64,000 bases of DNA, from positions 124,001 to 188,000 of the forward strand of contig NZ_BAKJ01000004.1 of assembly GCF_000614125.1 (NCBI RefSeq). Direction: 5' to 3'. The DNA is from Bacteroides rodentium JCM 16496 (lineage in GTDB: Bacteria; Bacteroidota; Bacteroidia; Bacteroidales; Bacteroidaceae). Of the stretch, positions 1 to 64,000 are shown in pieces. The notes below the pieces were generated by a model. That model was not told where the DNA came from. It searched no databases and saw only the letters and a list, made by a program, of their open reading frames with translations. Positions within the stretch are counted from its first letter, which is position 1, and each line of letters opens with the position of its first letter. A program made the position numbers and the translations under genes.

Positions 1-35
1 CATCCGCAATTTTTTAAACTTAAAGGTAAGAAGAT

Positions 36-760
36 ATGAAAACAAAAAGCGTAAAATGGGTAATAATGGCAATGGCGCTGTTATCAATGGCAATGCCTTT
101 CACGGCAAAGGCCCAGGATAAAGTGGAAGCATCGATAGGTGTCGACCTCGTAAGCGGTTACGTGTGGCGCGGCCAGGATTTGGGAGGGGTAAGCTCCAGC
201 CGAGCGCATCCATCGCCTACAAAGGTTTCTCTCTGGGAGCCTGGGGCTCCGTAGGCATCGAAAGTTCGGACACGAAAGAGTTCGACCTCATACTGGGATA
301 TTCGACCGGAGGTTTCAGTATATCGGTGACGGACTACTGGTACAACGTGACCGGAGATGGGGTGACAGCCAAATACTTCCAGTACGGTGCACACAATGCT
401 GCCAACTCACATCTGTTCGAAGCACAAATCGGCTATGATTTCGGCCCCGTAGCCGTAAACTGGTACACCAACTTTGCAGGCGACGACGGTGTCGGCAAAG
501 ACGGTGACCGTGCTTATTCATCCTACATCTCCGTGGCAGCCCCCTTCACACTGGGCGGTCTGGACTGGACGGCTGAAATAGGCGCCACTCCCTGGGCCAC
601 GGACTTCTACGAGGCCAACGGATTTGCCGTATGCGACGTCAGCCTGGGTGTATCGAAAGACATCAAAATCACCGATTCCTTTTCCCTCCCGCTGTTTGCC
701 AAGGCAACTTGGAACCCGAGGTCGGAAGGTGCCTATTTCGTGGTCGGACTAAGCTTCTAA
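36..760 (+). CDS. TorF-like outer-membrane beta-barrel protein (frame break)
   Basis: Predicted outer-membrane barrel of about 241 residues. A signal peptide ends in AKAQ (residues 1-27), followed by GVDLVSGYVWRGQDLGG, an opening typical of TorF/Gcw_chp-type putative porins, then alternating amphipathic strands and a C-terminal Phe (VVGLSF). The frame breaks near base 194: restoring one C (agcctcc for agctcc) joins the two halves as GGVSLQPSASIAYKGFSLG. It lies just upstream of PII, Amt and glutamine synthetase, so a role in uptake of a nitrogen compound is possible, but that rests on context only. The TorF assignment is by overall pattern and is moderately sure. Confidence 0.72.
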
Positions 761-864
761 AAGCAAAGCACTATGATTTACACACGCCGAAAGATAAACC
801 GCACTGCACACACCGAAAGGCAAACAGTAAATTGTAAATCGTCAAATAGTAAATAATTCAAGGT

Positions 865-1221
865 ATGAAAAAGATTGAAGCAATTATCCGCAAGACCAAA
901 TTCGAGGAAGTAAAGGAAGCATTGCTCGAAGCGGACATCGAATGGTTCTCCTACTACGAGGTAAGAGGCATCGGCAAGTCCAGACAGGCACGCATCTACC
1001 GTGGTGTGATGTACGACACCAGCTCCATCGAACGCATCCTTATCTCCATCGTGGTGCGCGACAAGAATGCGGAAAAGACCGTACAAGCCATCATCAAATC
1101 GGCACAAACCGGCGAAATAGGCGACGGACGCATCTTCGTCATCCCCATTGAAGACGCCATCCGCATCCGCACCGCCGAGAGAGGCGACATCGCCCTCTAC
1201 AATGCCGAACAAGAAAGATGA
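865..1221 (+). CDS. P-II family nitrogen regulator
   Basis: PII signal transduction protein, 118 residues, the usual family length. It starts MKKIEAII and has a T-loop with Tyr45 (IYRG) and Tyr50 (MYDT), then the conserved B-loop QTGEIGDGRIF (81-91) and the RIRTAERGD C-loop. The family forms trimers that sense 2-oxoglutarate and ATP/ADP and plug the Amt channel through the T-loop. Pairing with the amt gene 180 bp downstream is the classic glnK-amtB arrangement. An AT-rich TAGTAAAT leader repeat ends 6 bases before the start codon. The family is certain; whether it is modified at a T-loop tyrosine is unknown. Confidence 0.95.
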   Translation: MKKIEAIIRKTKFEEVKEALLEADIEWFSYYEVRGIGKSRQARIYRGVMYDTSSIERILISIVVRDKNAEKTVQAIIKSAQTGEIGDGRIFVIPIEDAIRIRTAERGDIALYNAEQER

Positions 1222-1263
1222 CGGGCAGCCACAAACCACACAACTAAGAAAATACAATACAAC

Positions 1264-1388
1264 TATAGTCGAACAGAATTGGTTTGCGAAAAAATACGGA
1301 GTAACTTGCTTCTCCTCCTCCGGGGAGGGGAATTAAGATACTCGCTCTATTCGCTTTTCTTTTCGCAAATCAGTTCTGTTCTACTATA
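1264..1388. repeat. R1 hairpin element, copy A
   Basis: Copy of a family with inverted ends: TATAGT-N2-AACAGAA...TTTGCGAA on the left and TTCGCAAA...TTCTGTT-N2-ACTATA on the right, around a GC-rich core (CTCCTCCGGGGAGG). Other copies are at 10951, 13939, 33459, 39119 and 62939. No coding capacity. It fills the PII-amt spacer. Confidence 0.85.
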
Positions 1389-1404
1389 AAAGCCAAAAGA
1401 AATT

Positions 1405-2795
1405 ATGGACAAACATAGTAAATGCAGTCTCTACAGACTGCGTATGGCTCTTGCCATATCCATAGCATTCTGCTTCACTACAGATATATTTGCACAAGCC
1501 ACCTCAATCACAGACAGTACAGCCATTGCCACTCCCGATACGGCAGGTGAACTGGCCAACGGACTGAACACCGTATGGATGCTGCTTGCCGCCATGCTGG
1601 TATTCTTCATGCAGCCGGGTTTCGCACTGGTCGAGGCAGGCTTTACAAGAGTAAAAAATACGGCCAATATCCTGATGAAGAACTTCGTCGACTTCATGTT
1701 CGGCAGTCTGCTCTACTGGTTCATCGGTTTCGGACTGATGTTCGGTGCAGGCGGATTCATAGGAATGCCCCATTTCTTCGACCTCTCGTTCTACGACGGC
1801 GGCGGGCTTCCCACGGAAGGTTTCCTGGTATTCCAGACTGTATTCTGCGCAACGGCTGCCACCATCGTGTCCGGCGCCATGGCAGAACGCACCAAATTCT
1901 CCATGTACCTGGTTTACACCATCTTCATCAGTGTGCTGATTTATCCCGTTTCCGGTCACTGGACCTGGGGCGGCGGCTGGCTGATGAACGGCGAGGCAGG
2001 CTCCTTCATGATGGACACATTCGGAACCACTTTCCACGACTTCGCCGGTTCCACCATCGTCCATTCCGTAGGCGGCTGGATTGCCTGGTAGGCGCGGCCA
2101 TCCTCGGCCCGCGCATCGGGAAATATGGCAAAGACGGCAAGTCAAGAGCCATTCCGGGACACAACCTCACGATTGCGGCGCTGGGAGTATTCATCCTTTG
2201 GTTCGGATGGTTCGGATTCAACCCCGGCTCACAGTTGGCAGCAGCCACTACGGACGATGCAAAGGCCATCTCGCATGTGTTCCTCACCACCAATCTGGCA
2301 GCCTGCGCAGGCGGTTTCTTTGCACTGGCAGTAAGCTGGATGAAGTATGGCAAGCCTTCCTTGTCTCTGACGCTGAATGGTATTCTGGCCGGACTGGTAG
2401 GCATCACAGCCGGTTGCGACATGGTGTCCCCGTTCGGGGCGGCAATCATCGGCACCGTCTGCGGCATCCTGATGATTTATTCGGTGGAATTCATCGACCG
2501 GACATTGAAAATTGACGACCCCGTAGGGGCCAGTTCCGTACACGGTGTCTGCGGCTTCACGGGAACCATCCTTACCGGGCTGTTTTCCACCAGCGAGGGA
2601 CTGTTTTACGGTGCAGGCTGGAGCTTTCTCGGAGCGCAGGTGTTCGGTGCACTCGCAGTAGGCGCATGGGCAGCAGGCATGGGATTCATCATCTTCAAAG
2701 GACTCGACAAAATCCACGGTCTCCGCGTTTCCAAACGTGTGGAGGAAGAAGGGCTTGACATCTACGAGCATGGAGAGTCTGCCTACGGTGCATAA
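1405..2795 (+). CDS. amt: Ammonium transporter Amt (frame break)
   Basis: Ammonium channel of the Amt/MEP/Rh family, inner membrane, about 464 residues. A cleavable N-terminal signal (to about residue 30, DIFAQA) precedes a mature N-terminus carrying NTVWMLLAAMLVFFMQPGFA, and about eleven hydrophobic helices follow. The pore twin histidines are at about 220 (GSTIVH) and 380 (SVHGVCG). The frame breaks near base 2085: restoring one C (attgccctg for attgcctg) gives GGWIALVGAAILGPRIGKYG, the expected Amt sequence. It lies between PII and glutamine synthetase III, so it supplies ammonium for GlnN under PII control. The family is certain. Confidence 0.93.
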
Positions 2796-2839
2796 GTATT
2801 TTATGTTTTATTAAACCAACAATTATAACTCAAGGTATT

Positions 2840-5029
2840 ATGTCAAAATTGAGATTCAGAGTAGTAGAGACGGCGTTCAAGAAGAAACCCGTTGCAGTGG
2901 CAGTCCCGGCGGAACGTCCGTCAGAGTATTTTGCCAAGTATGTATTCAACAAGGAGAAGATGTTCCGCTACCTGCCAAGCAAGGTGTATGCCAAACTGAC
3001 GGATGTGATTGACAACGGAGCTCCGCTGGACCGCAGCATAGCCGACGAGGTTGCCGCAGGTATGAAGAAATGGGCGGTGGAAATGGGGGCGACCCACTAT
3101 ACGCACTGGTTTCATCCGCTGACCGAAGGTACTGCCGAAAAGCACGATGCTTTTGTGGAACACGACGGCAAAGGCGGCGTGATGGAGGAATTCACCGGCA
3201 AGTTGCTTGTACAGCAGGAACCGGATGCATCCAGTTTCCCGAACGGCGGCATACGCAATACATTCGAAGCCCGCGGCTACTCGGCATGGGACCCCTCCTC
3301 CCCGGCATTCATCGTGGACGACACCCTTTGCATCCCGACTATTTTCATTGCCTATACCGGCGAATCGCTGGACTACAAGGCACCGTTGCTGAAAGCCCTG
3401 CGTGCCGTAGACAAGGCCGCCGTCGATGTATGCCGCTATTTCAATCCGGAAGTAAAGAAAGTGGTTGCCTACCTGGGCTGGGAGCAGGAATATTTTCTGG
3501 TTGACGAAGGATTGTACGCCGCCCGCCCCGACCTGCTGATGACCGGACGCACGCTGATGGGCCATGACAGCGCCAAAAACCAGCAGCTGGAAGACCACTA
3601 CTTCGGGGCCATCCCCAGCCGTGTGGCCGCTTTCATGAAGGAGCTGGAAATCGAAGCGCTGAAACTCGGCATCCCCGTCAAGACCCGTCACAACGAAGTG
3701 GCTCCCAACCAGTTCGAGCTGGCTCCCGTCTTCGAGGAATGCAACCTGGCGGTAGACCACAACATGCTCATCATGGCCTTGATGCGTAAAGTGGCACGCA
3801 ACCACGGCTTCCGCGTATTGCTGCACGAAAAGCCCTTCAAGGGCGTCAACGGCAGTGGCAAGCACAACAACTGGTCGCTGGGCACGGATACCGGCATCCT
3901 GCTCCACGCACCCGGCAAACTGCCCGAAGAGAACCTGCGTTTCATCACCTTCGTAGTGAATACGCTGATGGCCGTATACCGCCACAACGGATTGCTGAAA
4001 GCCTCCATCTCCAGTGCGACGAACGCCCACCGGCTGGGTGCCAACGAAGCGCCTCCCGCCATCATCTCTTCCTTCCTGGGCAAGCAGTTGAGCCAGGTGC
4101 TGGAGCACATTGAGGAGAGCACCAAGGACGACCTCGTCAGCCTCAGCGGCAAGCAAGGCATGAAGCTGGACATCCCGCAGATTCCGGAACTGATGATAGA
4201 CAATACCGACCGCAACCGCACCAGCCCGTTCGCCTTTACCGGCAACCGCTTCGAATTCCGCGCCGTGGGTTCCGAAGCCAACTGCGCCAGTGCCATGATT
4301 GCGCTGAACTCCGCCCTTGCCGAGCAGTTGACGGAATTCAAGAAAGATGTGGACGAACTGATTGAAAAGGGCGAGCCGAAAATCTCCGCCATCCTTGAAG
4401 TCATCCGCCGGTACATCAAAATCTGCAAGCCCATCCACTTTGACGGCAACGGTTACAGCGACGAATGGAAAGCCGAAGCAGCCCGCCGCGGTCTGGACTG
4501 CGAGACAAGTGTCCCCGTCATCTTCGACAACTACCTGAAACCGGAAAGCATCCGGATGTTCGAGTCCATCGGCGTCATGACGAAGAAGGAACTCGAGGCA
4601 CGCAACGAAGTGAAATGGGAAATGTATACCAAGAAAATCCAAATCGAAGCCCGTGTGCTCGGAGATTTGGCCATGAACCACATCATCCCCGTAGCCACCC
4701 AATATCAGACCGATTTGGTGGACAACGTCTACAAGATGAAAGACCTGTTCCCCGCAGAGAAGGCTGCAAAACTGTCTGCCAAGAACCTGGAACTCATTGA
4801 AGAGATTGCCGACCGCACCGCCTTCATCAAGGAGCATGTGGATGCCATGATAGAGGCGCGCAAAGTGGCCAACAAAATTGAAAGTGAACGTGAAAAAGCC
4901 ATCGCCTACCACGACAACATCGTACCGATGATGGAGGAAATCCGTTACCACATCGACAAGCTGGAACTCATCGTCGACAATCAGATGTGGACGTTGCCCA
5001 AATATCGCGAGTTACTGTTTATAAGATAA
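2840..5029 (+). CDS. glnN: Glutamine synthetase type III
   Basis: Type III glutamine synthetase, 729 residues, the normal GSIII length (types I and II are much shorter). Makes glutamine from glutamate, ammonia and ATP in the cytoplasm. It starts MSKLRFRVVETAF and has the GSIII signatures KTRHNEVAPNQFELAP and HEKPFKGVNGSGKHNNWSLG (substrate and ATP site) and NRTSPFAFTGNRFEFR. The frame is intact. It lies 44 bp downstream of amt and is probably co-transcribed with PII and amt as an ammonium capture and assimilation unit. Confidence 0.97.
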   Translation: MSKLRFRVVETAFKKKPVAVAVPAERPSEYFAKYVFNKEKMFRYLPSKVYAKLTDVIDNGAPLDRSIADEVAAGMKKWAVEMGATHYTHWFHPLTEGTAEKHDAFVEHDGKGGVMEEFTGKLLVQQEPDASSFPNGGIRNTFEARGYSAWDPSSPAFIVDDTLCIPTIFIAYTGESLDYKAPLLKALRAVDKAAVDVCRYFNPEVKKVVAYLGWEQEYFLVDEGLYAARPDLLMTGRTLMGHDSAKNQQLEDHYFGAIPSRVAAFMKELEIEALKLGIPVKTRHNEVAPNQFELAPVFEECNLAVDHNMLIMALMRKVARNHGFRVLLHEKPFKGVNGSGKHNNWSLGTDTGILLHAPGKLPEENLRFITFVVNTLMAVYRHNGLLKASISSATNAHRLGANEAPPAIISSFLGKQLSQVLEHIEESTKDDLVSLSGKQGMKLDIPQIPELMIDNTDRNRTSPFAFTGNRFEFRAVGSEANCASAMIALNSALAEQLTEFKKDVDELIEKGEPKISAILEVIRRYIKICKPIHFDGNGYSDEWKAEAARRGLDCETSVPVIFDNYLKPESIRMFESIGVMTKKELEARNEVKWEMYTKKIQIEARVLGDLAMNHIIPVATQYQTDLVDNVYKMKDLFPAEKAAKLSAKNLELIEEIADRTAFIKEHVDAMIEARKVANKIESEREKAIAYHDNIVPMMEEIRYHIDKLELIVDNQMWTLPKYRELLFIR

Positions 5030-5117
5030 GGAAAATTTCTTTTGTTGGTTGTTTTAAGTTTGCAGGGGGAGAGGTGCCGCGAGGCAGTTCTCTCTCTTCT
5101 TTTCATTCATGCCAACA

Positions 5118-5149
5118 GTTGGCGATAAGCGGGAAATAACCTATCTTTG
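5118..5149 (+). promoter_or_regulatory. Promoter of the S37 peptidase gene
   Basis: A -7 box TATCTTTG at 5142-5149 matches TAnnTTTG. GTTG at 5118-5121 is a weak match to the -33 TTTG, with 20 bp spacing. It lies 28 bp before the start codon. Confidence 0.6.
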
Positions 5150-5176
5150 TCCGTCAGATAAAACAACCCTATCATC

Positions 5177-6474
5177 ATGAAGAATTTACGTAACTGCTAT
5201 GCAGCGTTCCTGCTGTTTGCCTTGCTGTTTGTTTCGGCTGTCGCCCCGGCACAAACCGATTTGCAGCAAAAACTGGGGCAGATTTCCGCCATTACGGAAA
5301 CCCGTCCTTTGGAATCCACCCGGTTCTCCGAGAAGTATGTAACCTATTTCACCCAGCCGTTGGACCACCGTCATCCCGAAAAGGGCAGTTTCCGCCAGCG
5401 TGTGATTGTCTCCCACGTCGCTTCGACCGTCCCACGGTGATTGTAACCGAAGGCTATGGAGCCGCCTATGCCCTCAATCCCAAGTATCGCGAGGAACTTT
5501 CCGAATTGCTCGATGCCAACATGATTTTTGTGGAATACCGTTATTTCCTGGAATCTACGCCCGAACCTAAAGACTGGCAATACCTCACCGCCGAGAATTC
5601 CGCCGACGACCTGCACGCCGTCCGCAACGCCTTTAAAAGCATCTATCCCGGCAAATGGATTGCGACCGGCATCAGCAAGGGCGGGCAGACTACCCTGCTC
5701 TACCGCACTTTCTATCCGGACGACGTGGATATTTCCGTGCCATACGTAGCTCCGCTCTGCTACGGGGTGGAAGACGGACGCCACGAGCCTTTCCTCAGGA
5801 AAGTGTCTACTCCGAAGGACCGTAAACGGATTGAAGACTTCCAGTTGGAAGTGTTGAAACGGAAAGCCGCACTGCTCCCCCGCTTTGAGAAATATTGTGA
5901 TGAAAAAGGGCTCAAGTTCCGTGCGCCCGTTGAAGAGATATACGACTATTGCGTGCTGGAGTATTCTTTTGCCCTTTGGCAGTGGGGAACTCCCGTCAGC
6001 AGCATTCCCGCAACCACGGCCCCGGACGATGAGATATTTGCCCACCTGCTCGACATCAGTAATCCCGACTACTTCATTGCCGACAGTCCCACAGCCTCGT
6101 TCTTTGTGCAGGCCGCCCGCGAACTGGGCTATTACGGCTACGATACGAAGCCTTTCAAGAAATATCTTTCCATCCAATCGAGCAAGGATTACCTGCACCG
6201 CCTCATGCTTCCCGAAGAGCTGAAAGACATGCCCTTCGACAAGACCCTAAGCAAGAAAATCACGAAATTCCTGAAAGAGAATGACCCGAAAATGATATTC
6301 ATCTACGGCGAAAACGACCCGTGGACAGCTGCCGGAGTGACCTGGCTGAAAGGAAAGAAAAACATCCATGTATTCGTAGAGCCCGGGGGAAGCCATCGGG
6401 CACGCATCGGTACACTGCCCGAAGCGGAAAAGCAAGAAGCCATTTCACTGATAAACAAGTGGCTGCAAGAATAA
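5177..6474 (+). CDS. S37 family aminopeptidase, secreted (frame break)
   Basis: Serine tripeptidyl/prolyl aminopeptidase of the S37 (PS-10) family, about 432 residues after frame repair. The signal peptide ends APAQTD (to about residue 26), so export is expected. The catalytic triad can be read as Ser166 in GISKGGQT, Asp380 in IYGENDPW and His406 in PGGSHRARI. The frame breaks near base 5420: adding one G (gtcggcttc for gtcgcttc) restores SHVGFDRPTVIVTEGYG. The gene stands alone with its own promoter and a strong downstream hairpin. The family removes N-terminal tripeptides; the substrate here is not known. Confidence 0.88.
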
Positions 6475-6498
6475 AAAAACAGATGGTCCGCTTGATTG

Positions 6499-6587
6499 AA
6501 ACAGACCATCTATTCAATGCAAACAGACCATGCGTTTAGGGCAAACAGACCATCTGTTTACAACCAACGCATGGTCTGTTTTTTATT
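6499..6587. terminator. Triple AAACAGACCAT repeat with terminator hairpin
   Basis: Three direct copies of AAACAGACCAT (about 6499, 6521, 6543) are followed by an inverted copy. Bases 6521-6536 pair perfectly with 6566-6581 (16 bp), followed by a T run. It lies between the convergent peptidase and DUF308 genes and probably terminates the peptidase transcript. The alternative partner copies are unusual. Confidence 0.7.
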
Positions 6588-7166
6588 CTACGATTTCAGC
6601 ATCTTCAATGTTATTGATTTCCCTTGAAGAGGAGTCCGTTGTACCCGGTGTTTTGGGACGGCGACGCGTAAACTTGAACCAGTTCAGCAGTTCCGAAGCC
6701 GCATAGACCAGACTGCTGATACCGATAATAATAAATGCCGTGGAGCGTACTCCCGTAGGATTGAACAGCGCAACCAAACCGGCAATCAGAATCAATACAG
6801 GCACCGCGTAAAAGCCATACGGCACCGGCATCCAGCGACGGGCAGCGGAAAGCGAGGCAATCTGTTGCACTCCTCCCATCACCAGGATAAATCCCAATAC
6901 AAATGTCAGCAAATCGGCAAAGAAGCCGGGCATGATAATCAGCCACAAGCCAAACAGCAGCTGCCCACCCCCTCGATAGGGAAGCGGCGGCGCATCTCCG
7001 TGCTCTGTGCAAAGTAGCCTATGATGCTGATGAGCGAAGGCACCAGGAAGATGACACCTATCGTAATGACAAGATAATCACCGGCCTGGTCGGGAAACAT
7101 CACCAGCACCAAACCTATAACCAGCGCACATATTGCACGCAAAAATGAGTAACTTAATCCTTTCAT
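6583..7166 (-). CDS. DUF308/HdeD-like membrane protein (frame break)
   Basis: Small polytopic inner-membrane protein of about 195 residues with roughly six hydrophobic segments (for example FLRAICALVIGLVLVMFP and LLTFVLGFILVMGG) in the DUF308 pattern. It ends in an acidic tail (NNIEDAEIVE). Near base 6960 one base is missing from the coding strand (agcctg read as agctg); restoring it joins FPIEGVGSLLFGLWLIIMPG. DUF308 proteins include the acid-stress protein HdeD, but function here is unknown. It is transcribed towards the peptidase gene. Confidence 0.75.
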
Positions 7167-7231
7167 GAGTTTATGTTTTTTTGCGAAGATACATCTTTAT
7201 CCGAATAACTCCGCACGAAAATCCCGAAAAA

Positions 7232-7339
7232 TCAGTTTACATTCAGCCAGGCATTCATATCTTCGGCCACAAAAAGCCAGTATAATAACAATAGCACAGC
7301 AATAACCACGCCTATGGCAACTAAATGTTTTCTATTCAT
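7232..7339 (-). CDS. Small single-span membrane protein, 35 residues
   Basis: Short ORF starting MNRKHLVAIGVVIAV, one hydrophobic span (residues 6-25, rich in V, I and L, ending in YWLFV), then a polar tail EDMNAWLNVN. The start is preceded by a purine-rich AAGAAAGGAAC. A positive N-terminus and one helix suggest an inner-membrane peptide with its N-terminus inside. I recognise no family. It sits between the DUF308 gene, on the same strand, and the divergent trp promoter. Confidence 0.6.
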   Translation of the reverse strand: MNRKHLVAIGVVIAVLLLLYWLFVAEDMNAWLNVN

Positions 7340-7443
7340 AGTTTGTTCCTTTCTTTTTTTTGAATGAATATTCGTTTTTACTACACCTATAAAAACAAGA
7401 TTTCAAGAAAAATGTTTTAATCCGGAAAAAAAGTCATATTTAT

Positions 7444-7474
7444 TTTGGCAGTTAAAACAAAGTGCTTATATTTG
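7444..7474 (+). promoter_or_regulatory. trp operon promoter
   Basis: TTTG at 7444-7447 and TATATTTG at 7467-7474, separated by 19 bp, match the Bacteroidetes -33/-7 consensus exactly. Transcription should start near 7480, about 100 nt before the leader peptide. Confidence 0.8.
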
Positions 7475-7581
7475 TCGCGAAAACGAAGACAGGCTGCACC
7501 TCAGCATAAAAAATGAACAAGTTCATTTTATTATACATTCGGTTTGCACTGTCTTTGCTCCCAATAAAACAAAAAAAGTCA

Positions 7582-7644
7582 ATGAAAACAATGTTAGTAA
7601 ATACATATTGGTGGTGGCACCCGTTACAACTCCGACAGTCGTAA
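7582..7644 (+). CDS. trpL: trp operon leader peptide
   Basis: A 20-codon ORF, MKTMLVNTYWWWHPLQLRQS, with three consecutive TGG codons at 7609-7617, followed 50 nt later by an intrinsic terminator and then trpB. Three adjacent Trp codons in a short leader ahead of trp genes is the signature of ribosome-mediated attenuation. Stalling at the Trp codons would leave CGACAG (7633-7638) free to pair with CTGTCG (7699-7704) in the 5' arm of the terminator and prevent its formation. A ribosome reaching the stop at 7642 would cover that segment and allow termination. The peptide is seen directly; the mechanism is inferred. Confidence 0.82.
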   Translation: MKTMLVNTYWWWHPLQLRQS

Positions 7645-7694
7645 GGGAGCAGCGCTCGTATGTATATGTGTAATATATGGTAAAAAATAAAAAG

Positions 7695-7726
7695 AGCCCT
7701 GTCGCACCAAGCGACGGGGCTTTTTT
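7695..7726 (+). terminator. trp attenuator terminator
   Basis: A 10-bp stem (AGCCCTGTCG with CGACGGGGCT, one G-U pair), 7-base loop CACCAAG, then six T. It lies between the leader peptide and trpB. The 5' arm has an alternative partner at 7633-7638, as expected for an attenuator. Confidence 0.85.
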
Positions 7727-7756
7727 CGTTTAAGCAATAATTCGTTTTGATTTCTG

Positions 7757-7785
7757 AAATAGTAAATCGTCAAATAGTAAATAAC
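7757..7785 (+). repeat. AT-rich TAGTAAAT leader repeat before trpB
   Basis: The AAATAGTAAATCGTCAAATAG-type repeat directly before the start codon. The same motif precedes PII, trpG, trpD, trpF and trpA, and appears in the KDG and uxaA region. Confidence 0.7.
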
Positions 7786-8989
7786 ATGATGAATTTCTTA
7801 GTTGACAAAGAAGGTTATTACGGAGAGTTCGGCGGGGCATACGTTCCCGAAATCCTCCACAAATGTGTAGAAGAGTTGCAGAATACTTACCTCCGGGTGC
7901 TGCAAAGTGAGGACTTCAAGCGTGAATACGACCAGTTGCTGCGCGACTACGTGGGACGCCCTTCCCCACTCTACCTGGCACACCGCTTGTCCGAGAAGTA
8001 CGGCTGCCGGATTTACCTCAAGCGTGAAGACCTGAACCACACCGGTGCCCACAAAATCAACAACAGCATCGGGCAGGTATTGCTGGCACGCCGCATGGGC
8101 AAGCGCCGCATCATCGCCGAAACCGGAGCCGGACAGCACGGCGTTGCCACAGCCACCGTCTGCGCCCTGATGAATATGGAGTGTATCGTCTACATGGGCA
8201 AGACCGACGTGGAACGCCAGCGCATCAATGTGGAGAAGATGAAGATGCTCGGCGCTACCGTCGTCCCCGTCACCAGCGGCAATATGACGTTGAAGGACGC
8301 CACCAACGAAGCCATCCGCGACTGGTGCTGCCATCCGGCAGACACCTACTACGTGATAGGTTCCACCGTCGGCCCGCATCCCTACCCCGACATGGTGGCA
8401 CGCCTGCAGTCCGTCATCAGCGAAGAAATCAGGAAACAGCTTCTTGAGCATGAAGGACGCAGCTGCCCCGATTACCTCATCGCCTGCGTAGGTGGAGGAA
8501 GCAATGCAGCCGGCACCATCTATCACTACGTCAACGACCCGCACGTGCAAATCGTCCTCGCCGAAGCCGGCGGAAAAGGCATTGAAACGGGAATGACAGC
8601 CGCCACCATCGCCCTCGGCAAGATGGGCATCATCCACGGCTCGCGCACCTACGTCATCCAGAACGAGGACGGACAGATAGAAGAACCCTATTCCATCTCT
8701 GCCGGACTGGACTATCCGCATCGGCCCCATGCACGCCAACCTTGCCAAGCAGAAACGTGCCGTCGTCCTCGCCGTCAATGATGACGAAGCCGTCCGGGCC
8801 GCCTACGAACTGACCCGGCTCGAAGGCATCATCCCCGCCCTGGAAAGCGCCCACGCACTGGGTGCGCTGGAGAAGATGAAGTTCAAGCCGACGGACGTGG
8901 TGGTGCTGACGGTGTCGGGACGGGGGGATAAGGATATGCAGACCTACAGCCTCTCCCCCGACCCCTCCCCCGTAGGGAGGGGAGGATGA
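7786..8989 (+). CDS. trpB: Tryptophan synthase beta subunit (frame break, repeat-derived tail)
   Basis: PLP enzyme joining indole and serine to tryptophan, about 401 residues. The PLP lysine is about residue 90 in [12 protein letters not shown], and the glycine-rich phosphate site is [10 protein letters not shown]. The start is [17 protein letters not shown] at 7786 or 7789. Near base 8718 two G are missing: restoring them (ccgggcatc for ccgcatc) gives [19 protein letters not shown], standard TrpB sequence. After the normal end (DKDMQTY) the frame reads through a GC-rich palindromic repeat and gains the tail [13 protein letters not shown], which is not TrpB sequence. First structural gene of the trp operon. 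Confidence 0.93.
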
Positions 8990-8990
8990 A
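8950..8990. repeat. GC-rich palindrome in the 3' end of trpB
   Basis: CTCCCCCGACCCCTCCCCCG followed by TAGGGAGGGGAGG, a near-palindrome related to the core of the R1 elements and to the repeat at 9365-9406. It encodes the last 13 residues of TrpB. Confidence 0.75.
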
Positions 8991-9326
8991 GTTACTCCGG
9001 GAATCTGATGAGATGGAAAGTTGCCATTCAAAGAAAAAGCCGCAAAGATGACGCGAACCGAACGTTATCAAGCTCGCTTGAATAGCTGAGGTGAAGCTTA
9101 CCTGTTATAAAAACAAACCTCTAAAGAATGCAGGACAAAATTTAAACAGGCTCTAAAAGAAAGCAGATAAAAAACTTAAAATCCCGTTGGCGGAATCAAC
9201 TGCTTTCATATCCCCCTCCTTAGAGGTATGCGCAGGCTTCATTCTGTTCTGTTTTTCGGTTTTTCCACATCATTTAATTCCGACAACAGGCTTTAAAAGG
9301 AAAATTTAAAAAGACTCTTATTTAAA
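8990..9326. other. Spacer between trpB and trpE
   Basis: About 340 bp without a credible ORF, RNA or promoter match. AT-rich in its second half, ending in runs of AAATTTAAAA before trpE. I see no conserved element beyond the repeat at its left edge. Confidence 0.5.
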
Positions 9327-10793
9327 ATGAAAACAAATATGAATACAAAAAACAATTCAGTAGTAACCTCCTCCCCCCTCCCTACGGGGGAGGGGTCGGG
9401 GGTGAGGCTTAGGACAGTCAGCCGCACCCTGCTCGGCGACCTGCATACGCCGGTGAGCACGTATCTGAAGGTGCGCGACATCTTTCCGCAGAGCGCACTA
9501 ATGGAGAGCTCCGACTATCATGGCAGCGAGAACAACCGCTCGTTCATCGCCCTGTGTCCGCTGGCAAGTGTCAGCATAGACCACGGCACGGCCATCTTCC
9601 GCCTGCCGGACGACAGCCGCGAAGAGCATCTCATCACCGATACATACCGGGTGGAGAATGCCTTGAACGATTTCCGCGCCCGCTTCCGCGTGGAGGGCGA
9701 ATACAGCAATTACTGCGGACTCTACGGATACACCTCCTTCAATGCTGTCCGCTACTTCGAGAATATACCCGTGAAGGACAGCCGCGAAGCTACCAACGAT
9801 GCACCGGACATGCTATACATATTATATAAGTACCTCATCGTCTTCAACGACTTCAAGAATGAGATGCTGCTCCTCGAGATGCTGGCGCCCGGCGAGACCA
9901 GCGGACTGGACCAGGTGCAGAAGGCCATCCATAACCGCAACTACACCGCCTACGATTTCCGCGCCATCGGCCCCACCACCTCCCCGCTTACGGACGAGGA
10001 GCACAAGGCGAATATCCGCCGGGGCATCGCCCACTGCCTGCGCGGCGACGTGTTCCAGATTGTCCTCTCCCGCCGGTTCGAGCAGCGTTTCACGGGCGAT
10101 GACTTCAAGCTCTACCGTGCCCTGCGCAGCATCAACCCTTCTCCCTATCTGTTCTATTTCGACTTCGGGGGCTTCCGCATTTTCGGCTCGTCGCCCGAAA
10201 CCCATTGCCGCATCGAAGGCCGCCATGCCTACATCGACCCCATTGCCGGAACCACGAAGCGTACCGGCGATGCAGAGCAGGACGCCCTCAATGCCCGATA
10301 CCTGCACGACGACCCCAAAGAGAACGCCGAACACGTGATGTTGGTGGACCTTGCCCGCAACGACCTCTCACGCAACTGCCACGATGTAAAGGTGGACTTC
10401 TATAAGGAGACGCAGTATTACAGCCATGTCATCCACCTCGTCAGCCGTGTCAGCGGAACGCTCCGCGAAGAGGCCGACCCCGTCAAGGCCTTCATCGACA
10501 CCTTTCCTGCCGGTACCCTGAGCGGCGCCCCCAAAGTACGCGCCATGCAACTCATCAGCCAGCTGGAACCGCACAACCGTGGAGCCTACGGCGGCTGCAT
10601 CGGTTTCATCGGACTGAACGGCTCGCTGAACCAGGCGATTACGATTCGTACTTTTGTCAGCCGCAACGGTCTCCTCTGGTTCCAGGCAGGCGGCGGCATC
10701 GTAGCCAAGAGCAACGACGAGTACGAACTGCAAGAGGTGAACAACAAGCTCGGCGCACTGAAAAAGGCGATTGAGATGGCGGAAAAAATATGA
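9327..10793 (+). CDS. trpE: Anthranilate synthase component I (repeat-derived N-terminus)
   Basis: Chorismate-utilising subunit that makes anthranilate with TrpG, 488 residues, intact frame. The catalytic core shows DPIAGTKRTGDAEQD, LVDLARNDLSR and PAGTLSGAPKVRAM. Tryptophan feedback probably acts at the LMESSDYHGSENN segment. The recognisable TrpE sequence begins at TVSRTLLGDLHTPVSTYLKV (from about residue 30). Before it lie MKTNMNTKNNSVV and [15 protein letters not shown], the latter encoded by a GC-rich palindromic repeat (9365-9406). No better internal start is obvious, so either the repeat is translated or initiation uses a non-ATG codon. Confidence 0.95.
   Translation: MKTNMNTKNNSVVTSSPLPTGEGSGVRLRTVSRTLLGDLHTPVSTYLKVRDIFPQSALMESSDYHGSENNRSFIALCPLASVSIDHGTAIFRLPDDSREEHLITDTYRVENALNDFRARFRVEGEYSNYCGLYGYTSFNAVRYFENIPVKDSREATNDAPDMLYILYKYLIVFNDFKNEMLLLEMLAPGETSGLDQVQKAIHNRNYTAYDFRAIGPTTSPLTDEEHKANIRRGIAHCLRGDVFQIVLSRRFEQRFTGDDFKLYRALRSINPSPYLFYFDFGGFRIFGSSPETHCRIEGRHAYIDPIAGTTKRTGDAEQDALNARYLHDDPKENAEHVMLVDLARNDLSRNCHDVKVDFYKETQYYSHVIHLVSRVSGTLREEADPVKAFIDTFPAGTLSGAPKVRAMQLISQLEPHNRGAYGGCIGFIGLNGSLNQAITIRTFVSRNGLLWFQAGGGIVAKSNDEYELQEVNNKLGALKKAIEMAEKI
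9365..9406. repeat. GC-rich palindrome within the 5' end of trpE
   Basis: CCTCCTCCCCCCTCCCTACG followed by GGGGAGGGGTCGGGGG. It is the inverse counterpart of the repeat at 8950-8990 and encodes [13 protein letters not shown] near the TrpE start. Confidence 0.75.
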
Positions 10794-10797
10794 GTTC

Positions 10798-10950
10798 ATT
10801 TACTATTTACAATGTACAATGTACAATTTGCCATGCTGGCGTACAATTGCAGTCAGTCCAAATTGTACATTGTACATTGTAAATAGTAAATTGAATGTAT
10901 GATTTGCCATGCAGCGTACATTGCGCAGCCAAATAGTACATTGTATAGTG
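10798..10950. repeat. R2 AT-rich palindromic repeat after trpE
   Basis: Bases 10799-10829 and 10860-10890 are a perfect 31-bp inverted repeat (TTTACTATTTACAATGTACA...). A second partial copy with CATGCAGCGTACATTGCGCA follows (10905-10945). The 485-bp trpE-trpG spacer holds only this repeat, R1 copy B and another R2 unit; no gene is visible. Confidence 0.85.
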
Positions 10951-11190
10951 TATAGTGGAACAGAAATGATTTGCGAAAAAAAGAGGTGAAATAGAGAGTA
11001 ACTCAATTCCCCTCCTCCGGGGAGGAGGGGTGCCCAACGGGCGGGGTGGTAGGGAGCATAAGGTAATGAAAAATAGTACAGTGCGTATCGCTACCACCTC
11101 CCCCTACGGGTACTCACCCCCTCCACCTCCCCGGAGGAGGAGAAGTAAGTTACCCCGTATTTTTTCGCAAACCAATTCTGTTCGACTATA
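10951..11190. repeat. R1 hairpin element, copy B (long form)
   Basis: A 240-bp copy of the R1 family, TATAGTGGAACAGAAATG to TTCTGTTCGACTATA, with an enlarged core of several GC-rich palindromes (CCCTCCTCCGGGGAGGAGGG and CTCCCCCTACGGG). The core matches that of copy F at 62939. Confidence 0.85.
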
Positions 11191-11278
11191 AATAGTAAAT
11201 TGAATGTACGATTTGCCATGCAGCGTACATTGCGCAGCCAAATAGTAAATAGTAAATCATCAAATAGTAAATAAATCG
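11191..11278. repeat. R2 repeat before trpG
   Basis: AAATAGTAAATTGAATGTAC, then CATGCAGCGTACATTGCGCA, then three TAGTAAAT units ending at the trpG start codon. Confidence 0.75.
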
Positions 11279-11910
11279 ATGAAAACAGTTATCATAGACA
11301 ATTACGACTCCTTCACCTACAACCTTGCCCATCTGGTGAAAGAGCTCGGCGCAGAAACGGATGTGCTGCGCAACGATAAATTCCGGCTCGAAGAACTGGA
11401 GCCATACGATAAAATCATCCTCTCACCCGGCCCCGGTGTCCCCGAGGAAGCCGGACTGCTGCAGGATGTCATCCGCACCTATGCCGGACGGAAACCCATA
11501 CTTGGCGTCTGCCTGGCGAACAAGCCATCGGACAAGTGTTTGGCGGAAAGCTGGTCAATCTGGAAGAGGTATTCCATGGGGTACAGACGGAGATAAGGAT
11601 GAAGGGGGAAGGATTAGGGATGAGGGAGGAAGGATTAGGGATTAAGGGGAAGGATTATGAAGGTATTTCTCTTGAAGAAGACTATATCTTCTGCGGTTTA
11701 CCCCATAGGATTCCCGTTGGACGATACCACTCCTGGGTAGTGGATACGAAGGAGTTTCCCGACGAACTTGCCATTACCGCCATCAGCCCCGAAGGACAAA
11801 TCATGGCGCTGAAACATCGGGAATATGACATACACGGCATCCAGTTCCACCCGGAATCCGTACTGACACCCGACGGAAAAACAATCGTAAAAAACTGGCT
11901 TTTCAAATGA
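11279..11910 (+). CDS. trpG: Anthranilate synthase component II (frame break, repeat insertion)
   Basis: Class I glutamine amidotransferase subunit supplying ammonia to TrpE, about 210 residues. The nucleophile is Cys78 in LGVCLGEQAIG (read after repair), with the His-Glu pair in GIQFHPESVLTP. Near base 11516 one G is missing (ctgggcgaa read as ctggcgaa); restoring it gives CLGEQAIGQVFGGKLVNLEE. Between FHGVQTE and EDYIFCGLPHR sits an extra stretch of about 25 residues, rich in G, K, E and R (MKGEGLGMREEGLGIKGK), encoded by GGATTAGGGA-type repeats like those in the spacers at 39.0-39.3 kb. TrpG homologues have no such insertion that I know of. Confidence 0.92.
11594..11665 (+). repeat. GGATTAGGGA repeats inside trpG
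   Basis: Imperfect tandem GAAGGATTAGGGATGAGGG and GAAGGATTAGGGATTAAGGG units, in frame within trpG. The same unit flanks R1 copy E near 39.1 kb, in both orientations. Confidence 0.75.
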
Positions 11911-11921
11911 GGCGTTTCATC

Positions 11922-12020
11922 GTCCGGAATGCCACACTTCATCAAGCCAAATGCCACACTTTGTCCCTACTGACATGTGGCATTACGGACGGTAACATGT
12001 GGCATTCCGAAAGCAAATGA
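11922..12020. repeat. R3 array, copy 1 (AATGCCACA / TGTGGCATT)
   Basis: Two forward units (GGAATGCCACACTTCATCAAG and CCAAATGCCACACTTTGTCC) followed by two inverted units (ACATGTGGCATTACGG and ACATGTGGCATTCCG). The array can fold into a large hairpin just after trpG. Other arrays lie at 35.2 and 58.7 kb. Confidence 0.8.
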
Positions 12021-12049
12021 ACGGCATTTCAAACGAGAGCAGAGTAACC

Positions 12050-12113
12050 CAAATAGTAAATCGTAAATCGTCAAATAGTAAATAGAATCGATTGTCAAAT
12101 AGTAAATAAATAG
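12050..12113 (+). repeat. TAGTAAAT leader repeats before trpD
   Basis: Four TAGTAAAT/GTAAATCG units in about 60 bases, ending 4 bases before the trpD start codon. Confidence 0.7.
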
Positions 12114-13109
12114 ATGAAAGCAATATTATCCCGTCTCTTCAACCACGAAGAGCTTACGTCGGAGGAAACCAGACAAATCCTCCTCAACATCACCAAGGAA
12201 ATGTATCCTGAGGCGCAGATAGCAGCCCTGCTCACTGCCTTCCAGATGCGAAGCATCACTGTGGACGAGCTTATCGGTTTCCGCGAAGCACTGATGGAAA
12301 CACGCCTCCCCATCGACTTCGCCCCCTATCGCCCCATCGACATTGTGGGTACGGGAGGCGACGGAAAGAACACCTTCAACATCTCCACCTGCGCTTGCTT
12401 CGTGGTGGCGGGAGCCGGCTACAAGGTTGCCAAGCACGGCAACTACGGAGCCACTTCCGTGAGCGGAGCCAGCAATGTCATCGAGCAGCACGGCGTACGC
12501 TTCACCAACAACCCCGACACGCTGAAACGCAGCATGGAGGAGTGCAACATCGCCTACCTTCATGCCCAGCTTTTCAATCCGGCGATGAAGTTTGTCGGTC
12601 CCGTACGCAAGACGCTGGGAGTGCGCACCTTGTTCAATCTGCTCGGCCCGTTGGTGAATCCATGCTGCCCGGCATACCAGCTGCTCGGTGTGGCAGACCT
12701 CTCGCAGATGCGCCTGTATACCAACGTATTCTATAAGCTCGGCATTGACTTTGCCGTGGTCAACAGCCTCGACAGCTACGACGAAATCTCCCTGACGGAC
12801 GAGTTCAAGGTGATGACCCGCAACTACGAGCGCATCTACCGTCCGCAGGCTCTCGGCTTCAAGGATGCCCGTCCCGAAGAACTCTTCGGCGGCGCATGCA
12901 AGGAAGATGCCGCCCGCATCTTCGACAATATCCTTACGGGGCATGCCACACCTGCACAAACGCAATGCGTCATTGTCAACGCCGCCTTTGCCATCCAGGT
13001 GATGGAGCCGCAGAAAGAGATTGAAGAGTGCATCGCCATCGCACGCGAATCGCTGGATAGCGGACGGGCGCTGGCGACACTGAAAAAATTTATCGAGATT
13101 AATAAATGA
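12114..13109 (+). CDS. trpD: Anthranilate phosphoribosyltransferase
   Basis: Transfers the phosphoribosyl group of PRPP to anthranilate, 331 residues, the usual length. It has the PRPP and glycine-loop motifs DIVGTGGDGKNTFNIST and KHGNYGATSVSGASNV, and the anthranilate site around NPAMKFVGPVRKTLGVRT. Not fused to trpG. Intact frame. Its stop is 4 bases before the trpC start, so the two are translationally close. Confidence 0.96.
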   Translation: MKAILSRLFNHEELTSEETRQILLNITKEMYPEAQIAALLTAFQMRSITVDELIGFREALMETRLPIDFAPYRPIDIVGTGGDGKNTFNISTCACFVVAGAGYKVAKHGNYGATSVSGASNVIEQHGVRFTNNPDTLKRSMEECNIAYLHAQLFNPAMKFVGPVRKTLGVRTLFNLLGPLVNPCCPAYQLLGVADLSQMRLYTNVFYKLGIDFAVVNSLDSYDEISLTDEFKVMTRNYERIYRPQALGFKDARPEELFGGACKEDAARIFDNILTGHATPAQTQCVIVNAAFAIQVMEPQKEIEECIAIARESLDSGRALATLKKFIEINK

Positions 13110-13113
13110 TGCA

Positions 13114-13977
13114 ATGAAAGATATACTGTCCGAAATCATCGCCCATAAGCAAACAGAGATTGAACTGCAGAAGCAAACCGTCTCTCTGGAACAACTACAG
13201 GAGCAAGCCGGAACCATTATCCGGGAGAATGCGGCCCACCGCCGCAGCATGAAGCAGGCCCTTGCCGCTTCTTCTACAGGAATCATCTCCGAGTTCAAAC
13301 GCCGTTCCCCCTCTAAAGGCTGGATAAACGAGGCTGCCCGGGCAGAGGAAATACCCGCTGCCTACGAAACCTCCGGCGCTGCCGCCCTCTCCATCCTGAC
13401 GGACGGGAAGTTCTTCGGCGGTACGCTGCGCGACATCCGCACGGCCCGTCCGCTGGTCCACATCCCCATTCTGCGCAAAGACTTCATCATCGACGAGTAC
13501 CAGCTTCTGCAAGCCTGCATCGTAGGTGCCGACGCCGTATTGCTCATTGCCTCCTGCCTCAGTCCGGAGCAGTGCAGCACCCTCACCGCCCAAGCCCACG
13601 AACTCGGGCTGGAGGTATTGCTCGAAATCCACAGCCCTTCGGAACTCTCCTATATAAATAAGGAGGTCGACATGGTAGGTGTCAACAACCGCAACCTCGG
13701 CTCCTTCGTCACCGATGTGGAAAACTCCTTCCGGATAGCCCGGCAACTGCGCGAAGCCACCCACGGACCGGCATCCCCGCTCCTTGTCTCCGAAAGCGGC
13801 ATCTCCGCCCCCGAGACCATCTGCCGCCTGCGTGCCGCCGGCTTCCGCGGCTTCCTCATCGGCGAAACCTTCATGAAAACAGCCACCCCGGGCGAAACCC
13901 TGAACAAGTTCATCCAAGACAGTCTCTCAATCAATAATTATAGTCAAACAGAAATGACCTGCGAAGAAAAGAGGTGA
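13114..13977 (+). CDS. trpC: Indole-3-glycerol phosphate synthase (repeat-derived C-terminus)
   Basis: Converts CdRP to indole-3-glycerol phosphate. A TIM barrel of about 275 residues with IISEFKRRSPSKGWI (catalytic Lys), ILRKDFIIDEYQ, VGVNNRNLGSF and LVSESGIS. Not fused to TrpF. After the normal end (FIQDSLSINN) the frame runs into R1 copy C and gains the tail YSQTEMTCEEKR before the stop. The identical tail occurs on NrdG at 62977. Confidence 0.95.
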   Translation: MKDILSEIIAHKQTEIELQKQTVSLEQLQEQAGTIIRENAAHRRSMKQALAASSTGIISEFKRRSPSKGWINEAARAEEIPAAYETSGAAALSILTDGKFFGGTLRDIRTARPLVHIPILRKDFIIDEYQLLQACIVGADAVLLIASCLSPEQCSTLTAQAHELGLEVLLEIHSPSELSYINKEVDMVGVNNRNLGSFVTDVENSFRIARQLREATHGPASPLLVSESGISAPETICRLRAAGFRGFLIGETFMKTATPGETLNKFIQDSLSINNYSQTEMTCEEKR

Positions 13978-14065
13978 AATAGAGAGTAACTTACTTCCCC
14001 TCCTCCCCGGAGGAGGAGAAGTAAGTTACTCCGTATTTTTCGCAAATCATTTCTGTTCTACTATA
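13939..14065. repeat. R1 hairpin element, copy C
   Basis: TATAGTCAAACAGAAATGAC to TTCTGTTCTACTATA with core CCCCTCCTCCCCGGAGGAGG. Its left end encodes the last 12 residues of TrpC. Confidence 0.85.
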
Positions 14066-14085
14066 AAAGTTGAAAGTTGATAATT

Positions 14086-14162
14086 GTAAATACCAAAGTC
14101 TCTCATACAGCGTTACATCGCGCAGCCAAATTGTAAATAGTAAATTGTAAATCGTAAATAAA
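14086..14162 (+). repeat. R2 repeat before trpF
   Basis: CATACAGCGTTACATCGCGC core, then GTAAATAGTAAATTGTAAAT units running up to the trpF start. Confidence 0.7.
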
Positions 14163-14785
14163 ATGTCTCCTCTCATCAAAGTATGCGGAATGACCGAAGC
14201 AGAAAACATCCGCAATGTAGAACTGCAAGGTGTAGATATGATTGGTTTCATCTTCTACCCCAAATCTCCCCGTTGTCTGTGCCAGATGCCCGGGTATCTG
14301 CCAGCCTGCGCCAAGCGCGTCGGCGTCTTTGTCAACGAAAGTAAGGAAAACATCCTGATGTATACCGACCGTTTCGGCCTGGACTACATCCAGCTGCATG
14401 GCAATGAAGCCCCCGAGTACTGCCGTTCCCTGCGCAATGCAGGCCTGCACCTCATCAAGCTTTCTCCATCTTGCTGCCCAAGGACCTGCTTTCCGTATCT
14501 GCCTACAATGGTCTGTGCGACTACTACCTCTTCGACACCAAGACCCCGCAGTACGGCGGTTCCGGCAACCAGTTCGACTGGAACCTCCTTCACCGCTACA
14601 ACGGTCCCACCCCCTTCCTGCTCAGCGGTGGCATCAACCCCTACAGCGTAAAAGCCCTCCGGGAGTTCCGCCATCCCTATCTCGCAGGAATCGACATCAA
14701 CAGCCGTTTCGAGACGGCACCGGGAATAAAGGATGTGGAACGCATCTCAAACTTCCTGAAAGAACTGAAGGGAGGTACGATTTGA
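14163..14785 (+). CDS. trpF: Phosphoribosylanthranilate isomerase (frame break)
   Basis: Amadori isomerase of the trp pathway, TIM barrel of about 208 residues. It starts MSPLIKVCGMTEAENI (catalytic Cys8) and has DMIGFIFYPKSPR, DYIQLHGNEAPEYC, FDTKTPQYGGSGNQFDW (catalytic Asp) and FLLSGGINP. Near base 14459 one G is missing (aaggctttc read as aagctttc); restoring it gives LIKAFSILLPKDLLSVSAYN. No fusion to TrpC. Confidence 0.93.
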
Positions 14786-14934
14786 CTATTTACTATTTAC
14801 CATGTACAATGTACAATTTGCCATGCGGCGTACATTGCGCAGCCAAATAGTAAATTGTAAAATTGTAAATCATCCCATGCAGCATATATTGCGCAGCCAA
14901 ATAGTAAATAGTAAATTGTAAAATTGTAAATAGT
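14786..14934. repeat. Two R2 units between trpF and trpA
   Basis: TTTACTATTTACCATGTACA..., CATGCGGCGTACATTGCGCA, then a second unit with CATGCAGCATATATTGCGCA. TAGTAAATTGTAAA repeats end at the trpA start. Confidence 0.8.
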
Positions 14935-15712
14935 ATGTTGAACCGCATTAACCAACTTTTCCAGGACAGCCCCAAGAATCTGCTGTCCATTTACTTTTGT
15001 GCAGGCTGTCCCAACCTCGACGGCACTGCCGACGTTATCCGTGCCCTCGAAAGAAACGGGGTCAGCATGATTGAAATCGGAATTCCGTTCAGTGACCCCA
15101 TGGCCGACGGCATTGTCATCCAGAATGCCGCCACCCGCGCCCTGCGTGGCGGCATGTCCCTCCGTCTGCTTTTCGAACAGTTGCGCGACATCCGTCGCGA
15201 TGTCCGCATCCCGCTTGTCCTTATGGGATACCTCAATCCCATCATGCAGTTCGGCTTCGAAGCTTCTGCCAGAAGTGCGTGGAATGCGGCATCGACGGCG
15301 TCATCATTCCCGACCTCCCCTTCCGCGACTACGAAGAGAGCTACAAAGCCATCGCCTCGAAGTATGACATCCGTGTCATCATGCTCATTACCCCCGAAAC
15401 CAGCGAAGCCCGCGTCCGCGAGATAGATGCCCACACCGACGGATTCATCTATCTGGTGTCCAGTGCCGCTACCACCGGTGCCCAGAAAGACTTCGACACC
15501 CGGAAGCAAGCCTACTTCAAGAAGATAGAGGATATGAACCTGCGCAATCCACGCATGGTAGCTTCGGCATCAGCAACAAGCAGACATTCGATGCCGCCTG
15601 CGCCCACTCATCCGGTGCCATCATTGGCAGCCGCTTCGTCACGCTGCTCAACGAGAAGGAAGGAGATGCGGAAAAGGCTATCAGGCAGTTGAAGGAAGAT
15701 TTGAAACAGTGA
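14935..15712 (+). CDS. trpA: Tryptophan synthase alpha subunit (two frame breaks)
   Basis: Cleaves indole-3-glycerol phosphate to indole for TrpB, about 259 residues after repair. The catalytic Glu is in VSMIEIGIPFSDPMADG, which also holds the Asp, and IYLVSSAATTGAQ forms the phosphate loop. First break near 15265 (gctttctgc read as gcttctgc): repair gives GFEAFCQKCVECGIDGVI. Second near 15561 (gtaggcttc read as gtagcttc): repair gives NPRMVGFGISNKQTFDAAC. The end, LKEDLKQ, is at 15712. Last trp gene; a strong terminator follows. Confidence 0.92.
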
Positions 15713-15804
15713 GCTTATTCAAATCTCATCCATTTTATTTTTCGCAATGAAAAACAAAATGGATATCATCTGCAGGCAAGAAATGGATAAGAAATCTGTA
15801 GCAT

Positions 15805-15850
15805 AAAAATAAAAGAGATAAAATCATCACGACTTGTCTCTTTTATTTTT
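15805..15850 (+). terminator. trp operon terminator
   Basis: Perfect 14-bp stem AAAAATAAAAGAGA / TCTCTTTTATTTTT with an 18-base loop. It lies about 95 bp after trpA and before the ansA promoter, and could work in both directions. Confidence 0.75.
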
Positions 15851-15869
15851 ACCCATCTCATATTTTTCG

Positions 15870-15877
15870 TATCTTTG
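15870..15877 (+). promoter_or_regulatory. -7 box of ansA
   Basis: TATCTTTG matches TAnnTTTG; a T-rich tract stands at the -33 position. The box ends 29 bases before the ATG at 15907, which rules out the earlier GTG at 15877 as start. Confidence 0.6.
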
Positions 15878-15906
15878 TGCCCGAAAAAAGCTCTAACACG
15901 AATATT

Positions 15907-16947
15907 ATGAAAGTCGATTGCCCTTCCGTACTATTGATTTACACTGGCGGAACTATCGGAATGATAGAAAATCCCGAGACCGGTGCGCTTGAGAACTTCA
16001 ACTTCGACCAACTGCTGCAGCATGTTCCCGAACTGAAGCGCTTCAACTACCGCATCTCATCCTATCAGTTCGACCCACCCATCGACTCTTCCGACATGGA
16101 GCCTTCCCTCTGGGCAAAGATTGTAAAAATCATCAACTACAACTACGACAATTTCGACGGCTTCGTCATCCTGCACGGCACCGATACGATGGCCTATACA
16201 GCCTCCGCCCTCAGCTTCATGCTCGAGAACCTTTCCAAGCCGGTCATCCTCACCGGTTCCCAGCTTCCCATCGGCACCCTGCGCACCGACGGGAAAGAGA
16301 ACCTCATCACCGCCATTGAAATAGCCGCCGCCAAGCATCCGGACGGTACTCCTGTCGTCCCCGAAGTGTGCATCTTCTTCGAGAACGAACTGATGCGGGG
16401 CAACCGTACCACCAAAATCAATGCCGAGAATTTCAACGCTTTCCGCTCCTTCAACTATCCCGCACTGGCAAAGGCAGGCATCCATATCCGCTATAACGAG
16501 CACCTCATCCGACGCCCCGACCCGTCGCGCCCCATGAAGCCGCACTACCTTTTCGACACCAATGTCGTGGTGCTCACCCTCTTTCCCGGCATCCAGGAAA
16601 GCATTATCAACTCCGTGCTTCATGTTCCCGGTCTGAAAGCCGTTGTCCTCAAGACCTTCGGTTCCGGCAATGCCCCCCAGAAAGAATGGTTCATCCGCCA
16701 GCTGAAAGAAGCCAGCGAACGTGGCATTGTCATCGTCAACATCACCCAATGCCAAAGTGGCGCCGTCGAGATGGGACGCTACGAAACCGGACTGCAACTT
16801 CTCCAGGCAGGGGTCATCAGCGGCTACGACAGCACCCCCGAATGCGCCGTCACCAAACTGATGTTCCTCCTGGGGCACGGACTGAACCAAGCCGAAATCC
16901 GCCACCGCATGAATTCCGACCTGGCAGGAGAAATCACCAAGCAATAA
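15907..16947 (+). CDS. ansA: Type I L-asparaginase
   Basis: Hydrolyses asparagine to aspartate and ammonia, 346 residues. Both catalytic motifs are visible: LIYTGGTIGMIE near the N-terminus (nucleophile Thr) and VILHGTDTMAYTASALSFML (second Thr with Asp). There is no signal peptide, which fits a cytoplasmic type I enzyme. ATG 15907 is preferred over the in-frame GTG at 15877 because that GTG overlaps the -7 box. It stands alone between the trp terminator and the LruC genes. Confidence 0.94.
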   Translation: MKVDCPSVLLIYTGGTIGMIENPETGALENFNFDQLLQHVPELKRFNYRISSYQFDPPIDSSDMEPSLWAKIVKIINYNYDNFDGFVILHGTDTMAYTASALSFMLENLSKPVILTGSQLPIGTLRTDGKENLITAIEIAAAKHPDGTPVVPEVCIFFENELMRGNRTTKINAENFNAFRSFNYPALAKAGIHIRYNEHLIRRPDPSRPMKPHYLFDTNVVVLTLFPGIQESIINSVLHVPGLKAVVLKTFGSGNAPQKEWFIRQLKEASERGIVIVNITQCQSGAVEMGRYETGLQLLQAGVISGYDSTPECAVTKLMFLLGHGLNQAEIRHRMNSDLAGEITKQ

Positions 16948-17093
16948 GTTGCATTTCTTGGCCACCCTCCCAATCCCCTCTACAATACACCACAGAGGGA
17001 CAGATAACATTTTACCCCATAACTTCAATCAATTTGTACCATAAAAAGATAACATTTACAACATATATAACAATACTTCCGGCTATCTTTGTG

Positions 17094-17101
17094 AACAGAT
17101 T
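17094..17101 (+). promoter_or_regulatory. -7 box of the first LruC gene
   Basis: TATCTTTG, 57 bp upstream of the start. No clear -33 TTTG. AT-rich upstream. Confidence 0.5.
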
Positions 17102-17157
17102 GGTAAACAACTAATTCGCCAACAAAGAAGATTACACAACTTTAAAATAATAGTAAT

Positions 17158-19224
17158 ATGAAAAAAACATTATTCAGAACAATAATGTGTGTCGGTATTG
17201 CCAGCATGCTACTCGGTGGATGTACAAACGACGATGTGTATAACCCGGAAGCTGTCGTAAAAAAGTACGAGAACGCATGGGAAAAACAGTTCGGAAAGGT
17301 CGACCCGAACCAGACGTGGAATACGGCGGCAAGGGTGACGGCAGTAGCCAATGTGCCTTACATCAGCGGCGAAGCCATCATGAGTATCTACACAAGCAAT
17401 CCGCTTGAAAGCGACTCCAGACTGCTGGCAAAAACGGCAGTGAACAGCGGGACAGGAACCATCAGCTTTGATATACCCAGCACCACGACACAAGTATTTG
17501 TTGCTATCGAAAGCAATGACCTGTACCGCGTATACGGATACTATGCCGTAGAGAACGGAACTGTAAGCATTACGCCGTCTTTGAGCGTGGCACAAACCAG
17601 AGCAGCAAGCAATGTGACTAAAGGCAGCATACAAAAGACTAGTAATGTAAAATACAATACTACAACCCAAGTGGGATGGAAAATAGGCGAATGGGGACAA
17701 GGCAAAACCTATGAAGAATGGGAGGCTGATTATAGAAAATTAGGAATAAGTATCCAATACAACAATCCAGGTCCATACACTACTGAATCCATTGCAACCT
17801 ATACACGTGACAACCATAATAACGTCATAAGTGTTACTTTTGACTTTTCCAACCCTCAACTTAAAGAGGGGGTACAACCATATTACGGAGCTGAGCAATG
17901 TGTTGAACTCACTCCCTTGAACGGTGTAGAAAAGACAGCAGCCAGTCCATGGAGAAAGAGCTGGGGATATACGATGTTCGGACCAGGTTCATTCTTCGAG
18001 GAACAAAAGAAATACTATGAATCTCCCAAATTAGATCTCTATGATTCCGCTACACTTGCGCAATTGGAAAAAGGCTTCTCCATCACAACCAGCGGAGGTG
18101 AAATCAAGATACCTTTTATATATGGAGCAACAAATAACACCAATAAATTCGGATACGTATACTACAAAGACGGCCAGGACCCTCTGACCCAGCCCCACTA
18201 CATCCTGATGAACGATGCCCGCCCATCAGAAAACATATATCATGGTTCTTGGAGGGGTACAGCCGTACAAGGGATGGAGCTATCCCGGTGGACTGACGAA
18301 GACAAGACAAACGAGGCTTTAATCTATGGCACAGAATACAAGCTTTATTTCTTTGGAGACGACCACAATGAGACAGCCACGTACACCTTCCCTACCGGAT
18401 ACCACATCGTATTCTTCATCTATCAGAACGATGGTGATTGGAAAAACAATTTCAACTATTCCATACCGGAATTGAATAAGCGCATTGGCAATAATAATTA
18501 TAACGGAACCACAGCAGAAGGTGCCGTGAAATGCGCTGCCTGGACATTCAAAGGACACACATTCGTTGGTTTCGAAGACGGTGGACATGATGAAGACTTG
18601 AACGACATTGTATTCTGGGCCGAAGGCGCCTATGCACCGGACGATACACCAATCGTCGTGCCCGACCCCACCCCCACTCCCGAGCCTGTCGGCAACCCTT
18701 GGATTCTTGCCTGCGAAGATCTCGGTTCAACCGATGACTTCGACTTCAACGACATTGTGTTCAGCGTGAGCCACGTCAGCGGCGAGACCACCGCAACCGT
18801 CACTCCGCTTGCAGCCGGAGGCACACTGCCCGCCTACATCTGCTTCGGCAGCCAGGAGTTGGGTGAAATCCACACCTTGCTGGGTGGAAGCAGCACTACC
18901 GAATTCATCAACACCACCGGAAGCAAGGGCACAGCCGGGGAACCTGTAACAATCAATGTCGACAAAGATTTCAGCATGGCCAGCAACAACATGGGCGGCT
19001 TCTCCGTAAAAGTCATTACTAAAGACAACTCGGAAGCAACCGTCCGCATCACCGCTCCCGGACAAGGCACAGCCCCGCAGATGATTTGTGTTCCCGGTGA
19101 ATGGGCATGGCCTACGGAAAGAACCAATATTTCAGACGCTTATCCCGCTTTCGGCGAATGGGGAGCCAACTACGCAACCAATAAGGACTGGTACAAAAAA
19201 CCAAATGGCGGCGTTGTGAAATAA
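17158..19224 (+). CDS. LruC domain lipoprotein
   Basis: Surface lipoprotein of 688 residues. Signal peptide with lipobox L-G-G-C (Cys22), then a helical NPEAVVKKYENAWEKQFG segment. Two acidic DxDxND-type motifs stand before hydrophobic strands: HDEDLNDIVFW (about 476) and DDFDFNDIVFSV (about 526), the second being the LruC/DUF4842 mark and probably calcium-binding. A Pro-rich linker PDPTPTPEPVG separates them. The C-terminus ends in WPTERTNISDAYPAFGEWG. It lies upstream of a second LruC protein and an exopolysaccharide cluster, so a matrix or adhesion role is possible. No enzyme motif was seen. Confidence 0.85.
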   Translation: MKKTLFRTIMCVGIASMLLGGCTNDDVYNPEAVVKKYENAWEKQFGKVDPNQTWNTAARVTAVANVPYISGEAIMSIYTSNPLESDSRLLAKTAVNSGTGTISFDIPSTTTQVFVAIESNDLYRVYGYYAVENGTVSITPSLSVAQTRAASNVTKGSIQKTSNVKYNTTTQVGWKIGEWGQGKTYEEWEADYRKLGISIQYNNPGPYTTESIATYTRDNHNNVISVTFDFSNPQLKEGVQPYYGAEQCVELTPLNGVEKTAASPWRKSWGYTMFGPGSFFEEQKKYYESPKLDLYDSATLAQLEKGFSITTSGGEIKIPFIYGATNNTNKFGYVYYKDGQDPLTQPHYILMNDARPSENIYHGSWRGTAVQGMELSRWTDEDKTNEALIYGTEYKLYFFGDDHNETATYTFPTGYHIVFFIYQNDGDWKNNFNYSIPELNKRIGNNNYNGTTAEGAVKCAAWTFKGHTFVGFEDGGHDEDLNDIVFWAEGAYAPDDTPIVVPDPTPTPEPVGNPWILACEDLGSTDDFDFNDIVFSVSHVSGETTATVTPLAAGGTLPAYICFGSQELGEIHTLLGGSSTTEFINTTGSKGTAGEPVTINVDKDFSMASNNMGGFSVKVITKDNSEATVRITAPGQGTAPQMICVPGEWAWPTERTNISDAYPAFGEWGANYATNKDWYKKPNGGVVK

Positions 19225-19467
19225 ACAATAAAAAAGCTTTGCCATCCAGAGGAGCTTGCGATGAAGAAAATCGACTCTTTGCACACATATAAAGGGAACA
19301 GAATCTTTGCCGCAAGCTCTTTCCGGTTGAAGAATCATAATTTCGGCATACATAATATTGATAATTTTCAAGATAAACTTGCTTTATCTATTCATACAAA
19401 AGCGTTAAAAAGCATTAATAGAACTGCTTTTATCCCTATTAATAAAGCATATTAGCTTAAATAAACG

Positions 19468-19475
19468 TACTTTTG
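19468..19475 (+). promoter_or_regulatory. -7 box of the second LruC gene
   Basis: TACTTTTG matches TAnnTTTG, 31 bp upstream of the start at 19506. No convincing -33 box. Confidence 0.45.
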
Positions 19476-19505
19476 CTTATTATCCAAGCAAAACAAAATT
19501 AAAAT

Positions 19506-21784
19506 ATGGGAGAGCATATCCGATACAAACGCTTTCTGCCGCTTGTTATTCTTACAATAGGCATGCTGCTGCAGGGTTGCAAAGACGATGTCTTTAACCC
19601 CGAAAAAGTAAAAGCAGCCTATCAGGACAGGTTTCCGGTCAAGAACATAGACCCGGCTATGGATTGGAAAATGACTCAGCAGGTCCGGGTCAATGTTTCT
19701 GTATCCGAAGATGCCGGCGTGGACTACACCATACGTATTTACGACAAGAACCCCTTAACCAGCCGGTCGTCCGCCAAACTGCTGGCAGAAGCACCGCCAA
19801 TAATACAACAGCATTTACCACCGTCATGGACTGCCCTTCTGTGCTGACGAGCGCTTTCGTGTGCCGCACCGATGCACACAGCCGCAACATAGTGAAATAC
19901 GTATCCATCCAAAACGGTCAGCTCCATGCCGCTTTCGGCAGTTCTCCCGCAACAACACGTGCCGCATGGACACGCAGTGTCAGCATCGAGACCTATTCAC
20001 CGGAAAAGTCCGAAGCGGAAATCACCGCCATGCTATCAAGTGCCGAAGAGATAAGGCCGAATACCGATTTTCAAAACGGAAAAGCCTACAAAATCTCCAA
20101 AGACAATATATATAAGAATAAAATCAGCAAGGATGGCATGGAAAGTGACAATCCGGCCATCATCATCATTGAAGGCAGCTGGAAACCCAATGGGAACAAC
20201 ATGACCGTCGAACGCGGTTTCGAATTCTATGTGATTGACGGAGGGGAAATCGTGATACCGGACGAACACACCTTCACTTTAGTGCAATCCAGCCGGTTTA
20301 TCGTCTACGCGGGTGGAACCATCAAAGGGAACGACATCGAATTGACCAATGCATCCGGAGGCAGCTACAACTACAATGCCGGCACTATGGAAATAGATGA
20401 TTTCCATGTCAGCCAGGGAGGAGCATTCTATAATTGTGGTACCGTGCGTGTCGATGAAATGGATTTCGACAGCGGATGCAAATTCATCAACCAGGGCAAA
20501 GCCTATATCGGGAAAACCGACAGCAACATCACTATAGACAACGGATGCTATCTATATGCGGAAGAATTTGTAGGCACACTGAACATGGGAGACACCTCTT
20601 CTGCAGAGATAAAGGATTTCGGGGACCATAGCAACAATTACAACACCAAAATCACGATGGGCGACAACTCCATGATAACCGTACTCGATGAAGCAGAATT
20701 GTCGCAAGTCAAGTTCATCGGTCCGGACAATGAGTATGCACTGGTGAAAATAAAAGAGATAGAAGATATCAACGGATTCAGTAGCCAGGGAAACATTTAT
20801 TATGAAGTTGAAGAGATAGACGATGACATCACCAAAGAAAATTGGCTTGCCCAATTCCTTGATGCCATCAAGAACACCGAAGGAACCATATCCAAATGGG
20901 GAGAATCCCCCATCACCATCCCTGCCGGCGAATGTACGGGCGAAGGCAATACTCCGGACGAATCCGGTTCGGAGCTGCCCCAGGAAGGCATCCCCTATAC
21001 TTACGTATTCGAAGACAACTTCCCGTTAGTAGGCGATTATGACTTCAACGACGTGGTTTTGGATGTAACAACCAGCTACCAACGCGAGAGAAAGACAAAT
21101 TACATAAAGCGCATACAGCTCAACATCACCCTCACAGCCGCCGGAGCCAGCAAAGCTGTCGGAGCAGGGCTCCGTATTGTAGGCATCCGGAAGTCGGACA
21201 TCAAGGAAATCAACACCGGAGGAGATGACTCACGTTTCCAAAGGTCTTTCAACGACCCATACAGCCTGCTCGATTACAGCAGCGGCAGCCACATGGAAGA
21301 CTCCGACCCGGACGTCGTGATTCCCATCGTCGGCGAGGTCCACAATGTGTTCGGTACCCAATTGGGCAACCTGGTGAATACGGGCGACGGAATGACCTCC
21401 AAAGCTTATACGTATGAAATCATCATCGAACTGGCAGACCAAAGCAAGACAGACCCGCTATTCTCGAAAGACAACCTCGACTTCTTCATCTGCTACCAAT
21501 ATAAAAGCATGCAGAAGCGTATGGAAGTCCACTTATACGAATTCTGGGGATATGGCGCCACTGCCGCCGGAACTGTACAGCAAGAGAACCTGGATTTGGC
21601 AGGCAACAACACCTGGGCCATCTGTGTCCCCTACGGTTTCCGCTATCCCAAGGAAAGAATCAACATTTCGCGTACCGACATTCCCGAAGAAAGCGCTTAC
21701 CCCCAATTCATCTATTGGGCGCAAGACAGGACACAAAATACGGAATGGTACGAGCACCCTGTAGAAAAGAATATATATAGATAA
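19506..21784 (+). CDS. LruC domain lipoprotein 2 (frame break)
   Basis: Lipoprotein of about 759 residues with lipobox M-L-L-Q-G-C (Cys25). The N-terminal part (DDVFNPEKVKAAYQDRFPVK) and the C-terminal part (WAICVPYGFRYPKERINISR) match the same regions of the protein at 17158, and DYDFNDVVLDV is the acidic LruC motif. The middle has a parallel-beta-like stretch rich in G, N and D (residues about 230-400). The frame breaks near 19791: adding one G (gaaggcacc for gaagcacc) gives KLLAEGTANNTTAFTTV. It is followed closely by the response regulator gene. Confidence 0.85.
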
Positions 21785-21797
21785 ATAAAGATAAACA

Positions 21798-22158
21798 ATG
21801 AAAAAAATAATTATTTGTAGATGACAAACCTGCCATAGGCAAGGTACTCTCTGTGTATTTAGGCAACGACAACGAGCTGGTATATTTTGAAGACCCCATC
21901 AAAGCCATCGAATGGCTGAACGAAGGCAATGAACCGGCCCTGATTATATCGGATATCCACATGCCCCGCATGACGGGCGACGAGTTCCTTTCCTATCTGA
22001 AAGGCAATTCCCTTTTCAAGGACATCCCGGTAGTCATGCTGTCCAGCGAAGAGAGTACCACCGAGCGCATCCGCCTGCTCGAAACCGGGGCTGCAGACTA
22101 CATTCTGAAACCGTTCAACCCGATGGAGTTGAAAGCACGCATCAAGCGGTTCCTTTGA
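21798..22158 (+). CDS. Stand-alone response regulator receiver (frame break)
   Basis: Single CheY-like receiver domain, about 119 residues, no output domain. The N-terminus reads MKKIII then VDDKPAIGKVLSVYL once one extra base near 21815 is removed. The phospho-acceptor Asp is in LIISDIHMPRMTG, the conserved Ser is in VVMLSSEES and the conserved Lys in DYILKPFNPMEL. It lies 55 bp upstream of a phosphoglycosyltransferase whose N-terminus is itself receiver-like. Probably a phosphorelay input to exopolysaccharide synthesis. No histidine kinase gene is nearby. Confidence 0.85.
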
Positions 22159-22212
22159 GACGAGAGACAAGAGACGAGAGATGAGTGTTGATAATTTTTA
22201 AATTCCTCCAAG

Positions 22213-23385
22213 ATGGACATGTTATATTTTATATATATAGGAAATAACCGTACCGCCATCGACCACTTGACCAAAGTGACCGGTGGCATGTTCATGGCTG
22301 TATCCTCCTGCAACAAGGCCGCCAAAGTCATCGACGGCATCCGCGAACGATATAACACCTCCATTCTTTACGAGCAGGGCACCCTCGAAAAAGACTGCCG
22401 GAATATCGCCTTCCTTCACAAACGTTTCCCGCGGGTCTACAACATACTTGTCACGGAGCATCTTCCCGGCGAAAGCCGCAAAGCCTACTTGCAGGCAGGC
22501 ATCAACAACACCCTCCCTCCCATGGCAAGCGAAGAAAGCATCCGGCAAATGACAAAATTCCTCCGGCTGCGCAAGGAGCACAAGCTGCAGGAATTCAGCC
22601 AGTCACACCGTAAGATATTCAACACCTTCCACCTGCCTATGTGGAAGCGTATATTCGACATCCTCTTTGCCGTTGCCGTACTGGTCGTGCTGTCTCCCAT
22701 ACTCATCGCGACAGCCATAGCCATCCGCATGGAAAGCAAGGGAAAAGTGATTTACAAGTCCCAGCGCGTAGGCAGCAACTACCAGATATTCAACTTCCTG
22801 AAGTTCCGTTCCATGTACACCAATGCCGACAAGCGCCTGAAAGAGCTGAACGCCCTCAACCAATACAAGATAGAGGAAGAGCTTACGGACGAGCAGCCCG
22901 ATATCCGCTTCGACGACCTGACCGGCACTTCCGAAGAGGAGGCCACCCTGCTGATTTCGGACGACTTTGTCATCTCCGAAGAAGATTTCCTTAAAAAGAA
23001 GGCCCAAGAAAAGCAGAATACGTTTATCAAGATAGAGAACGATCCCCGCGTCACCCGCGTAGGCCGTTTCATCCGCAAGTACAGCATTGACGAACTGCCG
23101 CAGCTGTTCAACGTCCTCAAGGGGGACATGAGCATCGTGGGCAACCGCCCGCTCCCCCTCTACGAGGCCGAGCTGCTGACCAGCGACGCGTATATTGAGC
23201 GCTTCATGGCTCCCGCCGGACTGACGGGACTGTGGCAAGTGGAGAAACGAGGCGGTGCCGGGAAGATGTCTGCCGAAGAGCGCAAGCAGCTGGACATCAA
23301 GTACGCCAAAGAATTTTCATTCTGGCTGGACATGAAGATACTGTGTAAGACGCTGACGGCGTTTGTGCAGAAAGAGAATGTATAA
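22213..23385 (+). CDS. Receiver-like/phosphoglycosyltransferase fusion (sugar transferase)
   Basis: Polyprenyl-phosphate sugar-1-phosphate transferase (WbaP/WcaJ catalytic core), 390 residues, starts exopolysaccharide assembly at the inner membrane. The C-terminal core has one membrane segment (about 140-165, [17 protein letters not shown]), the [12 protein letters not shown] motif and [20 protein letters not shown]. Two departures from the family: the usual four-helix N-terminus is replaced by about 110 soluble residues with a receiver-like fold pattern but no obvious phospho-Asp, and about 60 acidic residues ([16 protein letters not shown] onward) are inserted between the two catalytic motifs. 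Confidence 0.88.
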
Positions 23386-23408
23386 AAAGAAAGATAACAG
23401 GAATCATT

Positions 23409-24257
23409 ATGGCTTTAAATATGATAAAGAGACACATCAAGTCCGTCATTTACAGTGTAATCCTTTTAGGATTGTCGGAATTGCCTTTGTCTGTGGCTGC
23501 GCAGCAGGAGTTGACACGGGAGGAGCGCATCAAGATATTGGAGCAACTCAAGATGGAGGATAAAAAAATAGAAGTCAACACATTAGGATTAATCAGTCCG
23601 AAGGCATCTATAGAAATTGAAGAATTAGAGCTTCCTCCTCTATCTGTCTTTCTGGATGCAGTGACAGAGAATGCGTCAGTAAAAAAGGCCCAGTCCCAAG
23701 TGGAGCAAGTCAGGAACCAATACCGCCTGGAAAAAAGGAACTGGTGGAACTACTTCAGACTGAACGGTAACTATTCTTACGGACGTTACAATATTATAGG
23801 CAATTCCAGTGACGAGTTCACCTCTGTATACCAGACAACGATGTCAAGCGCCCAGCATAACTTCAATGTCGGGGCCAGCGTTGGGGTAAGTTTAGGGGAT
23901 TTGTTTAACCGTCCGCTGAAACTGAAAGACTACCGCTACCAGATAGAGCAACTGCAATATACGCAAGAAGGAGTAATGGAAGAGCGAAAGCTGAAGGTCT
24001 TGGAAGCCTACAATGCAGTTACCGAACAATTGGCTACGATAAAGGCCAAAGCGGAAACAGCTGCATTGTATAACGCACAAATGAAAATTTCTGAAAATAA
24101 TTTCATACAAGGAGCCATTGATATCATATCGCTTTCTTTGGAACGTGCACGCCGTACCAGTGCTGTGACCAACTATGAACAGAGCCGTGTAGCCCTGCAC
24201 AATTCTATCGTATTGTTAGAGATGCTGACTAATGTTAAAGTTATAACAGACAAGTAA
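23409..24257 (+). CDS. TolC-like outer membrane protein
   Basis: Exported protein of 282 residues with signal peptide (LGLSELPLSVAAQQ) and a long alpha-helical body with heptad-like spacing (VEQVRNQYRLEKRNWWNYF; KLKVLEAYNAVTEQLATIKA) characteristic of the TolC/outer-membrane efflux family, but shorter than the usual 400-plus residues. It sits between the sugar transferase and the Wzc-like gene, where Wza would be expected. It may form the outer-membrane exit for the polysaccharide. Family assignment is fairly sure; the transport role is by position. Confidence 0.72.
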   Translation: MALNMIKRHIKSVIYSVILLGLSELPLSVAAQQELTREERIKILEQLKMEDKKIEVNTLGLISPKASIEIEELELPPLSVFLDAVTENASVKKAQSQVEQVRNQYRLEKRNWWNYFRLNGNYSYGRYNIIGNSSDEFTSVYQTTMSSAQHNFNVGASVGVSLGDLFNRPLKLKDYRYQIEQLQYTQEGVMEERKLKVLEAYNAVTEQLATIKAKAETAALYNAQMKISENNFIQGAIDIISLSLERARRTSAVTNYEQSRVALHNSIVLLEMLTNVKVITDK

Positions 24258-24267
24258 AATACCAGTT

Positions 24268-26427
24268 ATGAATATAGTACAATTTTTGGCAAGCTTCTTT
24301 TACCGCATCCGTTATTGGTTATTGTGGGGAAGCCTCCTTGTTACAGCTTTAGTCATATACTTCACACAGTTTTTACCATACAGTTATACGGTAAACAGCA
24401 GTCTATATGCAGGTGTAACCAACAGTACCAATCTGGACGGAAGCCAGCTTATCAATATCAATAGTACCTTCGACAATATCATCAATATAGGCAAGTCCAA
24501 GAACACTTTGGCAAAGGTTTCGGTACGTCTGCTTGCAACCAACCTCGTATACGGTGATGAGTGGAAAGACAACATGTACATTCAAGCCAAGCATTATAGG
24601 CAGCTCGTCCAAATCCTTCCTAAAGAAGTGTTGGCTTTGGTAGACCGTTCTTCTTTGGATAAAACTACAAATAATCTGATGAATTACCGGAAAGAGAACA
24701 GCAGTAATTTTGTCTATTCCATATTCAACCGCCCCTACCCGTTTTATAGCTACAATGCATTGAATACTATTATCATCAAACGGCTGGGAACCAGCGATTT
24801 GATAGAATTAGTATATACTTCTTCCGATCCCGGCATCACACAAAACACACTCAAAATATTGGAAGACGAACTGTTAAAAGCCTATGAGCTTCTCCGGTTC
24901 AGTGCAACGAACAGTGCCATTGCCTATTTTGAGGAACAAGTACGCATAGCCAAGAGCAAGCTTACCGACGAAGAAGATGACTTAACAGATTACAGTGTCC
25001 AAAAGCAAGTTATCAATTACACTGAACAATCCAAGTCTTTGTCTATAACCAAATATGCAACTGACGACCGCATGGAAGAGGCCCAACGAAACTATGCAAG
25101 TGCCATTGCGCTCCGTCAGATGTTAGAGAATAAGATGGATATACGTGCCAAGATTATACGGACCAACACTAGTTTGCTGCAAGAGTTGGATAAAGTCAGC
25201 ACCCTAAACCAAAGTATTCTTGAACAAGAAGTATTCACCACAGAACAGAGCCAGCAGAACAGTAGTAAACTTCAAAGAGAAAAAGATGCTCTGCAAAAGG
25301 CAGAAGAGAAAATCAGTCATCTCTCCGACAATTTGAATGAATATGGTTTCTCCAAAGAAGGTGTAGGAATTCAAGATATGGTGGCAGAATGGCTGACGGC
25401 ATGTGTCAATGAGGCTAAGGCCAAAGCCGAAATGAAAGTTTTGATTGACCGCCAGCAGGACATCGTCAACCAATATCGGGATTTTTCACCCGTAGGCACT
25501 CAAATAAAACGAAAAGAGCGTGCCGTAGGTATTGCTGAAGATAATTACCGCCAGCAATTACATGGCCTTGCAGAAGCCCATCTCCGTCTGCAGAACATCA
25601 AGATGACGACCGCCAACCTGCAAGTTATAGCATCGCCCGAGTATCCATTGACAGACAACGGCAGAAAAAGGCTTATCTACATCCTTGCCGCATTTTTCGG
25701 CAGTTTGGTATTCATAAGCGGCTACTTCCTGCTGATTGAATTGTTAGACCGCACTCTCCGCGACCCGGACCGCAGTAAACGCCTGACCGGACTCTCTGTC
25801 ATTGCAGCATTCAACGGCGTAAGCAACTTGAAATTCCGTGGATTCCTCAAGGCTTGCAACCGGCTTGCCGCTGCCTATAGTTGCCGGCAATTGAACAACT
25901 ATCTGCATCCGGACCGTCCTACTGTCATCAACCTGCTCAGTATGGAGCCGCGTGAAGGGAAATCATTCCTTGCCAAGTATTTCATCGATTACTGGGAAAC
26001 TGAAGACATGAAGGTACGCCTTGTGCAATACGACCACGATTTCGACACGCAAACCAAAGCGTATGTACAAGCTCAAGAACTGTCCGACTTCTGGGTATTG
26101 AACGAAGCAGAAGAGATACCGGACATCATCTTGGTGGAATATCCCGCTGTCAGTACCGCAACATTGCCTATGCCGGCATTGAAGAAAGCTGATTTCAATC
26201 TGCTGATAGCCAATGCCGCCCGCTTATGGGGCAAGGACGACGACACGCAGTTGAAGCCGTTGAAGGAAGAACTGGAAGGTACTCCCCTATTCATGTATCT
26301 CAACAATGCAGATCGTGAAGTGGTCGAGAGTTTCACTGGAGAATTGCCACCTCACACCCCATTCCACAGTTTCTTCAGCCGGTTGGCACAATTAGGTTTA
26401 ACGTCAAAATCAGCAGCTGTCAAATAA
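24268..26427 (+). CDS. Wzc-like polysaccharide co-polymerase with degenerate kinase domain
   Basis: Chain-length and export protein of 719 residues. Membrane segments at about 15-35 and 470-495 flank a long coiled-coil periplasmic region, as in Wzc/GNVR proteins. The cytoplasmic C-terminus keeps a Walker-A-like loop SMEPREGKSFLAKY (about 555) but in place of the Walker A' Asp motif has VRLVQYDHDF, and it lacks the C-terminal tyrosine cluster, so tyrosine kinase activity is doubtful. The gene begins 10 bases after the TolC-like gene and its stop abuts the next start. It probably couples polymer length to export. Confidence 0.82.
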   Translation: MNIVQFLASFFYRIRYWLLWGSLLVTALVIYFTQFLPYSYTVNSSLYAGVTNSTNLDGSQLININSTFDNIINIGKSKNTLAKVSVRLLATNLVYGDEWKDNMYIQAKHYRQLVQILPKEVLALVDRSSLDKTTNNLMNYRKENSSNFVYSIFNRPYPFYSYNALNTIIIKRLGTSDLIELVYTSSDPGITQNTLKILEDELLKAYELLRFSATNSAIAYFEEQVRIAKSKLTDEEDDLTDYSVQKQVINYTEQSKSLSITKYATDDRMEEAQRNYASAIALRQMLENKMDIRAKIIRTNTSLLQELDKVSTLNQSILEQEVFTTEQSQQNSSKLQREKDALQKAEEKISHLSDNLNEYGFSKEGVGIQDMVAEWLTACVNEAKAKAEMKVLIDRQQDIVNQYRDFSPVGTQIKRKERAVGIAEDNYRQQLHGLAEAHLRLQNIKMTTANLQVIASPEYPLTDNGRKRLIYILAAFFGSLVFISGYFLLIELLDRTLRDPDRSKRLTGLSVIAAFNGVSNLKFRGFLKACNRLAAAYSCRQLNNYLHPDRPTVINLLSMEPREGKSFLAKYFIDYWETEDMKVRLVQYDHDFDTQTKAYVQAQELSDFWVLNEAEEIPDIILVEYPAVSTATLPMPALKKADFNLLIANAARLWGKDDDTQLKPLKEELEGTPLFMYLNNADREVVESFTGELPPHTPFHSFFSRLAQLGLTSKSAAVK

Positions 26428-27897
26428 ATGCAAACGGATATCAAAGGACATAGCATATCTCCCTTAGCGGTCACATTATTAGTGTTCATCATCGGATTAA
26501 GCGCAATTATCTATAGCGTACTATTCAGTACCTGGGATATCATTGCATACATTTGCTTTTCCCCTTTTTTTCTAATAATACTGATACAAGCATTTAAGAA
26601 CCCATTCATCGGCTTATGCTTTTTGTTTACATTCAATTACTTCTTTATACTTTGGTATAGATATACGTTAGGAACCGGATTAAGTGTTTGGTATGACACT
26701 TCAACTATCATATTGTTTGTAGTATTTTTAGTATACTCTTACCATCAAGGAAAAGTTTCATGGAAATACACAAAAAATATTCTTACATTAGGAGGTGGTA
26801 TATGGGCGCTATATACTGCAGCGGAAGTAATGAATCCAACAGCCGTCACAGAAGCCTGGATCTATTCCCGCGGAATTATATACAGCACCTTCATCGTTTC
26901 ATTAATCGGTGTCCTGACGATAACTTCCTATAAACGATTACGTATTATCCTATTCTTTCTCTCTGCATTTACCTTAACAGCTGTTGCCAAAGCCGCCTAC
27001 CAGAAATACTTCGGTTTTGATGACATAGAAATGAACATGCTGATTGAGACAGAGATGTACAAGACACACATTTTGCCTGGCATCACACGCTATTTTTCTT
27101 TCTTCACAGATGCCGGAAATTTTGGTTCCAATATGGGTTTTGCCGCTATTTTATTCGGAATTTCGGCAATCTTTATGAAAAAGCGTTCCATAAAGATATA
27201 TTTCATTGCCGTTACAGTCTGTGCCATCTATGCTTTATTCATTTCCGGAACACGTGGAGCTTTATTTGTCCCGATAGGAGGCATCATTCTATTCACCTTC
27301 CTAAGTAAAAATGCCAAACTAATGGGAGCCACAGCCATATTCGGTTTATGTGTTTATCTTTTCTTCGCCCATACTTATATCGGAGAAGGCAATCCTCAAA
27401 TCAGACGCATGCGTACAGCCTTCAGGCCGACTGATGACCCTTCATATATTGTCCGTCAGGAGAACCGGAAGAAATTAGCTGAATATCTGAAATACAAACC
27501 TTTCGGCGAAGGGCTCGGCTTAGGAGGAGTAGAAGCCAGAGTATACGGAGAGCGCCTCACCACCATGACTCCGCATGACTCGTCTTATGTAAAGCTTTGG
27601 ATGGAAACCGGCATTGTAGTTGATACTTTTCCTTACCATATATATAAGCGCATTGTTAAGGGGATGCTATCTTATCATGTTCCGGATTAAGAACGAAGAA
27701 CTGCGCGGTGTACTCACAGCCATTGCCTGCGGAATTTTCGGGCTGATGATAAGCGCTTACGGGAATGCCTTCTTCATGCAATTCCTACGGGCTTCATGGT
27801 CATTTTATTTTTATCTGTCCTGCTTAATGGGGAACATATAGACCAGCTGTTGACAGAAAAACTGAGAACGAAAAAAACAATAGAAAAAATTAAATAG
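26428..27897 (+). CDS. O-antigen ligase/polymerase family membrane protein (two frame breaks)
   Basis: Polytopic inner-membrane protein of about 490 residues with ten or more hydrophobic helices and a large periplasmic loop, in the Wzy/WaaL pattern. Frame breaks: near 27619 two bases are missing (repair gives METGIVGLILFLTIYISALL), and near 27785 one C is missing (repair gives FFMQFPTGFMVILFLSVLL). The true C-terminus is NGEHIDQLLTEKLRTKKTIE..., ending at 27897. It directly follows the Wzc-like gene. Whether it polymerises repeat units or ligates chains cannot be told from sequence. Confidence 0.82.
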
Positions 27898-27907
27898 AAA
27901 AACAGAT

Positions 27908-29113
27908 ATGAACGATTTTTTTTCCATATTCAATCCCGACTGGTGGATGGACGAGAACAACAATGCCTTGCAAATGGCAGATGCCATTCTTTTTCTGTTA
28001 CTGGCCATCCCCGTAGCGTATTTGTTTATTTACGCATTGGCTTCTTTGCGAAAATACAAGAATCCTTATCCGCCCGCCAAAAAGCAGCACCGGTTCCTGG
28101 TCCTCTTCGTCGTATTGAGAAATGGTAAAGAAGTAATAGAGTCCATCAATCATTTCCTCGATACACAAATCTATCCGAAAGACAAGTATGACATCGCAGT
28201 GGCCGCCACGCAGTTGCCCGAAGAAGATTTGGTGACACTGCTCCAGATGCCGGTCAATATCGTTGTTCCCGACAAAGAACACTGTACAAAGATATATGCC
28301 ATACAGCAAGTCATGGAGCGTTATTCTCCCCATGAGTATGATGCCATTACCATATTCAATTCCGACAATAAGATAGTTCCCAATGCGCTGGAGCTTTTCA
28401 ACAATGCATACTACTCCGGATGCGATGCTATCCAGGCACACCGCATGACCGAGAACCTGAATACGAACATTGCCATACTTAATGCCACCAGTGAGGAAAT
28501 CAACAACCACTTATTCCGCAAAGCCCATACCATACTCGGCTTTTCGTCTGCCCTCATAGGCTCCGGCATGATGTTTGACTTTGAGATGTTCCAGAAAATC
28601 ACTCCACGATTGTCGGGGAGCGACTTGGCAAAGGCCACCGAAATGGAACTTCTAAAGGAGAACATATACACCGAATATATGGAAGAAATCGTATGCTACT
28701 GTAAAAAGACGGATGACACATCAGGCTACAGCAGGGAACGCCAGCGCTGGTTGGGTTCGCAATACCGCAGTTCCCTATTGGCATTAGGACAGTTTCCGAT
28801 AGCATTTTTACAAGGAAAATGGGATTTATGCGAGAAGCTGTTCCAATGGTTGCTTCCATCCCGTTTTCTGCTCATTGTGTACATCACGGTGTGTGCCGTC
28901 GTAATGACATTGCTGGAATGGCCACTGTCCATCAAGTGGTATGCCCTCTTGGCCACTTTATTCATCACTTTCCTAATGGCTATGCCCGAAGGGGAAATCA
29001 GCCGCAGGTTCCGTCGCGCTTTCTGGTCCCTGCCGATATTGGTATTCACTTCTTTCATGAGCCACATCACAAGAATATTCAGAAGAAGGAAGAAAGGAAA
29101 TGCTGTAAAATGA
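27908..29113 (+). CDS. Membrane glycosyltransferase family 2
   Basis: Processive-type GT2 enzyme of 401 residues. An N-terminal membrane helix (ADAILFLLLAIPVAYLFIYAL), a GT-A domain with ITIFNSDNKIVPNAL in place of the usual DADN motif, a QRQRW-like acceptor motif (SRERQRWLGSQYRS), and two C-terminal helices. The gene at 48294 encodes the same architecture with a canonical LVLDADNVIP. The first Asp of the metal-binding motif is replaced by Asn here, so activity may be altered. It overlaps the next gene by 4 bases. Confidence 0.85.
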   Translation: MNDFFSIFNPDWWMDENNNALQMADAILFLLLAIPVAYLFIYALASLRKYKNPYPPAKKQHRFLVLFVVLRNGKEVIESINHFLDTQIYPKDKYDIAVAATQLPEEDLVTLLQMPVNIVVPDKEHCTKIYAIQQVMERYSPHEYDAITIFNSDNKIVPNALELFNNAYYSGCDAIQAHRMTENLNTNIAILNATSEEINNHLFRKAHTILGFSSALIGSGMMFDFEMFQKITPRLSGSDLAKATEMELLKENIYTEYMEEIVCYCKKTDDTSGYSRERQRWLGSQYRSSLLALGQFPIAFLQGKWDLCEKLFQWLLPSRFLLIVYITVCAVVMTLLEWPLSIKWYALLATLFITFLMAMPEGEISRRFRRAFWSLPILVFTSFMSHITRIFRRRKKGNAVK

Positions 29114-30231
29114 GAATAGCCATCGAAGCCCAACGCATTTTCCGCAATGACAAGCATGGGATGGACTTTGTCATCCTGGAGACATTGAAAGAGCTGCAAA
29201 AGCGGAAAGACGGTAATGAATACTATGTGCTCGTTGCCCCAGGCGAAGACCGCTGCCTGCAAGAATCGGAGAATCTCCATATCGTTGAGCTGCGATGCCC
29301 CACTTACCCATTGTGGGAACAGATAGCATTGCCCCGCGCAGTCCGAAGGCTGAAAGCGGACTTGCTGCACTGCACCTCGAACACGGCTCCGCTATGGTGT
29401 CCCGTTCCCCTGGTGCTGACACTTCATGACATTATCTATCTGGAACCGCGCCAGCATCGCAGTCCCTCATTCTATCAGGAGATGGGATGGCACTACCGCC
29501 GCCTGGTTGTTCCCCGCATATTGAAAAAGGCAAAGAAAATCATCACTGTCTCACATTTTGAGTGCACCCGCATACGTACGGCGCTACACCTCCCGGAAAC
29601 ATCCGTCACGGCTGTATACAACGGCTATAGCAGCTACTTTGCCCCCCAAATGCCTCTCGACGAAAGTATCGTACGGAAGTATATACCGCACCCGGACTTT
29701 CTTTTCTTTCTGGGAAATACAGACCCCAAAAAGAATGCGGCACGGACCTTGAAAGCATACTCCCTGTATCTGCAGGCATCCGGAGCGAAACGCCCCTTGC
29801 TCATTGCCGACTTGAAAGAAGAATATATCGACGTGCTTCTCCAGCAGGAAGGAATCACCGGAATCAAGAAACATCTGTACTATCCGGGCTACATCAGCAA
29901 CAAGGATTTAGCGACCCTTTATAATGCTGCATTCGCATTCCTCTATCCTTCCCTGCGGGAGAGTTTCGGCATCCCCATGCTGGAAGCCATGGCTTGCGGC
30001 ACTCCCATAGTGACGAGCAATGTTTCGGCAATGCCCGAAGTTGCCGGCAAAGGCGCCATCCTGGTCAACCCCCAGGAACCGCAGGAAATAGCGGATGCCC
30101 TGTTGCGTCTGGAGGATGATGCAACATTCTATCAGCAGCAGGTAGCTTACAGTCTGGAACGTGTAAAATCATTTTCCTGGCAACATACTGCGCAAGAGTA
30201 TGTAAATATATATCAAAGTATTCATGATTAA
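29110..30231 (+). CDS. Glycosyltransferase family 4
   Basis: GT-B enzyme of 373 residues. ATG 29110 overlaps the previous stop (ATGA), which fixes the start; the frame is open further upstream, but only as a shadow of the preceding gene. N-terminus MRIAIEAQRIFRNDKHGMDF; the nucleotide-sugar part shows DFLFFLGNTDPKKN, HLYYPGYISNKDLA and the E-x7-E motif in SLRESFGIPMLEAMACGTP. No membrane segment. Part of the exopolysaccharide operon. Confidence 0.88.
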   Translation: MRIAIEAQRIFRNDKHGMDFVILETLKELQKRKDGNEYYVLVAPGEDRCLQESENLHIVELRCPTYPLWEQIALPRAVRRLKADLLHCTSNTAPLWCPVPLVLTLHDIIYLEPRQHRSPSFYQEMGWHYRRLVVPRILKKAKKIITVSHFECTRIRTALHLPETSVTAVYNGYSSYFAPQMPLDESIVRKYIPHPDFLFFLGNTDPKKNAARTLKAYSLYLQASGAKRPLLIADLKEEYIDVLLQQEGITGIKKHLYYPGYISNKDLATLYNAAFAFLYPSLRESFGIPMLEAMACGTPIVTSNVSAMPEVAGKGAILVNPQEPQEIADALLRLEDDATFYQQQVAYSLERVKSFSWQHTAQEYVNIYQSIHD

Positions 30232-30243
30232 CCGGCAAGAATT

Positions 30244-31445
30244 ATGAGAGATTTCATCATCACCAGCCTGCAGACGTGGGACATTGAGATAGGCAGCACC
30301 ATCAAGAACACTGCATTGGAGATTTCAAAGCAGAACCGGGTGCTCTACATAAACACTCCGATGGACATCTCCAACCGGCTGAGAGGGAACAGACAATCTC
30401 CGTCATACATCCGGCGTATGGACGTCATCAAGGGAAAAGCTTCACCGCTCCGGCAAATCAACGCGAACATGTGGGTGCTGGACTGTCCTTTCACCTTGCT
30501 TTCGGCCAACTTCCTGCCTGCACCGCTTTTCAATATCGTCAATAGAAAGAATAATGCCCGCATAGCCCGATGGATTGTGGAGCAGGCTGCCGCCCTCGGC
30601 TTCAAGAATTACATCCACCTCATCGATACAGACATTTACCGTAGCCGCTACCTGAAGGGATACATCCATCCGGATGTCAGCATCTATTACCGTCGCGACT
30701 ACGTCATCGGTGAAGCCTACTGGCGCAGGCACGGCACCCGTCTTGAGCCGGAATTAGCAGCCTCTGCAGACATTGTTCTGGCAAACTCCACCCGTTTTGC
30801 CGCAGAGTTGCAACCCTACAATCCCCATACCTACCCCATCGAAACCGGCGTAAACCTGGAGCTGTACAATCCGGCCAAGAAGTACGAGGCACCCGGTGAC
30901 ATGCAAGACATTCCACGCCCTATCATCGGATATATGGGTACGATAAACAGTACCCGCCTTGACGGAGAACTGCTCTATCTGATAATGAGCCAGCGTCCCG
31001 ATTATAGTTTTGTGTTCACCGGACCGGAGGACGACGGTTTTCGCCAACACCGCATCCACAGCCTGAAAAATGTGTATTTCACCGGGCAGAAAAAGGTGGA
31101 CGAGCTGCCCGCTTACATCACAGCCTACGATGTCTGTATCAACCTCAAATGGTGAACGACATTACCGACGGCAACTACCCGCTGAAAATAGACGAATACC
31201 TCGCCATGGGCAAACCCACCGTCGCAACCAGCACGCATACCATGCGCCACATATTCGCAGCCCACACGCACTTGGCTACCAATCCGGAAGAGTGGCTTTC
31301 GGCCATAGACCGCGCTGTGGCCGAAGCCGATGACGAAGAACTTGCCAAACAGCGCATCGCCTTTGCTGAGACTCACAGCTGGGGGCACAGTGTGAAGAAA
31401 ATATATGACATAATCGATAAATACCTGAAGGAGAGAACTACATGA
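30244..31445 (+). CDS. Glycosyltransferase, GT1/TuaH-like (frame break)
   Basis: GT-B-type enzyme of about 400 residues. N-terminus MRDFIITSLQTWDIEIGST; C-terminal donor domain with PRPIIGYMGTINSTRLDG, VFTGPEDDGF and YPLKIDEYLAMGKPTVAT (E-x7-E region). One C is missing near 31144 (aaccctcaa read as aacctcaa); restoring it gives YDVCINPQMVNDITDGNYPL. The stop overlaps the next start by 4 bases, so the following gene is probably translationally coupled. Confidence 0.85.
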
Positions 31446-32395
31446 ACTATCGTAATATAGACGACCTGAACCATTGTATCCTACAACATCTCAGCATTCT
31501 GCCACGGGATTTCGACCTCATCGTCGGCGTGCCCCGCAGCGGCATGTTTCCCGCCAACTTGCTGGCGCTCTATCTGAACCTGCCGGTCACGGACATAGAT
31601 TCTTTCCGCAACGGGCATATCTATCAGGCAGGAGAGCGCGGCAAGACTTTCAATATGACCGGCATCCGCAAAGTATTGGTGGTGGATGACAGCATCTCCA
31701 GTGGAAACGCCATGAATAAATGCAGGATATTGCTGCAGGACCTCAAGGACAGCTATGAAATAAAATACTGTGCCATTTACAGCACACCCGAAAACACCAA
31801 AGGCGTAGATTATCATTTTGAGATTCTGAGCTATCCCCGTTTCTTCCAGTGGAACATAATGAACCACTCCATCCTGCAAAAATCATGCATGGACATTGAC
31901 GGCGTGCTTTGCGCAGACCCCACTCCGGAAGAGAACGATGACGGCGAGAAATACCGGCATTTCCTGCTGAACACTCCTCCGCTATTCATTCCCAAAGTCA
32001 CCATTGGCACACTGGTCACTTCACGCTTGGAGAAATACCGTCCGGAGACGGAAGCCTGGCTCCAGAAGAACCATGTAAAATACAATAAGCTCGTCATGCT
32101 GGACCTGCCGGATATGGCTGCACGCCAACGGGCGAATTGCCACGCCTCCTTCAAAGCCCAAGAATACGGTTCATCCACCGACTACATGCTGTTTGTAGAA
32201 AGTTCCATGCCGCAGGCCGTGGAAATCAACCGCCTGACCAAGAAACCGGTACTCTGTACGGAAACGTTCCAGATGATTTATGAATCCAAATCGCTGTACT
32301 ACAATTTGAAGTCGGGAGAAACATTCCCGTGGCTGCGGCGTTTCCTGATAAGGGTACGCAACAAGCTGAGAGCGTCATTTCTTGCCAAGAAATAG
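31442..32395 (+). CDS. Phosphoribosyltransferase-HAD fusion protein
   Basis: Two-domain protein of 317 residues. The first half has the type I PRTase PRPP motif VLVVDDSISSGNA (about 79-91) and an upstream loop VGVPRSGMFPANLLA. The second half begins SCMDIDGVLCADPT (about 140-153), a HAD-type nucleophile motif DxDGVLC, and continues with LVTSRLEKYRPETEAWLQ, typical of HAD motif II. It belongs to the glycan operon by a 4-base overlap with the upstream glycosyltransferase. It may make or dephosphorylate a ribosyl precursor for the polymer; this is inference. Confidence 0.82.
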   Translation: MNYRNIDDLNHCILQHLSILPRDFDLIVGVPRSGMFPANLLALYLNLPVTDIDSFRNGHIYQAGERGKTFNMTGIRKVLVVDDSISSGNAMNKCRILLQDLKDSYEIKYCAIYSTPENTKGVDYHFEILSYPRFFQWNIMNHSILQKSCMDIDGVLCADPTPEENDDGEKYRHFLLNTPPLFIPKVTIGTLVTSRLEKYRPETEAWLQKNHVKYNKLVMLDLPDMAARQRANCHASFKAQEYGSSTDYMLFVESSMPQAVEINRLTKKPVLCTETFQMIYESKSLYYNLKSGETFPWLRRFLIRVRNKLRASFLAKK

Positions 32396-33386
32396 CATCC
32401 GCAGCATCCTGGAACGGCCAAGCAGCTTGTCCACCAGCACCGGTCCGACGGCTGCAATGAAAGTGGCAGACAGCAATATGGGGACAACCGCATCAATCCC
32501 CATCATCTTCATTACAATCCGTCCGCCGGAAGTACCGAAGCCGTGGAAGAGATAAATACTGTATGCATAACCGCCTATCCAGACGAAGAAACGGTTGTGC
32601 ACTTCAATGCCAGCAGCAGGAACAAGGCAGGAATCAACGTCACGGGATAGAGCAGCATGCCCAAAGAAGCGTATTTACCGGGACAGAACCACACTATCTG
32701 TATCAAGACAATCCCCAACAATGCCACTGCAAGCATGGCACGCCTGACACCGGCCCTGCCATAGAGTGATGCGGCAAACCGGCAGGCAGCCACGCCGACA
32801 AAGAAATAGGGCAATTGCCCCAAGGCTCCCTTGAAACTGAACAGGTTGGGAACCTCATGCAGAATCCAGACATCATTTATCCTGCTGAACACCAGAGCCA
32901 CCACACAGCAGACACTCCACCTGGCAAGAGTGTCCATCCACCCCCGGCTGTCTATCAGCCATTGCACGACAAAAATCAGGAACAACGACGGCAGATACCA
33001 ATATATAGTGTAAGGATATATGTATATGCGCCACATCTGGCTGAGCTCCCCTTTGTTATTGGTGCCCGGCATCAGATACTGTACCAGAAAATACAATGTG
33101 CCCACCGCCGCCATCGGCACCAGCAAGCGCAATGCTTTTTTCCGGACAAAACTTCTAAAACCAGAAGATGCGGAGAAAGGCTTCAGTGCATAAGCCCAAC
33201 CGGCAATGGCTGTAAACAAAGGCATCTGAATATAATCTATCCATACATAGAAATAGCGCAACGGGTGGGGGAAATCAATCTTCATGCCGCCATCGGCCCG
33301 GAACCGATGACATGTCCCACCACTACCAACAGAATAGCGATGCCACGCAAAGTTTCAACAGATAAGTTTTTTTCTGCATTTGCCAT
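32375..33386 (-). CDS. Acyltransferase family 3 membrane protein (two frame breaks)
   Basis: Membrane O-acyltransferase of about 338 residues (OafA/NodX type), probably acetylating the polysaccharide. N-terminus MANAEKNLSVETLRGIAILL, then VVVGHVIGSG holding the catalytic His. About ten membrane helices follow, with the closing IGGYAYSIYLFHGFG motif. Two single-base losses: near 33298 (ggggcc read as gggcc, restoring GSGADGGMKIDFPH) and near 32605 (ttggaagtg read as ttgaagtg, restoring LALEVHNRFFVW). Its 3' end overlaps the convergent PRTase-HAD gene by 21 bases. Confidence 0.85.
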
Positions 33387-33458
33387 ATTGCAAATATACG
33401 GAATTTATCTGTAACCGGTCTCACAATTTCTTTCTTTATTCCTGCATTGACGCACTTT

Positions 33459-33529
33459 TATAGTAGAACAGAATTGAGTTACTCTCTATTTCACTTCTTT
33501 TTTTCGCAAACCAGTTCTGTCCGACTATA
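33459..33529. repeat. R1 hairpin element, copy D (short form)
   Basis: 71-bp copy lacking the GC-rich core: TATAGTAGAACAGAATTGAG to CGCAAACCAGTTCTGTCCGA-CTATA. Confidence 0.8.
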
Positions 33530-33566
33530 AAATCATAAAAACACATCTCCTTCCCGGCAAAATCCG

Positions 33567-33574
33567 TATCTTTG
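33567..33574 (+). promoter_or_regulatory. -7 box before the small basic protein
   Basis: TATCTTTG, 26 bp upstream of the ATG at 33600. No clear -33 box. Confidence 0.45.
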
Positions 33575-33599
33575 CCGCGTTTTTGTAAAAAAACGTATA

Positions 33600-33831
33600 A
33601 TGAGTAAAAAAAGTAACCCTGACCCTCCAAAGCGAGGGTCAAAACGCAGTAAGCATAGAAAAGAATACTGCACACAGTAGAAATCCATTATTGGATCAGT
33701 TGGAAATCATTGCAGAGGCAATTGGCGGCTTGCTGGAAAGGAAAACGTCTTTCTCCCAAAGCGAACTGAGGGGACTGGCCCACATACGGCAGATGACGCG
33801 TATGCACAAGACAAAGTCCGGAAACCGATAG
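33600..33831 (+). CDS. Small basic hypothetical protein (frame break)
   Basis: About 76 residues in two pieces: MSKKSNPDPPKRGSKRSKHRK, then NPLLDQLEIIAEAIGGLLER and KTSFSQSELRGLAHIRQMTRM to KTKSGNR. One extra A in the run near 33660 separates them; removing it joins the frames. Strongly basic N-terminus, amphipathic helices after. I recognise no characterised family. It opens the region of phage-like genes. The joined frame and nearby -7 box support a real gene. Confidence 0.55.
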
Positions 33832-34177
33832 TTGCGTTGTGAATCAAATGTTTACGAATGTAACAAGTAGAAGGCCGCCTAAAGAGAGAGCTCCACCGGC
33901 TACTTTCTGTAAAAAAAAACACAAATTTCCCCATTGTATGCCTAAGCACCCGAAAAAAGGCGGGAGCACACGCAGAATAGCTTCTGGGGCCGATGAAATA
34001 CTGCCAAGCCTACAAAAGTCCATTTGCAGGCTCGTTCTGTTATACGTAACTTTGCCGCATATTTTAAAAGATATGACCGCTGAACAGTCTCCCCCTTACA
34101 CGTCACTATGAAGCCCTTCTATCCTTTCAGAATATAAGAATAACTATCAGGAAATAGAAAACTAATACACGAAGAAA
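33832..34177. other. Spacer before the DUF4373 gene
   Basis: About 345 bp. A 90-codon ORF at 33839 lacks family features and is probably spurious. The only supported element is the promoter at 34023. Confidence 0.5.
34023..34054 (+). promoter_or_regulatory. Promoter of the DUF4373 gene
   Basis: TTTG at 34023-34026, 20 bp, TAACTTTG at 34047-34054. Leader of about 115 nt before the start at 34178. Confidence 0.7.
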
Positions 34178-35150
34178 ATGATTTGGTTTAAACACCCCAA
34201 CGATTTGCCTAATGACAAAAGACTGGCCGCACTCATCGATAATGAAGGATGCAGGGGCTATGGTATGTATCTGCGCATCATCGAGATGCTCTGTGCACAA
34301 CCCGACAGGAAACTCAGTTTCAGTCAACTGAATATTATTTCAAGAAAAGGGTTCTCCAAAAAATACATGGAGAAAATCATCTGGGAATACAAACTTTTCA
34401 CTATCCACGAAGAAGAATTTGAATCTGCCATCAACTTCAACTATACGGAAAAAGGAAATCATTTGCAAAACAATTTGAAAACTCCGGAGAAAACAGAAGG
34501 ATGCGAAAAACGACGATAACTCACTGAACAACAGCGGCAATACAAAGAAAACCGACCTCGCGCGCGTAAGAGAAGAACAGAATAGAGAAGAACAGAATGG
34601 AGAAGAACAGAATGGAGAAGAGAAGATGAAGAGAAAAGACGACGGTGTCGTCCAAAAGAACGGCGGCGACGGCGGCATCACTCCCTACCAAAGCTGGAGG
34701 AAGCAAGTGGATGGCTTGTCGAAAAATCAACTGTTCCGTGAAATGGTCTGCATGAAAAGCGGCTACAGTGTCCTGCTGAACAAGTATTTTGACACGGCAC
34801 TGGAAGAATTCAAGAAACACATCGTGCTCCTCGGAAAAGAGGAGAAGATGGACAGCCAGGAGGAAGTGCGAAGCTACTTCACGTTCTACACCCAAGCCGG
34901 CCAGCGCACCTCGCAGGAACTACGCATGCTGTTGCTGGGCCTCGAAAAGCAGCAGTCCGCCGCCGCACCTCCCGACCCCTACCGCTACGAGCAGCTGGTG
35001 AACGGACGGCGCACCTACCTGGGCTGCCCCATCCCCGACGAAGCGCCGCCCCGACCGGACAATACCGCCTTCTGGAACGAAACGACCCGTTCGTGGGCTT
35101 CGCAAACCCCGCCGCCGTCATCGAAAAAGTCGAAACAGAAACCCGGCTGA
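34178..35150 (+). CDS. DUF4373 (Lin1244/Lin1753-like) protein (frame break)
   Basis: About 323 residues. The N-terminal 90 residues carry the DUF4373 pattern MIWFKHPNDLPNDKR, then GCRGYGMYLRIIEML, a winged-helix-like domain seen in phage and plasmid replication proteins. A low-complexity linker follows, encoded by four tandem 15-bp units (REEQN, REEQN, GEEQN, GEEKM; 34565-34625). The C-terminal domain begins TPYQSWRKQVDGLSKNQLF. Frames change near 34506; deleting one A from AAAAA joins them. It lies upstream of a primase-helicase, so a role as replication initiator or loader is plausible. Confidence 0.78.
34565..34628 (+). repeat. 15-bp tandem repeat in the DUF4373 gene
   Basis: Four copies of AGAGAAGAACAGAAT or close variants, in frame. 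Length changes by whole units would keep the frame and vary the linker. Confidence 0.8.
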
Positions 35151-35154
35151 AACG

Positions 35155-35300
35155 CCACACTCCGGCATCCGGAATGCCACATGTCAGCATCCGGAATGCC
35201 ACACCTCAGCGTTCCGAATGCCACATGTCAGCGTTCCGAATGCCACACCTCAGCACGTCCCAAGTGTGGCATTTGCCCCCGTGAAGTGTGGCATTTGCCT
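35155..35300. repeat. R3 array, copy 2
   Basis: About five forward units (CCGGAATGCCACATGTCAGC, CCGAATGCCACACCTCAGC and variants, period 22 bp, with ATGTCAG and ACCTCAG alternating), then two inverted units (AAGTGTGGCATTTGCC). It lies between the DUF4373 and primase-helicase genes. Confidence 0.85.
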
Positions 35301-35337
35301 AAAAAAATTATCAGAAAACTACTAAAGCAAAAACAAT

Positions 35338-37151
35338 ATGAGAAACTTCCATCAACACGGCATCGAAACCCGTGGCCGCATCAGCGGCAAAATCAAGACC
35401 ATCTGCCCGCAATGCAACGACACCCGCGGACACAAAGGCAACAAGTCACTCTCCGTAGACCTGGACAAAGGCCTGTGCTACTGCCACCACTGCGGCTACA
35501 AGCTCTACGTGCCCGACGACGCCGAAGAACGCCTCAAGCAGCAGCGCCGCGACATGCGCCGGAAGCCCGCCGCACCGCCCCAGCACTTCCGCCGCCCCAC
35601 CTTCGACCCTGCCCGGATGCAACTCTCCGAGAACCTGGAACGATACTGGACCACCGTCCGCTGCCTGCCGCAGGAACTGCTGCGCACCCTGCGCATCACC
35701 GAAGAGACGGTGCGCCTCCCCGAGAGCGGCCAGGAGGAGAACTGCATCTGCTTCAACTACTTCGAGAACGGGACGCTCGTCAACACCAAGTACCGCAGCG
35801 CCCTGAAACACTTCATGATGGTGAAGGGCGCCGAACTCATCCCCTACAACGTGGACAGCATCCTGGGCACCCCGGAGTGCATCATCACCGAAGGCGAGTT
35901 CGACGCGGCAGCCATCATCGCCGCCGGACGCAAGGACGTCGTCTCCGTACCCGCCGGCGCCCAGAGCAACCTCACGTGGCTGGACCGCTTCGTGGAGTCG
36001 CACTTCGAAGACAAGCAGGCCATCTACATCGCCGTAGACGAGGACCCGGCAGGCAGTCGCTCCGGCAGGAACTCACGCGCCGCCTCGGAGTGGAACGCTG
36101 CCGCATCGTGCACTTCGGCGAGGGCTGCAAGGATGCCAACGAGCATCTGGTGAAATACGGCGCCGAAAGCCTCCGCATCTGCATCGAGCAAGCCGAAGAA
36201 ATGCCCCTGGAAGGCATCTTCACCGCCGAAGACTGCCGCGACGACCTGCGCTCCCTCTACGAAAACGGCCTGCAGCGGGGTGCCGACACCGGTTGGGAGA
36301 ACTTCGACGAACACTGCACCTTCGAGCCCCGCCGCCTGCTGGTGATAACCGGACGCCCCGGCGACGGCAAGTCCGAATTCACCGACGAACTGGTGCTGCG
36401 CCTCTGCCTGCGCCACGAGTGGAAAATCGCCTTCTTCAGCCCCGAAAACATGCCCATCGCCTACCACCTGCACAAGCTGGCAGAGAAGCTGACCGGACAC
36501 CGCTTCACCCCCGGACCGGGCATGACGGATGCCGTCTACGAGCAGGCAGTGGGCTGGCTGGACCGCAACGTGTCGCACATCCTGCCCGACGACGGGAGCT
36601 ACGGCATCGACCACATCCTGGAGAAAGCCCGCCAAGTGGTGCGCCGCAAAGGGGTGCGCATCCTCGTCATCGACCCCATGAACCGCCTGGAACAACATCT
36701 GGAACCGGGGCAGACGGAAATGGACTACATCACCGACACGCTGAACAAGCTGGGACGTTTCGCCACCCGCAACCAGTGCCTCGTCATCCTCGTGGCCCAC
36801 CCCCGCAAGGTGAACCGCAACGAAAAGGACGGCACCCGGCGCCGCATCGAGATGAACGACATCAACGGATCCGCCAACTTCGCCAATATGTCCGACTTCT
36901 GCCTCGTGGTAGACCGCAACGACACGAAGCAGATAGCCACCATCTACATCGAGAAGGTCCGTTTCAAGCACCTGGGCAGCGCCAACACCGAAGCCAAGTT
37001 CGTATACAACCACCTGAACGGACGCTACTGGCCCTGCGAGGAAGACGTCATCCACACCCCCCAAGGAGAGCAACTGGGACCGGTAAACACACAGTTCGAC
37101 AACGAAAATTGGTTGAAAAATAATGAAGAACAAGGCAGGTTATTCGAGTAA
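35338..37151 (+). CDS. Phage-type primase-helicase (zinc finger, toprim, RecA) (frame break)
   Basis: About 605 residues with three parts. An N-terminal zinc ribbon CPQCNDTRGHKG...CYCHHCGY; a toprim domain with CIITEGEFDAAAIIAAG and IYIAVDEDPAG; and a DnaB/gp4-like RecA domain with Walker A ITGRPGDGKSEFTD, Walker B RILVIDPMNRLE and VILVAHPRKVNRNE. One G is missing near 36056 (ggcaggtcg read as ggcagtcg); repair gives DEDPAGRSLRQELTRRLG. This is the T7 gp4 domain order. It probably primes and unwinds DNA for a mobile or domesticated replicon. Intact apart from the frame break. Confidence 0.88.
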
Positions 37152-37282
37152 AAATCCGTATCTTTACAAGATGGAAAGAAGAGAATAGGTGCAAGCATGT
37201 GCAAACTGTACAATCACGTGTTATCCGTGCAATCACGTGTTATCCGTATTAAAGAAAACATACAACCTGAACTTTAAAGAAT

Positions 37283-37528
37283 ATGATGAAAGAAAATGAT
37301 TCCTTTGCAGAGCCTCGCTTCCCCGTCCGCAGTTACGGGAAAGGCGAACTGGCCATGTACTACCTTCCGGGCATCGCCCAGCAGACTGCCGTCAACCGGC
37401 TGAACGAATGGATACGCACCGCCCCCGGGCTGGAACAACGCCTGCTTGCCACGGGCATGAAACCTTATTGCCGACGGTACACGCCCGCACAAGTGCAGCT
37501 TATGATTAATGTCTTCGGGGAGCCTTGA
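37283..37528 (+). CDS. DUF4248 domain protein
   Basis: 81 residues: MMKENDSFAEPRFPVRSYGK, GELAMYYLPGIAQQTAVNRL, then NEWIRTAPGLEQRLLATG and RRYTPAQVQLMINVFGEP. It matches the DUF4248 pattern of small Bacteroidales proteins found beside VirE/primase and HU-like genes. The end reads like a helix-turn-helix (YTPAQVQLMINVFG), so DNA binding is possible. Either of two adjacent ATGs could be the start. Function unknown. Confidence 0.75.
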   Translation: MMKENDSFAEPRFPVRSYGKGELAMYYLPGIAQQTAVNRLNEWIRTAPGLEQRLLATGMKPYCRRYTPAQVQLMINVFGEP

Positions 37529-37529
37529 T

Positions 37530-37859
37530 TTAAGGCTCCCCCATTTTAGCATAAATCCTCACCCCCACTCTGTCTATATGCTCGCGCAATGCCTCGTTTT
37601 CAAGATTGGCATATACCACCACATCTACAAAATAGGGTAACAGTGACTCGTCAAAAGCCATAATCAATTGCGCCAAGACATCTTTTTCTACGGGGCCTTT
37701 CACTGCTATATCAATATCAGACCCTTTTTTATAATTGCCTTTGGCACGCGACCCGAAAAGTACGGCTTCACGCACTTCATCAAAACGAGCTAAAACAGCA
37801 CATACACACTTGCCGTTCTTCTCACTCAAGCCATATTTTTCCCATTGCACTTCACTCAT
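37530..37859 (-). CDS. mntA: MNT-type nucleotidyltransferase antitoxin
   Basis: About 109 residues with the minimal nucleotidyltransferase motif LFGSRAKGNYKKGSDIDIAV (GSxAxG...SDxD) and a third carboxylate in FVDVVVYA. The start at 37859 overlaps the stop of the upstream HEPN gene by 8 bases, a normal toxin-antitoxin arrangement. In characterised pairs the MNT partner silences the HEPN toxin by AMPylating a tyrosine next to the RNase motif. The target motif is present in the partner here. An upstream in-frame ATG at 37916 would lie inside the HEPN gene and is less likely. Confidence 0.85.
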   Translation of the reverse strand: MSEVQWEKYGLSEKNGKCVCAVLARFDEVREAVLFGSRAKGNYKKGSDIDIAVKGPVEKDVLAQLIMAFDESLLPYFVDVVVYANLENEALREHIDRVGVRIYAKMGEP

Positions 37860-38316
37860 CCCGCCTGGCTGTAAAAGTTTGGTAAAAATCCTGAAGTATG
37901 AAGAAGTAACGCTCAAAAATATCCTTCAGCACACGGGTTATCACTGCATCGTCATAGATATGAGTAGTCAGATTGCGGTCGGCCAAAGCCTGCAGCCAAT
38001 CTTCGGCATTCGTAATATAGCCGCTTTGAAAGCCCTGCCGAATGGTTTCGCGAGGAGAGCGCAACAGAAAGCCCTCCAGCTCCAGATAGTCTTTCAAGGT
38101 TTTCCACGCCAGCTCAAACGTGTACTCATACGTCTGCACAAGTCCCGACTGCAACAAATCATCATCCGGCGTGGCCTTCACCACCTCAATGGCACGCACC
38201 AATCGCTTGAAAGCCTTCTCATAATTCTGAAAACGCTGCTTCCAGCGTATATCCTGATTACTGTTTTCCAACATATTCCACGTCTTTTTATTCAGTTTAC
38301 GCACATCTATGCGCAT
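37852..38316 (-). CDS. hepT: HEPN domain toxin (HI0074/HepT-like)
   Basis: 154 residues, all-helical HEPN protein of the nucleotidyltransferase substrate-binding type. The RNase motif reads RNLTTHIY, that is R-x4-H-x-Y, including the tyrosine that MntA-type partners modify. It starts at 38316 because AGGAGGT lies 7 bases upstream; the frame stays open further up but with no better signal. First gene of a two-gene operon with mntA. The pair runs against all neighbouring genes and sits between DUF4248 and the HU-like gene, as if inserted. Confidence 0.87.
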   Translation of the reverse strand: MRIDVRKLNKKTWNMLENSNQDIRWKQRFQNYEKAFKRLVRAIEVVKATPDDDLLQSGLVQTYEYTFELAWKTLKDYLELEGFLLRSPRETIRQGFQSGYITNAEDWLQALADRNLTTHIYDDAVITRVLKDIFERYFFILQDFYQTFTARRDE

Positions 38317-38419
38317 ACAAATATACCTCCTATTTGTCACAAATCCAAAACAAAAGAAACAATAACCTCCCATCCTCCTCCTACCTCCCCTAACCTCCCT
38401 GCCTCCCCGCCCCATATAC

Positions 38420-38427
38420 TATCTTTG
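38420..38427 (+). promoter_or_regulatory. -7 box before the HU-like gene
   Basis: TATCTTTG, 90 bp before the ATG. No clear -33 TTTG; the upstream tract is C- and T-rich. Confidence 0.45.
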
Positions 38428-38516
38428 TATCAACGAAACGGAGCAGAGGCCATCGCCGCGGAGACACCTCCTTTCCCCTTTCGGAATGAAACATTAACCA
38501 TTAAACATTAACCATC

Positions 38517-39031
38517 ATGCCAACAGCATTAGTAGTGCGCACACAGCGCCACAAGAAAATCGGGGACAGCAGCTCCCCCATGGTCTACACCCTGAAACGC
38601 AAGCCCCAAGATGCCAAAATCTTCGACCTTGCCCGTATCGCGCAAGACATTGAAGCACTGGGAGCCATGTCGGCCGAAGACGTGGAGCACGTAGGCAAAG
38701 CATCGTACGACAGATGCGCCAGACGCTGACGGACGGCAACAGTGTCCGTCTGGACGGCTTCGGCATCTTCCACACCACCTTTAAATGCCGTGCCACCGAA
38801 CTGGCCAAAGACTGCACCGTGAAAAACATCGAACGCGTCAACATCCGCTTCAAAGTAGCCAACACCCTGCGGCTGGTGAATGACAGCAACGCCACCACCA
38901 AAGGCGGAGCAAACAACCTCATCTTTGAGCTTGTAACTGCCGACAAGGATAGCACCGGTGGCGGAAGCGGCGACAATAATCCCGATGGCGGAGGTTCCGA
39001 CGGAGACCAGGGAGAGAATCCGCTGGGATAA
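38517..39031 (+). CDS. HU-like DNA-binding protein (frame break)
   Basis: About 171 residues. N-terminus MPTALVVRTQRHKKIGDSSS, HU fold in the middle (DLARIAQDIEALGAMSAEDV, VRQMRQTLTDGNSVRLDGFG), and a Gly/Asp-rich tail (DKDSTGGGSGDNNPDGGGSD). One T is missing near 38703 (gcattcgta read as gcatcgta); repair gives HVGKAFVRQMRQ. This long-tailed HU variant is common in Bacteroides next to the smalltalk and amidase genes. It probably binds DNA without sequence preference; its job in this set is unknown. Confidence 0.85.
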
Positions 39032-39117
39032 AGAAGGAAGGATTTAAGGATTAGGGATTAAGGGTTAGGGATTAATGAACACAAGCAAATCGTTTATCGC
39101 TAATCAATCCCTAATGA
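39032..39117 (+). repeat. GGATTAGGGATTAAGGG repeats, left block
   Basis: Imperfect tandem AAGGATTAGGGATTAAGGGT units after the HU-like gene. An inverted block lies beyond R1 copy E at 39245. Confidence 0.75.
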
Positions 39118-39118
39118 T

Positions 39119-39244
39119 TATAGTAGAACAGAAATGATTTGCGAAAAGAAAAGCAAATAGAGCGAGTATCTTAATTCCCCTCCTCCGGAGGAGGAGAAGT
39201 AAGCTACTCCGTATTTTTTCGCAAACCAATTCTGTTCGACTATA
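39119..39244. repeat. R1 hairpin element, copy E
   Basis: TATAGTAGAACAGAAATGAT to TTCTGTTCGACTATA with core CCTCCTCCGGAGGAGG. Flanked on both sides by telomere-like repeats in inverted orientation. Confidence 0.85.
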
Positions 39245-39325
39245 ACCCTTAATCCCTAATCCCCAATCCTTAATCCCCAATCCTTAATCCTTAATCCCTA
39301 CCCCTTAACCCTTAATCCTTAATTT
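39245..39325 (-). repeat. CCTTAATCCCTAAT repeats, right block
   Basis: About ten CTTAATCC/CCTAATCC units. This is the inverse of the left block at 39032, so the whole 39.03-39.33 kb segment is a large imperfect palindrome centred on R1 copy E. Confidence 0.8.
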
Positions 39326-39326
39326 T

Positions 39327-39440
39327 ATGAGTACAAAATCATCAGCCTGGGACAAGATTCTGAAAGTAATCATTGCTGTAGCTTCGGCGCTTTTGGGTGC
39401 ATTCAGCGCACACGCCATGAACAGCGGTGGTCCCTTTTAG
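39327..39440 (+). CDS. Smalltalk peptide, 37 residues
   Basis: Starts MSTKSSAWDKILKVIIAVAS and ends LLGAFSAHAMNSGGPF. One hydrophobic helix (about 11-28) followed by a short polar end. It matches my recollection of the 'smalltalk' family of very short Bacteroidales proteins, regularly coded just before an N-acetylmuramoyl-L-alanine amidase, as here (34 bp upstream). The helix could be a membrane anchor, a signal-like peptide or a small holin; the sequence does not decide. Confidence 0.82.
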   Translation: MSTKSSAWDKILKVIIAVASALLGAFSAHAMNSGGPF

Positions 39441-39473
39441 CGAACAGCTCCCAAAGGCAAACAGTAAAGAAAA

Positions 39474-39917
39474 ATGAGAAAAATTGATTTGATTGTGATA
39501 CATTGCAGCGCCACGTGCGAGGACCGTCCCTTTACCGGGCAAGCTCTGGAAGCCGCGCACCGCCGACGTGGATTTGATGGCACGGGCTATCATTTCTACA
39601 TCCGTCGTGACGGACAAATCCTGACTACCCGCCCGGTCGAGAGGGCCGGCGCCCACGCCCGCGGCTACAATGCCCACTCTATCGGAATCGCCTACGAAGG
39701 CGGATTGGACCACTATGGGAATCCCAAAGACACACGCACGGAATGGCAACGCCACTCGCTCCGCGTATTGGTCCGCGCTTTGCTGATGGACTATCCGGAA
39801 GCAAAAGTGGCGGGACATCGCGACCTCAGCCCCGACCTGAACAACAACGGAGAGGTGGAACCGATGGAATGGACGAAACAATGCCCGTGTTTTGAAGTGA
39901 AAAAAGAGAAGTGGTAA
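39474..39917 (+). CDS. N-acetylmuramoyl-L-alanine amidase (T7 lysozyme-like)
   Basis: Zinc amidase of 147 residues, Amidase_2 fold, cleaving the lactyl-amide bond of peptidoglycan. Likely zinc ligands are His in LIVIHCSAT, His in AGHRDLSPDLN and Cys in TKQCPCFEV; GYHFYIRRDGQI and AHARGYNAHSIGIAYEG are the usual substrate-side motifs. There is no signal peptide, as in phage endolysins, which need a holin or other route. It follows the smalltalk peptide by 33 bp, and a terminator follows it. Confidence 0.92.
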   Translation: MRKIDLIVIHCSATCEDRPFTGQALEAAHRRRGFDGTGYHFYIRRDGQILTTRPVERAGAHARGYNAHSIGIAYEGGLDHYGNPKDTRTEWQRHSLRVLVRALLMDYPEAKVAGHRDLSPDLNNNGEVEPMEWTKQCPCFEVKKEKW

Positions 39918-39928
39918 CCAAGAAAAGA

Positions 39929-39970
39929 GAGGTGACAAAGCATGACAAAAGCTTTGCCACCTCATTTTTT
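39929..39970 (+). terminator. Terminator after the amidase gene
   Basis: GAGGTGACAAAGC pairs with GCTTTGCCACCTC (13 bp, one mismatch), 9-base loop, then six T. Its 3' arm contains the -33 TTTG of the next promoter. Confidence 0.8.
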
Positions 39971-39983
39971 ATTCATACATTTG
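39953..39983 (+). promoter_or_regulatory. Promoter of the AAA/PD-(D/E)XK gene
   Basis: TTTG at 39953-39956, 19 bp, TACATTTG at 39976-39983. It overlaps the amidase terminator and lies 41 bp before the ATG at 40025. Confidence 0.75.
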
Positions 39984-40024
39984 TTTTGATTAAGCAAAAA
40001 GCGTATCAAAACAAAATCAGTCGT

Positions 40025-41566
40025 ATGAAGTACCCTATTGGAATACAGAGTTTTGAGAAAATCCGTCTTGGTGAGTACACCTATGTAGACAAAACTGCAT
40101 TGATTCACCAATTGGTTAATACAAGTAACTACTACTTCTTGAGCCGCCCACGGAGATTCGGAAAGAGTTTGCTCATCAGCACACTGGAAGCCTACTTCAA
40201 CGGACAGCAGGAACTATTCAAGGGACTGGAAATAGAACAGCTTGAAAAAGAATGGACGAAATATCCGGTACTGCATTTGGATTTGAACACAAGCAAATAC
40301 GATGAAAAGAACAGCCTTATCAATGTATTGAACGATACCCTCTGCCAGTGGGAAAACATCTACGGAACTGTCCCCAGCGAAGTCAACCCCGAACTGCGTT
40401 TCAAGGGAATCATCCGCCGCGCCTACGAGCAGACCGGCCAGCGCGTGGTCATCCTCGTGGACGAATACGACAAACCCATGCTCCAGGCCATTGGTGACGA
40501 AGAGCTGCAAAATGAATATCGCAACACGCTCAAAGCCTTCTATTCCGTAATGAAAACGCAGGACCGGTATATCCGTTTCGGCTTCCTGACGGGGGTAACG
40601 AAATTCGGAAAGGTCAGTGTATTCAGCGACCTGAACAACCTGATAGACCTCTCCATGGACCGACAGTTCCAGACGCTCTGCGGAATGACAGACAAGGAGA
40701 TACACACCTATTTTGAAGAACCGCTGCACCAGATAGCCGAAAACTACGGTATCACCTACGACGAAGTCTGCCTGCGACTGAAAGAACGGTACGACGGCTA
40801 CCGCTTCCGCCAGAACGGAACCAATCTGTATAACCCCTTCAGCCTGCTGAATACCTTCCGTTCCTTGGAGTTCGGCAGCTACTGGTTTGAGACCGGCACC
40901 CCCACCTACCTTGTGAAGTTACTGAAAGACAACAACTTCTGTCTGCCCGACCTGACGAGTGAAGGAGTGACTGCAGAGACACTGACAGACGTGGAGTCGT
41001 TCAAGGATAATCCCATTGCTGTGATTTACCAAAGTGGCTACCTCACGATAAAGGAATATGACGAAGAATTCAACATCTATCGGCTGGGATTCCCCAACAA
41101 GGAAGTGGCTGAAGGATTCATCAAATACCTGATGCCCTACTACATGCCGATAAAGGACAGTGAATCCGTCTATTTTGTATCAAACTTCATAGCAGACGTA
41201 CGCAAGGGTAATCCGGAGCAGTTCATGACCCGCCTGGCCACCATGTTTTCTGATACGGACTATAAGATTGTAGGCGATGCCGAACTCTATTTTCAGAATG
41301 CTTTCTTCATCGTGATGCGCATGATGGGATTCTATACCAAAGTGGAGCGTCCTACCAGTGAAAGCCGTATGGATATGGTGATAGAGACTAAGGATTACGT
41401 CTACATCGTAGAGTTTAAACTGGATGGTACACCCGAGGAAGCCCTGCAACAGATAGAAGACAAAGGATATGCCAAACCCTTTGCAATGGACCACCGGAAA
41501 CTGTATCGCATCGGCGTAAACTTTTCGTTGGAGAAGAGGAGTATTGACGGATGGAAGATTGAATAA
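40025..41566 (+). CDS. AAA-ATPase with PD-(D/E)XK nuclease domain (DUF1703 type)
   Basis: 513 residues. It starts MKYPIGIQSFEKIRLGEYTY; ATG 40025 is chosen because the promoter lies just upstream, although the frame is open from 39911. Walker A is FLSRPRRFGKSLLIST (about 40-55), Walker B VVILVDEYDKPML. The C-terminal nuclease has SRMDMVIETKDYVYIVEFKLDG (D...ExK) and EEALQQIEDKGY. This family is abundant in Bacteroidetes, often in many copies per genome, and its role (defence or mobile-element related) is unproven. Confidence 0.88.
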   Translation: MKYPIGIQSFEKIRLGEYTYVDKTALIHQLVNTSNYYFLSRPRRFGKSLLISTLEAYFNGQQELFKGLEIEQLEKEWTKYPVLHLDLNTSKYDEKNSLINVLNDTLCQWENIYGTVPSEVNPELRFKGIIRRAYEQTGQRVVILVDEYDKPMLQAIGDEELQNEYRNTLKAFYSVMKTQDRYIRFGFLTGVTKFGKVSVFSDLNNLIDLSMDRQFQTLCGMTDKEIHTYFEEPLHQIAENYGITYDEVCLRLKERYDGYRFRQNGTNLYNPFSLLNTFRSLEFGSYWFETGTPTYLVKLLKDNNFCLPDLTSEGVTAETLTDVESFKDNPIAVIYQSGYLTIKEYDEEFNIYRLGFPNKEVAEGFIKYLMPYYMPIKDSESVYFVSNFIADVRKGNPEQFMTRLATMFSDTDYKIVGDAELYFQNAFFIVMRMMGFYTKVERPTSESRMDMVIETKDYVYIVEFKLDGTPEEALQQIEDKGYAKPFAMDHRKLYRIGVNFSLEKRSIDGWKIE

Positions 41567-41645
41567 AATCGTATCATAAAAGCTGCTAATTATCAATAAT
41601 TTACCCACAAATCACAAAAAAAAGGGAGCATACTGTTTTTTTGTG

Positions 41646-41653
41646 TACTTTTG
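41646..41653 (+). promoter_or_regulatory. -7 box of the flippase gene
   Basis: TACTTTTG, 20 bp before the ATG at 41674. No good -33 match. Confidence 0.4.
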
Positions 41654-41673
41654 CCGGTAATAACAAAAAACTT

Positions 41674-43209
41674 ATGTCTCAGGAGTCACGCCTTAAAAAA
41701 TCATTGCTCAATGCGCGGGTTAACCTCATTTTTTATGTCCTGAGTTTAGCCCTATCATTTTTTTCCAGAAAAATCTTTCTGGATGCATTGGGCGCAGACT
41801 TTATGGGGCTGATAGGTACACTGAACAATCTCTTGGGTTTTCTGAACCTTGCAGAATTGGGTATCAGCACAGCCATCGGCTACGTTCTGTATAAGCCCCT
41901 CTTTGAACACGATGAAAGGAAAATCAATGAAATAATTTCCGTTTTCGGTTTCATCTACCGCCGTATCGGTTTTATCATTCTAAGTGCAGGATGTGCCTTG
42001 GCATGCTTCCTACCCCTGATATTCCCCAATAATGTCTTTGATTTAGGCATCATCTATTTTGCATTTTTCTCGTATCTGACCACTTCACTAATAGGATATT
42101 TTGCCAATTACAAGCAAACCCTTCTGGGAGCGGACCAGAAAAACTATGTAGTGACAGCCTATTTTCAAAGTGCCGTACTGATAAAGACTTGTCTACAAAT
42201 GGGATTAGTCTACTATACGGGCAACTATTACCTATGGATTAGCCTGGAACTTCTGCTGGGCATTGTCTATTCCATTATCCTGAACTGGAAAGTCAACCAG
42301 GTATACCCCTGGCTGAAAAGCGAAGTGAAACAAGGAAAGCTGCTTTTCAAGAAATATCCGGAAGTAACCCGGTATACCAAACAGCTCTTTGTCCATAAAC
42401 TTGGCGGTTTCGTACAGTTCCAAACCACTCCCTTCCTGGTATATGCCTTCGTCTCTCTTAAGACTGTGGCATATTATGGAAACTATACCCTCATTATAGA
42501 TAAGATAAGTATATTTATCAGTAATTTATTAGGGAGTACCAATGCAGGAGTAGGCAATCTGATAGCCGAGGGAGATCCCAAACGTATACAGCAAGTATTC
42601 TGGGAGTTGATGGGTATCCGTTTCTTGATAGCCGGAACCATTTCATTTGCCCTGCTTCAACTGACCGGCGCTTTCATTTCATTATGGTTGGGAAGTGAAT
42701 ATGTATTGCCCCAACACATTCTGTATCTGATTATCATCAACTCGTTCATCAGCTACACCCGAGGTGCCATAGACCAATTTACCTATGGGTATGGTTTATT
42801 TCAAGATACTTGGGCTCCCATTGCGGAAGTAATCATCAACCTGACTGTTGCCATCATTGCCGGACATTTTTGGGGACTGTCGGGAATTTTGATGGGCAAC
42901 ATAACCAGTTTATTTCTCATCATAGTCATCTGGAAACCTTACTTCCTTTATTCGCAAGGATTCAAAATATCCGTTTTCCACTATTGGACGGGCTACATCA
43001 AGCATCTGCTGATTATACTGCTGCCGGGAATAGTATGCTACCATCTCTATCCAAGCAATGACTTTACACCGGAAAGCTCTTTTACACATTGGATTCTCTA
43101 TGGAATGATTCTGATTTCCACTTATGGGATATTGACCTGCTCGTTACTCTATCTTTTCACTCCGGGCATACGTGCATTCGCCCACCGGATACTGAAAAGG
43201 CATCATTGA
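41674..43209 (+). CDS. Oligosaccharide flippase, Wzx/MATE type
   Basis: Polytopic inner-membrane protein of 511 residues with about twelve to fourteen helices, moving lipid-linked glycan units to the periplasm. It starts MSQESRLKKSLLNARVNLIF; the in-frame TTG at 41641 overlaps the -7 box and is rejected. Family-typical stretches are GTLNNLLGFLNLAELGISTA and GYVLYKPLFEHDERKI. Its stop overlaps the convergent glycosyltransferase stop by 7 bases. It opens the second glycan locus but is transcribed opposite to the rest. Confidence 0.9.
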   Translation: MSQESRLKKSLLNARVNLIFYVLSLALSFFSRKIFLDALGADFMGLIGTLNNLLGFLNLAELGISTAIGYVLYKPLFEHDERKINEIISVFGFIYRRIGFIILSAGCALACFLPLIFPNNVFDLGIIYFAFFSYLTTSLIGYFANYKQTLLGADQKNYVVTAYFQSAVLIKTCLQMGLVYYTGNYYLWISLELLLGIVYSIILNWKVNQVYPWLKSEVKQGKLLFKKYPEVTRYTKQLFVHKLGGFVQFQTTPFLVYAFVSLKTVAYYGNYTLIIDKISIFISNLLGSTNAGVGNLIAEGDPKRIQQVFWELMGIRFLIAGTISFALLQLTGAFISLWLGSEYVLPQHILYLIIINSFISYTRGAIDQFTYGYGLFQDTWAPIAEVIINLTVAIIAGHFWGLSGILMGNITSLFLIIVIWKPYFLYSQGFKISVFHYWTGYIKHLLIILLPGIVCYHLYPSNDFTPESSFTHWILYGMILISTYGILTCSLLYLFTPGIRAFAHRILKRHH

Positions 43210-44375
43210 TTGTTTTTCAAACGGTCAAAAACTTTCTCCCATTCATCCACCACACTTTGTATATCAAAACGTTTCACATGCTCCATACAATACTTTGACA
43301 TCTCCCTGCGCAATTCCTCATCCTTCATCAATACGCCCAGCTTCCGTGCAAATTGCTTACAAGAGAAAGGAGGAACCAACACGCCGGTCTGTCCGTCTTC
43401 TATAATATCCGTTATAGCAGCGAACGAGTTGAATGCCACCGGAATCGTTCCGAATGTCATGGCTTCGGTCAATACCATTCCCCAGCCTTCAAAATCACTT
43501 GTCATACATAAAATACTTGCATCTCGGTAGAACGAATCAGGATTTTGGTATCCTGCAAAAACAACACGTTCCATCTTTGAAGACTTTTGCTCCAACTCCT
43601 TCCTTGTCGGTCCATCACCCACAATTACCAATTCCCAATCAGGAAAATCTTGATACAGATATCTCCAAATGTTAATTAAACGATCAACCCGTTTTTGATA
43701 CCACTCTATCCGGCCAACATACAATAACTGTTTTTTCTTTGTCTCTATAAAAGTCTGTGTGGTATAAGTATTAGGATTAGCGATGGCGACAACCCGCTCC
43801 ATATCGCCCGGATGTACCTTTTTCAGTTCAGGAATGAACTTTGAGGAAAGCAAGCAGAATAAATCTGTATAAAGGAAACAATCGTCATAACAGACTTTCA
43901 AATTCTGCCAATAATCGGATTTTATCTTCGGAATCTTGATTACACGAGCTATTCGCTTGACCTTTTCAATCCATGATTTGTTTCTTAAACGCATCGTGAG
44001 GCCAAACAAGTGATCATACATATTTAAAGGAGACGAGTGCAACACGGAAATTGTTTTTACCCCACTGATGTCTTTGGAAAAGCGGCACAGTGCATGATAT
44101 GCCATAATATCTTGGTTTATCACAATATCAACATGATGTTCTATCAGAAAATTGCGATAAAAAGGAGCATTCTTCTCCACTTCTTGAACAGAAAAAGGGA
44201 AAAAATAAATAGGAGCAGGATATGGATAATCCTCAAGGGATTCATCACAAATGTTATGCAAAAACAACACCTTGTGTTTTCTCTTTATCAATTCTCTGCA
44301 AAGTAAATCGCTCACTCTTTCGATACCTCCGCGATGAGGATGAAACATTCTGGGATATATAAACAAGATATTCAT
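43203..44375 (-). CDS. Glycosyltransferase family 4
   Basis: GT-B enzyme of 390 residues. ATG 44375 gives MNILFIYPRMFHPHRGGIER, the normal family start; the frame is open to 44441 without support. Donor-domain motifs KKQLLYVGRIEWYQKRVDRL, LVIVGDGPTRKELE and TSDFEGWGMVLTEAMTFGTI are clear. Last gene of a minus-strand operon that begins near 49466. Confidence 0.9.
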   Translation of the reverse strand: MNILFIYPRMFHPHRGGIERVSDLLCRELIKRKHKVLFLHNICDESLEDYPYPAPIYFFPFSVQEVEKNAPFYRNFLIEHHVDIVINQDIMAYHALCRFSKDISGVKTISVLHSSPLNMYDHLFGLTMRLRNKSWIEKVKRIARVIKIPKIKSDYWQNLKVCYDDCFLYTDLFCLLSSKFIPELKKVHPGDMERVVAIANPNTYTTQTFIETKKKQLLYVGRIEWYQKRVDRLINIWRYLYQDFPDWELVIVGDGPTRKELEQKSSKMERVVFAGYQNPDSFYRDASILCMTSDFEGWGMVLTEAMTFGTIPVAFNSFAAITDIIEDGQTGVLVPPFSCKQFARKLGVLMKDEELRREMSKYCMEHVKRFDIQSVVDEWEKVFDRLKNNQ

Positions 44376-44386
44376 AATGACCTCCG

Positions 44387-45425
44387 TTATTTTACTCCAA
44401 ACATCTTCTTGAATTTTATACCTGACAAGAAACGCATCCACCCGTCAAAAGCCGATGCCCCCACTCTGCAAAGCAGGAATTTGCCAAACACATCCGCTTT
44501 ATACTGTGGAAGAAAAAATCTTCTTATCCATTCTTTGTCTGATAAAAGGACTTGATGTAAAAAAGACAACCGTTCCTGCCGGGTATACTTATGCTCTGGT
44601 TTATAGATGGCCAAAATCACTTTATGGAAAAAGACAGTCAATGAATTCCATGTGCCACCCAATGAGCCATCCTCCAAATTAAATTTCTTTTGATACACAT
44701 AGACTCTTTTCAAAAAATTGGAGAATGCAGCATATTCTGCCGGGAAGCTGTTTATACGTACAGACAATGCATCCATGGAATAGCCCACTCTATAAATATA
44801 ATTATTATAATCACGAATAACCATAAAATCCGCATACATCAAGTAGTCCAACATAAACAGCATATCTTCCAGTCCGGAAACAAAAGGAACAAAGCCCACC
44901 CGGTATTGTTTGATAATCCGATTGTCGTATAGCTTGCTGCCTGCGTACGCAACACGCTTGTCTATCAAGTCTGTCAATATAAGATACATCTGTTCCGAAG
45001 CTATATCTTGTTCGGGAACGTGAAACGTCTGAAAGTCCCCATTTGGCAGATACGCATCAAGAGAACCGACTATCACTCCCTCTTTCGTTTTATCGGCAGG
45101 CAATGCACCGTACAGCCTTTCAAGATAACAAGGCTTTACATAATCATCTGAATCAATAAAGGTTACATATCTTCCACGAGCATTCATCAAACCTGTATTC
45201 CGGGCACAGCTCAATCCTGCATTAGCCTGATGGAACACCCGTATCCTCGTATCCTTCCCGGCATACTCTTCACAAATCTCCCCGCAACGGTCAGCTCCCG
45301 TCATCTACCAGCAACAGCTCAAAATTCGTAAAGGTCTGTGCAAGAATACTGTCAATGCACTGTGGCAAGTACTCTTCTACCTTATAAACGGGTACTATAA
45401 TGGATATTTCCGGAAGATTATTCAT
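44387..45425 (-). CDS. Glycosyltransferase family 2 (frame break)
   Basis: GT-A enzyme of about 346 residues. The true N-terminus, MNNLPEISIIVPVYKVEEYL, starts at 45425. The frame breaks near 45293, right after LLLVDDGS, where two bases are missing before DRCGEICEEYAGKD. Further motifs are QANAGLSCARNTGLMNARG and YVTFIDSDDYVKP (the DxD region). It lies 11 bases before the family 4 gene on the same strand. Confidence 0.87.
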
Positions 45426-45431
45426 ATTCGC

Positions 45432-46466
45432 TCATTTTGCATGCAACACTGCCTTCATTTTTATAGACAACACCAACAAATAGTAGGCTGACTTTACAAA
45501 AGCCTTAAAATACAGATAGCCGGCATACGCAGGAAGCACATAATGGATGTTCTGCAACATCAGCTTCCATTCGGGGTGCAGGCCAGTCATCTCCAACAAA
45601 GACGCATACTTTTTGTTCCTGAATACCAAATAACTCTGATAATGAAAGGATGTGTCTTTCGTGAAATACAGAATACGGTCAAAATATTTCGCTTTCAGAT
45701 TCTCAAAGTATATATATATATGCCGGTTATCCTGCAAACACCGGGAAGACCGGATAAAGTCGTAAATATAACCCAGCACCAGCACACGACATTCCAAATT
45801 ACGTATAGACGGTGCCCGCATAATAGAATTCGGTTGCATAAAATAAAAGTAAGTTGCCTCATCAACAACATACATACTTTGGGCTATACATGCCAACTTA
45901 AATGACCATAAATCATCTTCGTGTACAATACCTTCCTGAAAATAAAGTTTATGTTGCAAAACAAAGAAACGATTTATCAGCTTGTTCACTGCCATGACAT
46001 ACCATTTTCCCTGCACATAAGTGGAAAGTACAAGAGCATTCCCTTCATAAAACCCGGTGCCTAATGATAAAGGAGGAGCCCAACGTCTGGCACCGGTCAC
46101 CTCGTAATTGCCTATCACAAAATCCGGTCGCTTCTGCCCCGCTGCATCTGCCAAAAGTTCTATTGCATTCGCAGAAATATAATCGTCGCTATCCAAGAAG
46201 TACAGATAATCGCCAACAGACGCAGAAATACCGGTATTTCTTGCAGCAGAAAGTCCTCTGTTCTCTTCATGTTCCAGACATCTCACCACCGTTCCGCGCG
46301 GATGCGAAGCCACCACCCGTCTGACTATCTCCATAGAGTCGTCCGGAGTGCAGTCATTCACAAGAATAACTTCCAAATCCGGCCAGGTCTGGTTCAACAC
46401 AGACAGCAGACACCGTTCTATGTACTTGGCAACATTATAAACCGGAATAATAATGGAAACTTTCAT
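45432..46466 (-). CDS. Glycosyltransferase family 2
   Basis: GT-A enzyme of 344 residues, starting MKVSIIIPVYNVAKYIERCL at 46466 (an in-frame ATG four codons earlier is possible). Motifs are VILVNDCTPDDSMEIV, HEENRGLSAARNTGISASVG and YLYFLDSDDYISANA. The C-terminus has no strong membrane anchor. It lies between two other genes of the second glycan operon, with gaps below 20 bases. Confidence 0.9.
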   Translation of the reverse strand: MKVSIIIPVYNVAKYIERCLLSVLNQTWPDLEVILVNDCTPDDSMEIVRRVVASHPRGTVVRCLEHEENRGLSAARNTGISASVGDYLYFLDSDDYISANAIELLADAAGQKRPDFVIGNYEVTGARRWAPPLSLGTGFYEGNALVLSTYVQGKWYVMAVNKLINRFFVLQHKLYFQEGIVHEDDLWSFKLACIAQSMYVVDEATYFYFMQPNSIMRAPSIRNLECRVLVLGYIYDFIRSSRCLQDNRHIYIYFENLKAKYFDRILYFTKDTSFHYQSYLVFRNKKYASLLEMTGLHPEWKLMLQNIHYVLPAYAGYLYFKAFVKSAYYLLVLSIKMKAVLHAK

Positions 46467-46482
46467 ACTTTCAATCATATTT

Positions 46483-48249
46483 TCAGAATTTCACCTCACT
46501 CCCTTCCACAAACTCTTCCCACCACACAACAAGCGTCAACAGATTGAAATATTGCAAAGCCTTGTTCTGCCTATGCCAGAACCAACCGCCCTCCTTCTCT
46601 GCAACCAGTTCATAATCTTCAAGAAATTTCTCCACCGCGTCACGACGGAGATAATCGCCCATAATGCCGGAAGAGAGAATGAACTCCTTGAAAAAAGCCC
46701 GCCGTGCCTTGTCGCGGAAGAACAGCGGCATGGGTGCAAAACCACCCTGCTTCTTTTTCGACGTGATGGCTTCGGGAAGCAGAGGTTTATAATGGTGCTT
46801 CAACAAATACTTGGAAACGGAACGACCCCGCGCAATGTCCAGTACACTGTTGCCCCTGCACTTCAACCCTACCGGCAGCTCCTGCAGGAAATGGAAAAGC
46901 TCCAGGTCCATAAAAGGATACGTCAGATTGTTACCGAACATCCGTGCCATGCCGGACGCCTTGAAAAGAATGATACGATTGATTACAATCTCCAAATCGG
47001 AAAGAATGGCATGCTGCGCGTAAAGATGTTCGAAGCTGCGGATATCGGCCCGCAGAGATTTTACCGGCTCAAAATCTTCTTTCGGATTTTGCAGAAGGGC
47101 ACACAAGGCAGAATCGGAGAAGCCGAAACGCTCCCCTTCCAGTATATGAAGTATCTTATCCAAATGGAAATTGATGCGGGAAAGCTTTCCGCCGGTATCA
47201 AAGGCTTCATGCTCCAGCAGACGGTTGATGCCACGCAGCAAGGGACGCAATCCTGTGCGGGCGGCCAAATAATGCAGCGCCACTTCGCGACCGGAAGTAC
47301 CGAAATACTGGTCACTGCCGTCACCTCCCAGAATCACGTCGGGCTTGTCATCGCCTATCATGCGCATGGCACAATAGTTTACCATCAGCCCGCCTTCCAT
47401 AAAAGGCTCACCCAGAAAACGGACAATGTGGGGCAAGGCAGTGATTTCCGTACCGTCAATCTCGTACTCGTGATGGCGGGTACCAAAGGTTTCGGACATC
47501 AGGCGGGCCATGGGCAGCTCCGTCCAGGTATCCCCTTTAAAGCCTACGGAATAGGAGTCAATCTGTCCGTCGTAAATGCTGCGCAGCGCAGCAAGGTTGG
47601 ACCCGGAATCATAGCCGCCACTCAGCAGGATACCTACCCTGCGGCTATGGCCGATACGCCGGCGGATGGCTTGTGCATGCAATTCTCCATAACGGCGGGA
47701 GTAGACTTCCACATCCGGATTCCGTTCAGTCACGACCTTGGGTTCATGCGCAAAAACGCTGTCACGCTTCAGACCGGAGTAGAGCTTTTCACCGGCACCC
47801 AAAGAATGGACATCGGACAGAGCGGAACGGTTATTCTTCAGAATGCCACGTTGAAGGAATGCACTCAGTGAAACCGGATTATAGTCGAAACAACTTTCCA
47901 GCCGTTCCCCTAACACTTGCCAGGAAGTGGAAAAAGAGCCGCCGGTGGTATAATAGATGGGATAATGCGTACCATGATGGTCGCGCACCACTCCACACTC
48001 GTTTTCGGAATAATATACGATGGTGAACGAACCGTCCAGACGTGAGAAACCATAAGTAGGATCGGATAGAAAAGCGGCGGCGGCAAGTTTGGCGTTGGTA
48101 TCATCCGGGGCTGCCTGCAAGACGTCCCGGTTGTACAAAGTACCGAAAAAGAATAGACGCAGGTGATGATTCTCAAAAGAAGGTTCCGGTTCTTCTCCCT
48201 CTACGCAGGCTGTACGCCAATCTTCTAAAGTGAATTTTCCGTATATCAT
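46483..48249 (-). CDS. Asparagine synthase-like protein without glutaminase cysteine
   Basis: 588 residues. The C-terminal domain has the PP-loop VGILLSGGYDSGSNLAALR and ILGGDGSDQYFGTSGRE, typical of ATP-dependent amide synthesis on a carboxylate. The N-terminal region resembles a class II amidotransferase (FGTLYNRDVLQ, RLDGSFTIVYYS) but starts MIYGKFTLEDW, so the Cys2 nucleophile is absent. A TTG at 48288 could be an earlier start; it does not supply the Cys either. In a glycan locus such proteins may amidate uronic acids, perhaps using free ammonia; that is inference. Confidence 0.83.
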   Translation of the reverse strand: MIYGKFTLEDWRTACVEGEEPEPSFENHHLRLFFFGTLYNRDVLQAAPDDTNAKLAAAAFLSDPTYGFSRLDGSFTIVYYSENECGVVRDHHGTHYPIYYTTGGSFSTSWQVLGERLESCFDYNPVSLSAFLQRGILKNNRSALSDVHSLGAGEKLYSGLKRDSVFAHEPKVVTERNPDVEVYSRRYGELHAQAIRRRIGHSRRVGILLSGGYDSGSNLAALRSIYDGQIDSYSVGFKGDTWTELPMARLMSETFGTRHHEYEIDGTEITALPHIVRFLGEPFMEGGLMVNYCAMRMIGDDKPDVILGGDGSDQYFGTSGREVALHYLAARTGLRPLLRGINRLLEHEAFDTGGKLSRINFHLDKILHILEGERFGFSDSALCALLQNPKEDFEPVKSLRADIRSFEHLYAQHAILSDLEIVINRIILFKASGMARMFGNNLTYPFMDLELFHFLQELPVGLKCRGNSVLDIARGRSVSKYLLKHHYKPLLPEAITSKKKQGGFAPMPLFFRDKARRAFFKEFILSSGIMGDYLRRDAVEKFLEDYELVAEKEGGWFWHRQNKALQYFNLLTLVVWWEEFVEGSEVKF

Positions 48250-48293
48250 TTGTTTGCTTATAGACTTGTTCAGTTCACGTAAATGCAACTCTC

Positions 48294-49466
48294 CTACTTT
48301 TCAACCACCCCATGCCTGGTATGTATAAAGGTCTTGTTTGCCCCACTCAGCTTGAAGATATTTCCTGCCATCAGCAGGAATGTATAGGGTATCTTTTGCA
48401 GGGCCATTGCCAGGCGGCTGGTGCAGAACCTTTTGGGAACGGCAACGAGCAGGGCCACAGCGAGCAACACCAAGAGCAGCCACCACTTCAGCCCCCATGT
48501 CCAGCGATAGACCGTAAACAACACGGAGAAGAGGAACGTGAAGCCCATCAACAGCAGGCGGGGAATGGAAAGCTGCTGGAAAAGCTTGTCGCAAGAAGTC
48601 CCAGTTACGCGCAGCAAGCGCCTTCCACAGAAACTTGGCGAAAATCTGGCAGTAGTGCCATTGTGCCGACAGCCAGCGGCGGCGCTGACGGGAGAAATCA
48701 CCGGTGTTCTGTATCTTCTCATCGAACACAAAGGTTTCGGGCAGATAATAAAAGCGCTTGCCGCGATAGAGCAGGGTCAGCTCCAATTCACGGTCGAAAC
48801 CGCCCACAGCCTTGATGCCCGCCATCGTATCACGAAACAAGTCATAACGGAACGCCATGCCGGAACCGATAAGGGCGGCCGACAAGCCCAGTTTGGCATG
48901 CCCCAGACGGAAAATGGTATTGTTGATTTCCTCACTGATGGCATCGAGCAGGGCCATGTCATTGTTCAGGTTCTTGGCACTCCGGTGGGTCTGCACAATC
49001 TCGACTTCCGGATTGGCGAAGAGGTCGTTAATGTCACTCAGATAATCGTAAGGGATGACATTGTCCGCATCGAGCACTAAAGCGATGTCATAGTCATTGC
49101 CGATGGCAGCCATGGCGGCATTCAGAGATTTGGACTTGGTGCTTTTCTCAAAATGCACTTCAACCAGGCGGATAGGCAGCGAAGCCAGGGAAGCGTTGGT
49201 TTCGGGCTGCATACGGTCCGAAATGACAACCGTATCAAAACAGTCGGCAGGATAGTCCTGCTCCAGACATGAATGGACGCACTCGTGTATCACGGCATCT
49301 TCGCGGTAGGCAGGAATCAGTATGGCAAAACGCTTGTGCTCCTTGGCTGGAGGGAACAGAGGCAGGTCACGCCGCGTGACGCCAGACTGTAAACCAATAG
49401 ATACAGTATGTTTATTGCAAACCATATGTATAAAAGCCAATCGAGTATATTCAATATATGTTCCAA
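48294..49466 (-). CDS. Membrane glycosyltransferase family 2 (two frame breaks)
   Basis: Processive-type GT2 of about 390 residues. The reconstructed N-terminus EHILNILDWLLYIWFAINIL is a membrane helix from a probable TTG start at 49466; one base is missing near 49373, after LVYSLASR. The GT-A domain has FAILIPAYREDAVIHECV, IALVLDADNVIPYDYL and GDFSRQRRRWLSAQWHY (QxxRW). A second break near 48585 leads into the C-terminal membrane part FTFLFSVLFTVYRWTWGLKW. First gene of the operon, about 420 bp downstream of a strong promoter. Confidence 0.83.
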
Positions 49467-49624
49467 ATTCAGAGCTATTTAAGCTTTAGAGTTGCTGCTT
49501 GTTTTTAATGGGTATCCGACACAAAGATACGAAAAAGAAGTAGAGTCTGGATAAAATATATAAAAAATGCGAAGAATATAGGAATAAAAAAACGAGCAAG
49601 CTCTCACGAACCCCTCGCCCCTGT

Positions 49625-49650
49625 AAGAAAAGCCTTTAAGGCTTTTCTTT
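49625..49650. terminator. Hairpin in the glycan operon leader
   Basis: AAGAAAAGCCT / AGGCTTTTCTT, 11-bp stem, 3-base loop. The T-rich arm is followed by more T only on the plus strand, so its direction is uncertain. Confidence 0.45.
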
Positions 49651-49892
49651 TAAACTGCATCAATGTTACCTAAAAATCAATCTTTCTCTTTACCTGAAAA
49701 ATAAAACTTCAATTACCTATTCTGAAAACTTCAAAATCCAATTTTTTACCTTTACCTAATTTACCTATTTATTCAAAACATTTAGCTTATGAAAAAATCT
49801 ATTTTCAATCCTTTTACCTATATAACTAATATCCTTTATTGAAAACTGTTTTATTATTTATCAAATCCAAATGCAGTTTCCCAACTGCACTG

Positions 49893-49923
49893 CAAAGGTA
49901 AGTGTTTTATCCGCGCGCGCAAA
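49893..49923 (-). promoter_or_regulatory. Promoter of the second glycan operon
   Basis: On the minus strand TTTG (49923-49920), 19 bp, TACCTTTG (49900-49893): a full consensus match. Confidence 0.75.
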
Positions 49924-50024
49924 ACGCCGGCACATTTTTCGCATGTTTTATAACATTGTTTTAGAGTTTAAGGGTACAGTTTACACTTATAAACATTTTA
50001 TTGTTCATCGAGAGTATACTTTCC

Positions 50025-50065
50025 AGTAAAAAACAAACCACCGAAGCGCCGAAACGCTTCGATGG
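50025..50065 (-). terminator. Terminator of the kdgK-eda operon
   Basis: On the minus strand CCATCGAAGCG / CGCTTCGGTGG (11 bp, one mismatch) with loop TTTCGG, followed by TTTGTTTTTTAC. It lies about 40 bp after the eda stop. Confidence 0.8.
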
Positions 50066-50106
50066 CTGTCCCCTTTAAACACCTTTAAACAAAATGAATT
50101 TCTTCT

Positions 50107-50775
50107 TTATTTTCTTGCTTCGGCAATATAACCTAACGCTTCTTTACATTTTTCCGTAACATAAGTCCAGTCTTCAGCAGCGACCTTATCCTTCGGGAAG
50201 AGTTTGGAACCCATACCTACGCAGAACACACCCGCCTTAATCCAGGAGGTCAGGTTTTCCTGAGTCGGCTCCACTCCGCCGGTCACCATCAGCTTGGACC
50301 AGGGCATCGGAGCCAGCAAACCTTTCACGAGTTTGGCACCAAGCACGTCGCCCGGAAATATCTTACAGAGGTCGCAACCTGCTTCTTGCGCGAAACCTAC
50401 CTCCGAAACGCTGCCGCACCCCGGAGTATAAGCTACCAGACGACGGTTACAAATCTTAGCAATCTCCGGGTTGAACAACGGACCTACAACGAAGCATGCA
50501 CCCAACTGCAAATACAGCGCCGCAGTAGCAGGGTCAACGATAGAACCTACACCCATAGCCATCTCCGGGCACTCTTTTGCCGCAAACTTCACAACTTCCG
50601 CAAACACCTCGTGGGCAAAGTCACCACGGTTCGTGAACTCGAACGCACGGACACCTCCATCGTAACAAGCCTTTACAACTTTCTTTGCAACTTCTGCATC
50701 CTTATGATAAAAGACGGGCACCATTCCGGTAGAACCAATCTTATTCAATACTGAGATTTTATCAAATTTACTCAT
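50107..50775 (-). CDS. eda: KDPG (2-keto-3-deoxy-6-phosphogluconate) aldolase
   Basis: 222-residue class I aldolase splitting KDPG to pyruvate and glyceraldehyde 3-phosphate. The Schiff-base Lys is in [15 protein letters not shown]; the Glu and substrate loops are [24 protein letters not shown] and [14 protein letters not shown]. It acts right after KdgK, coded upstream on the same strand, so this operon completes uronate breakdown. A TAGTAAAT repeat precedes the start. Confidence 0.94.
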
Positions 50776-50777
50776 CT

Positions 50778-50885
50778 TTTTATTTACTATTTGACGATTT
50801 ACTATTTACTATTTAAATGTTCTGCTACTTATTCTTTATACCATTAAGCTATTTACCATATACCATTAAACTATTTACTATTCAT
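50778..50885. repeat. AT-rich TTTACTATTT repeats between eda and the four-helix gene
   Basis: TTTACTATTTGACGATTTAC and several TTTACCATATACCATTAAAC-like units, inverse of the TAGTAAAT leader repeats on the plus strand. Confidence 0.7.
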
Positions 50886-51233
50886 TCTTACCTTCATGGT
50901 CGTTATAGAACTGACTATTATTTTCAGAAGTTCTTCGTTTTCTTTATACAAATCAGTAAGTAACTCCGATTTTATTAAAGCGGTATCACCAAGAAGTTCT
51001 ATCCAATACAAAGTTTCATCGAGTTCTTCTTCCACCATCTTCAATTTATTCAAGAAATCCTTATCTGACTTTCCCAAACAAGCAGCTCGATAATTGGCTG
51101 CAGGAGATGTTCCGGAACGAACAATCTGATTACCAATCGCTCTACCAGCTGATGTATTAGGCAACTTGTCTACCAATTTGACAACCCTTACCGCAAATAC
51201 CTTCAACCTATTCTTCAGTTCTTCTGTCGTCAT
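50871..51233 (-). CDS. Four-helix bundle protein (23S rRNA IVS family)
   Basis: 120 residues, starting MTTEELKNRLKVFAVRVVKL. The signature SAGRAIGNQIVRSGTSPAAN, then YRAACLGKSDKDFLNKLKMV and EEELDETLYWIELL, places it in the TIGR02436 four-helix family first seen in 23S rRNA intervening sequences and related to Avd of diversity-generating retroelements. It lies between kdgK and eda, flanked on both sides by TAGTAAAT repeats, as a cargo gene would. Its function is unknown; a nucleic-acid-binding role is suspected for the family. Confidence 0.87.
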   Translation of the reverse strand: MTTEELKNRLKVFAVRVVKLVDKLPNTSAGRAIGNQIVRSGTSPAANYRAACLGKSDKDFLNKLKMVEEELDETLYWIELLGDTALIKSELLTDLYKENEELLKIIVSSITTMKVRMNSK

Positions 51234-51242
51234 CAACAAGAG

Positions 51243-51277
51243 TATCAAATAGTAAATCGTAAATAGTCTAATAGTAA
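51243..51277. repeat. TAGTAAAT repeat between the four-helix gene and kdgK
   Basis: CAAATAGTAAATCGTAAATA then GTCTAATAGTAAATG. Together with 50778-50885 it brackets the four-helix gene. Confidence 0.65.
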
Positions 51278-51283
51278 ATGAAT

Positions 51284-52309
51284 TTATCTCTGTACTCGTC
51301 CGCTTGCATCCCCCCCAGCCAGCGCTTCTACCTCTTCTGTGGAAACAAGGTTGAAGTCACCGTTGATGGTATGCTTCAAGGCAGAAGCCGCTACTGCAAA
51401 TTCGAGGGCGGCACCCTGGTTGGGTTTTGTCAGCAAGCCGTGGATGATACCGCCTGAGAAAGAATCGCCACCACCTACACGGTCGATGATAGGATTGATG
51501 TCGTAACGCTTTGATTCGTAGAATTCCTCACCGTTGTAAATCATCGCCTTCCAACCATTGTGGGTGGCAGAGAAAGACTCGCGCAACGTAGAGATGACAT
51601 ATTTGAAGCCGAATTCCTTCGCCATCGCCTTGAAGATTCCCTTGTAGCCTTCAGCGTCCGTCTTGCCGCCTTCCACGTCTGCATCGGGCTTGAAGCCCAG
51701 ACAGAGCTCGGCATCTTCTTCATTGCCGATGCAGACATCCACATACTGCATCAAAGGCTTCATGATGGACTGGGCTTTTTCTTTGGTCCAGAGTTTTTTA
51801 CGGAAATTGAGGTCTACCGACACCGTAACACCGTGACGTTTGGCAGCCTCGCAAGCCAGGCGGGTCAACTCGGCGGCCTTGTCGGAGATGGCGGGAGTGA
51901 TACCCGACCAGTGGAACCAGTCTGCACCTTCCATGATGGCATCGAAATCGAAGTCCGCCGCATCCGCCTCGGCAATGGCGGAGTGTGCACGGTCATAGAT
52001 TACCTTACTGGGACGCATGGAAGCACCGGTCTCAAGATAGTAGATACCTACACGGTCACCACCACGCGCAATGAAATCTGTCCTTACGCCATACTTGCGC
52101 AATGCGTTGACAGCCGACTGGCCTATTTCATGTTTCGGCAACTTGGTTACAAAATAAGCATCATGTCCGTAGTTGGCACAGCTGACAGCCACGTTGGCCT
52201 CGCCGCCGCCATATACCACATCAAAAGAGTCGGACTGCACAAAACGGGTGTTTCCCGGAGTAGACAGTCTCAGCATGATTTCACCCAATGTAACGACTTT
52301 CTTTCCCAT
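51284..52309 (-). CDS. kdgK: 2-keto-3-deoxygluconate kinase
   Basis: PfkB-family sugar kinase of 341 residues that phosphorylates KDG to KDPG with ATP. N-terminus MGKKVVTLGEIMLRLSTPGN; substrate part VVYGGGEANVAVSCANYG; catalytic base in IIDRVGGGDSFSGGIIHG. First gene of the minus operon, with the four-helix protein and eda downstream. Its -7 box overlaps a LacI-type operator. Confidence 0.93.
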   Translation of the reverse strand: MGKKVVTLGEIMLRLSTPGNTRFVQSDSFDVVYGGGEANVAVSCANYGHDAYFVTKLPKHEIGQSAVNALRKYGVRTDFIARGGDRVGIYYLETGASMRPSKVIYDRAHSAIAEADAADFDFDAIMEGADWFHWSGITPAISDKAAELTRLACEAAKRHGVTVSVDLNFRKKLWTKEKAQSIMKPLMQYVDVCIGNEEDAELCLGFKPDADVEGGKTDAEGYKGIFKAMAKEFGFKYVISTLRESFSATHNGWKAMIYNGEEFYESKRYDINPIIDRVGGGDSFSGGIIHGLLTKPNQGAALEFAVAASALKHTINGDFNLVSTEEVEALAGGDASGRVQR

Positions 52310-52444
52310 AATCTTTCTATGTTTTATTTAAATATGAAATTAATTTATTTCCTTTCAATTTATCATTTCGAAGCCTAAAAAGGTCTTAAACACCTGAAAC
52401 TATGGAGAGTAAATCAAAATAATATTCGTTCTTCACAGTCTTCG

Positions 52445-52456
52445 TGTGCGGGCACA
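52445..52456. promoter_or_regulatory. Operator 1, TGTGCGGGCACA
   Basis: Palindrome TGTGC-GG-GCACA. It overlaps the -7 box of the kdgK promoter on the minus strand. A second copy lies 82 bp away, on the other side of the regulator promoter. Confidence 0.75.
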
Positions 52457-52483
52457 AAGATACAACAATTTTTGAAATACAAA
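52455..52483 (-). promoter_or_regulatory. kdgK promoter
   Basis: Minus-strand TATCTTTG (52462-52455) with TTTG (52483-52480), spacing 17 bp, slightly short. The -7 box shares two bases with operator 1. Confidence 0.55.
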
Positions 52484-52500
52484 AAATTATCATATATTTG
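52471..52500 (+). promoter_or_regulatory. lacI-family regulator promoter
   Basis: TTTG at 52471-52474, 18 bp, TATATTTG at 52493-52500. Divergent from the kdgK promoter. Confidence 0.6.
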
Positions 52501-52526
52501 TATCGAAAATATTAAGATTATAATTG

Positions 52527-52538
52527 TGTGCGAGCACA
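52527..52538. promoter_or_regulatory. Operator 2, TGTGCGAGCACA
   Basis: Palindrome TGTGC-GA-GCACA about 20 bp after the predicted start of the regulator transcript; suited to autorepression and to looping with operator 1. Confidence 0.75.
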
Positions 52539-52582
52539 AGACATGTACTGTACTTTGTACATTGTAAATCGTAAATATACAG

Positions 52583-53638
52583 ATGGAAAGAGTCAGAATA
52601 AAAGATATCGCCAAGATGGCCGATGTGTCCGTGGGAACCGTCGACCGTGTGATTCACGGGCGTAGCGGTGTGTCCGAGTCCAGCCGGAAGCGGGTGGAAG
52701 AAATCCTGAAACAACTGGATTACCAGCCCAATATGTATGCCAGTGCACTGGCTTCGAACAAGAAGTACGCATTTGCCTGCCTGCTGCCGCTACACGAGAA
52801 AGGCGAATACTGGACAGACGTGGAGACGGGCATACACAACGCCGTGGAGACTTACTCTGACTTCAACGTGGCCGTGCACCTCTCCTACTATGACCCGTAC
52901 GACTACCATTCTTTTGCGGAAGCCTCCGGACAGATTCTGGCACTGGAGCCGGACGGAGTGATGTTTGCCCCCACCGTTCCGCAATACACCAAGCCCTTCA
53001 CGGATGAGCTGACGCAACATAATATACCTTATATATATATAGACTCCAACATAAAGGAAGAGCCCGCCCTCTCCTTCTACGGGCAGAACTCGCACCAAAG
53101 CGGATATTTTGCCGCCCGCATGCTGATGCTGCTTGCCGGAGAAGACGCACAGGAAATCGTCATCTTCCGCAAGATAAATGAAGGCATCGTGGGGTCGAAC
53201 CAGCAGGAACGCCGCGAGATAGGTTTCCGCGAATACATGCAGGAGCATCATCCCGACTGCCGCATCTGGGAACTGGACCTGCATGCCAAGCGCGACAGCG
53301 AGGACACACTGATGCTGGACGAGTTCTTCCAAGAGCATCCTACCGTAAAGAACGGAATCACCTTCAACTCCAAAGCATACATCATCGGGGAATACCTGCT
53401 GAAGAAACAGAAAAAAGACTTCAACCTGATGGGCTATGACCTGCTGCAACGCAACGTAGACTGCCTGAAACAAGGAAGCATCTTCTTCCTCATAGCACAG
53501 CAGCCCACCCTGCAAGGATTCGACGGCATCAAGGCCTTGTGCGAATACCTGATTCTGAAGAAGGAAATCACAAGGGAAAACTTCATGCCGATTGACTTGC
53601 TTACGAAGGAGAATATAGAGTTTTATTACAATAAATAA
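52583..53638 (+). CDS. LacI family regulator of the hexuronate genes
   Basis: 351 residues. The N-terminal helix-turn-helix VRIKDIAKMADVSVGTVDRV, with hinge region RKRVEEILKQLDYQPN, is followed by a periplasmic-binding-like sensor domain. It is divergent from kdgK and upstream of uxaA, and two matching palindromes flank its promoter. It probably represses both sides until a uronate intermediate such as KDG is bound; the ligand is inferred. Confidence 0.9.
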   Translation: MERVRIKDIAKMADVSVGTVDRVIHGRSGVSESSRKRVEEILKQLDYQPNMYASALASNKKYAFACLLPLHEKGEYWTDVETGIHNAVETYSDFNVAVHLSYYDPYDYHSFAEASGQILALEPDGVMFAPTVPQYTKPFTDELTQHNIPYIYIDSNIKEEPALSFYGQNSHQSGYFAARMLMLLAGEDAQEIVIFRKINEGIVGSNQQERREIGFREYMQEHHPDCRIWELDLHAKRDSEDTLMLDEFFQEHPTVKNGITFNSKAYIIGEYLLKKQKKDFNLMGYDLLQRNVDCLKQGSIFFLIAQQPTLQGFDGIKALCEYLILKKEITRENFMPIDLLTKENIEFYYNK

Positions 53639-53639
53639 T

Positions 53640-53745
53640 TGCATGTACAATTTAGCATTTACAATGTACAATTCGGCCATGCGGAAGGGAACTAATACTA
53701 ACGCAGCGCAGCCAAATTGTACATTGTAAATGGTAAATGGAAAAT
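53640..53745. repeat. R2 palindrome before uxaA
   Basis: ATTTACAATGTACAATTCGG, CCATGCGG, then AACGCAGCGCAGCCAAATTG and TACATTGTAAATGGTAAATG. It has the same arms and GCGCAGCC core as the trp operon copies. Confidence 0.75.
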
Positions 53746-53753
53746 TTAAAAAG

Positions 53754-55235
53754 ATGGAAACAAAGTATCTGAAAATCAATCCTGCCGACAACGTTGCAGT
53801 AGCTATCACAGCACTCCCGGCAGGTGAAAAACTCACGGTGGACGGAAAGGAAATCACCCTGAACGAGGATGTTCCTGCCGGACACAAATTTGCACTGAAA
53901 GATTTTGCGGAAGGCGAAAACGTCATTAAATACGGATACCCCATCGGCCACGCCCGGAAAGCGCAGAAGCAGGGGGACTGGATGAATGAAAACAATATCA
54001 AGACCAACTTGTCCGGGTTGCTGGAATACACATACAACCCCGTCAACGTAAACCTCAATACTGCAACTCTAAACCTCAATACCAGCGCGCCAAACCTGAC
54101 CTTTAGAGGGTACAGACGCAAGAACGGCGACGTAGGCGTGCGCAACGAGATATGGATTATTCCGACAGTGGGCTGTGTGAACGGAATCGCGGGCCAGCTT
54201 GCCGAAGGCCTGCGCCGCGAAACGGACGGAAAGGGCGTGGATGCCATCATGGCCTATCCCCATAACTACGGCTGCTCCCAGTTGGGCGACGACCACGAGA
54301 ATACAAAGAAAATCCTCCGCGACATGGTGCTGCATCCCAATGCGGGAGCCGTACTCGTGGTAGGCTTGGGGTGCGAGAATAATCAGCCGGATGTGTTCCG
54401 CGAGTTCCTGGGAGACTATGACCGGGAGCGCGTAAAGTTTATGGTGACCCAGAAAGTGGGCGATGAATACGAAGAGGGAATGGAGCTGCTGCGCGAACTT
54501 TATGCCCGAGCCATCCAGGACCGGCGCGAGGATATTCCCTTGAGCGAACTGCGCGTAGGCCTGAAGTGTGGCGGTTCGGACGGTTTCTCCGGCATCACCG
54601 CCAATCCGCTACTGGGCATGTTCTCCGACTTCCTGGTAGCGCAAGGCGGCACCAGCGTACTGACGGAAGTGCCGGAAATGTTCGGTGCGGAAACCATCCT
54701 GATGAACCGTTGCCGCATCAAAGAGCTGTTTGAGGACACGGTGAAGCTGATTAATGACTTCAAGGAATATTTCCTCTCACACGGTGAACCGGTAGGCGAA
54801 AACCCGTCTCCGGGAAATAAGGCGGGTGGCATCTCGACATTGGAGGACAAGGCCTTGGGATGCACCCAGAAATGCGGCACGAGCTACGTGGAAGGGGTAC
54901 TTCCGTATGGCGAACGCCTGAAAGTAAAGGGACTGAACCTGCTGTCTGCTCCGGGAAACGACCTTGTAGCCGCCACTGCCCTTGCCTCTTGCGGATGCCA
55001 CATGGTGCTGTTCACCACAGGACGCGGAACGCCCTTCGGAACCTATGTGCCAACCATGAAGATTTCCACCAACTCCACTCTGGCAAAGAACAAACCGGGC
55101 TGGATAGACTTCAACGCCGGAGTTATCGTCGAGAACGAACCGATGGAGAAAACCTGCGAACGCTTCATCGAGTATATCATCAAAGTAGCAAGCGGTGAAT
55201 TCGTGAACAACGAAAAGAAAGGTACAAGGAAATAG
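53754..55235 (+). CDS. uxaA: Altronate dehydratase family protein
   Basis: 493 residues, UxaA/GarD family, removes water from altronate to give KDG, the substrate of KdgK. It starts METKYLKINPADNVAVAI at 53754. An N-terminal SAF-like domain (PAGEKLTVDGKEITLNEDVP) is followed by the large catalytic domain with GYRRKNGDVGVRNEIWIIP, AYPHNYGCSQLGDDHENTK and TALASCGCHMVLFTTGRGTP. Between them a linker carries a short duplication (NLNTATLNLNTSAPNL). Other dehydratases of the family cannot be excluded. Confidence 0.9.
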   Translation: METKYLKINPADNVAVAITALPAGEKLTVDGKEITLNEDVPAGHKFALKDFAEGENVIKYGYPIGHARKAQKQGDWMNENNIKTNLSGLLEYTYNPVNVNLNTATLNLNTSAPNLTFRGYRRKNGDVGVRNEIWIIPTVGCVNGIAGQLAEGLRRETDGKGVDAIMAYPHNYGCSQLGDDHENTKKILRDMVLHPNAGAVLVVGLGCENNQPDVFREFLGDYDRERVKFMVTQKVGDEYEEGMELLRELYARAIQDRREDIPLSELRVGLKCGGSDGFSGITANPLLGMFSDFLVAQGGTSVLTEVPEMFGAETILMNRCRIKELFEDTVKLINDFKEYFLSHGEPVGENPSPGNKAGGISTLEDKALGCTQKCGTSYVEGVLPYGERLKVKGLNLLSAPGNDLVAATALASCGCHMVLFTTGRGTPFGTYVPTMKISTNSTLAKNKPGWIDFNAGVIVENEPMEKTCERFIEYIIKVASGEFVNNEKKGTRK

Positions 55236-55290
55236 CCATCTTCAAGACCGGAGTAACTTTGTAAATTGAAAATTAAAGGCTGATATATGG

Positions 55291-55328
55291 AGGGCGGGAC
55301 AAAACCATTTTGTGCCGCCCTTTGTTTT
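55291..55328 (+). terminator. Terminator after uxaA
   Basis: AGGGCGGGACAAAA / TTTTGTGCCGCCCT with one mismatch, 3-base loop, then TTTGTTTTTG. It overlaps the nhaC promoter. Confidence 0.8.
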
Positions 55329-55339
55329 TGTTACCTTTG
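55309..55339 (+). promoter_or_regulatory. nhaC promoter
   Basis: TTTG at 55309-55312, 19 bp, TACCTTTG at 55332-55339. The -33 box lies in the 3' arm of the uxaA terminator. Confidence 0.75.
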
Positions 55340-55440
55340 CAGCGGAATTGATTTCACCACAGATTACACCGATTAACACAGAATGGATTGAAAGATAGAA
55401 ATCTGTGGTGAACCATTAATCTCAACCAAACAATACAACT

Positions 55441-56771
55441 ATGTCAACAACAACCGATACAACCCCTAAACCCAAAGGCGGCTGGTGGGCACTCAGCCCG
55501 TTGGCGGTATTCCTTTGCCTCTACTTGGTGACCTCGCTCCTGGTGAACGACTTCTATAAAGTCCCCATCACGGTAGCCTTCCTCGCCTCGTCCTGCTATG
55601 CCATCGCCATCACGCGCGGCCTGAATCTGGAACAGCGCATCTACCTGTTTTCCGTGGGCGCCAGCAACAAAAACATCATGCTGATGGTATGGATATTCAT
55701 CCTTGCAGGAGCATTTGCCCAAAGTGCCAAGCAGATGGGCGCCATTGATGCGACCGTAAATCTGACCCTGCATATACTGCCGGACAACCTGCTGCTGGCG
55801 GGCATCTTCATCGCCGCCTGCTTCATCTCCCTCTCGATAGGAACAAGCGTAGGAACTATCGTCGCACTGACCCCCGTAGCCGTGGGACTGGCGGAAAAGA
55901 CGGGCATCGACCTGCCTACATGGTTGCCATCGTGGTGGGAGGCTCGTTCTTCGGAGACAATCTTTCCTTCATATCCGACACCACCATTGCATCGACCAAG
56001 ACGCAGGACTGCGTGATGAGGGACAAGTTCCGCGTCAACTTCATGATTGTAGTCCCCGCAGCGCTTGTCGTGCTGGGCATCTACATCTTTCAAGGACTGT
56101 CCGTCTCCGCCCCGCCCCAAGTGCAGACCATCGAGTGGATAAAGGTAATCCCCTACCTCATCGTGCTGGGCACGGCCGTAGCAGGTGTCAACGTCATGCT
56201 GGTACTGCTGCTGGGCATCCTCTCTACTGGAATTATCGGTATCTATACCGGCACCACCTTCTTCGACTGGTTCGGAGCTATGGGGACGGGCATCACCGGC
56301 ATGGGCGAGCTCATCATCATCACCCTGCTGGCCGGAGGCATGCTCGAAACCATCCGCTACAACGGCGGCATCGACTTCATCATCTCCCGGCTGACCCGCC
56401 ACGTCAGCGGCAAGCGGGGAGCCGAATTCAGCATCGCCGCCCTGGTCAGCATCGCCAATCTGTGTACCGCCAACAACACCATTGCCATCATCACCACCGG
56501 CCCCATAGCCAAGGACATCGCCATCCGCTTCCACCTGGACCGCCGGAAAACAGCCAGCATACTGGACACCTTCTCATGCCTCATGCAAGGCATCATCCCC
56601 TACGGAGCACAAATGCTGATAGCCGCCGGACTTGCCGGCATCTCCCCCATCAGCATCATCGGAAACCTATACTACCCCTTCTGCATGGGAGCATGCGCCA
56701 TACTCGCCATTCTGCTGAGATACCCCAGGAAATACTCGGGAGAAAAAAACATTCCTCATGCCAACAAATAA
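55441..56771 (+). CDS. nhaC: NhaC family Na+/H+ antiporter (frame break)
   Basis: Inner-membrane antiporter of about 444 residues with ten to twelve helices. It starts MSTTTDTTPKPKGGWWALSP. Family motifs are SIGTSVGTIVALTPVAVGLA and GGSFFGDNLSFISDTTIAST, the likely ion site. One C is missing near 55916 (ctgccctac read as ctgcctac); repair joins TGIDLPYMVAIVVGGSFFGD. It stands alone between its own promoter and rpsP. Ion specificity is not known. Confidence 0.9.
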
Positions 56772-56807
56772 CTCATAACTCATAACTCATAACTCAAAAT
56801 CTTTTCT

Positions 56808-56815
56808 TACCTTTG
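56808..56815 (+). promoter_or_regulatory. -7 box of rpsP
   Basis: TACCTTTG, 60 bp before the start. Tandem ACTCATA units lie upstream; no clear -33. Confidence 0.5.
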
Positions 56816-56875
56816 CACCCGCTATTACGAGATAGTAGCATAATTCAAATCATTAACTAAAAACATTTTAATTAA

Positions 56876-57424
56876 ATGGCAACAAAAATCAGATTGCAAA
56901 GACATGGACGTAAGAGCTACGCTTTCTACTCTATCGTTATTGCAGACGTAAGAGCACCACGTGATGGTAAATTTATTGAGAAGATTGGTACTTACAATCC
57001 TAACACCAATCCTGCCACAGTAGATTTGAAGTTCGACCGCGCACTTGACTGGGTGTTGAAGGGTGCACAACCTACTGACACAGTTCGTAACATCCTCTCT
57101 CGCGAAGGTGTTTACATGAAGAAGCACTTGCTGGGCGGTGTAGCAAAAGGCGCATTTGGCGAAGCTGAAGCTGACGCTAAGTTCGAAGCTTGGAAGAACA
57201 ACAAACAAAGCGGTTTGGCTGCTCTGAAGGCTAAGGAAGACGAAGCTAAGAAGGCTGAAGCAAAAGCACGTCTGGAAGCTGAAAAGAAGATAAACGAAGA
57301 AAAAGCAAAAGCACTGGCTGAAAAGAAAGCTGCTGAGGCTGCCGCAAAAGCTGCTGCCGAGGCACCGGCCGAAGAGGCTCCTGCTGAAGAAGCCCCTGCT
57401 GCTGAAGAAGCTGCTGCCGAATAA
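56876..57424 (+). CDS. rpsP: 30S ribosomal protein S16 with long C-terminal extension
   Basis: 182 residues. The first 85 are standard S16 ([53 protein letters not shown]). The rest is a charged helix rich in K, E and A ([20 protein letters not shown]), ending in repeated [10 protein letters not shown]. Such extensions are usual in Bacteroidetes S16. A clear terminator follows. Confidence 0.96.
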
Positions 57425-57469
57425 TAGTAAGCACAGCGTTATCGCTAAAAATGGGATTAAAACTATAAA

Positions 57470-57504
57470 AATCCTCTCCGGTTCATATCGGAGGGGATTT
57501 TTAT
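57470..57504 (+). terminator. rpsP terminator
   Basis: AATCCTCTCCG / CGGAGGGGATT, 11-bp stem, 8-base loop, then TTTTATTA. Confidence 0.85.
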
Positions 57505-57507
57505 TAC

Positions 57508-57515
57508 TATATTTG
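57508..57515 (+). promoter_or_regulatory. -7 box of the thioredoxin-like gene
   Basis: TATATTTG, directly after the rpsP terminator and 32 bp before the start. Confidence 0.55.
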
Positions 57516-57547
57516 CAGTTATAATCATTCATTAAAAAAAACAAGCA

Positions 57548-58645
57548 ATGAAAAAGTTTACTTATCTGCTCGCTGTAGCCGCTGTATTTACAGCTTGTAA
57601 CAGCGGAAACAACGGTTACACCGTAACCGGAACCGTAGAGGATGCAGCCGACGGCGACATCGTATATCTGGAAACTGTGGAAGGACGCCAATTTGTAAAA
57701 TTGGACTCTGCTGTCATCAAAGGTGGAACATTTACCTTCAAAGGTACACAAGATACTGCCGTCAACCGCTACATCTCTTACAAAGCTGAAGGAAAAGACG
57801 GCGCAGCCATCGACTTCTTCCTGGAAAACGGCAACATCAAAATCAACTTGTCACAAGAAAACAACTCTGCCACCGGTACTGCCAACAATGACGCCTACCA
57901 GGAAATCAGAGCCCAAATCAACGGCCTGAACAAACAAATGATGAGCATCTACGAATCTATGTCGGACACCACACTGACCGACGAACAACGCGAGGCTAAA
58001 GGCAAAGAGATGGAAAATCTGGAAAACAGCATGATATCAGCCATCAAAGCCGGCATCAACAAGAACATCACCAATCCGGTCGGCGTACTCCTGCTGAAGC
58101 AGAACTACTACTACATGGATGTAGCAGACCTCGACCCTCTGATGCCCCAAATTCCTGCAGCTTACGACAACGACGAAGCCATCGTCAAGATAAAGAACAA
58201 CGTTGAGAAGATGAAAGCCACTGCCGTAGGCCAGAAGTTTACAGACTTCGAGATGCAGACGCCGGAAGGAAAAACGGTAAAACTGTCCGACTACGTAGGC
58301 AAGGGCAAAGTTGTCCTCGTTGACTTCTGGGCAAGCTGGTGCGGCCCCTGCCGTCGCGAGATGCCCAACCTGGTGGAAGCTTACGCCAAATACAAGAACA
58401 AGAACTTCGAGATTGTAGGCGTATCCCTGGACCAGAGTGCCGACGCATGGAAAGAAGCTATCAAGAAGCTGAACATCACTTGGCCGCAAATGTCCGACCT
58501 GAAATACTGGAACTGCGAAGGCGCACAGCTTTATGCCGTAAGCAGCATCCCCCACACTGTGTTGATTGACGGTGAAGGAACTATCCTTGCACGCGGATTG
58601 CACGGTGACGAACTTCAGGAAAAGATAGCTGAAGCTGTTAAATAA
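57548..58645 (+). CDS. TlpA-like thiol-disulfide lipoprotein with DUF4369
   Basis: 365 residues. Lipobox F-T-A-C (Cys17) anchors it to a membrane. The N-terminal DUF4369 domain (YTVTGTVEDAADGDIVYLET) is followed by a helical linker, then a thioredoxin fold with VDFWASWCGPCRREMPNL (CxxC) and cis-Pro region VSSIPHTVLIDGEG. It probably reduces disulfides in the periplasm. A common Bacteroidetes architecture; substrates unknown. Confidence 0.92.
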   Translation: MKKFTYLLAVAAVFTACNSGNNGYTVTGTVEDAADGDIVYLETVEGRQFVKLDSAVIKGGTFTFKGTQDTAVNRYISYKAEGKDGAAIDFFLENGNIKINLSQENNSATGTANNDAYQEIRAQINGLNKQMMSIYESMSDTTLTDEQREAKGKEMENLENSMISAIKAGINKNITNPVGVLLLKQNYYYMDVADLDPLMPQIPAAYDNDEAIVKIKNNVEKMKATAVGQKFTDFEMQTPEGKTVKLSDYVGKGKVVLVDFWASWCGPCRREMPNLVEAYAKYKNKNFEIVGVSLDQSADAWKEAIKKLNITWPQMSDLKYWNCEGAQLYAVSSIPHTVLIDGEGTILARGLHGDELQEKIAEAVK

Positions 58646-58672
58646 TAAAGCCGGACATACCGGAAGCTAAAG

Positions 58673-58830
58673 AAGAATGCCACACTTCGCAAAGGCAAAT
58701 GCTATTGATTGCGCCTTGCGAAGTGTGGCATTTCAATTGATAAAGTGTGGCATTTCGGTCAATGAAGTGCGGCATTCGGGATGATGAAGTGTGGCATTCG
58801 GGATGATGAAGTGTGGCATTTTCAAGAGAA
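58673..58830. repeat. R3 array, copy 3
   Basis: One perfect hairpin (ATGCCACACTTCGCAA with TTGCGAAGTGTGGCAT), then four units in one orientation (AAAGTGTGGCATTTCGG, GAAGTGCGGCATTCGGGATG, GAAGTGTGGCATTCGGGATG, GAAGTGTGGCATTTTC). It lies between two convergent genes, where it could end transcription. Confidence 0.85.
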
Positions 58831-59793
58831 AATGCGTGCCGCCATTTCCATACCCAGCCGTACGGTTTCCCACTGCTTTTCCTCATCGGCCTCCGAAGGG
58901 GAAAGAAGCGCATTCGCATCCGGCAGACACAAAGTGAAACGCTTCAAGGGGATATAGTTCAACACGCTCTCGGTCTTCGCCTGCAATTCATCCAGTTCGT
59001 CTTCCTGGGGATAATGGGACAGCACGAAACCGAATACCGCCTCTTTCTCGTGTATAAACCAGAGCAGACGGTTGCGGTCGCACGCGCCACAGTCGTAATT
59101 CAGGAAATAGGCATCGGCCCCGTGCAGCTGCACCAGCATATCCGTAGGTGCATGGAATGCAACATACATCCCTGCAGGACGCTCGCGCAAAACACGGTTA
59201 TTCAGCCGGACGGTATCTTCCATTATCACCGAATGCACCCCGTCGAACTGGACGTAGCGGCAACCGGCATCATAGAGTTGGGTAAGCAAAAGTTTGTAGC
59301 AGGAAGCAATATCATCCGTCAAAAGCCGGATGTCGGAATAAACGGTTTCTATCTGAGTCCGCTCCACGCGTTGAATAATCTGAGTCAAGAGTTCTGCCGG
59401 CGAAGGAATATGCTGTTTCTTCATCACCTCCCCGCCCGCAATGGAATCAAGGAATGCAAATTCTTCCAGAACCGGATGCCGGAGCAAGCCGAGCCGTTCC
59501 GTAACCTCCAAAGGAGAACCTTCGGAGAAAGGCTGGCCGTCTTTGGAGCGGATACCCTCCCAGCTTTCCAAAAAATCACGACTTCGGAAACCACCGTCGG
59601 AAACCACCTTCATGCCTCCCTGTTCCAGCCGTTCCACAAGATTGCGCACTGACGCATCTTCAACTGCCTGCAAAGTCTGCCGGCTCACTTGTCCGTTCTG
59701 ATATTGCTCGCGAGCATCCTTCAATGCACGAGGTACGCAAAAAGCTCCAGCGATGTCAATTTTAAACGGAGGAAATACATTTGCCATATTCAT
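58822..59793 (-). CDS. MetE C-terminal-like protein with altered zinc site
   Basis: 323 residues resembling the C-terminal barrel of cobalamin-independent methionine synthase (YxjG-like). N-terminus MNMANVFPPFKIDIAGAFCV; core GGMKVVSDGGFRSRDFLESW and CRYVQFDGVHSVIMEDTV. The usual H-x-C zinc pair reads VAFHAPTDM, and the family's EYD reads LNYDCG, so two zinc ligands are not where expected. The usual late Cys (PQCG) is also not obvious in RFTLCLPDANA. A second ATG two codons in (59787) has the better ribosome-site spacing. The reaction is uncertain. Confidence 0.75.
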   Translation of the reverse strand: MNMANVFPPFKIDIAGAFCVPRALKDAREQYQNGQVSRQTLQAVEDASVRNLVERLEQGGMKVVSDGGFRSRDFLESWEGIRSKDGQPFSEGSPLEVTERLGLLRHPVLEEFAFLDSIAGGEVMKKQHIPSPAELLTQIIQRVERTQIETVYSDIRLLTDDIASCYKLLLTQLYDAGCRYVQFDGVHSVIMEDTVRLNNRVLRERPAGMYVAFHAPTDMLVQLHGADAYFLNYDCGACDRNRLLWFIHEKEAVFGFVLSHYPQEDELDELQAKTESVLNYIPLKRFTLCLPDANALLSPSEADEEKQWETVRLGMEMAARIFS

Positions 59794-59917
59794 CCTTTCT
59801 TTGATTATTAAAATAATGATACTTTAGCCCCTATGCCACGGGCAATAAAGCAATACAATTGAATGGCAACAAGAGACATTATCAAGGATTGAGAACCTTA
59901 AATAAACCAATTCGTTG

Positions 59918-59925
59918 CAAATATA
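59918..59925 (-). promoter_or_regulatory. -7 box of the MetE-like gene
   Basis: Minus-strand TATATTTG, about 125 bp upstream of the start. No clear -33. Confidence 0.45.
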
Positions 59926-60158
59926 ACTAAAGAATCCGAAAATCCACAATCTGCTCCAAAGATTTATCTTCATTTGACACTTAAAAATTCAGAGAATGTT
60001 CAAGTATACAACAACAGCCAATAACGAACAACTTTAAAAAGCAATTCTCATTCAAAGTTTTCCATTCCTAAATAAAACACCGCTAATTACCAGATGATTA
60101 ACACTTTTTAAATCAACAAAAAGTTTTCCAAAAAGTAAAACCTATCAATAACTATAAT

Positions 60159-60166
60159 ACCTTTGT
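60159..60166 (+). promoter_or_regulatory. -7 box of nrdD
   Basis: TACCTTTG, 48 bp upstream of the start. A TTTTCC tract lies near -33. Confidence 0.5.
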
Positions 60167-60213
60167 TTCCGCAATTAAACTAAATAGATAGTCACATTTA
60201 AGTATAAAAGGTT

Positions 60214-62421
60214 ATGATACAGACAGTACTCAAGCGCGACGGGCGCGTCGTCGGATTCAACGAAGAAAAAATAGCCACCGCCATCCGGAAAGCCATGCTG
60301 CATACAGATAAAGGGGAAGACCTGCAACTGATACACCAGATTACGGACCGCATCTCTTTCAAGGGGGATTCGCAGATGACGGTGGAAGCCATCCAAGATT
60401 TGGTGGAAGTGGAGCTGATGAAGAGCAGCCGCAAGGACGTTGCCCAGAAATACATCGCCTACCGCAACCAGCGAAGCATTGCCCGCAAGGCAAAGACGCG
60501 CGACATGTTCCTGGAGATTATCAACATCAAGTCCAACGACATCACACGCGAAAATGCCAACATGAATGCCGATACCCCGGCGGGCATGATGATGAAGTTT
60601 GCCAGCGAAACCACCAAGCCTTTTGTGGACGACTATCTGCTGAGTGAAGAAGTGCTGGATGCCGTCACCCGGAACTATCTGCACATCCATGACAAGGATT
60701 ATTATCCCACCAAGAGCCTGACATGCGTGCAGCATCCGCTGGACCATATTCTGAAATACGGCTTCTCTGCCGGACACGGCGAATCGCGCCCCGCCAAACG
60801 CATCGAGACTGCCAGTATCCTGGGATGCATCTCGCTGGAAACAGCCCAGAACGAGATGCACGGTGGACAAGCCATCCCTGCATTCGATTTCTACCTTGCC
60901 CCCTACGTGCGCAACAGCTTCATCGAGGAAGTCAAGAACCTGGAAGAACTGAATGGAAAAGACTATTCACACCTCTATCAGAAGGAACTGGCCGACTATC
61001 TGCTACAGCCGTTGGACGGACTGACAGACGAGGAGCGCATCGTGCAGCATGCCGTCAACAAGACCGTATCGCGCGTGCACCAGTCCATGGAGGCGTTTAT
61101 CCATAACATGAACACCATCCACTCACGCGGCGGCAACCAAGTGGTGTTCAGCTCCATCAACTACGGCACAGACACCTCTGCCGAGGGGCGCTGCATCATC
61201 CGCGAGCTGCTGAAAAGCACCTATCAAGGGGTGGGAAACGGAGAAACCGCCATCTTCCCCATCCAGATATGGAAAAAGAAACGGGGTGTGAGCTACCTGC
61301 CTGAAGACCGCAACTACGACCTCTACCAACTGGCCTGCAAGGTGACCGCACGGCGTTTCTTCCCGAACTTCCTGAACCTGGACGCCACCTTCAACCAAAG
61401 CGAGGACTGGAAAGCCGATGACCCGAAACGCTACCAGCACGAAGTTGCCACCATGGGATGCCGCACCCGTGTATTCGAAAACCGGTTCGGACCGAAGACC
61501 TCCATCGGACGCGGCAACATCTCTTTCTCTACCATCAACATCGTCCGTCTGAGCATTGAGTGCATGAACATCGAAGACAAGGAACAGCGCATTGCCCGGT
61601 TCTTTGCCAAGCTGGATAGTATGCTCGAAGTGACCGCACGCCAGCTGCACGAGCGCATGGAGTTTCAAAAGACCGCCTTCGCCAAGCAGTTCCCGCTACT
61701 GATGTCTGCCTTGTGGATAGGCAGCGAGAAGCTGAAACCGAACGATACGATTGCTTCCGTCATCAACCAGGGAACACTGGGAATCGGTTTCATCGGGTTG
61801 GCAGAATGTCTCGTGGCATTGCTCGGAAAACATCACGGCGAATCTGGCGAGGCCCAGGAGCTGGGACTGAAAATCGTGACCTACATGCGCGACCGTGCCA
61901 ACCAGTTCTCGGAGCAATACCAGCACAACTACAGCGTGCTTGCCACTCCTGCCGAAGGTCTGTCGGGCAAGTTCACCCGCATCGACCGTAAGAAGTTCGG
62001 CACGCTGCCGGGCATTACGGACCGTGACTACTACACCAACTCCAACCACGTGCCCGTATACTACAAATGCAGCGCCCGCCACAAAGCGGAAGTGGAGGCC
62101 CCTTATCATGAGCTGACCCGCGGCGGACACATCTTCTATGTGGAGATAGACGGTGACGCCACCCACAATCCGGAAGTCATTATGCGGGTAGTGGACATGA
62201 TGGACCAATACAACATCGGCTACGGTTCGGTAAACCACAACCGTAACCGCTGTCTGGAGTGCGGCCACGAAAATTCCACCCCAAACCTGGAAGAATGCCC
62301 GAAGTGCGGCAGCAAGCATATCGACAAGCTGCAACGCATCACCGGCTACCTGGTGGGGACAACCGACCGCTGGAACAATGCCAAGCTGGCAGAGTTGAAC
62401 GACAGAGTCGTTCATAATTAA
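60214..62421 (+). CDS. nrdD: Anaerobic ribonucleoside-triphosphate reductase
   Basis: 735 residues. Makes deoxyribonucleotides without oxygen through a glycyl radical. An N-terminal ATP-cone (VLKRDGRVVGFNEEKIATAI) gives allosteric control. The C-terminus has the zinc site CLECGHENSTPNLEECPKCG and the radical glycine in RITGYLVGTTDRW. Start MIQTVLKRDG. Intact frame. The activase gene nrdG follows after 13 bases. Confidence 0.97.
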   Translation: MIQTVLKRDGRVVGFNEEKIATAIRKAMLHTDKGEDLQLIHQITDRISFKGDSQMTVEAIQDLVEVELMKSSRKDVAQKYIAYRNQRSIARKAKTRDMFLEIINIKSNDITRENANMNADTPAGMMMKFASETTKPFVDDYLLSEEVLDAVTRNYLHIHDKDYYPTKSLTCVQHPLDHILKYGFSAGHGESRPAKRIETASILGCISLETAQNEMHGGQAIPAFDFYLAPYVRNSFIEEVKNLEELNGKDYSHLYQKELADYLLQPLDGLTDEERIVQHAVNKTVSRVHQSMEAFIHNMNTIHSRGGNQVVFSSINYGTDTSAEGRCIIRELLKSTYQGVGNGETAIFPIQIWKKKRGVSYLPEDRNYDLYQLACKVTARRFFPNFLNLDATFNQSEDWKADDPKRYQHEVATMGCRTRVFENRFGPKTSIGRGNISFSTINIVRLSIECMNIEDKEQRIARFFAKLDSMLEVTARQLHERMEFQKTAFAKQFPLLMSALWIGSEKLKPNDTIASVINQGTLGIGFIGLAECLVALLGKHHGESGEAQELGLKIVTYMRDRANQFSEQYQHNYSVLATPAEGLSGKFTRIDRKKFGTLPGITDRDYYTNSNHVPVYYKCSARHKAEVEAPYHELTRGGHIFYVEIDGDATHNPEVIMRVVDMMDQYNIGYGSVNHNRNRCLECGHENSTPNLEECPKCGSKHIDKLQRITGYLVGTTDRWNNAKLAELNDRVVHN

Positions 62422-62434
62422 AAATTCCCTACTC

Positions 62435-62977
62435 ATGCTTTCCATTCTCGACATTTTAGAAGATACCACAGTAGACGGTCCGGGCTTCCGGACCGCCATT
62501 TATGCTGCCGGATGCCCCAACGGTTGTCCCGGTTGCCACAATCCGGAGTCGTGGGACATCAACCACGGACACTGGATGAGTACGGAAGAGATTCTGGAAA
62601 AAGTCCTTGCCGACAACTTTGCAGACGTCACCTTCAGTGGTGGAGACCCGATGTTCCAGCCGGAAGGATTCACCCAACTGGCGCATGCCATCAAGGAGCG
62701 GAGCCGGAAAAACATCTGGTGCTATACGGGCTATACTTTCGAAAAGCTGCTGCGCAACCCGCGCCAAGCCCAACTGCTGAAGTACATCGACGTACTGGTG
62801 GACGGTAAATTCAAGAAAGAACTGAGGGATGAGGAACTCTATTTCCGGGGAAGCCGCAACCAGCGTCTGATTGACGTACAGACATCCCTGCAAAAAGGCG
62901 AAACCGTCATTTACCACTATAATCCGAAAAAGGGCATTTATAGTCAAACAGAAATGACTTGCGAAGAAAAGAGGTGA
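62435..62977 (+). CDS. nrdG: Anaerobic RNR-activating radical SAM protein (repeat-derived C-terminus)
   Basis: 180 residues. A radical SAM activase that installs the glycyl radical on NrdD; the Fe-S cysteines are in AGCPNGCPGCHNPESW (CxxxCxxC), and TFSGGDPMFQPEGF follows. After the normal end (VIYHYNPKKGI) the frame enters R1 copy F and gains YSQTEMTCEEKR, the same tail as TrpC. Confidence 0.95.
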   Translation: MLSILDILEDTTVDGPGFRTAIYAAGCPNGCPGCHNPESWDINHGHWMSTEEILEKVLADNFADVTFSGGDPMFQPEGFTQLAHAIKERSRKNIWCYTGYTFEKLLRNPRQAQLLKYIDVLVDGKFKKELRDEELYFRGSRNQRLIDVQTSLQKGETVIYHYNPKKGIYSQTEMTCEEKR

Positions 62978-63212
62978 AATACGGAGTAACTTAATTCTCC
63001 TCCTCCGGGGAGGTTGCTCTCCCCCGATAACGGGGGAGGTGGAGGGGGTGAGTACCGAAGGGGAGGTGGTAGCGATACATATAGCATTGTTTTTCATCAC
63101 TTTGTATTCCCTACCACCCCGCCCGTTGGGCACCCCTCCTCCGGGGAGGAGGGGAATTAAGTTACTCCGTATTTCACCTCTTTTCTTCGCAAGTCATTTC
63201 TGTTTGACTATA
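62939..63212. repeat. R1 hairpin element, copy F (long form)
   Basis: 274 bp from TATAGTCAAACAGAAATGAC to CATTTCTGTTTGACTATA. The core has several GC-rich palindromes and resembles copy B, in inverse order. Its left end encodes the NrdG tail. Confidence 0.85.
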
Positions 63213-63253
63213 AAAGAAAGTGTTAAGAGGTTTTCAAGCCCCCCTCCACTATA

Positions 63254-64000
63254 TCACCATTCTATAAATTTCCCTCTTTCCCTGCGCTTCTGCAGCTCCT
63301 CCTGAAGAAAGCGCCGCCTATCCTTGGCGATATACCGGCGGGCAAAGATATTGGGTACCGCTACCCCCAGCGCTATGCAGAGAATAATCAGTGAAGCCGT
63401 GATGCCGTTGGAAACGACCGCCGTCACCTCGCCAACCACGCCATGCATATTGATAAGCCCGAAAAGCGCACGATACATCAGCACTCCCGGAATCATCGGG
63501 ATGACGGAAGGAATCGTCAGTACGTGATTGGGAACATGGAACCAATGCACTGCCTTCACGGCTATCAGACTGACAACCATGCTGCCCATGAACGAACCTA
63601 TCACCGGTCCGTAACCCAACTCGAAATTGACAAAGTTACGCGTACAAACGGCAATGATACCGCCCACCGCAACAACCCACAACAAGCGCCGCTGTATGTT
63701 GAATATCATGGAAAATCCCATGGCAGCTATCGCCGCCGCAATGGCATACACCAGATAACTGTCATGAGGCACCATACTCAATTCGCTGAACTTTTTGTCA
63801 ATCACGACATCCTCCACCGTCAGCAGGCGCATGGCTATCACAATGCCGAAGGCCATTGCACAGACCATCAGCACCGTATTCACAGCCCGCACAATGCCCA
63901 CCTGGATATAATTGTCAATCATATCATCCACAAAGTTTATCAACGGCACACCCGGAACGATGAACAGTGCACACGCCAACAACGGATGATAGGGAGTTTC
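63254..64000 (-). CDS. Threonine/serine exporter family protein (ThrE/YjjP-YjjB), partial
   Basis: The C-terminal 248 residues are visible; the gene continues past the window end (first readable residues ETPYHPLLACALFIVPGVPL). The C-terminal YjjB-like half has helices and VLTIPSVIPMIPGVLMYRAL, a typical signature. The end is charged (RRRFLQEELQKRRERGKF). An inner-membrane amino-acid or dicarboxylate exporter; substrate unknown. Confidence 0.88.
   Translation of the reverse strand, partial: ETPYHPLLACALFIVPGVPLINFVDDMIDNYIQVGIVRAVNTVLMVCAMAFGIVIAMRLLTVEDVVIDKKFSELSMVPHDSYLVYAIAAAIAAMGFSMIFNIQRRLLWVVAVGGIIAVCTRNFVNFELGYGPVIGSFMGSMVVSLIAVKAVHWFHVPNHVLTIPSVIPMIPGVLMYRALFGLINMHGVVGEVTAVVSNGITASLIILCIALGVAVPNIFARRYIAKDRRRFLQEELQKRRERGKFIEW

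Follow-up and report, generated by a model that had tools for sequence, protein, structure and literature searches.

Bacteroid-trp RNA was described by Weinberg et al. 2010 (PMC2864571), whose Table 1 marks it 'y' as an RNA, 'y' as cis-regulatory and 'n' as a switch, and it is held in Rfam as RF01692 under the name 'Bacteroidete tryptophan peptide leader RNA'. Passages of PMC6414381 describe the RNA as structured similarly to the E. coli leader and place it upstream of the Flavobacterium psychrophilum trp operon, and passages of PMC9723704 give clues for leader-peptide attenuation upstream of amino-acid operons in that species. Given the Rfam name and these passages, trp attenuation in the phylum is no new idea.

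The window, the whole 64-kb stretch of Bacteroides rodentium JCM 16496 DNA analysed here, carries a leader of this family ahead of a trp operon. The features of the region, with the strand where one is assigned, are:

7444-7447 (+), TTTG, −33 box of the native promoter, by motif; sigma-ABfr consensus, kept in the close relatives L008, L010 and L011
7467-7474 (+), TATATTTG, −7 box of the native promoter, by motif; 19 nt after TTTG
7479-7559 (+), interspersed repeat of ~81 bp in the promoter-leader interval, from repeat matches in the genome itself
7510-7529 (+), central palindrome of the repeat, AAAATGAAC-AA-GTTCATTTT; paired changes in 60 copies
7550-7557 (+), the repeat's own −7 position, here TGTCTTTG; TAnnTTTG in 59/60 copies
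7562-7703, RF01692 Bacteroid-trp match by covariance model, 101.8 bits
7582-7644 (+), leader peptide ORF MKTMLVNTYWWWHPLQLRQS, 20 codons; ATG 7582, stop UAA 7642-7644
7601-7665 (+), 1:2 hairpin, the RF01692 core, with the Trp codons in its 5′ arm; predicted fold
7609-7617 (+), three Trp codons TGGTGGTGG, read directly; predicted regulatory
7633-7638, CGACAG before the stop codon, read directly
7638-7645 (+), segment b GUCGUAAG, covering the stop codon; predicted to pair with 7708-7715 in the antiterminator
7650-7657 (+), region 2 CAGCGCUC; predicted to pair with 7694-7701 in the antiterminator
7690-7726 (+), intrinsic terminator (3:4), 16-bp stem with a U run at its end; fold
7694-7701 (+), region 3 GAGCCCUG, part of the terminator 5′ arm; pairing statistics and folds
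7699-7704, CTGTCG in the terminator, read directly
7708-7715 (+), segment c CAAGCGAC, terminator loop and start of the 3′ arm; pairs with b at 6/8 positions in the window copy
7786-8950 (+), trpB, first gene of trpBEGDCFA; ATG 7786, frame break near 8718 in the assembly
9411-15710 (+), trpE, trpG, trpD, trpC, trpF and trpA; breaks in trpG, trpF and trpA

The match to RF01692 passes the curated cut-off (101.8 against 49 bits, E = 1.7e-12; cmscan, Rfam 15) and spans model positions 1-131 of 131. The window shares with the family its covariance model, the location ahead of a trp gene (here trpB), the 1:2 hairpin and a leader ORF rich in Trp codons (MKTMLVNTYWWWHPLQLRQS), and differs from its kin in the 81-bp repeat interposed between promoter and leader. 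The structure line of RF01692 shows no helix other than the 1:2 hairpin and stops within the terminator 5′ arm. Several elements named in a preliminary description of this DNA were confirmed, namely the 20-codon ORF with three consecutive TGG codons, the gene order trpB-E-G-D-C-F-A, and an intrinsic terminator before trpB. The terminator was not listed by a simple terminator scan, though it is evident in the fold: bases 7694-7730 fold at −22.7 kcal/mol (z −6.3), and the leader as a whole (7481-7730) folds better than 200 of 200 shuffles (z −5.4).

RF01692 matches at E <= 0.001 were found in 29 of 61 relatives' genomes by whole-genome search, and in 42 of 395 genomes drawn phylum-wide, the window's own genome being counted in both. 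Seventy-one family loci were studied, 30 from relatives (the window's own included) and 41 others; five of the 71 score below the Rfam cut-off. Conservation of the Trp codons across genomes, proposed in the preliminary description as a check, was found in all of them: each has a short ORF with a run of Trp codons (three in 64 loci, two in 7), a conservation that is partly by construction because the RF01692 consensus itself includes UGG letters. The first match within 1450 nt was a trp gene in 71/71 (trpE 35, trpB 33, trpD 2, trpG 1). One genome, G025, has two RF01692 leaders (L022 and L030), the nearest match being trpG for one and trpB for the other. Control of the leader by a different regulator, such as a T-box or other riboswitch, is scarcely credible: at E <= 0.1 three other Rfam families gave weak matches far below their cut-offs (for example RF04312, 'trpB ncRNA motif', 28.3 of 59 bits), whereas only RF01692 passes its cut-off anywhere in the window (Rfam 15) and the Trp-codon run is universal among the loci. 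The attenuator is a conserved, already known kind of device.

Pairing of the antiterminator

Pairing counts were made in 68 of the 71 loci, of which 65 are distinct; L024, L068 and L077, in which the ORF end is off the family frame, were excluded. In each of the 65 distinct loci, the locus's own duplex energy was compared with that of permuted segments. At least 6 pairs of the 1:2 hairpin were present in 67 of 68 loci, and all 68 had 6 or more pairs in the terminator.

The preliminary description had assigned the antiterminator to CGACAG (7633-7638) and CTGTCG (7699-7704). The letters are as described, their complementarity is exact in the window and its closest relatives, and the pairing belongs to the minimum free energy fold when the ribosome is stalled on the third Trp codon or the next codon and the 3′ end lies at 7705-7709. 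Across the 65 loci, however, own duplexes were no better than permuted ones (−3.48 against −3.63, z +0.93, p 0.82), and the CGACAG segment varies among several relatives (for example CAATGAG, CCTAGAG, CAAAAG, CAAAGAG) while the terminator retains CTGTC. As the match within loci is no better than that between loci, CGACAG:CTGTCG was rejected as a conserved antiterminator, and we think it very unlikely that this pair serves as the antiterminator. For the same reason the argument that the distance from the Trp codons to CGACAG fits a stalled ribosome must be redone; masking would come instead from a ribosome at the stop codon. The attenuation reading itself, which agrees with the RF01692 match and is usual for the family, stood without the antiterminator pairing first named for it.

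Two other pairings emerged. Region 2, which follows the stop codon, paired with the terminator 5′ arm at −7.66 against −6.27 for permuted segments (z −6.4), and segment b, which covers the stop codon, paired with segment c in the loop and 3′ arm at −10.29 against −8.59 (z −7.3). Both pairings held in the Bacteroides-like set (29 loci) and in the phylum set (36 loci; p 0.012 for 2:3). Six combinations were scored altogether, the others giving z −4.8 (b with the 5′ arm) and −2.3 (the pre-stop segment with c), both again better than permuted, and −0.35 (the post-stop segment with c). An anchored count, with b fixed at the stop codon and c at the terminator fold, found pairing in 465 of the 544 b:c cells of the 68 loci; six slid versions gave 126-275. 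The middle base of the stop codon forms A-U (UAA) in 25 loci, G-C (UGA) in 32 and G-U in 1, and is unpaired in 10; the terminator mirrors the difference between UAA and UGA groups in 57 of 68 loci. The window and its close relatives L008, L010 and L011 are among the 10 unpaired loci (A.A), and b:c in the window contains two A.A mismatches, leaving 6 of 8 positions paired.

The search for compensatory changes that the preliminary description had recommended therefore went against CGACAG:CTGTCG, and the paired changes were found in 2:3 and b:c, which together make up a predicted antiterminator that excludes both the 1:2 hairpin and the terminator. The support from these alignments for b:c and 2:3 is strong, short of formal proof, because the pairings were picked after viewing the same sequences, the permutation treats loci without regard to relatedness, and the UAA/UGA split runs mostly along clades. 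The b:c plus 2:3 antiterminator proposed here is absent from the RF01692 structure line, and is predicted to include the stop codon of the leader itself.

Predicted states of the leader RNA

The window RNA was folded unconstrained from the ribosome edge, set at the A-site codon plus 15, to each of seven 3′ ends. With the ribosome stalled on the first or second Trp codon, 2:3 was complete (7/7 pairs) at all five of the 3′ ends in the range 7701-7717; a stall on the third gave 7/7 pairs at 7701, 7713 and 7717, with CGACAG:CTGTCG as the minimum at 7705 and 7709. For a stall on any of the three, b:c (6/8) joined 2:3 at the 3′ end 7717. A ribosome at the stop codon left neither 2:3 nor b:c, and the terminator folded from 7717 on; with the ribosome absent, the 1:2 hairpin and the terminator formed. 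At the last ends, 7721 and 7728, the terminator was the lower-energy fold in every case, even with a stalled ribosome, so that antitermination must depend on timing.

At least 6 antiterminator pairs formed at some 3′ end of the stalled RNA in 68 of 68 loci, and at least 10 in 65 of 68, against 38 of 204 when the leader segment was letter-shuffled. Free RNA also reached at least 6 such pairs at some 3′ end in 25 of the 68 loci (the phylum-wide set accounts for 21), and default termination may thus not be universal. RNA with the ribosome at the stop codon did so in 5 of 68, in what is a near-trivial test, the masked bases being removed.

These folds suggest a mechanism in which the place where a ribosome stops, set by the three Trp codons, would decide between antiterminator pairing and a free terminator. 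When tryptophan is scarce, the ribosome would stall at 7609-7617 and open the 1:2 hairpin; region 2 (7650-7657) would pair with the terminator 5′ arm (7694-7701) once this is made, and segment b (7638-7645) would then zip onto the loop and 3′ arm (7708-7715) to complete a single long antiterminator that likely lets transcription proceed. When tryptophan is plentiful, the ribosome would reach the stop codon at 7642-7644, inside b. A ribosome covers ~12 nt beyond a stop codon in the account given in part of PMC4833913, and shielding of this extent would cover both b and region 2, which begins at 7650, so that only the terminator could form; by its position, the stop codon is placed to mask the antiterminator. 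If translation is absent, the 1:2 hairpin would sequester b and region 2 and the terminator would form. The 1:2 hairpin with the regulatory codons in its 5′ arm, and the intrinsic terminator between the leader ORF and the first gene, are the arrangement expected of an attenuator. The letters, conservation, pairing statistics and folds were computed here; the footprint, kinetics and tryptophan response of the leader we infer.

Ribosome-mediated attenuation, already the usual interpretation for the RF01692 family, appears on these grounds to be the best reading of the trp leader. It is highly probable that this is an RF01692 leader in which the Trp codons choose, by ribosome position, between the predicted b:c/2:3 antiterminator and the terminator. 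E. coli trpL has two Trp codons; the window has three. The operon order and the first gene also differ from those of E. coli trp, and the predicted window antiterminator, unlike that of trpL, uses the stop codon and extends into the terminator 3′ arm. The predicted working is otherwise that of trpL, with a stalled ribosome and 1:2, 2:3 and 3:4 alternatives (PMC6414381, in part). The pairing likely at work can now be written out for each base, with the same bases predicted to serve as stop codon and antiterminator, and could be tested by a few changes in Bacteroides.

The trp promoter and its repeat insertion

The sigma-ABfr consensus, as presented in part of PMC7366714, is TTTG / TAnnTTTG. Boxes of this Bacteroides type lie upstream of the leader (TTTG at 7444-7447, 19 nt, TATATTTG at 7467-7474). 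The consensus promoter claimed in the preliminary description was not upheld as one of E. coli type: a scan of 7000-8000 gave 3 such sites against 2.5 expected, no better than shuffles. Of the 71 family leaders, 67 have a TAnnTTTG no more than 45 nt from the leader ATG; in the window the distance is 107 nt. The preliminary description had overlooked the 81-bp repeat at 7479-7559; the window is the only one of the 71 family leaders with the repeat in the 400 nt upstream.

The insertion at trp is real. Among 158 genus genomes the repeat is present at trp in three: the window's own (G000), G571 and G497, the last being B. muris (ex Afrizal et al. 2022). The match is 99% over 181 bp in G571, a single-contig genome of 4.6 Mb, and 94% identical in G497, and the repeat is missing from the same trp site in L006, L008, L010 and L011. 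The repeat's own box at trp reads TGTCTTTG in the window and G571, and TATATTTG in G497, where it is identical to the native box.

With TGTCTTTG in place of the repeat's own −7 box, transcription of trp in this genome likely begins near 7480 from the native promoter, and a repeat hairpin of ~80 nt would then stand at the leader 5′ end. Bases 7481-7583, which include this hairpin, fold at −21.2 kcal/mol, and the computed attenuator fold is identical with and without the repeat extension. Alternatively, trp transcription could start from the repeat's own −7 box, with the native promoter a leftover. TAnnTTTG at the 3′ end in 59 of 60 repeat copies, the closeness of same-strand ORFs (53 of 60 copies have one starting no more than 100 nt further on, frequently at 16-28 nt, whereas only 14 have one that near on the other flank) and TATATTTG at the repeat's own box position in G497 speak for such a start, but the box reads TGTCTTTG in both the window and G571, and the window's is the sole departure among the 60 copies (G571 lies outside the 60), which makes this improbable. 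For the window and G571 we infer trp transcription from the native promoter and a leader RNA that bears the repeat hairpin; the box-less repeat would then be a permanent 5′ extension of the RNA regulator.

The coding frames of the operon are broken in the assembly. Net losses of 1-2 nt interrupt trpB (8718), trpG (11515), trpF (14457) and, twice, trpA (15263 and 15561), that is, four of the seven trp genes, and either the strain is losing the pathway or the assembly contains indel errors. If the operon is decaying in this strain, the leader would be a relic, intact but with no working pathway to control. Five short losses across four genes would fit decay, and neither a second trpA nor a second close trpB was found in the assembly, which is rated 85.85% complete, a TrpB-like protein being only 31% identical. 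Against decay, the same insertion accompanies seven open trp frames in both G497 and G571 (92-97% identical in the aligned operon pieces), five short losses in a 148-contig assembly could be sequence errors, and the leader itself is intact; we regard a relic as possible, though on the unlikely side. Elsewhere in the window, overlapping same-strand ORFs at 27908-30231 and at 55441-56771 may each be one split gene, so frame breaks may extend beyond the trp operon. The ORF list also indicates other repeated-looking DNA in the trp intergenic stretches at about 8990-9330, 10790-11280, 13990-14160 and 14660-14930, among them palindromic runs that resemble TTTACAATTTACAATT and a unit that reads as 11 protein letters.

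An ATG inside the trp repeat copy is in frame with the leader peptide and opens a 43-codon ORF at 7513-7644 (MNKFILLYIRFALSLLPIKQKKSMKTMLV...). Openings resembling MNxFILFCIRFALSL continue into longer ORFs at L034, L038, L041 and L042, and such openings are a possible cause of wrong N-terminus annotation.

Copies and placement of the repeat

The genome of the window contains 28 repeat matches at E <= 1, of which 12, the trp copy included, are near full length and 85-100% identical. Matches at E <= 1e-6 occur in 19 of 60 genus genomes, its own included. Exact-pattern matches were found in B. oleiciplenus, B. cellulosilyticus, B. muris, B. clarus, B. gallinarum, B. fluxus, B. timonensis, B. salyersiae and one uncultured Bacteroides, and in one record labelled uncultured Prevotellaceae. 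On plasmids the repeat gave no match at E <= 1e-5. Sixty near-full copies from 9 genomes were compared, 12 from the window's own genome and 48 in 40 regions chosen by hand from the near-full matches in the genus genomes, and they are not all independent, some being the same locus in sister species and some tandem.

An exact TAnnTTTG lies within 22 nt upstream of 46 of the 60 copies, ending 0-6 nt before the repeat, against a background of 249 in 18252 windows of the same loci; in L134 and L138, which are among the other 14 copies, the box straddles the repeat edge as drawn. The repeat carries its own 3′-terminal TAnnTTTG in 59 of 60 copies, the exception being the trp copy with TGTCTTTG. Same-strand ORFs of at least 50 aa start within 100 nt after the repeat in 53 of 60 copies and on the other side in 14 of 60; within 400 nt these counts are 59 and 51 of 60. 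Two pairs of the palindrome change on both sides among the 60 copies with pairing kept (GC 44/AU 15 and AU 45/GC 12), and the consensus fold of the repeat is weak overall (−1.6 kcal/mol, 10 pairs). At four chosen loci, in alignments judged by eye, the relatives compared (3-4 each) are element-free and show just one box.

Of the 46 copies in which an exact box lies upstream, 45 read TATCTTTG at their own box and all 46 have GCAY before it, whereas the surroundings of the upstream boxes vary; this difference suggests that the own box belongs to the element. The box could also have arisen by target-site duplication or conversion, as 37 of the 46 upstream boxes also read TATCTTTG and in B. muris the native and own boxes at trp both read TATATTTG, but the constant TATCTTTG/GCAY context led us to judge duplication less likely.

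Mobile promoters (a concept set out in part of PMC8049555), REPINs and MITEs are, like this repeat, short, repeated and palindromic, with a promoter-like box before genes and element-free sites in relatives. The 28 matches and the four chosen loci agree with such an element, and the sequences place an apparent own −7 box oriented to the next gene in the copies generally, the trp copy excepted. Unlike them, the repeat is mostly found immediately behind a −7 box that is already there, which doubles the box and extends the 5′ leader. A REPIN moved by a Y1/REP-type transposase was rejected, since Y1_Tnp (PF01797) was not found in G000, the assembly rated 85.85% complete. An Rfam identity for the repeat was likewise rejected: in five loci nothing matched at its coordinates at E <= 0.5, the matches there to RF01692, FopS, GibS, BTnc231, TarB and isrN all lying outside the repeat. 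No description of the repeat was found in the literature searched, which took in few subscription papers and no supplements, so it may be in print.

Tandem copies are present at L115, L116, L147 and L151. At L131, L139, L144 and L150, two copies in opposite orientation lie ~100 nt apart, each facing outward to an ORF, and look as if placed at divergent promoters. Matches to the FopS sRNA above the Rfam cut-off lie ~200 nt from repeat copies at L113 (1061-1127) and L147 (1059-1125), apparently the same neighbourhood in two species.

We hold it a little better than an even chance that in Bacteroides ~81-bp palindromic elements land just downstream of sigma-ABfr −7 boxes, on or close to the start of transcription, and bring a box of their own, doubling the promoter and adding a 5′ hairpin, and that one of them entered the trp attenuator whose stop codon is in the antiterminator, its box surviving in B. 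muris but not in the window or G571. What is newest in these findings is the repeat with its placement; the attenuator itself is ordinary. The trp operon offers a before/after comparison of repeat insertion between sister species and, if the placement rule holds, such insertions would be a simple route to duplicate and rewire Bacteroides promoters genome-wide.
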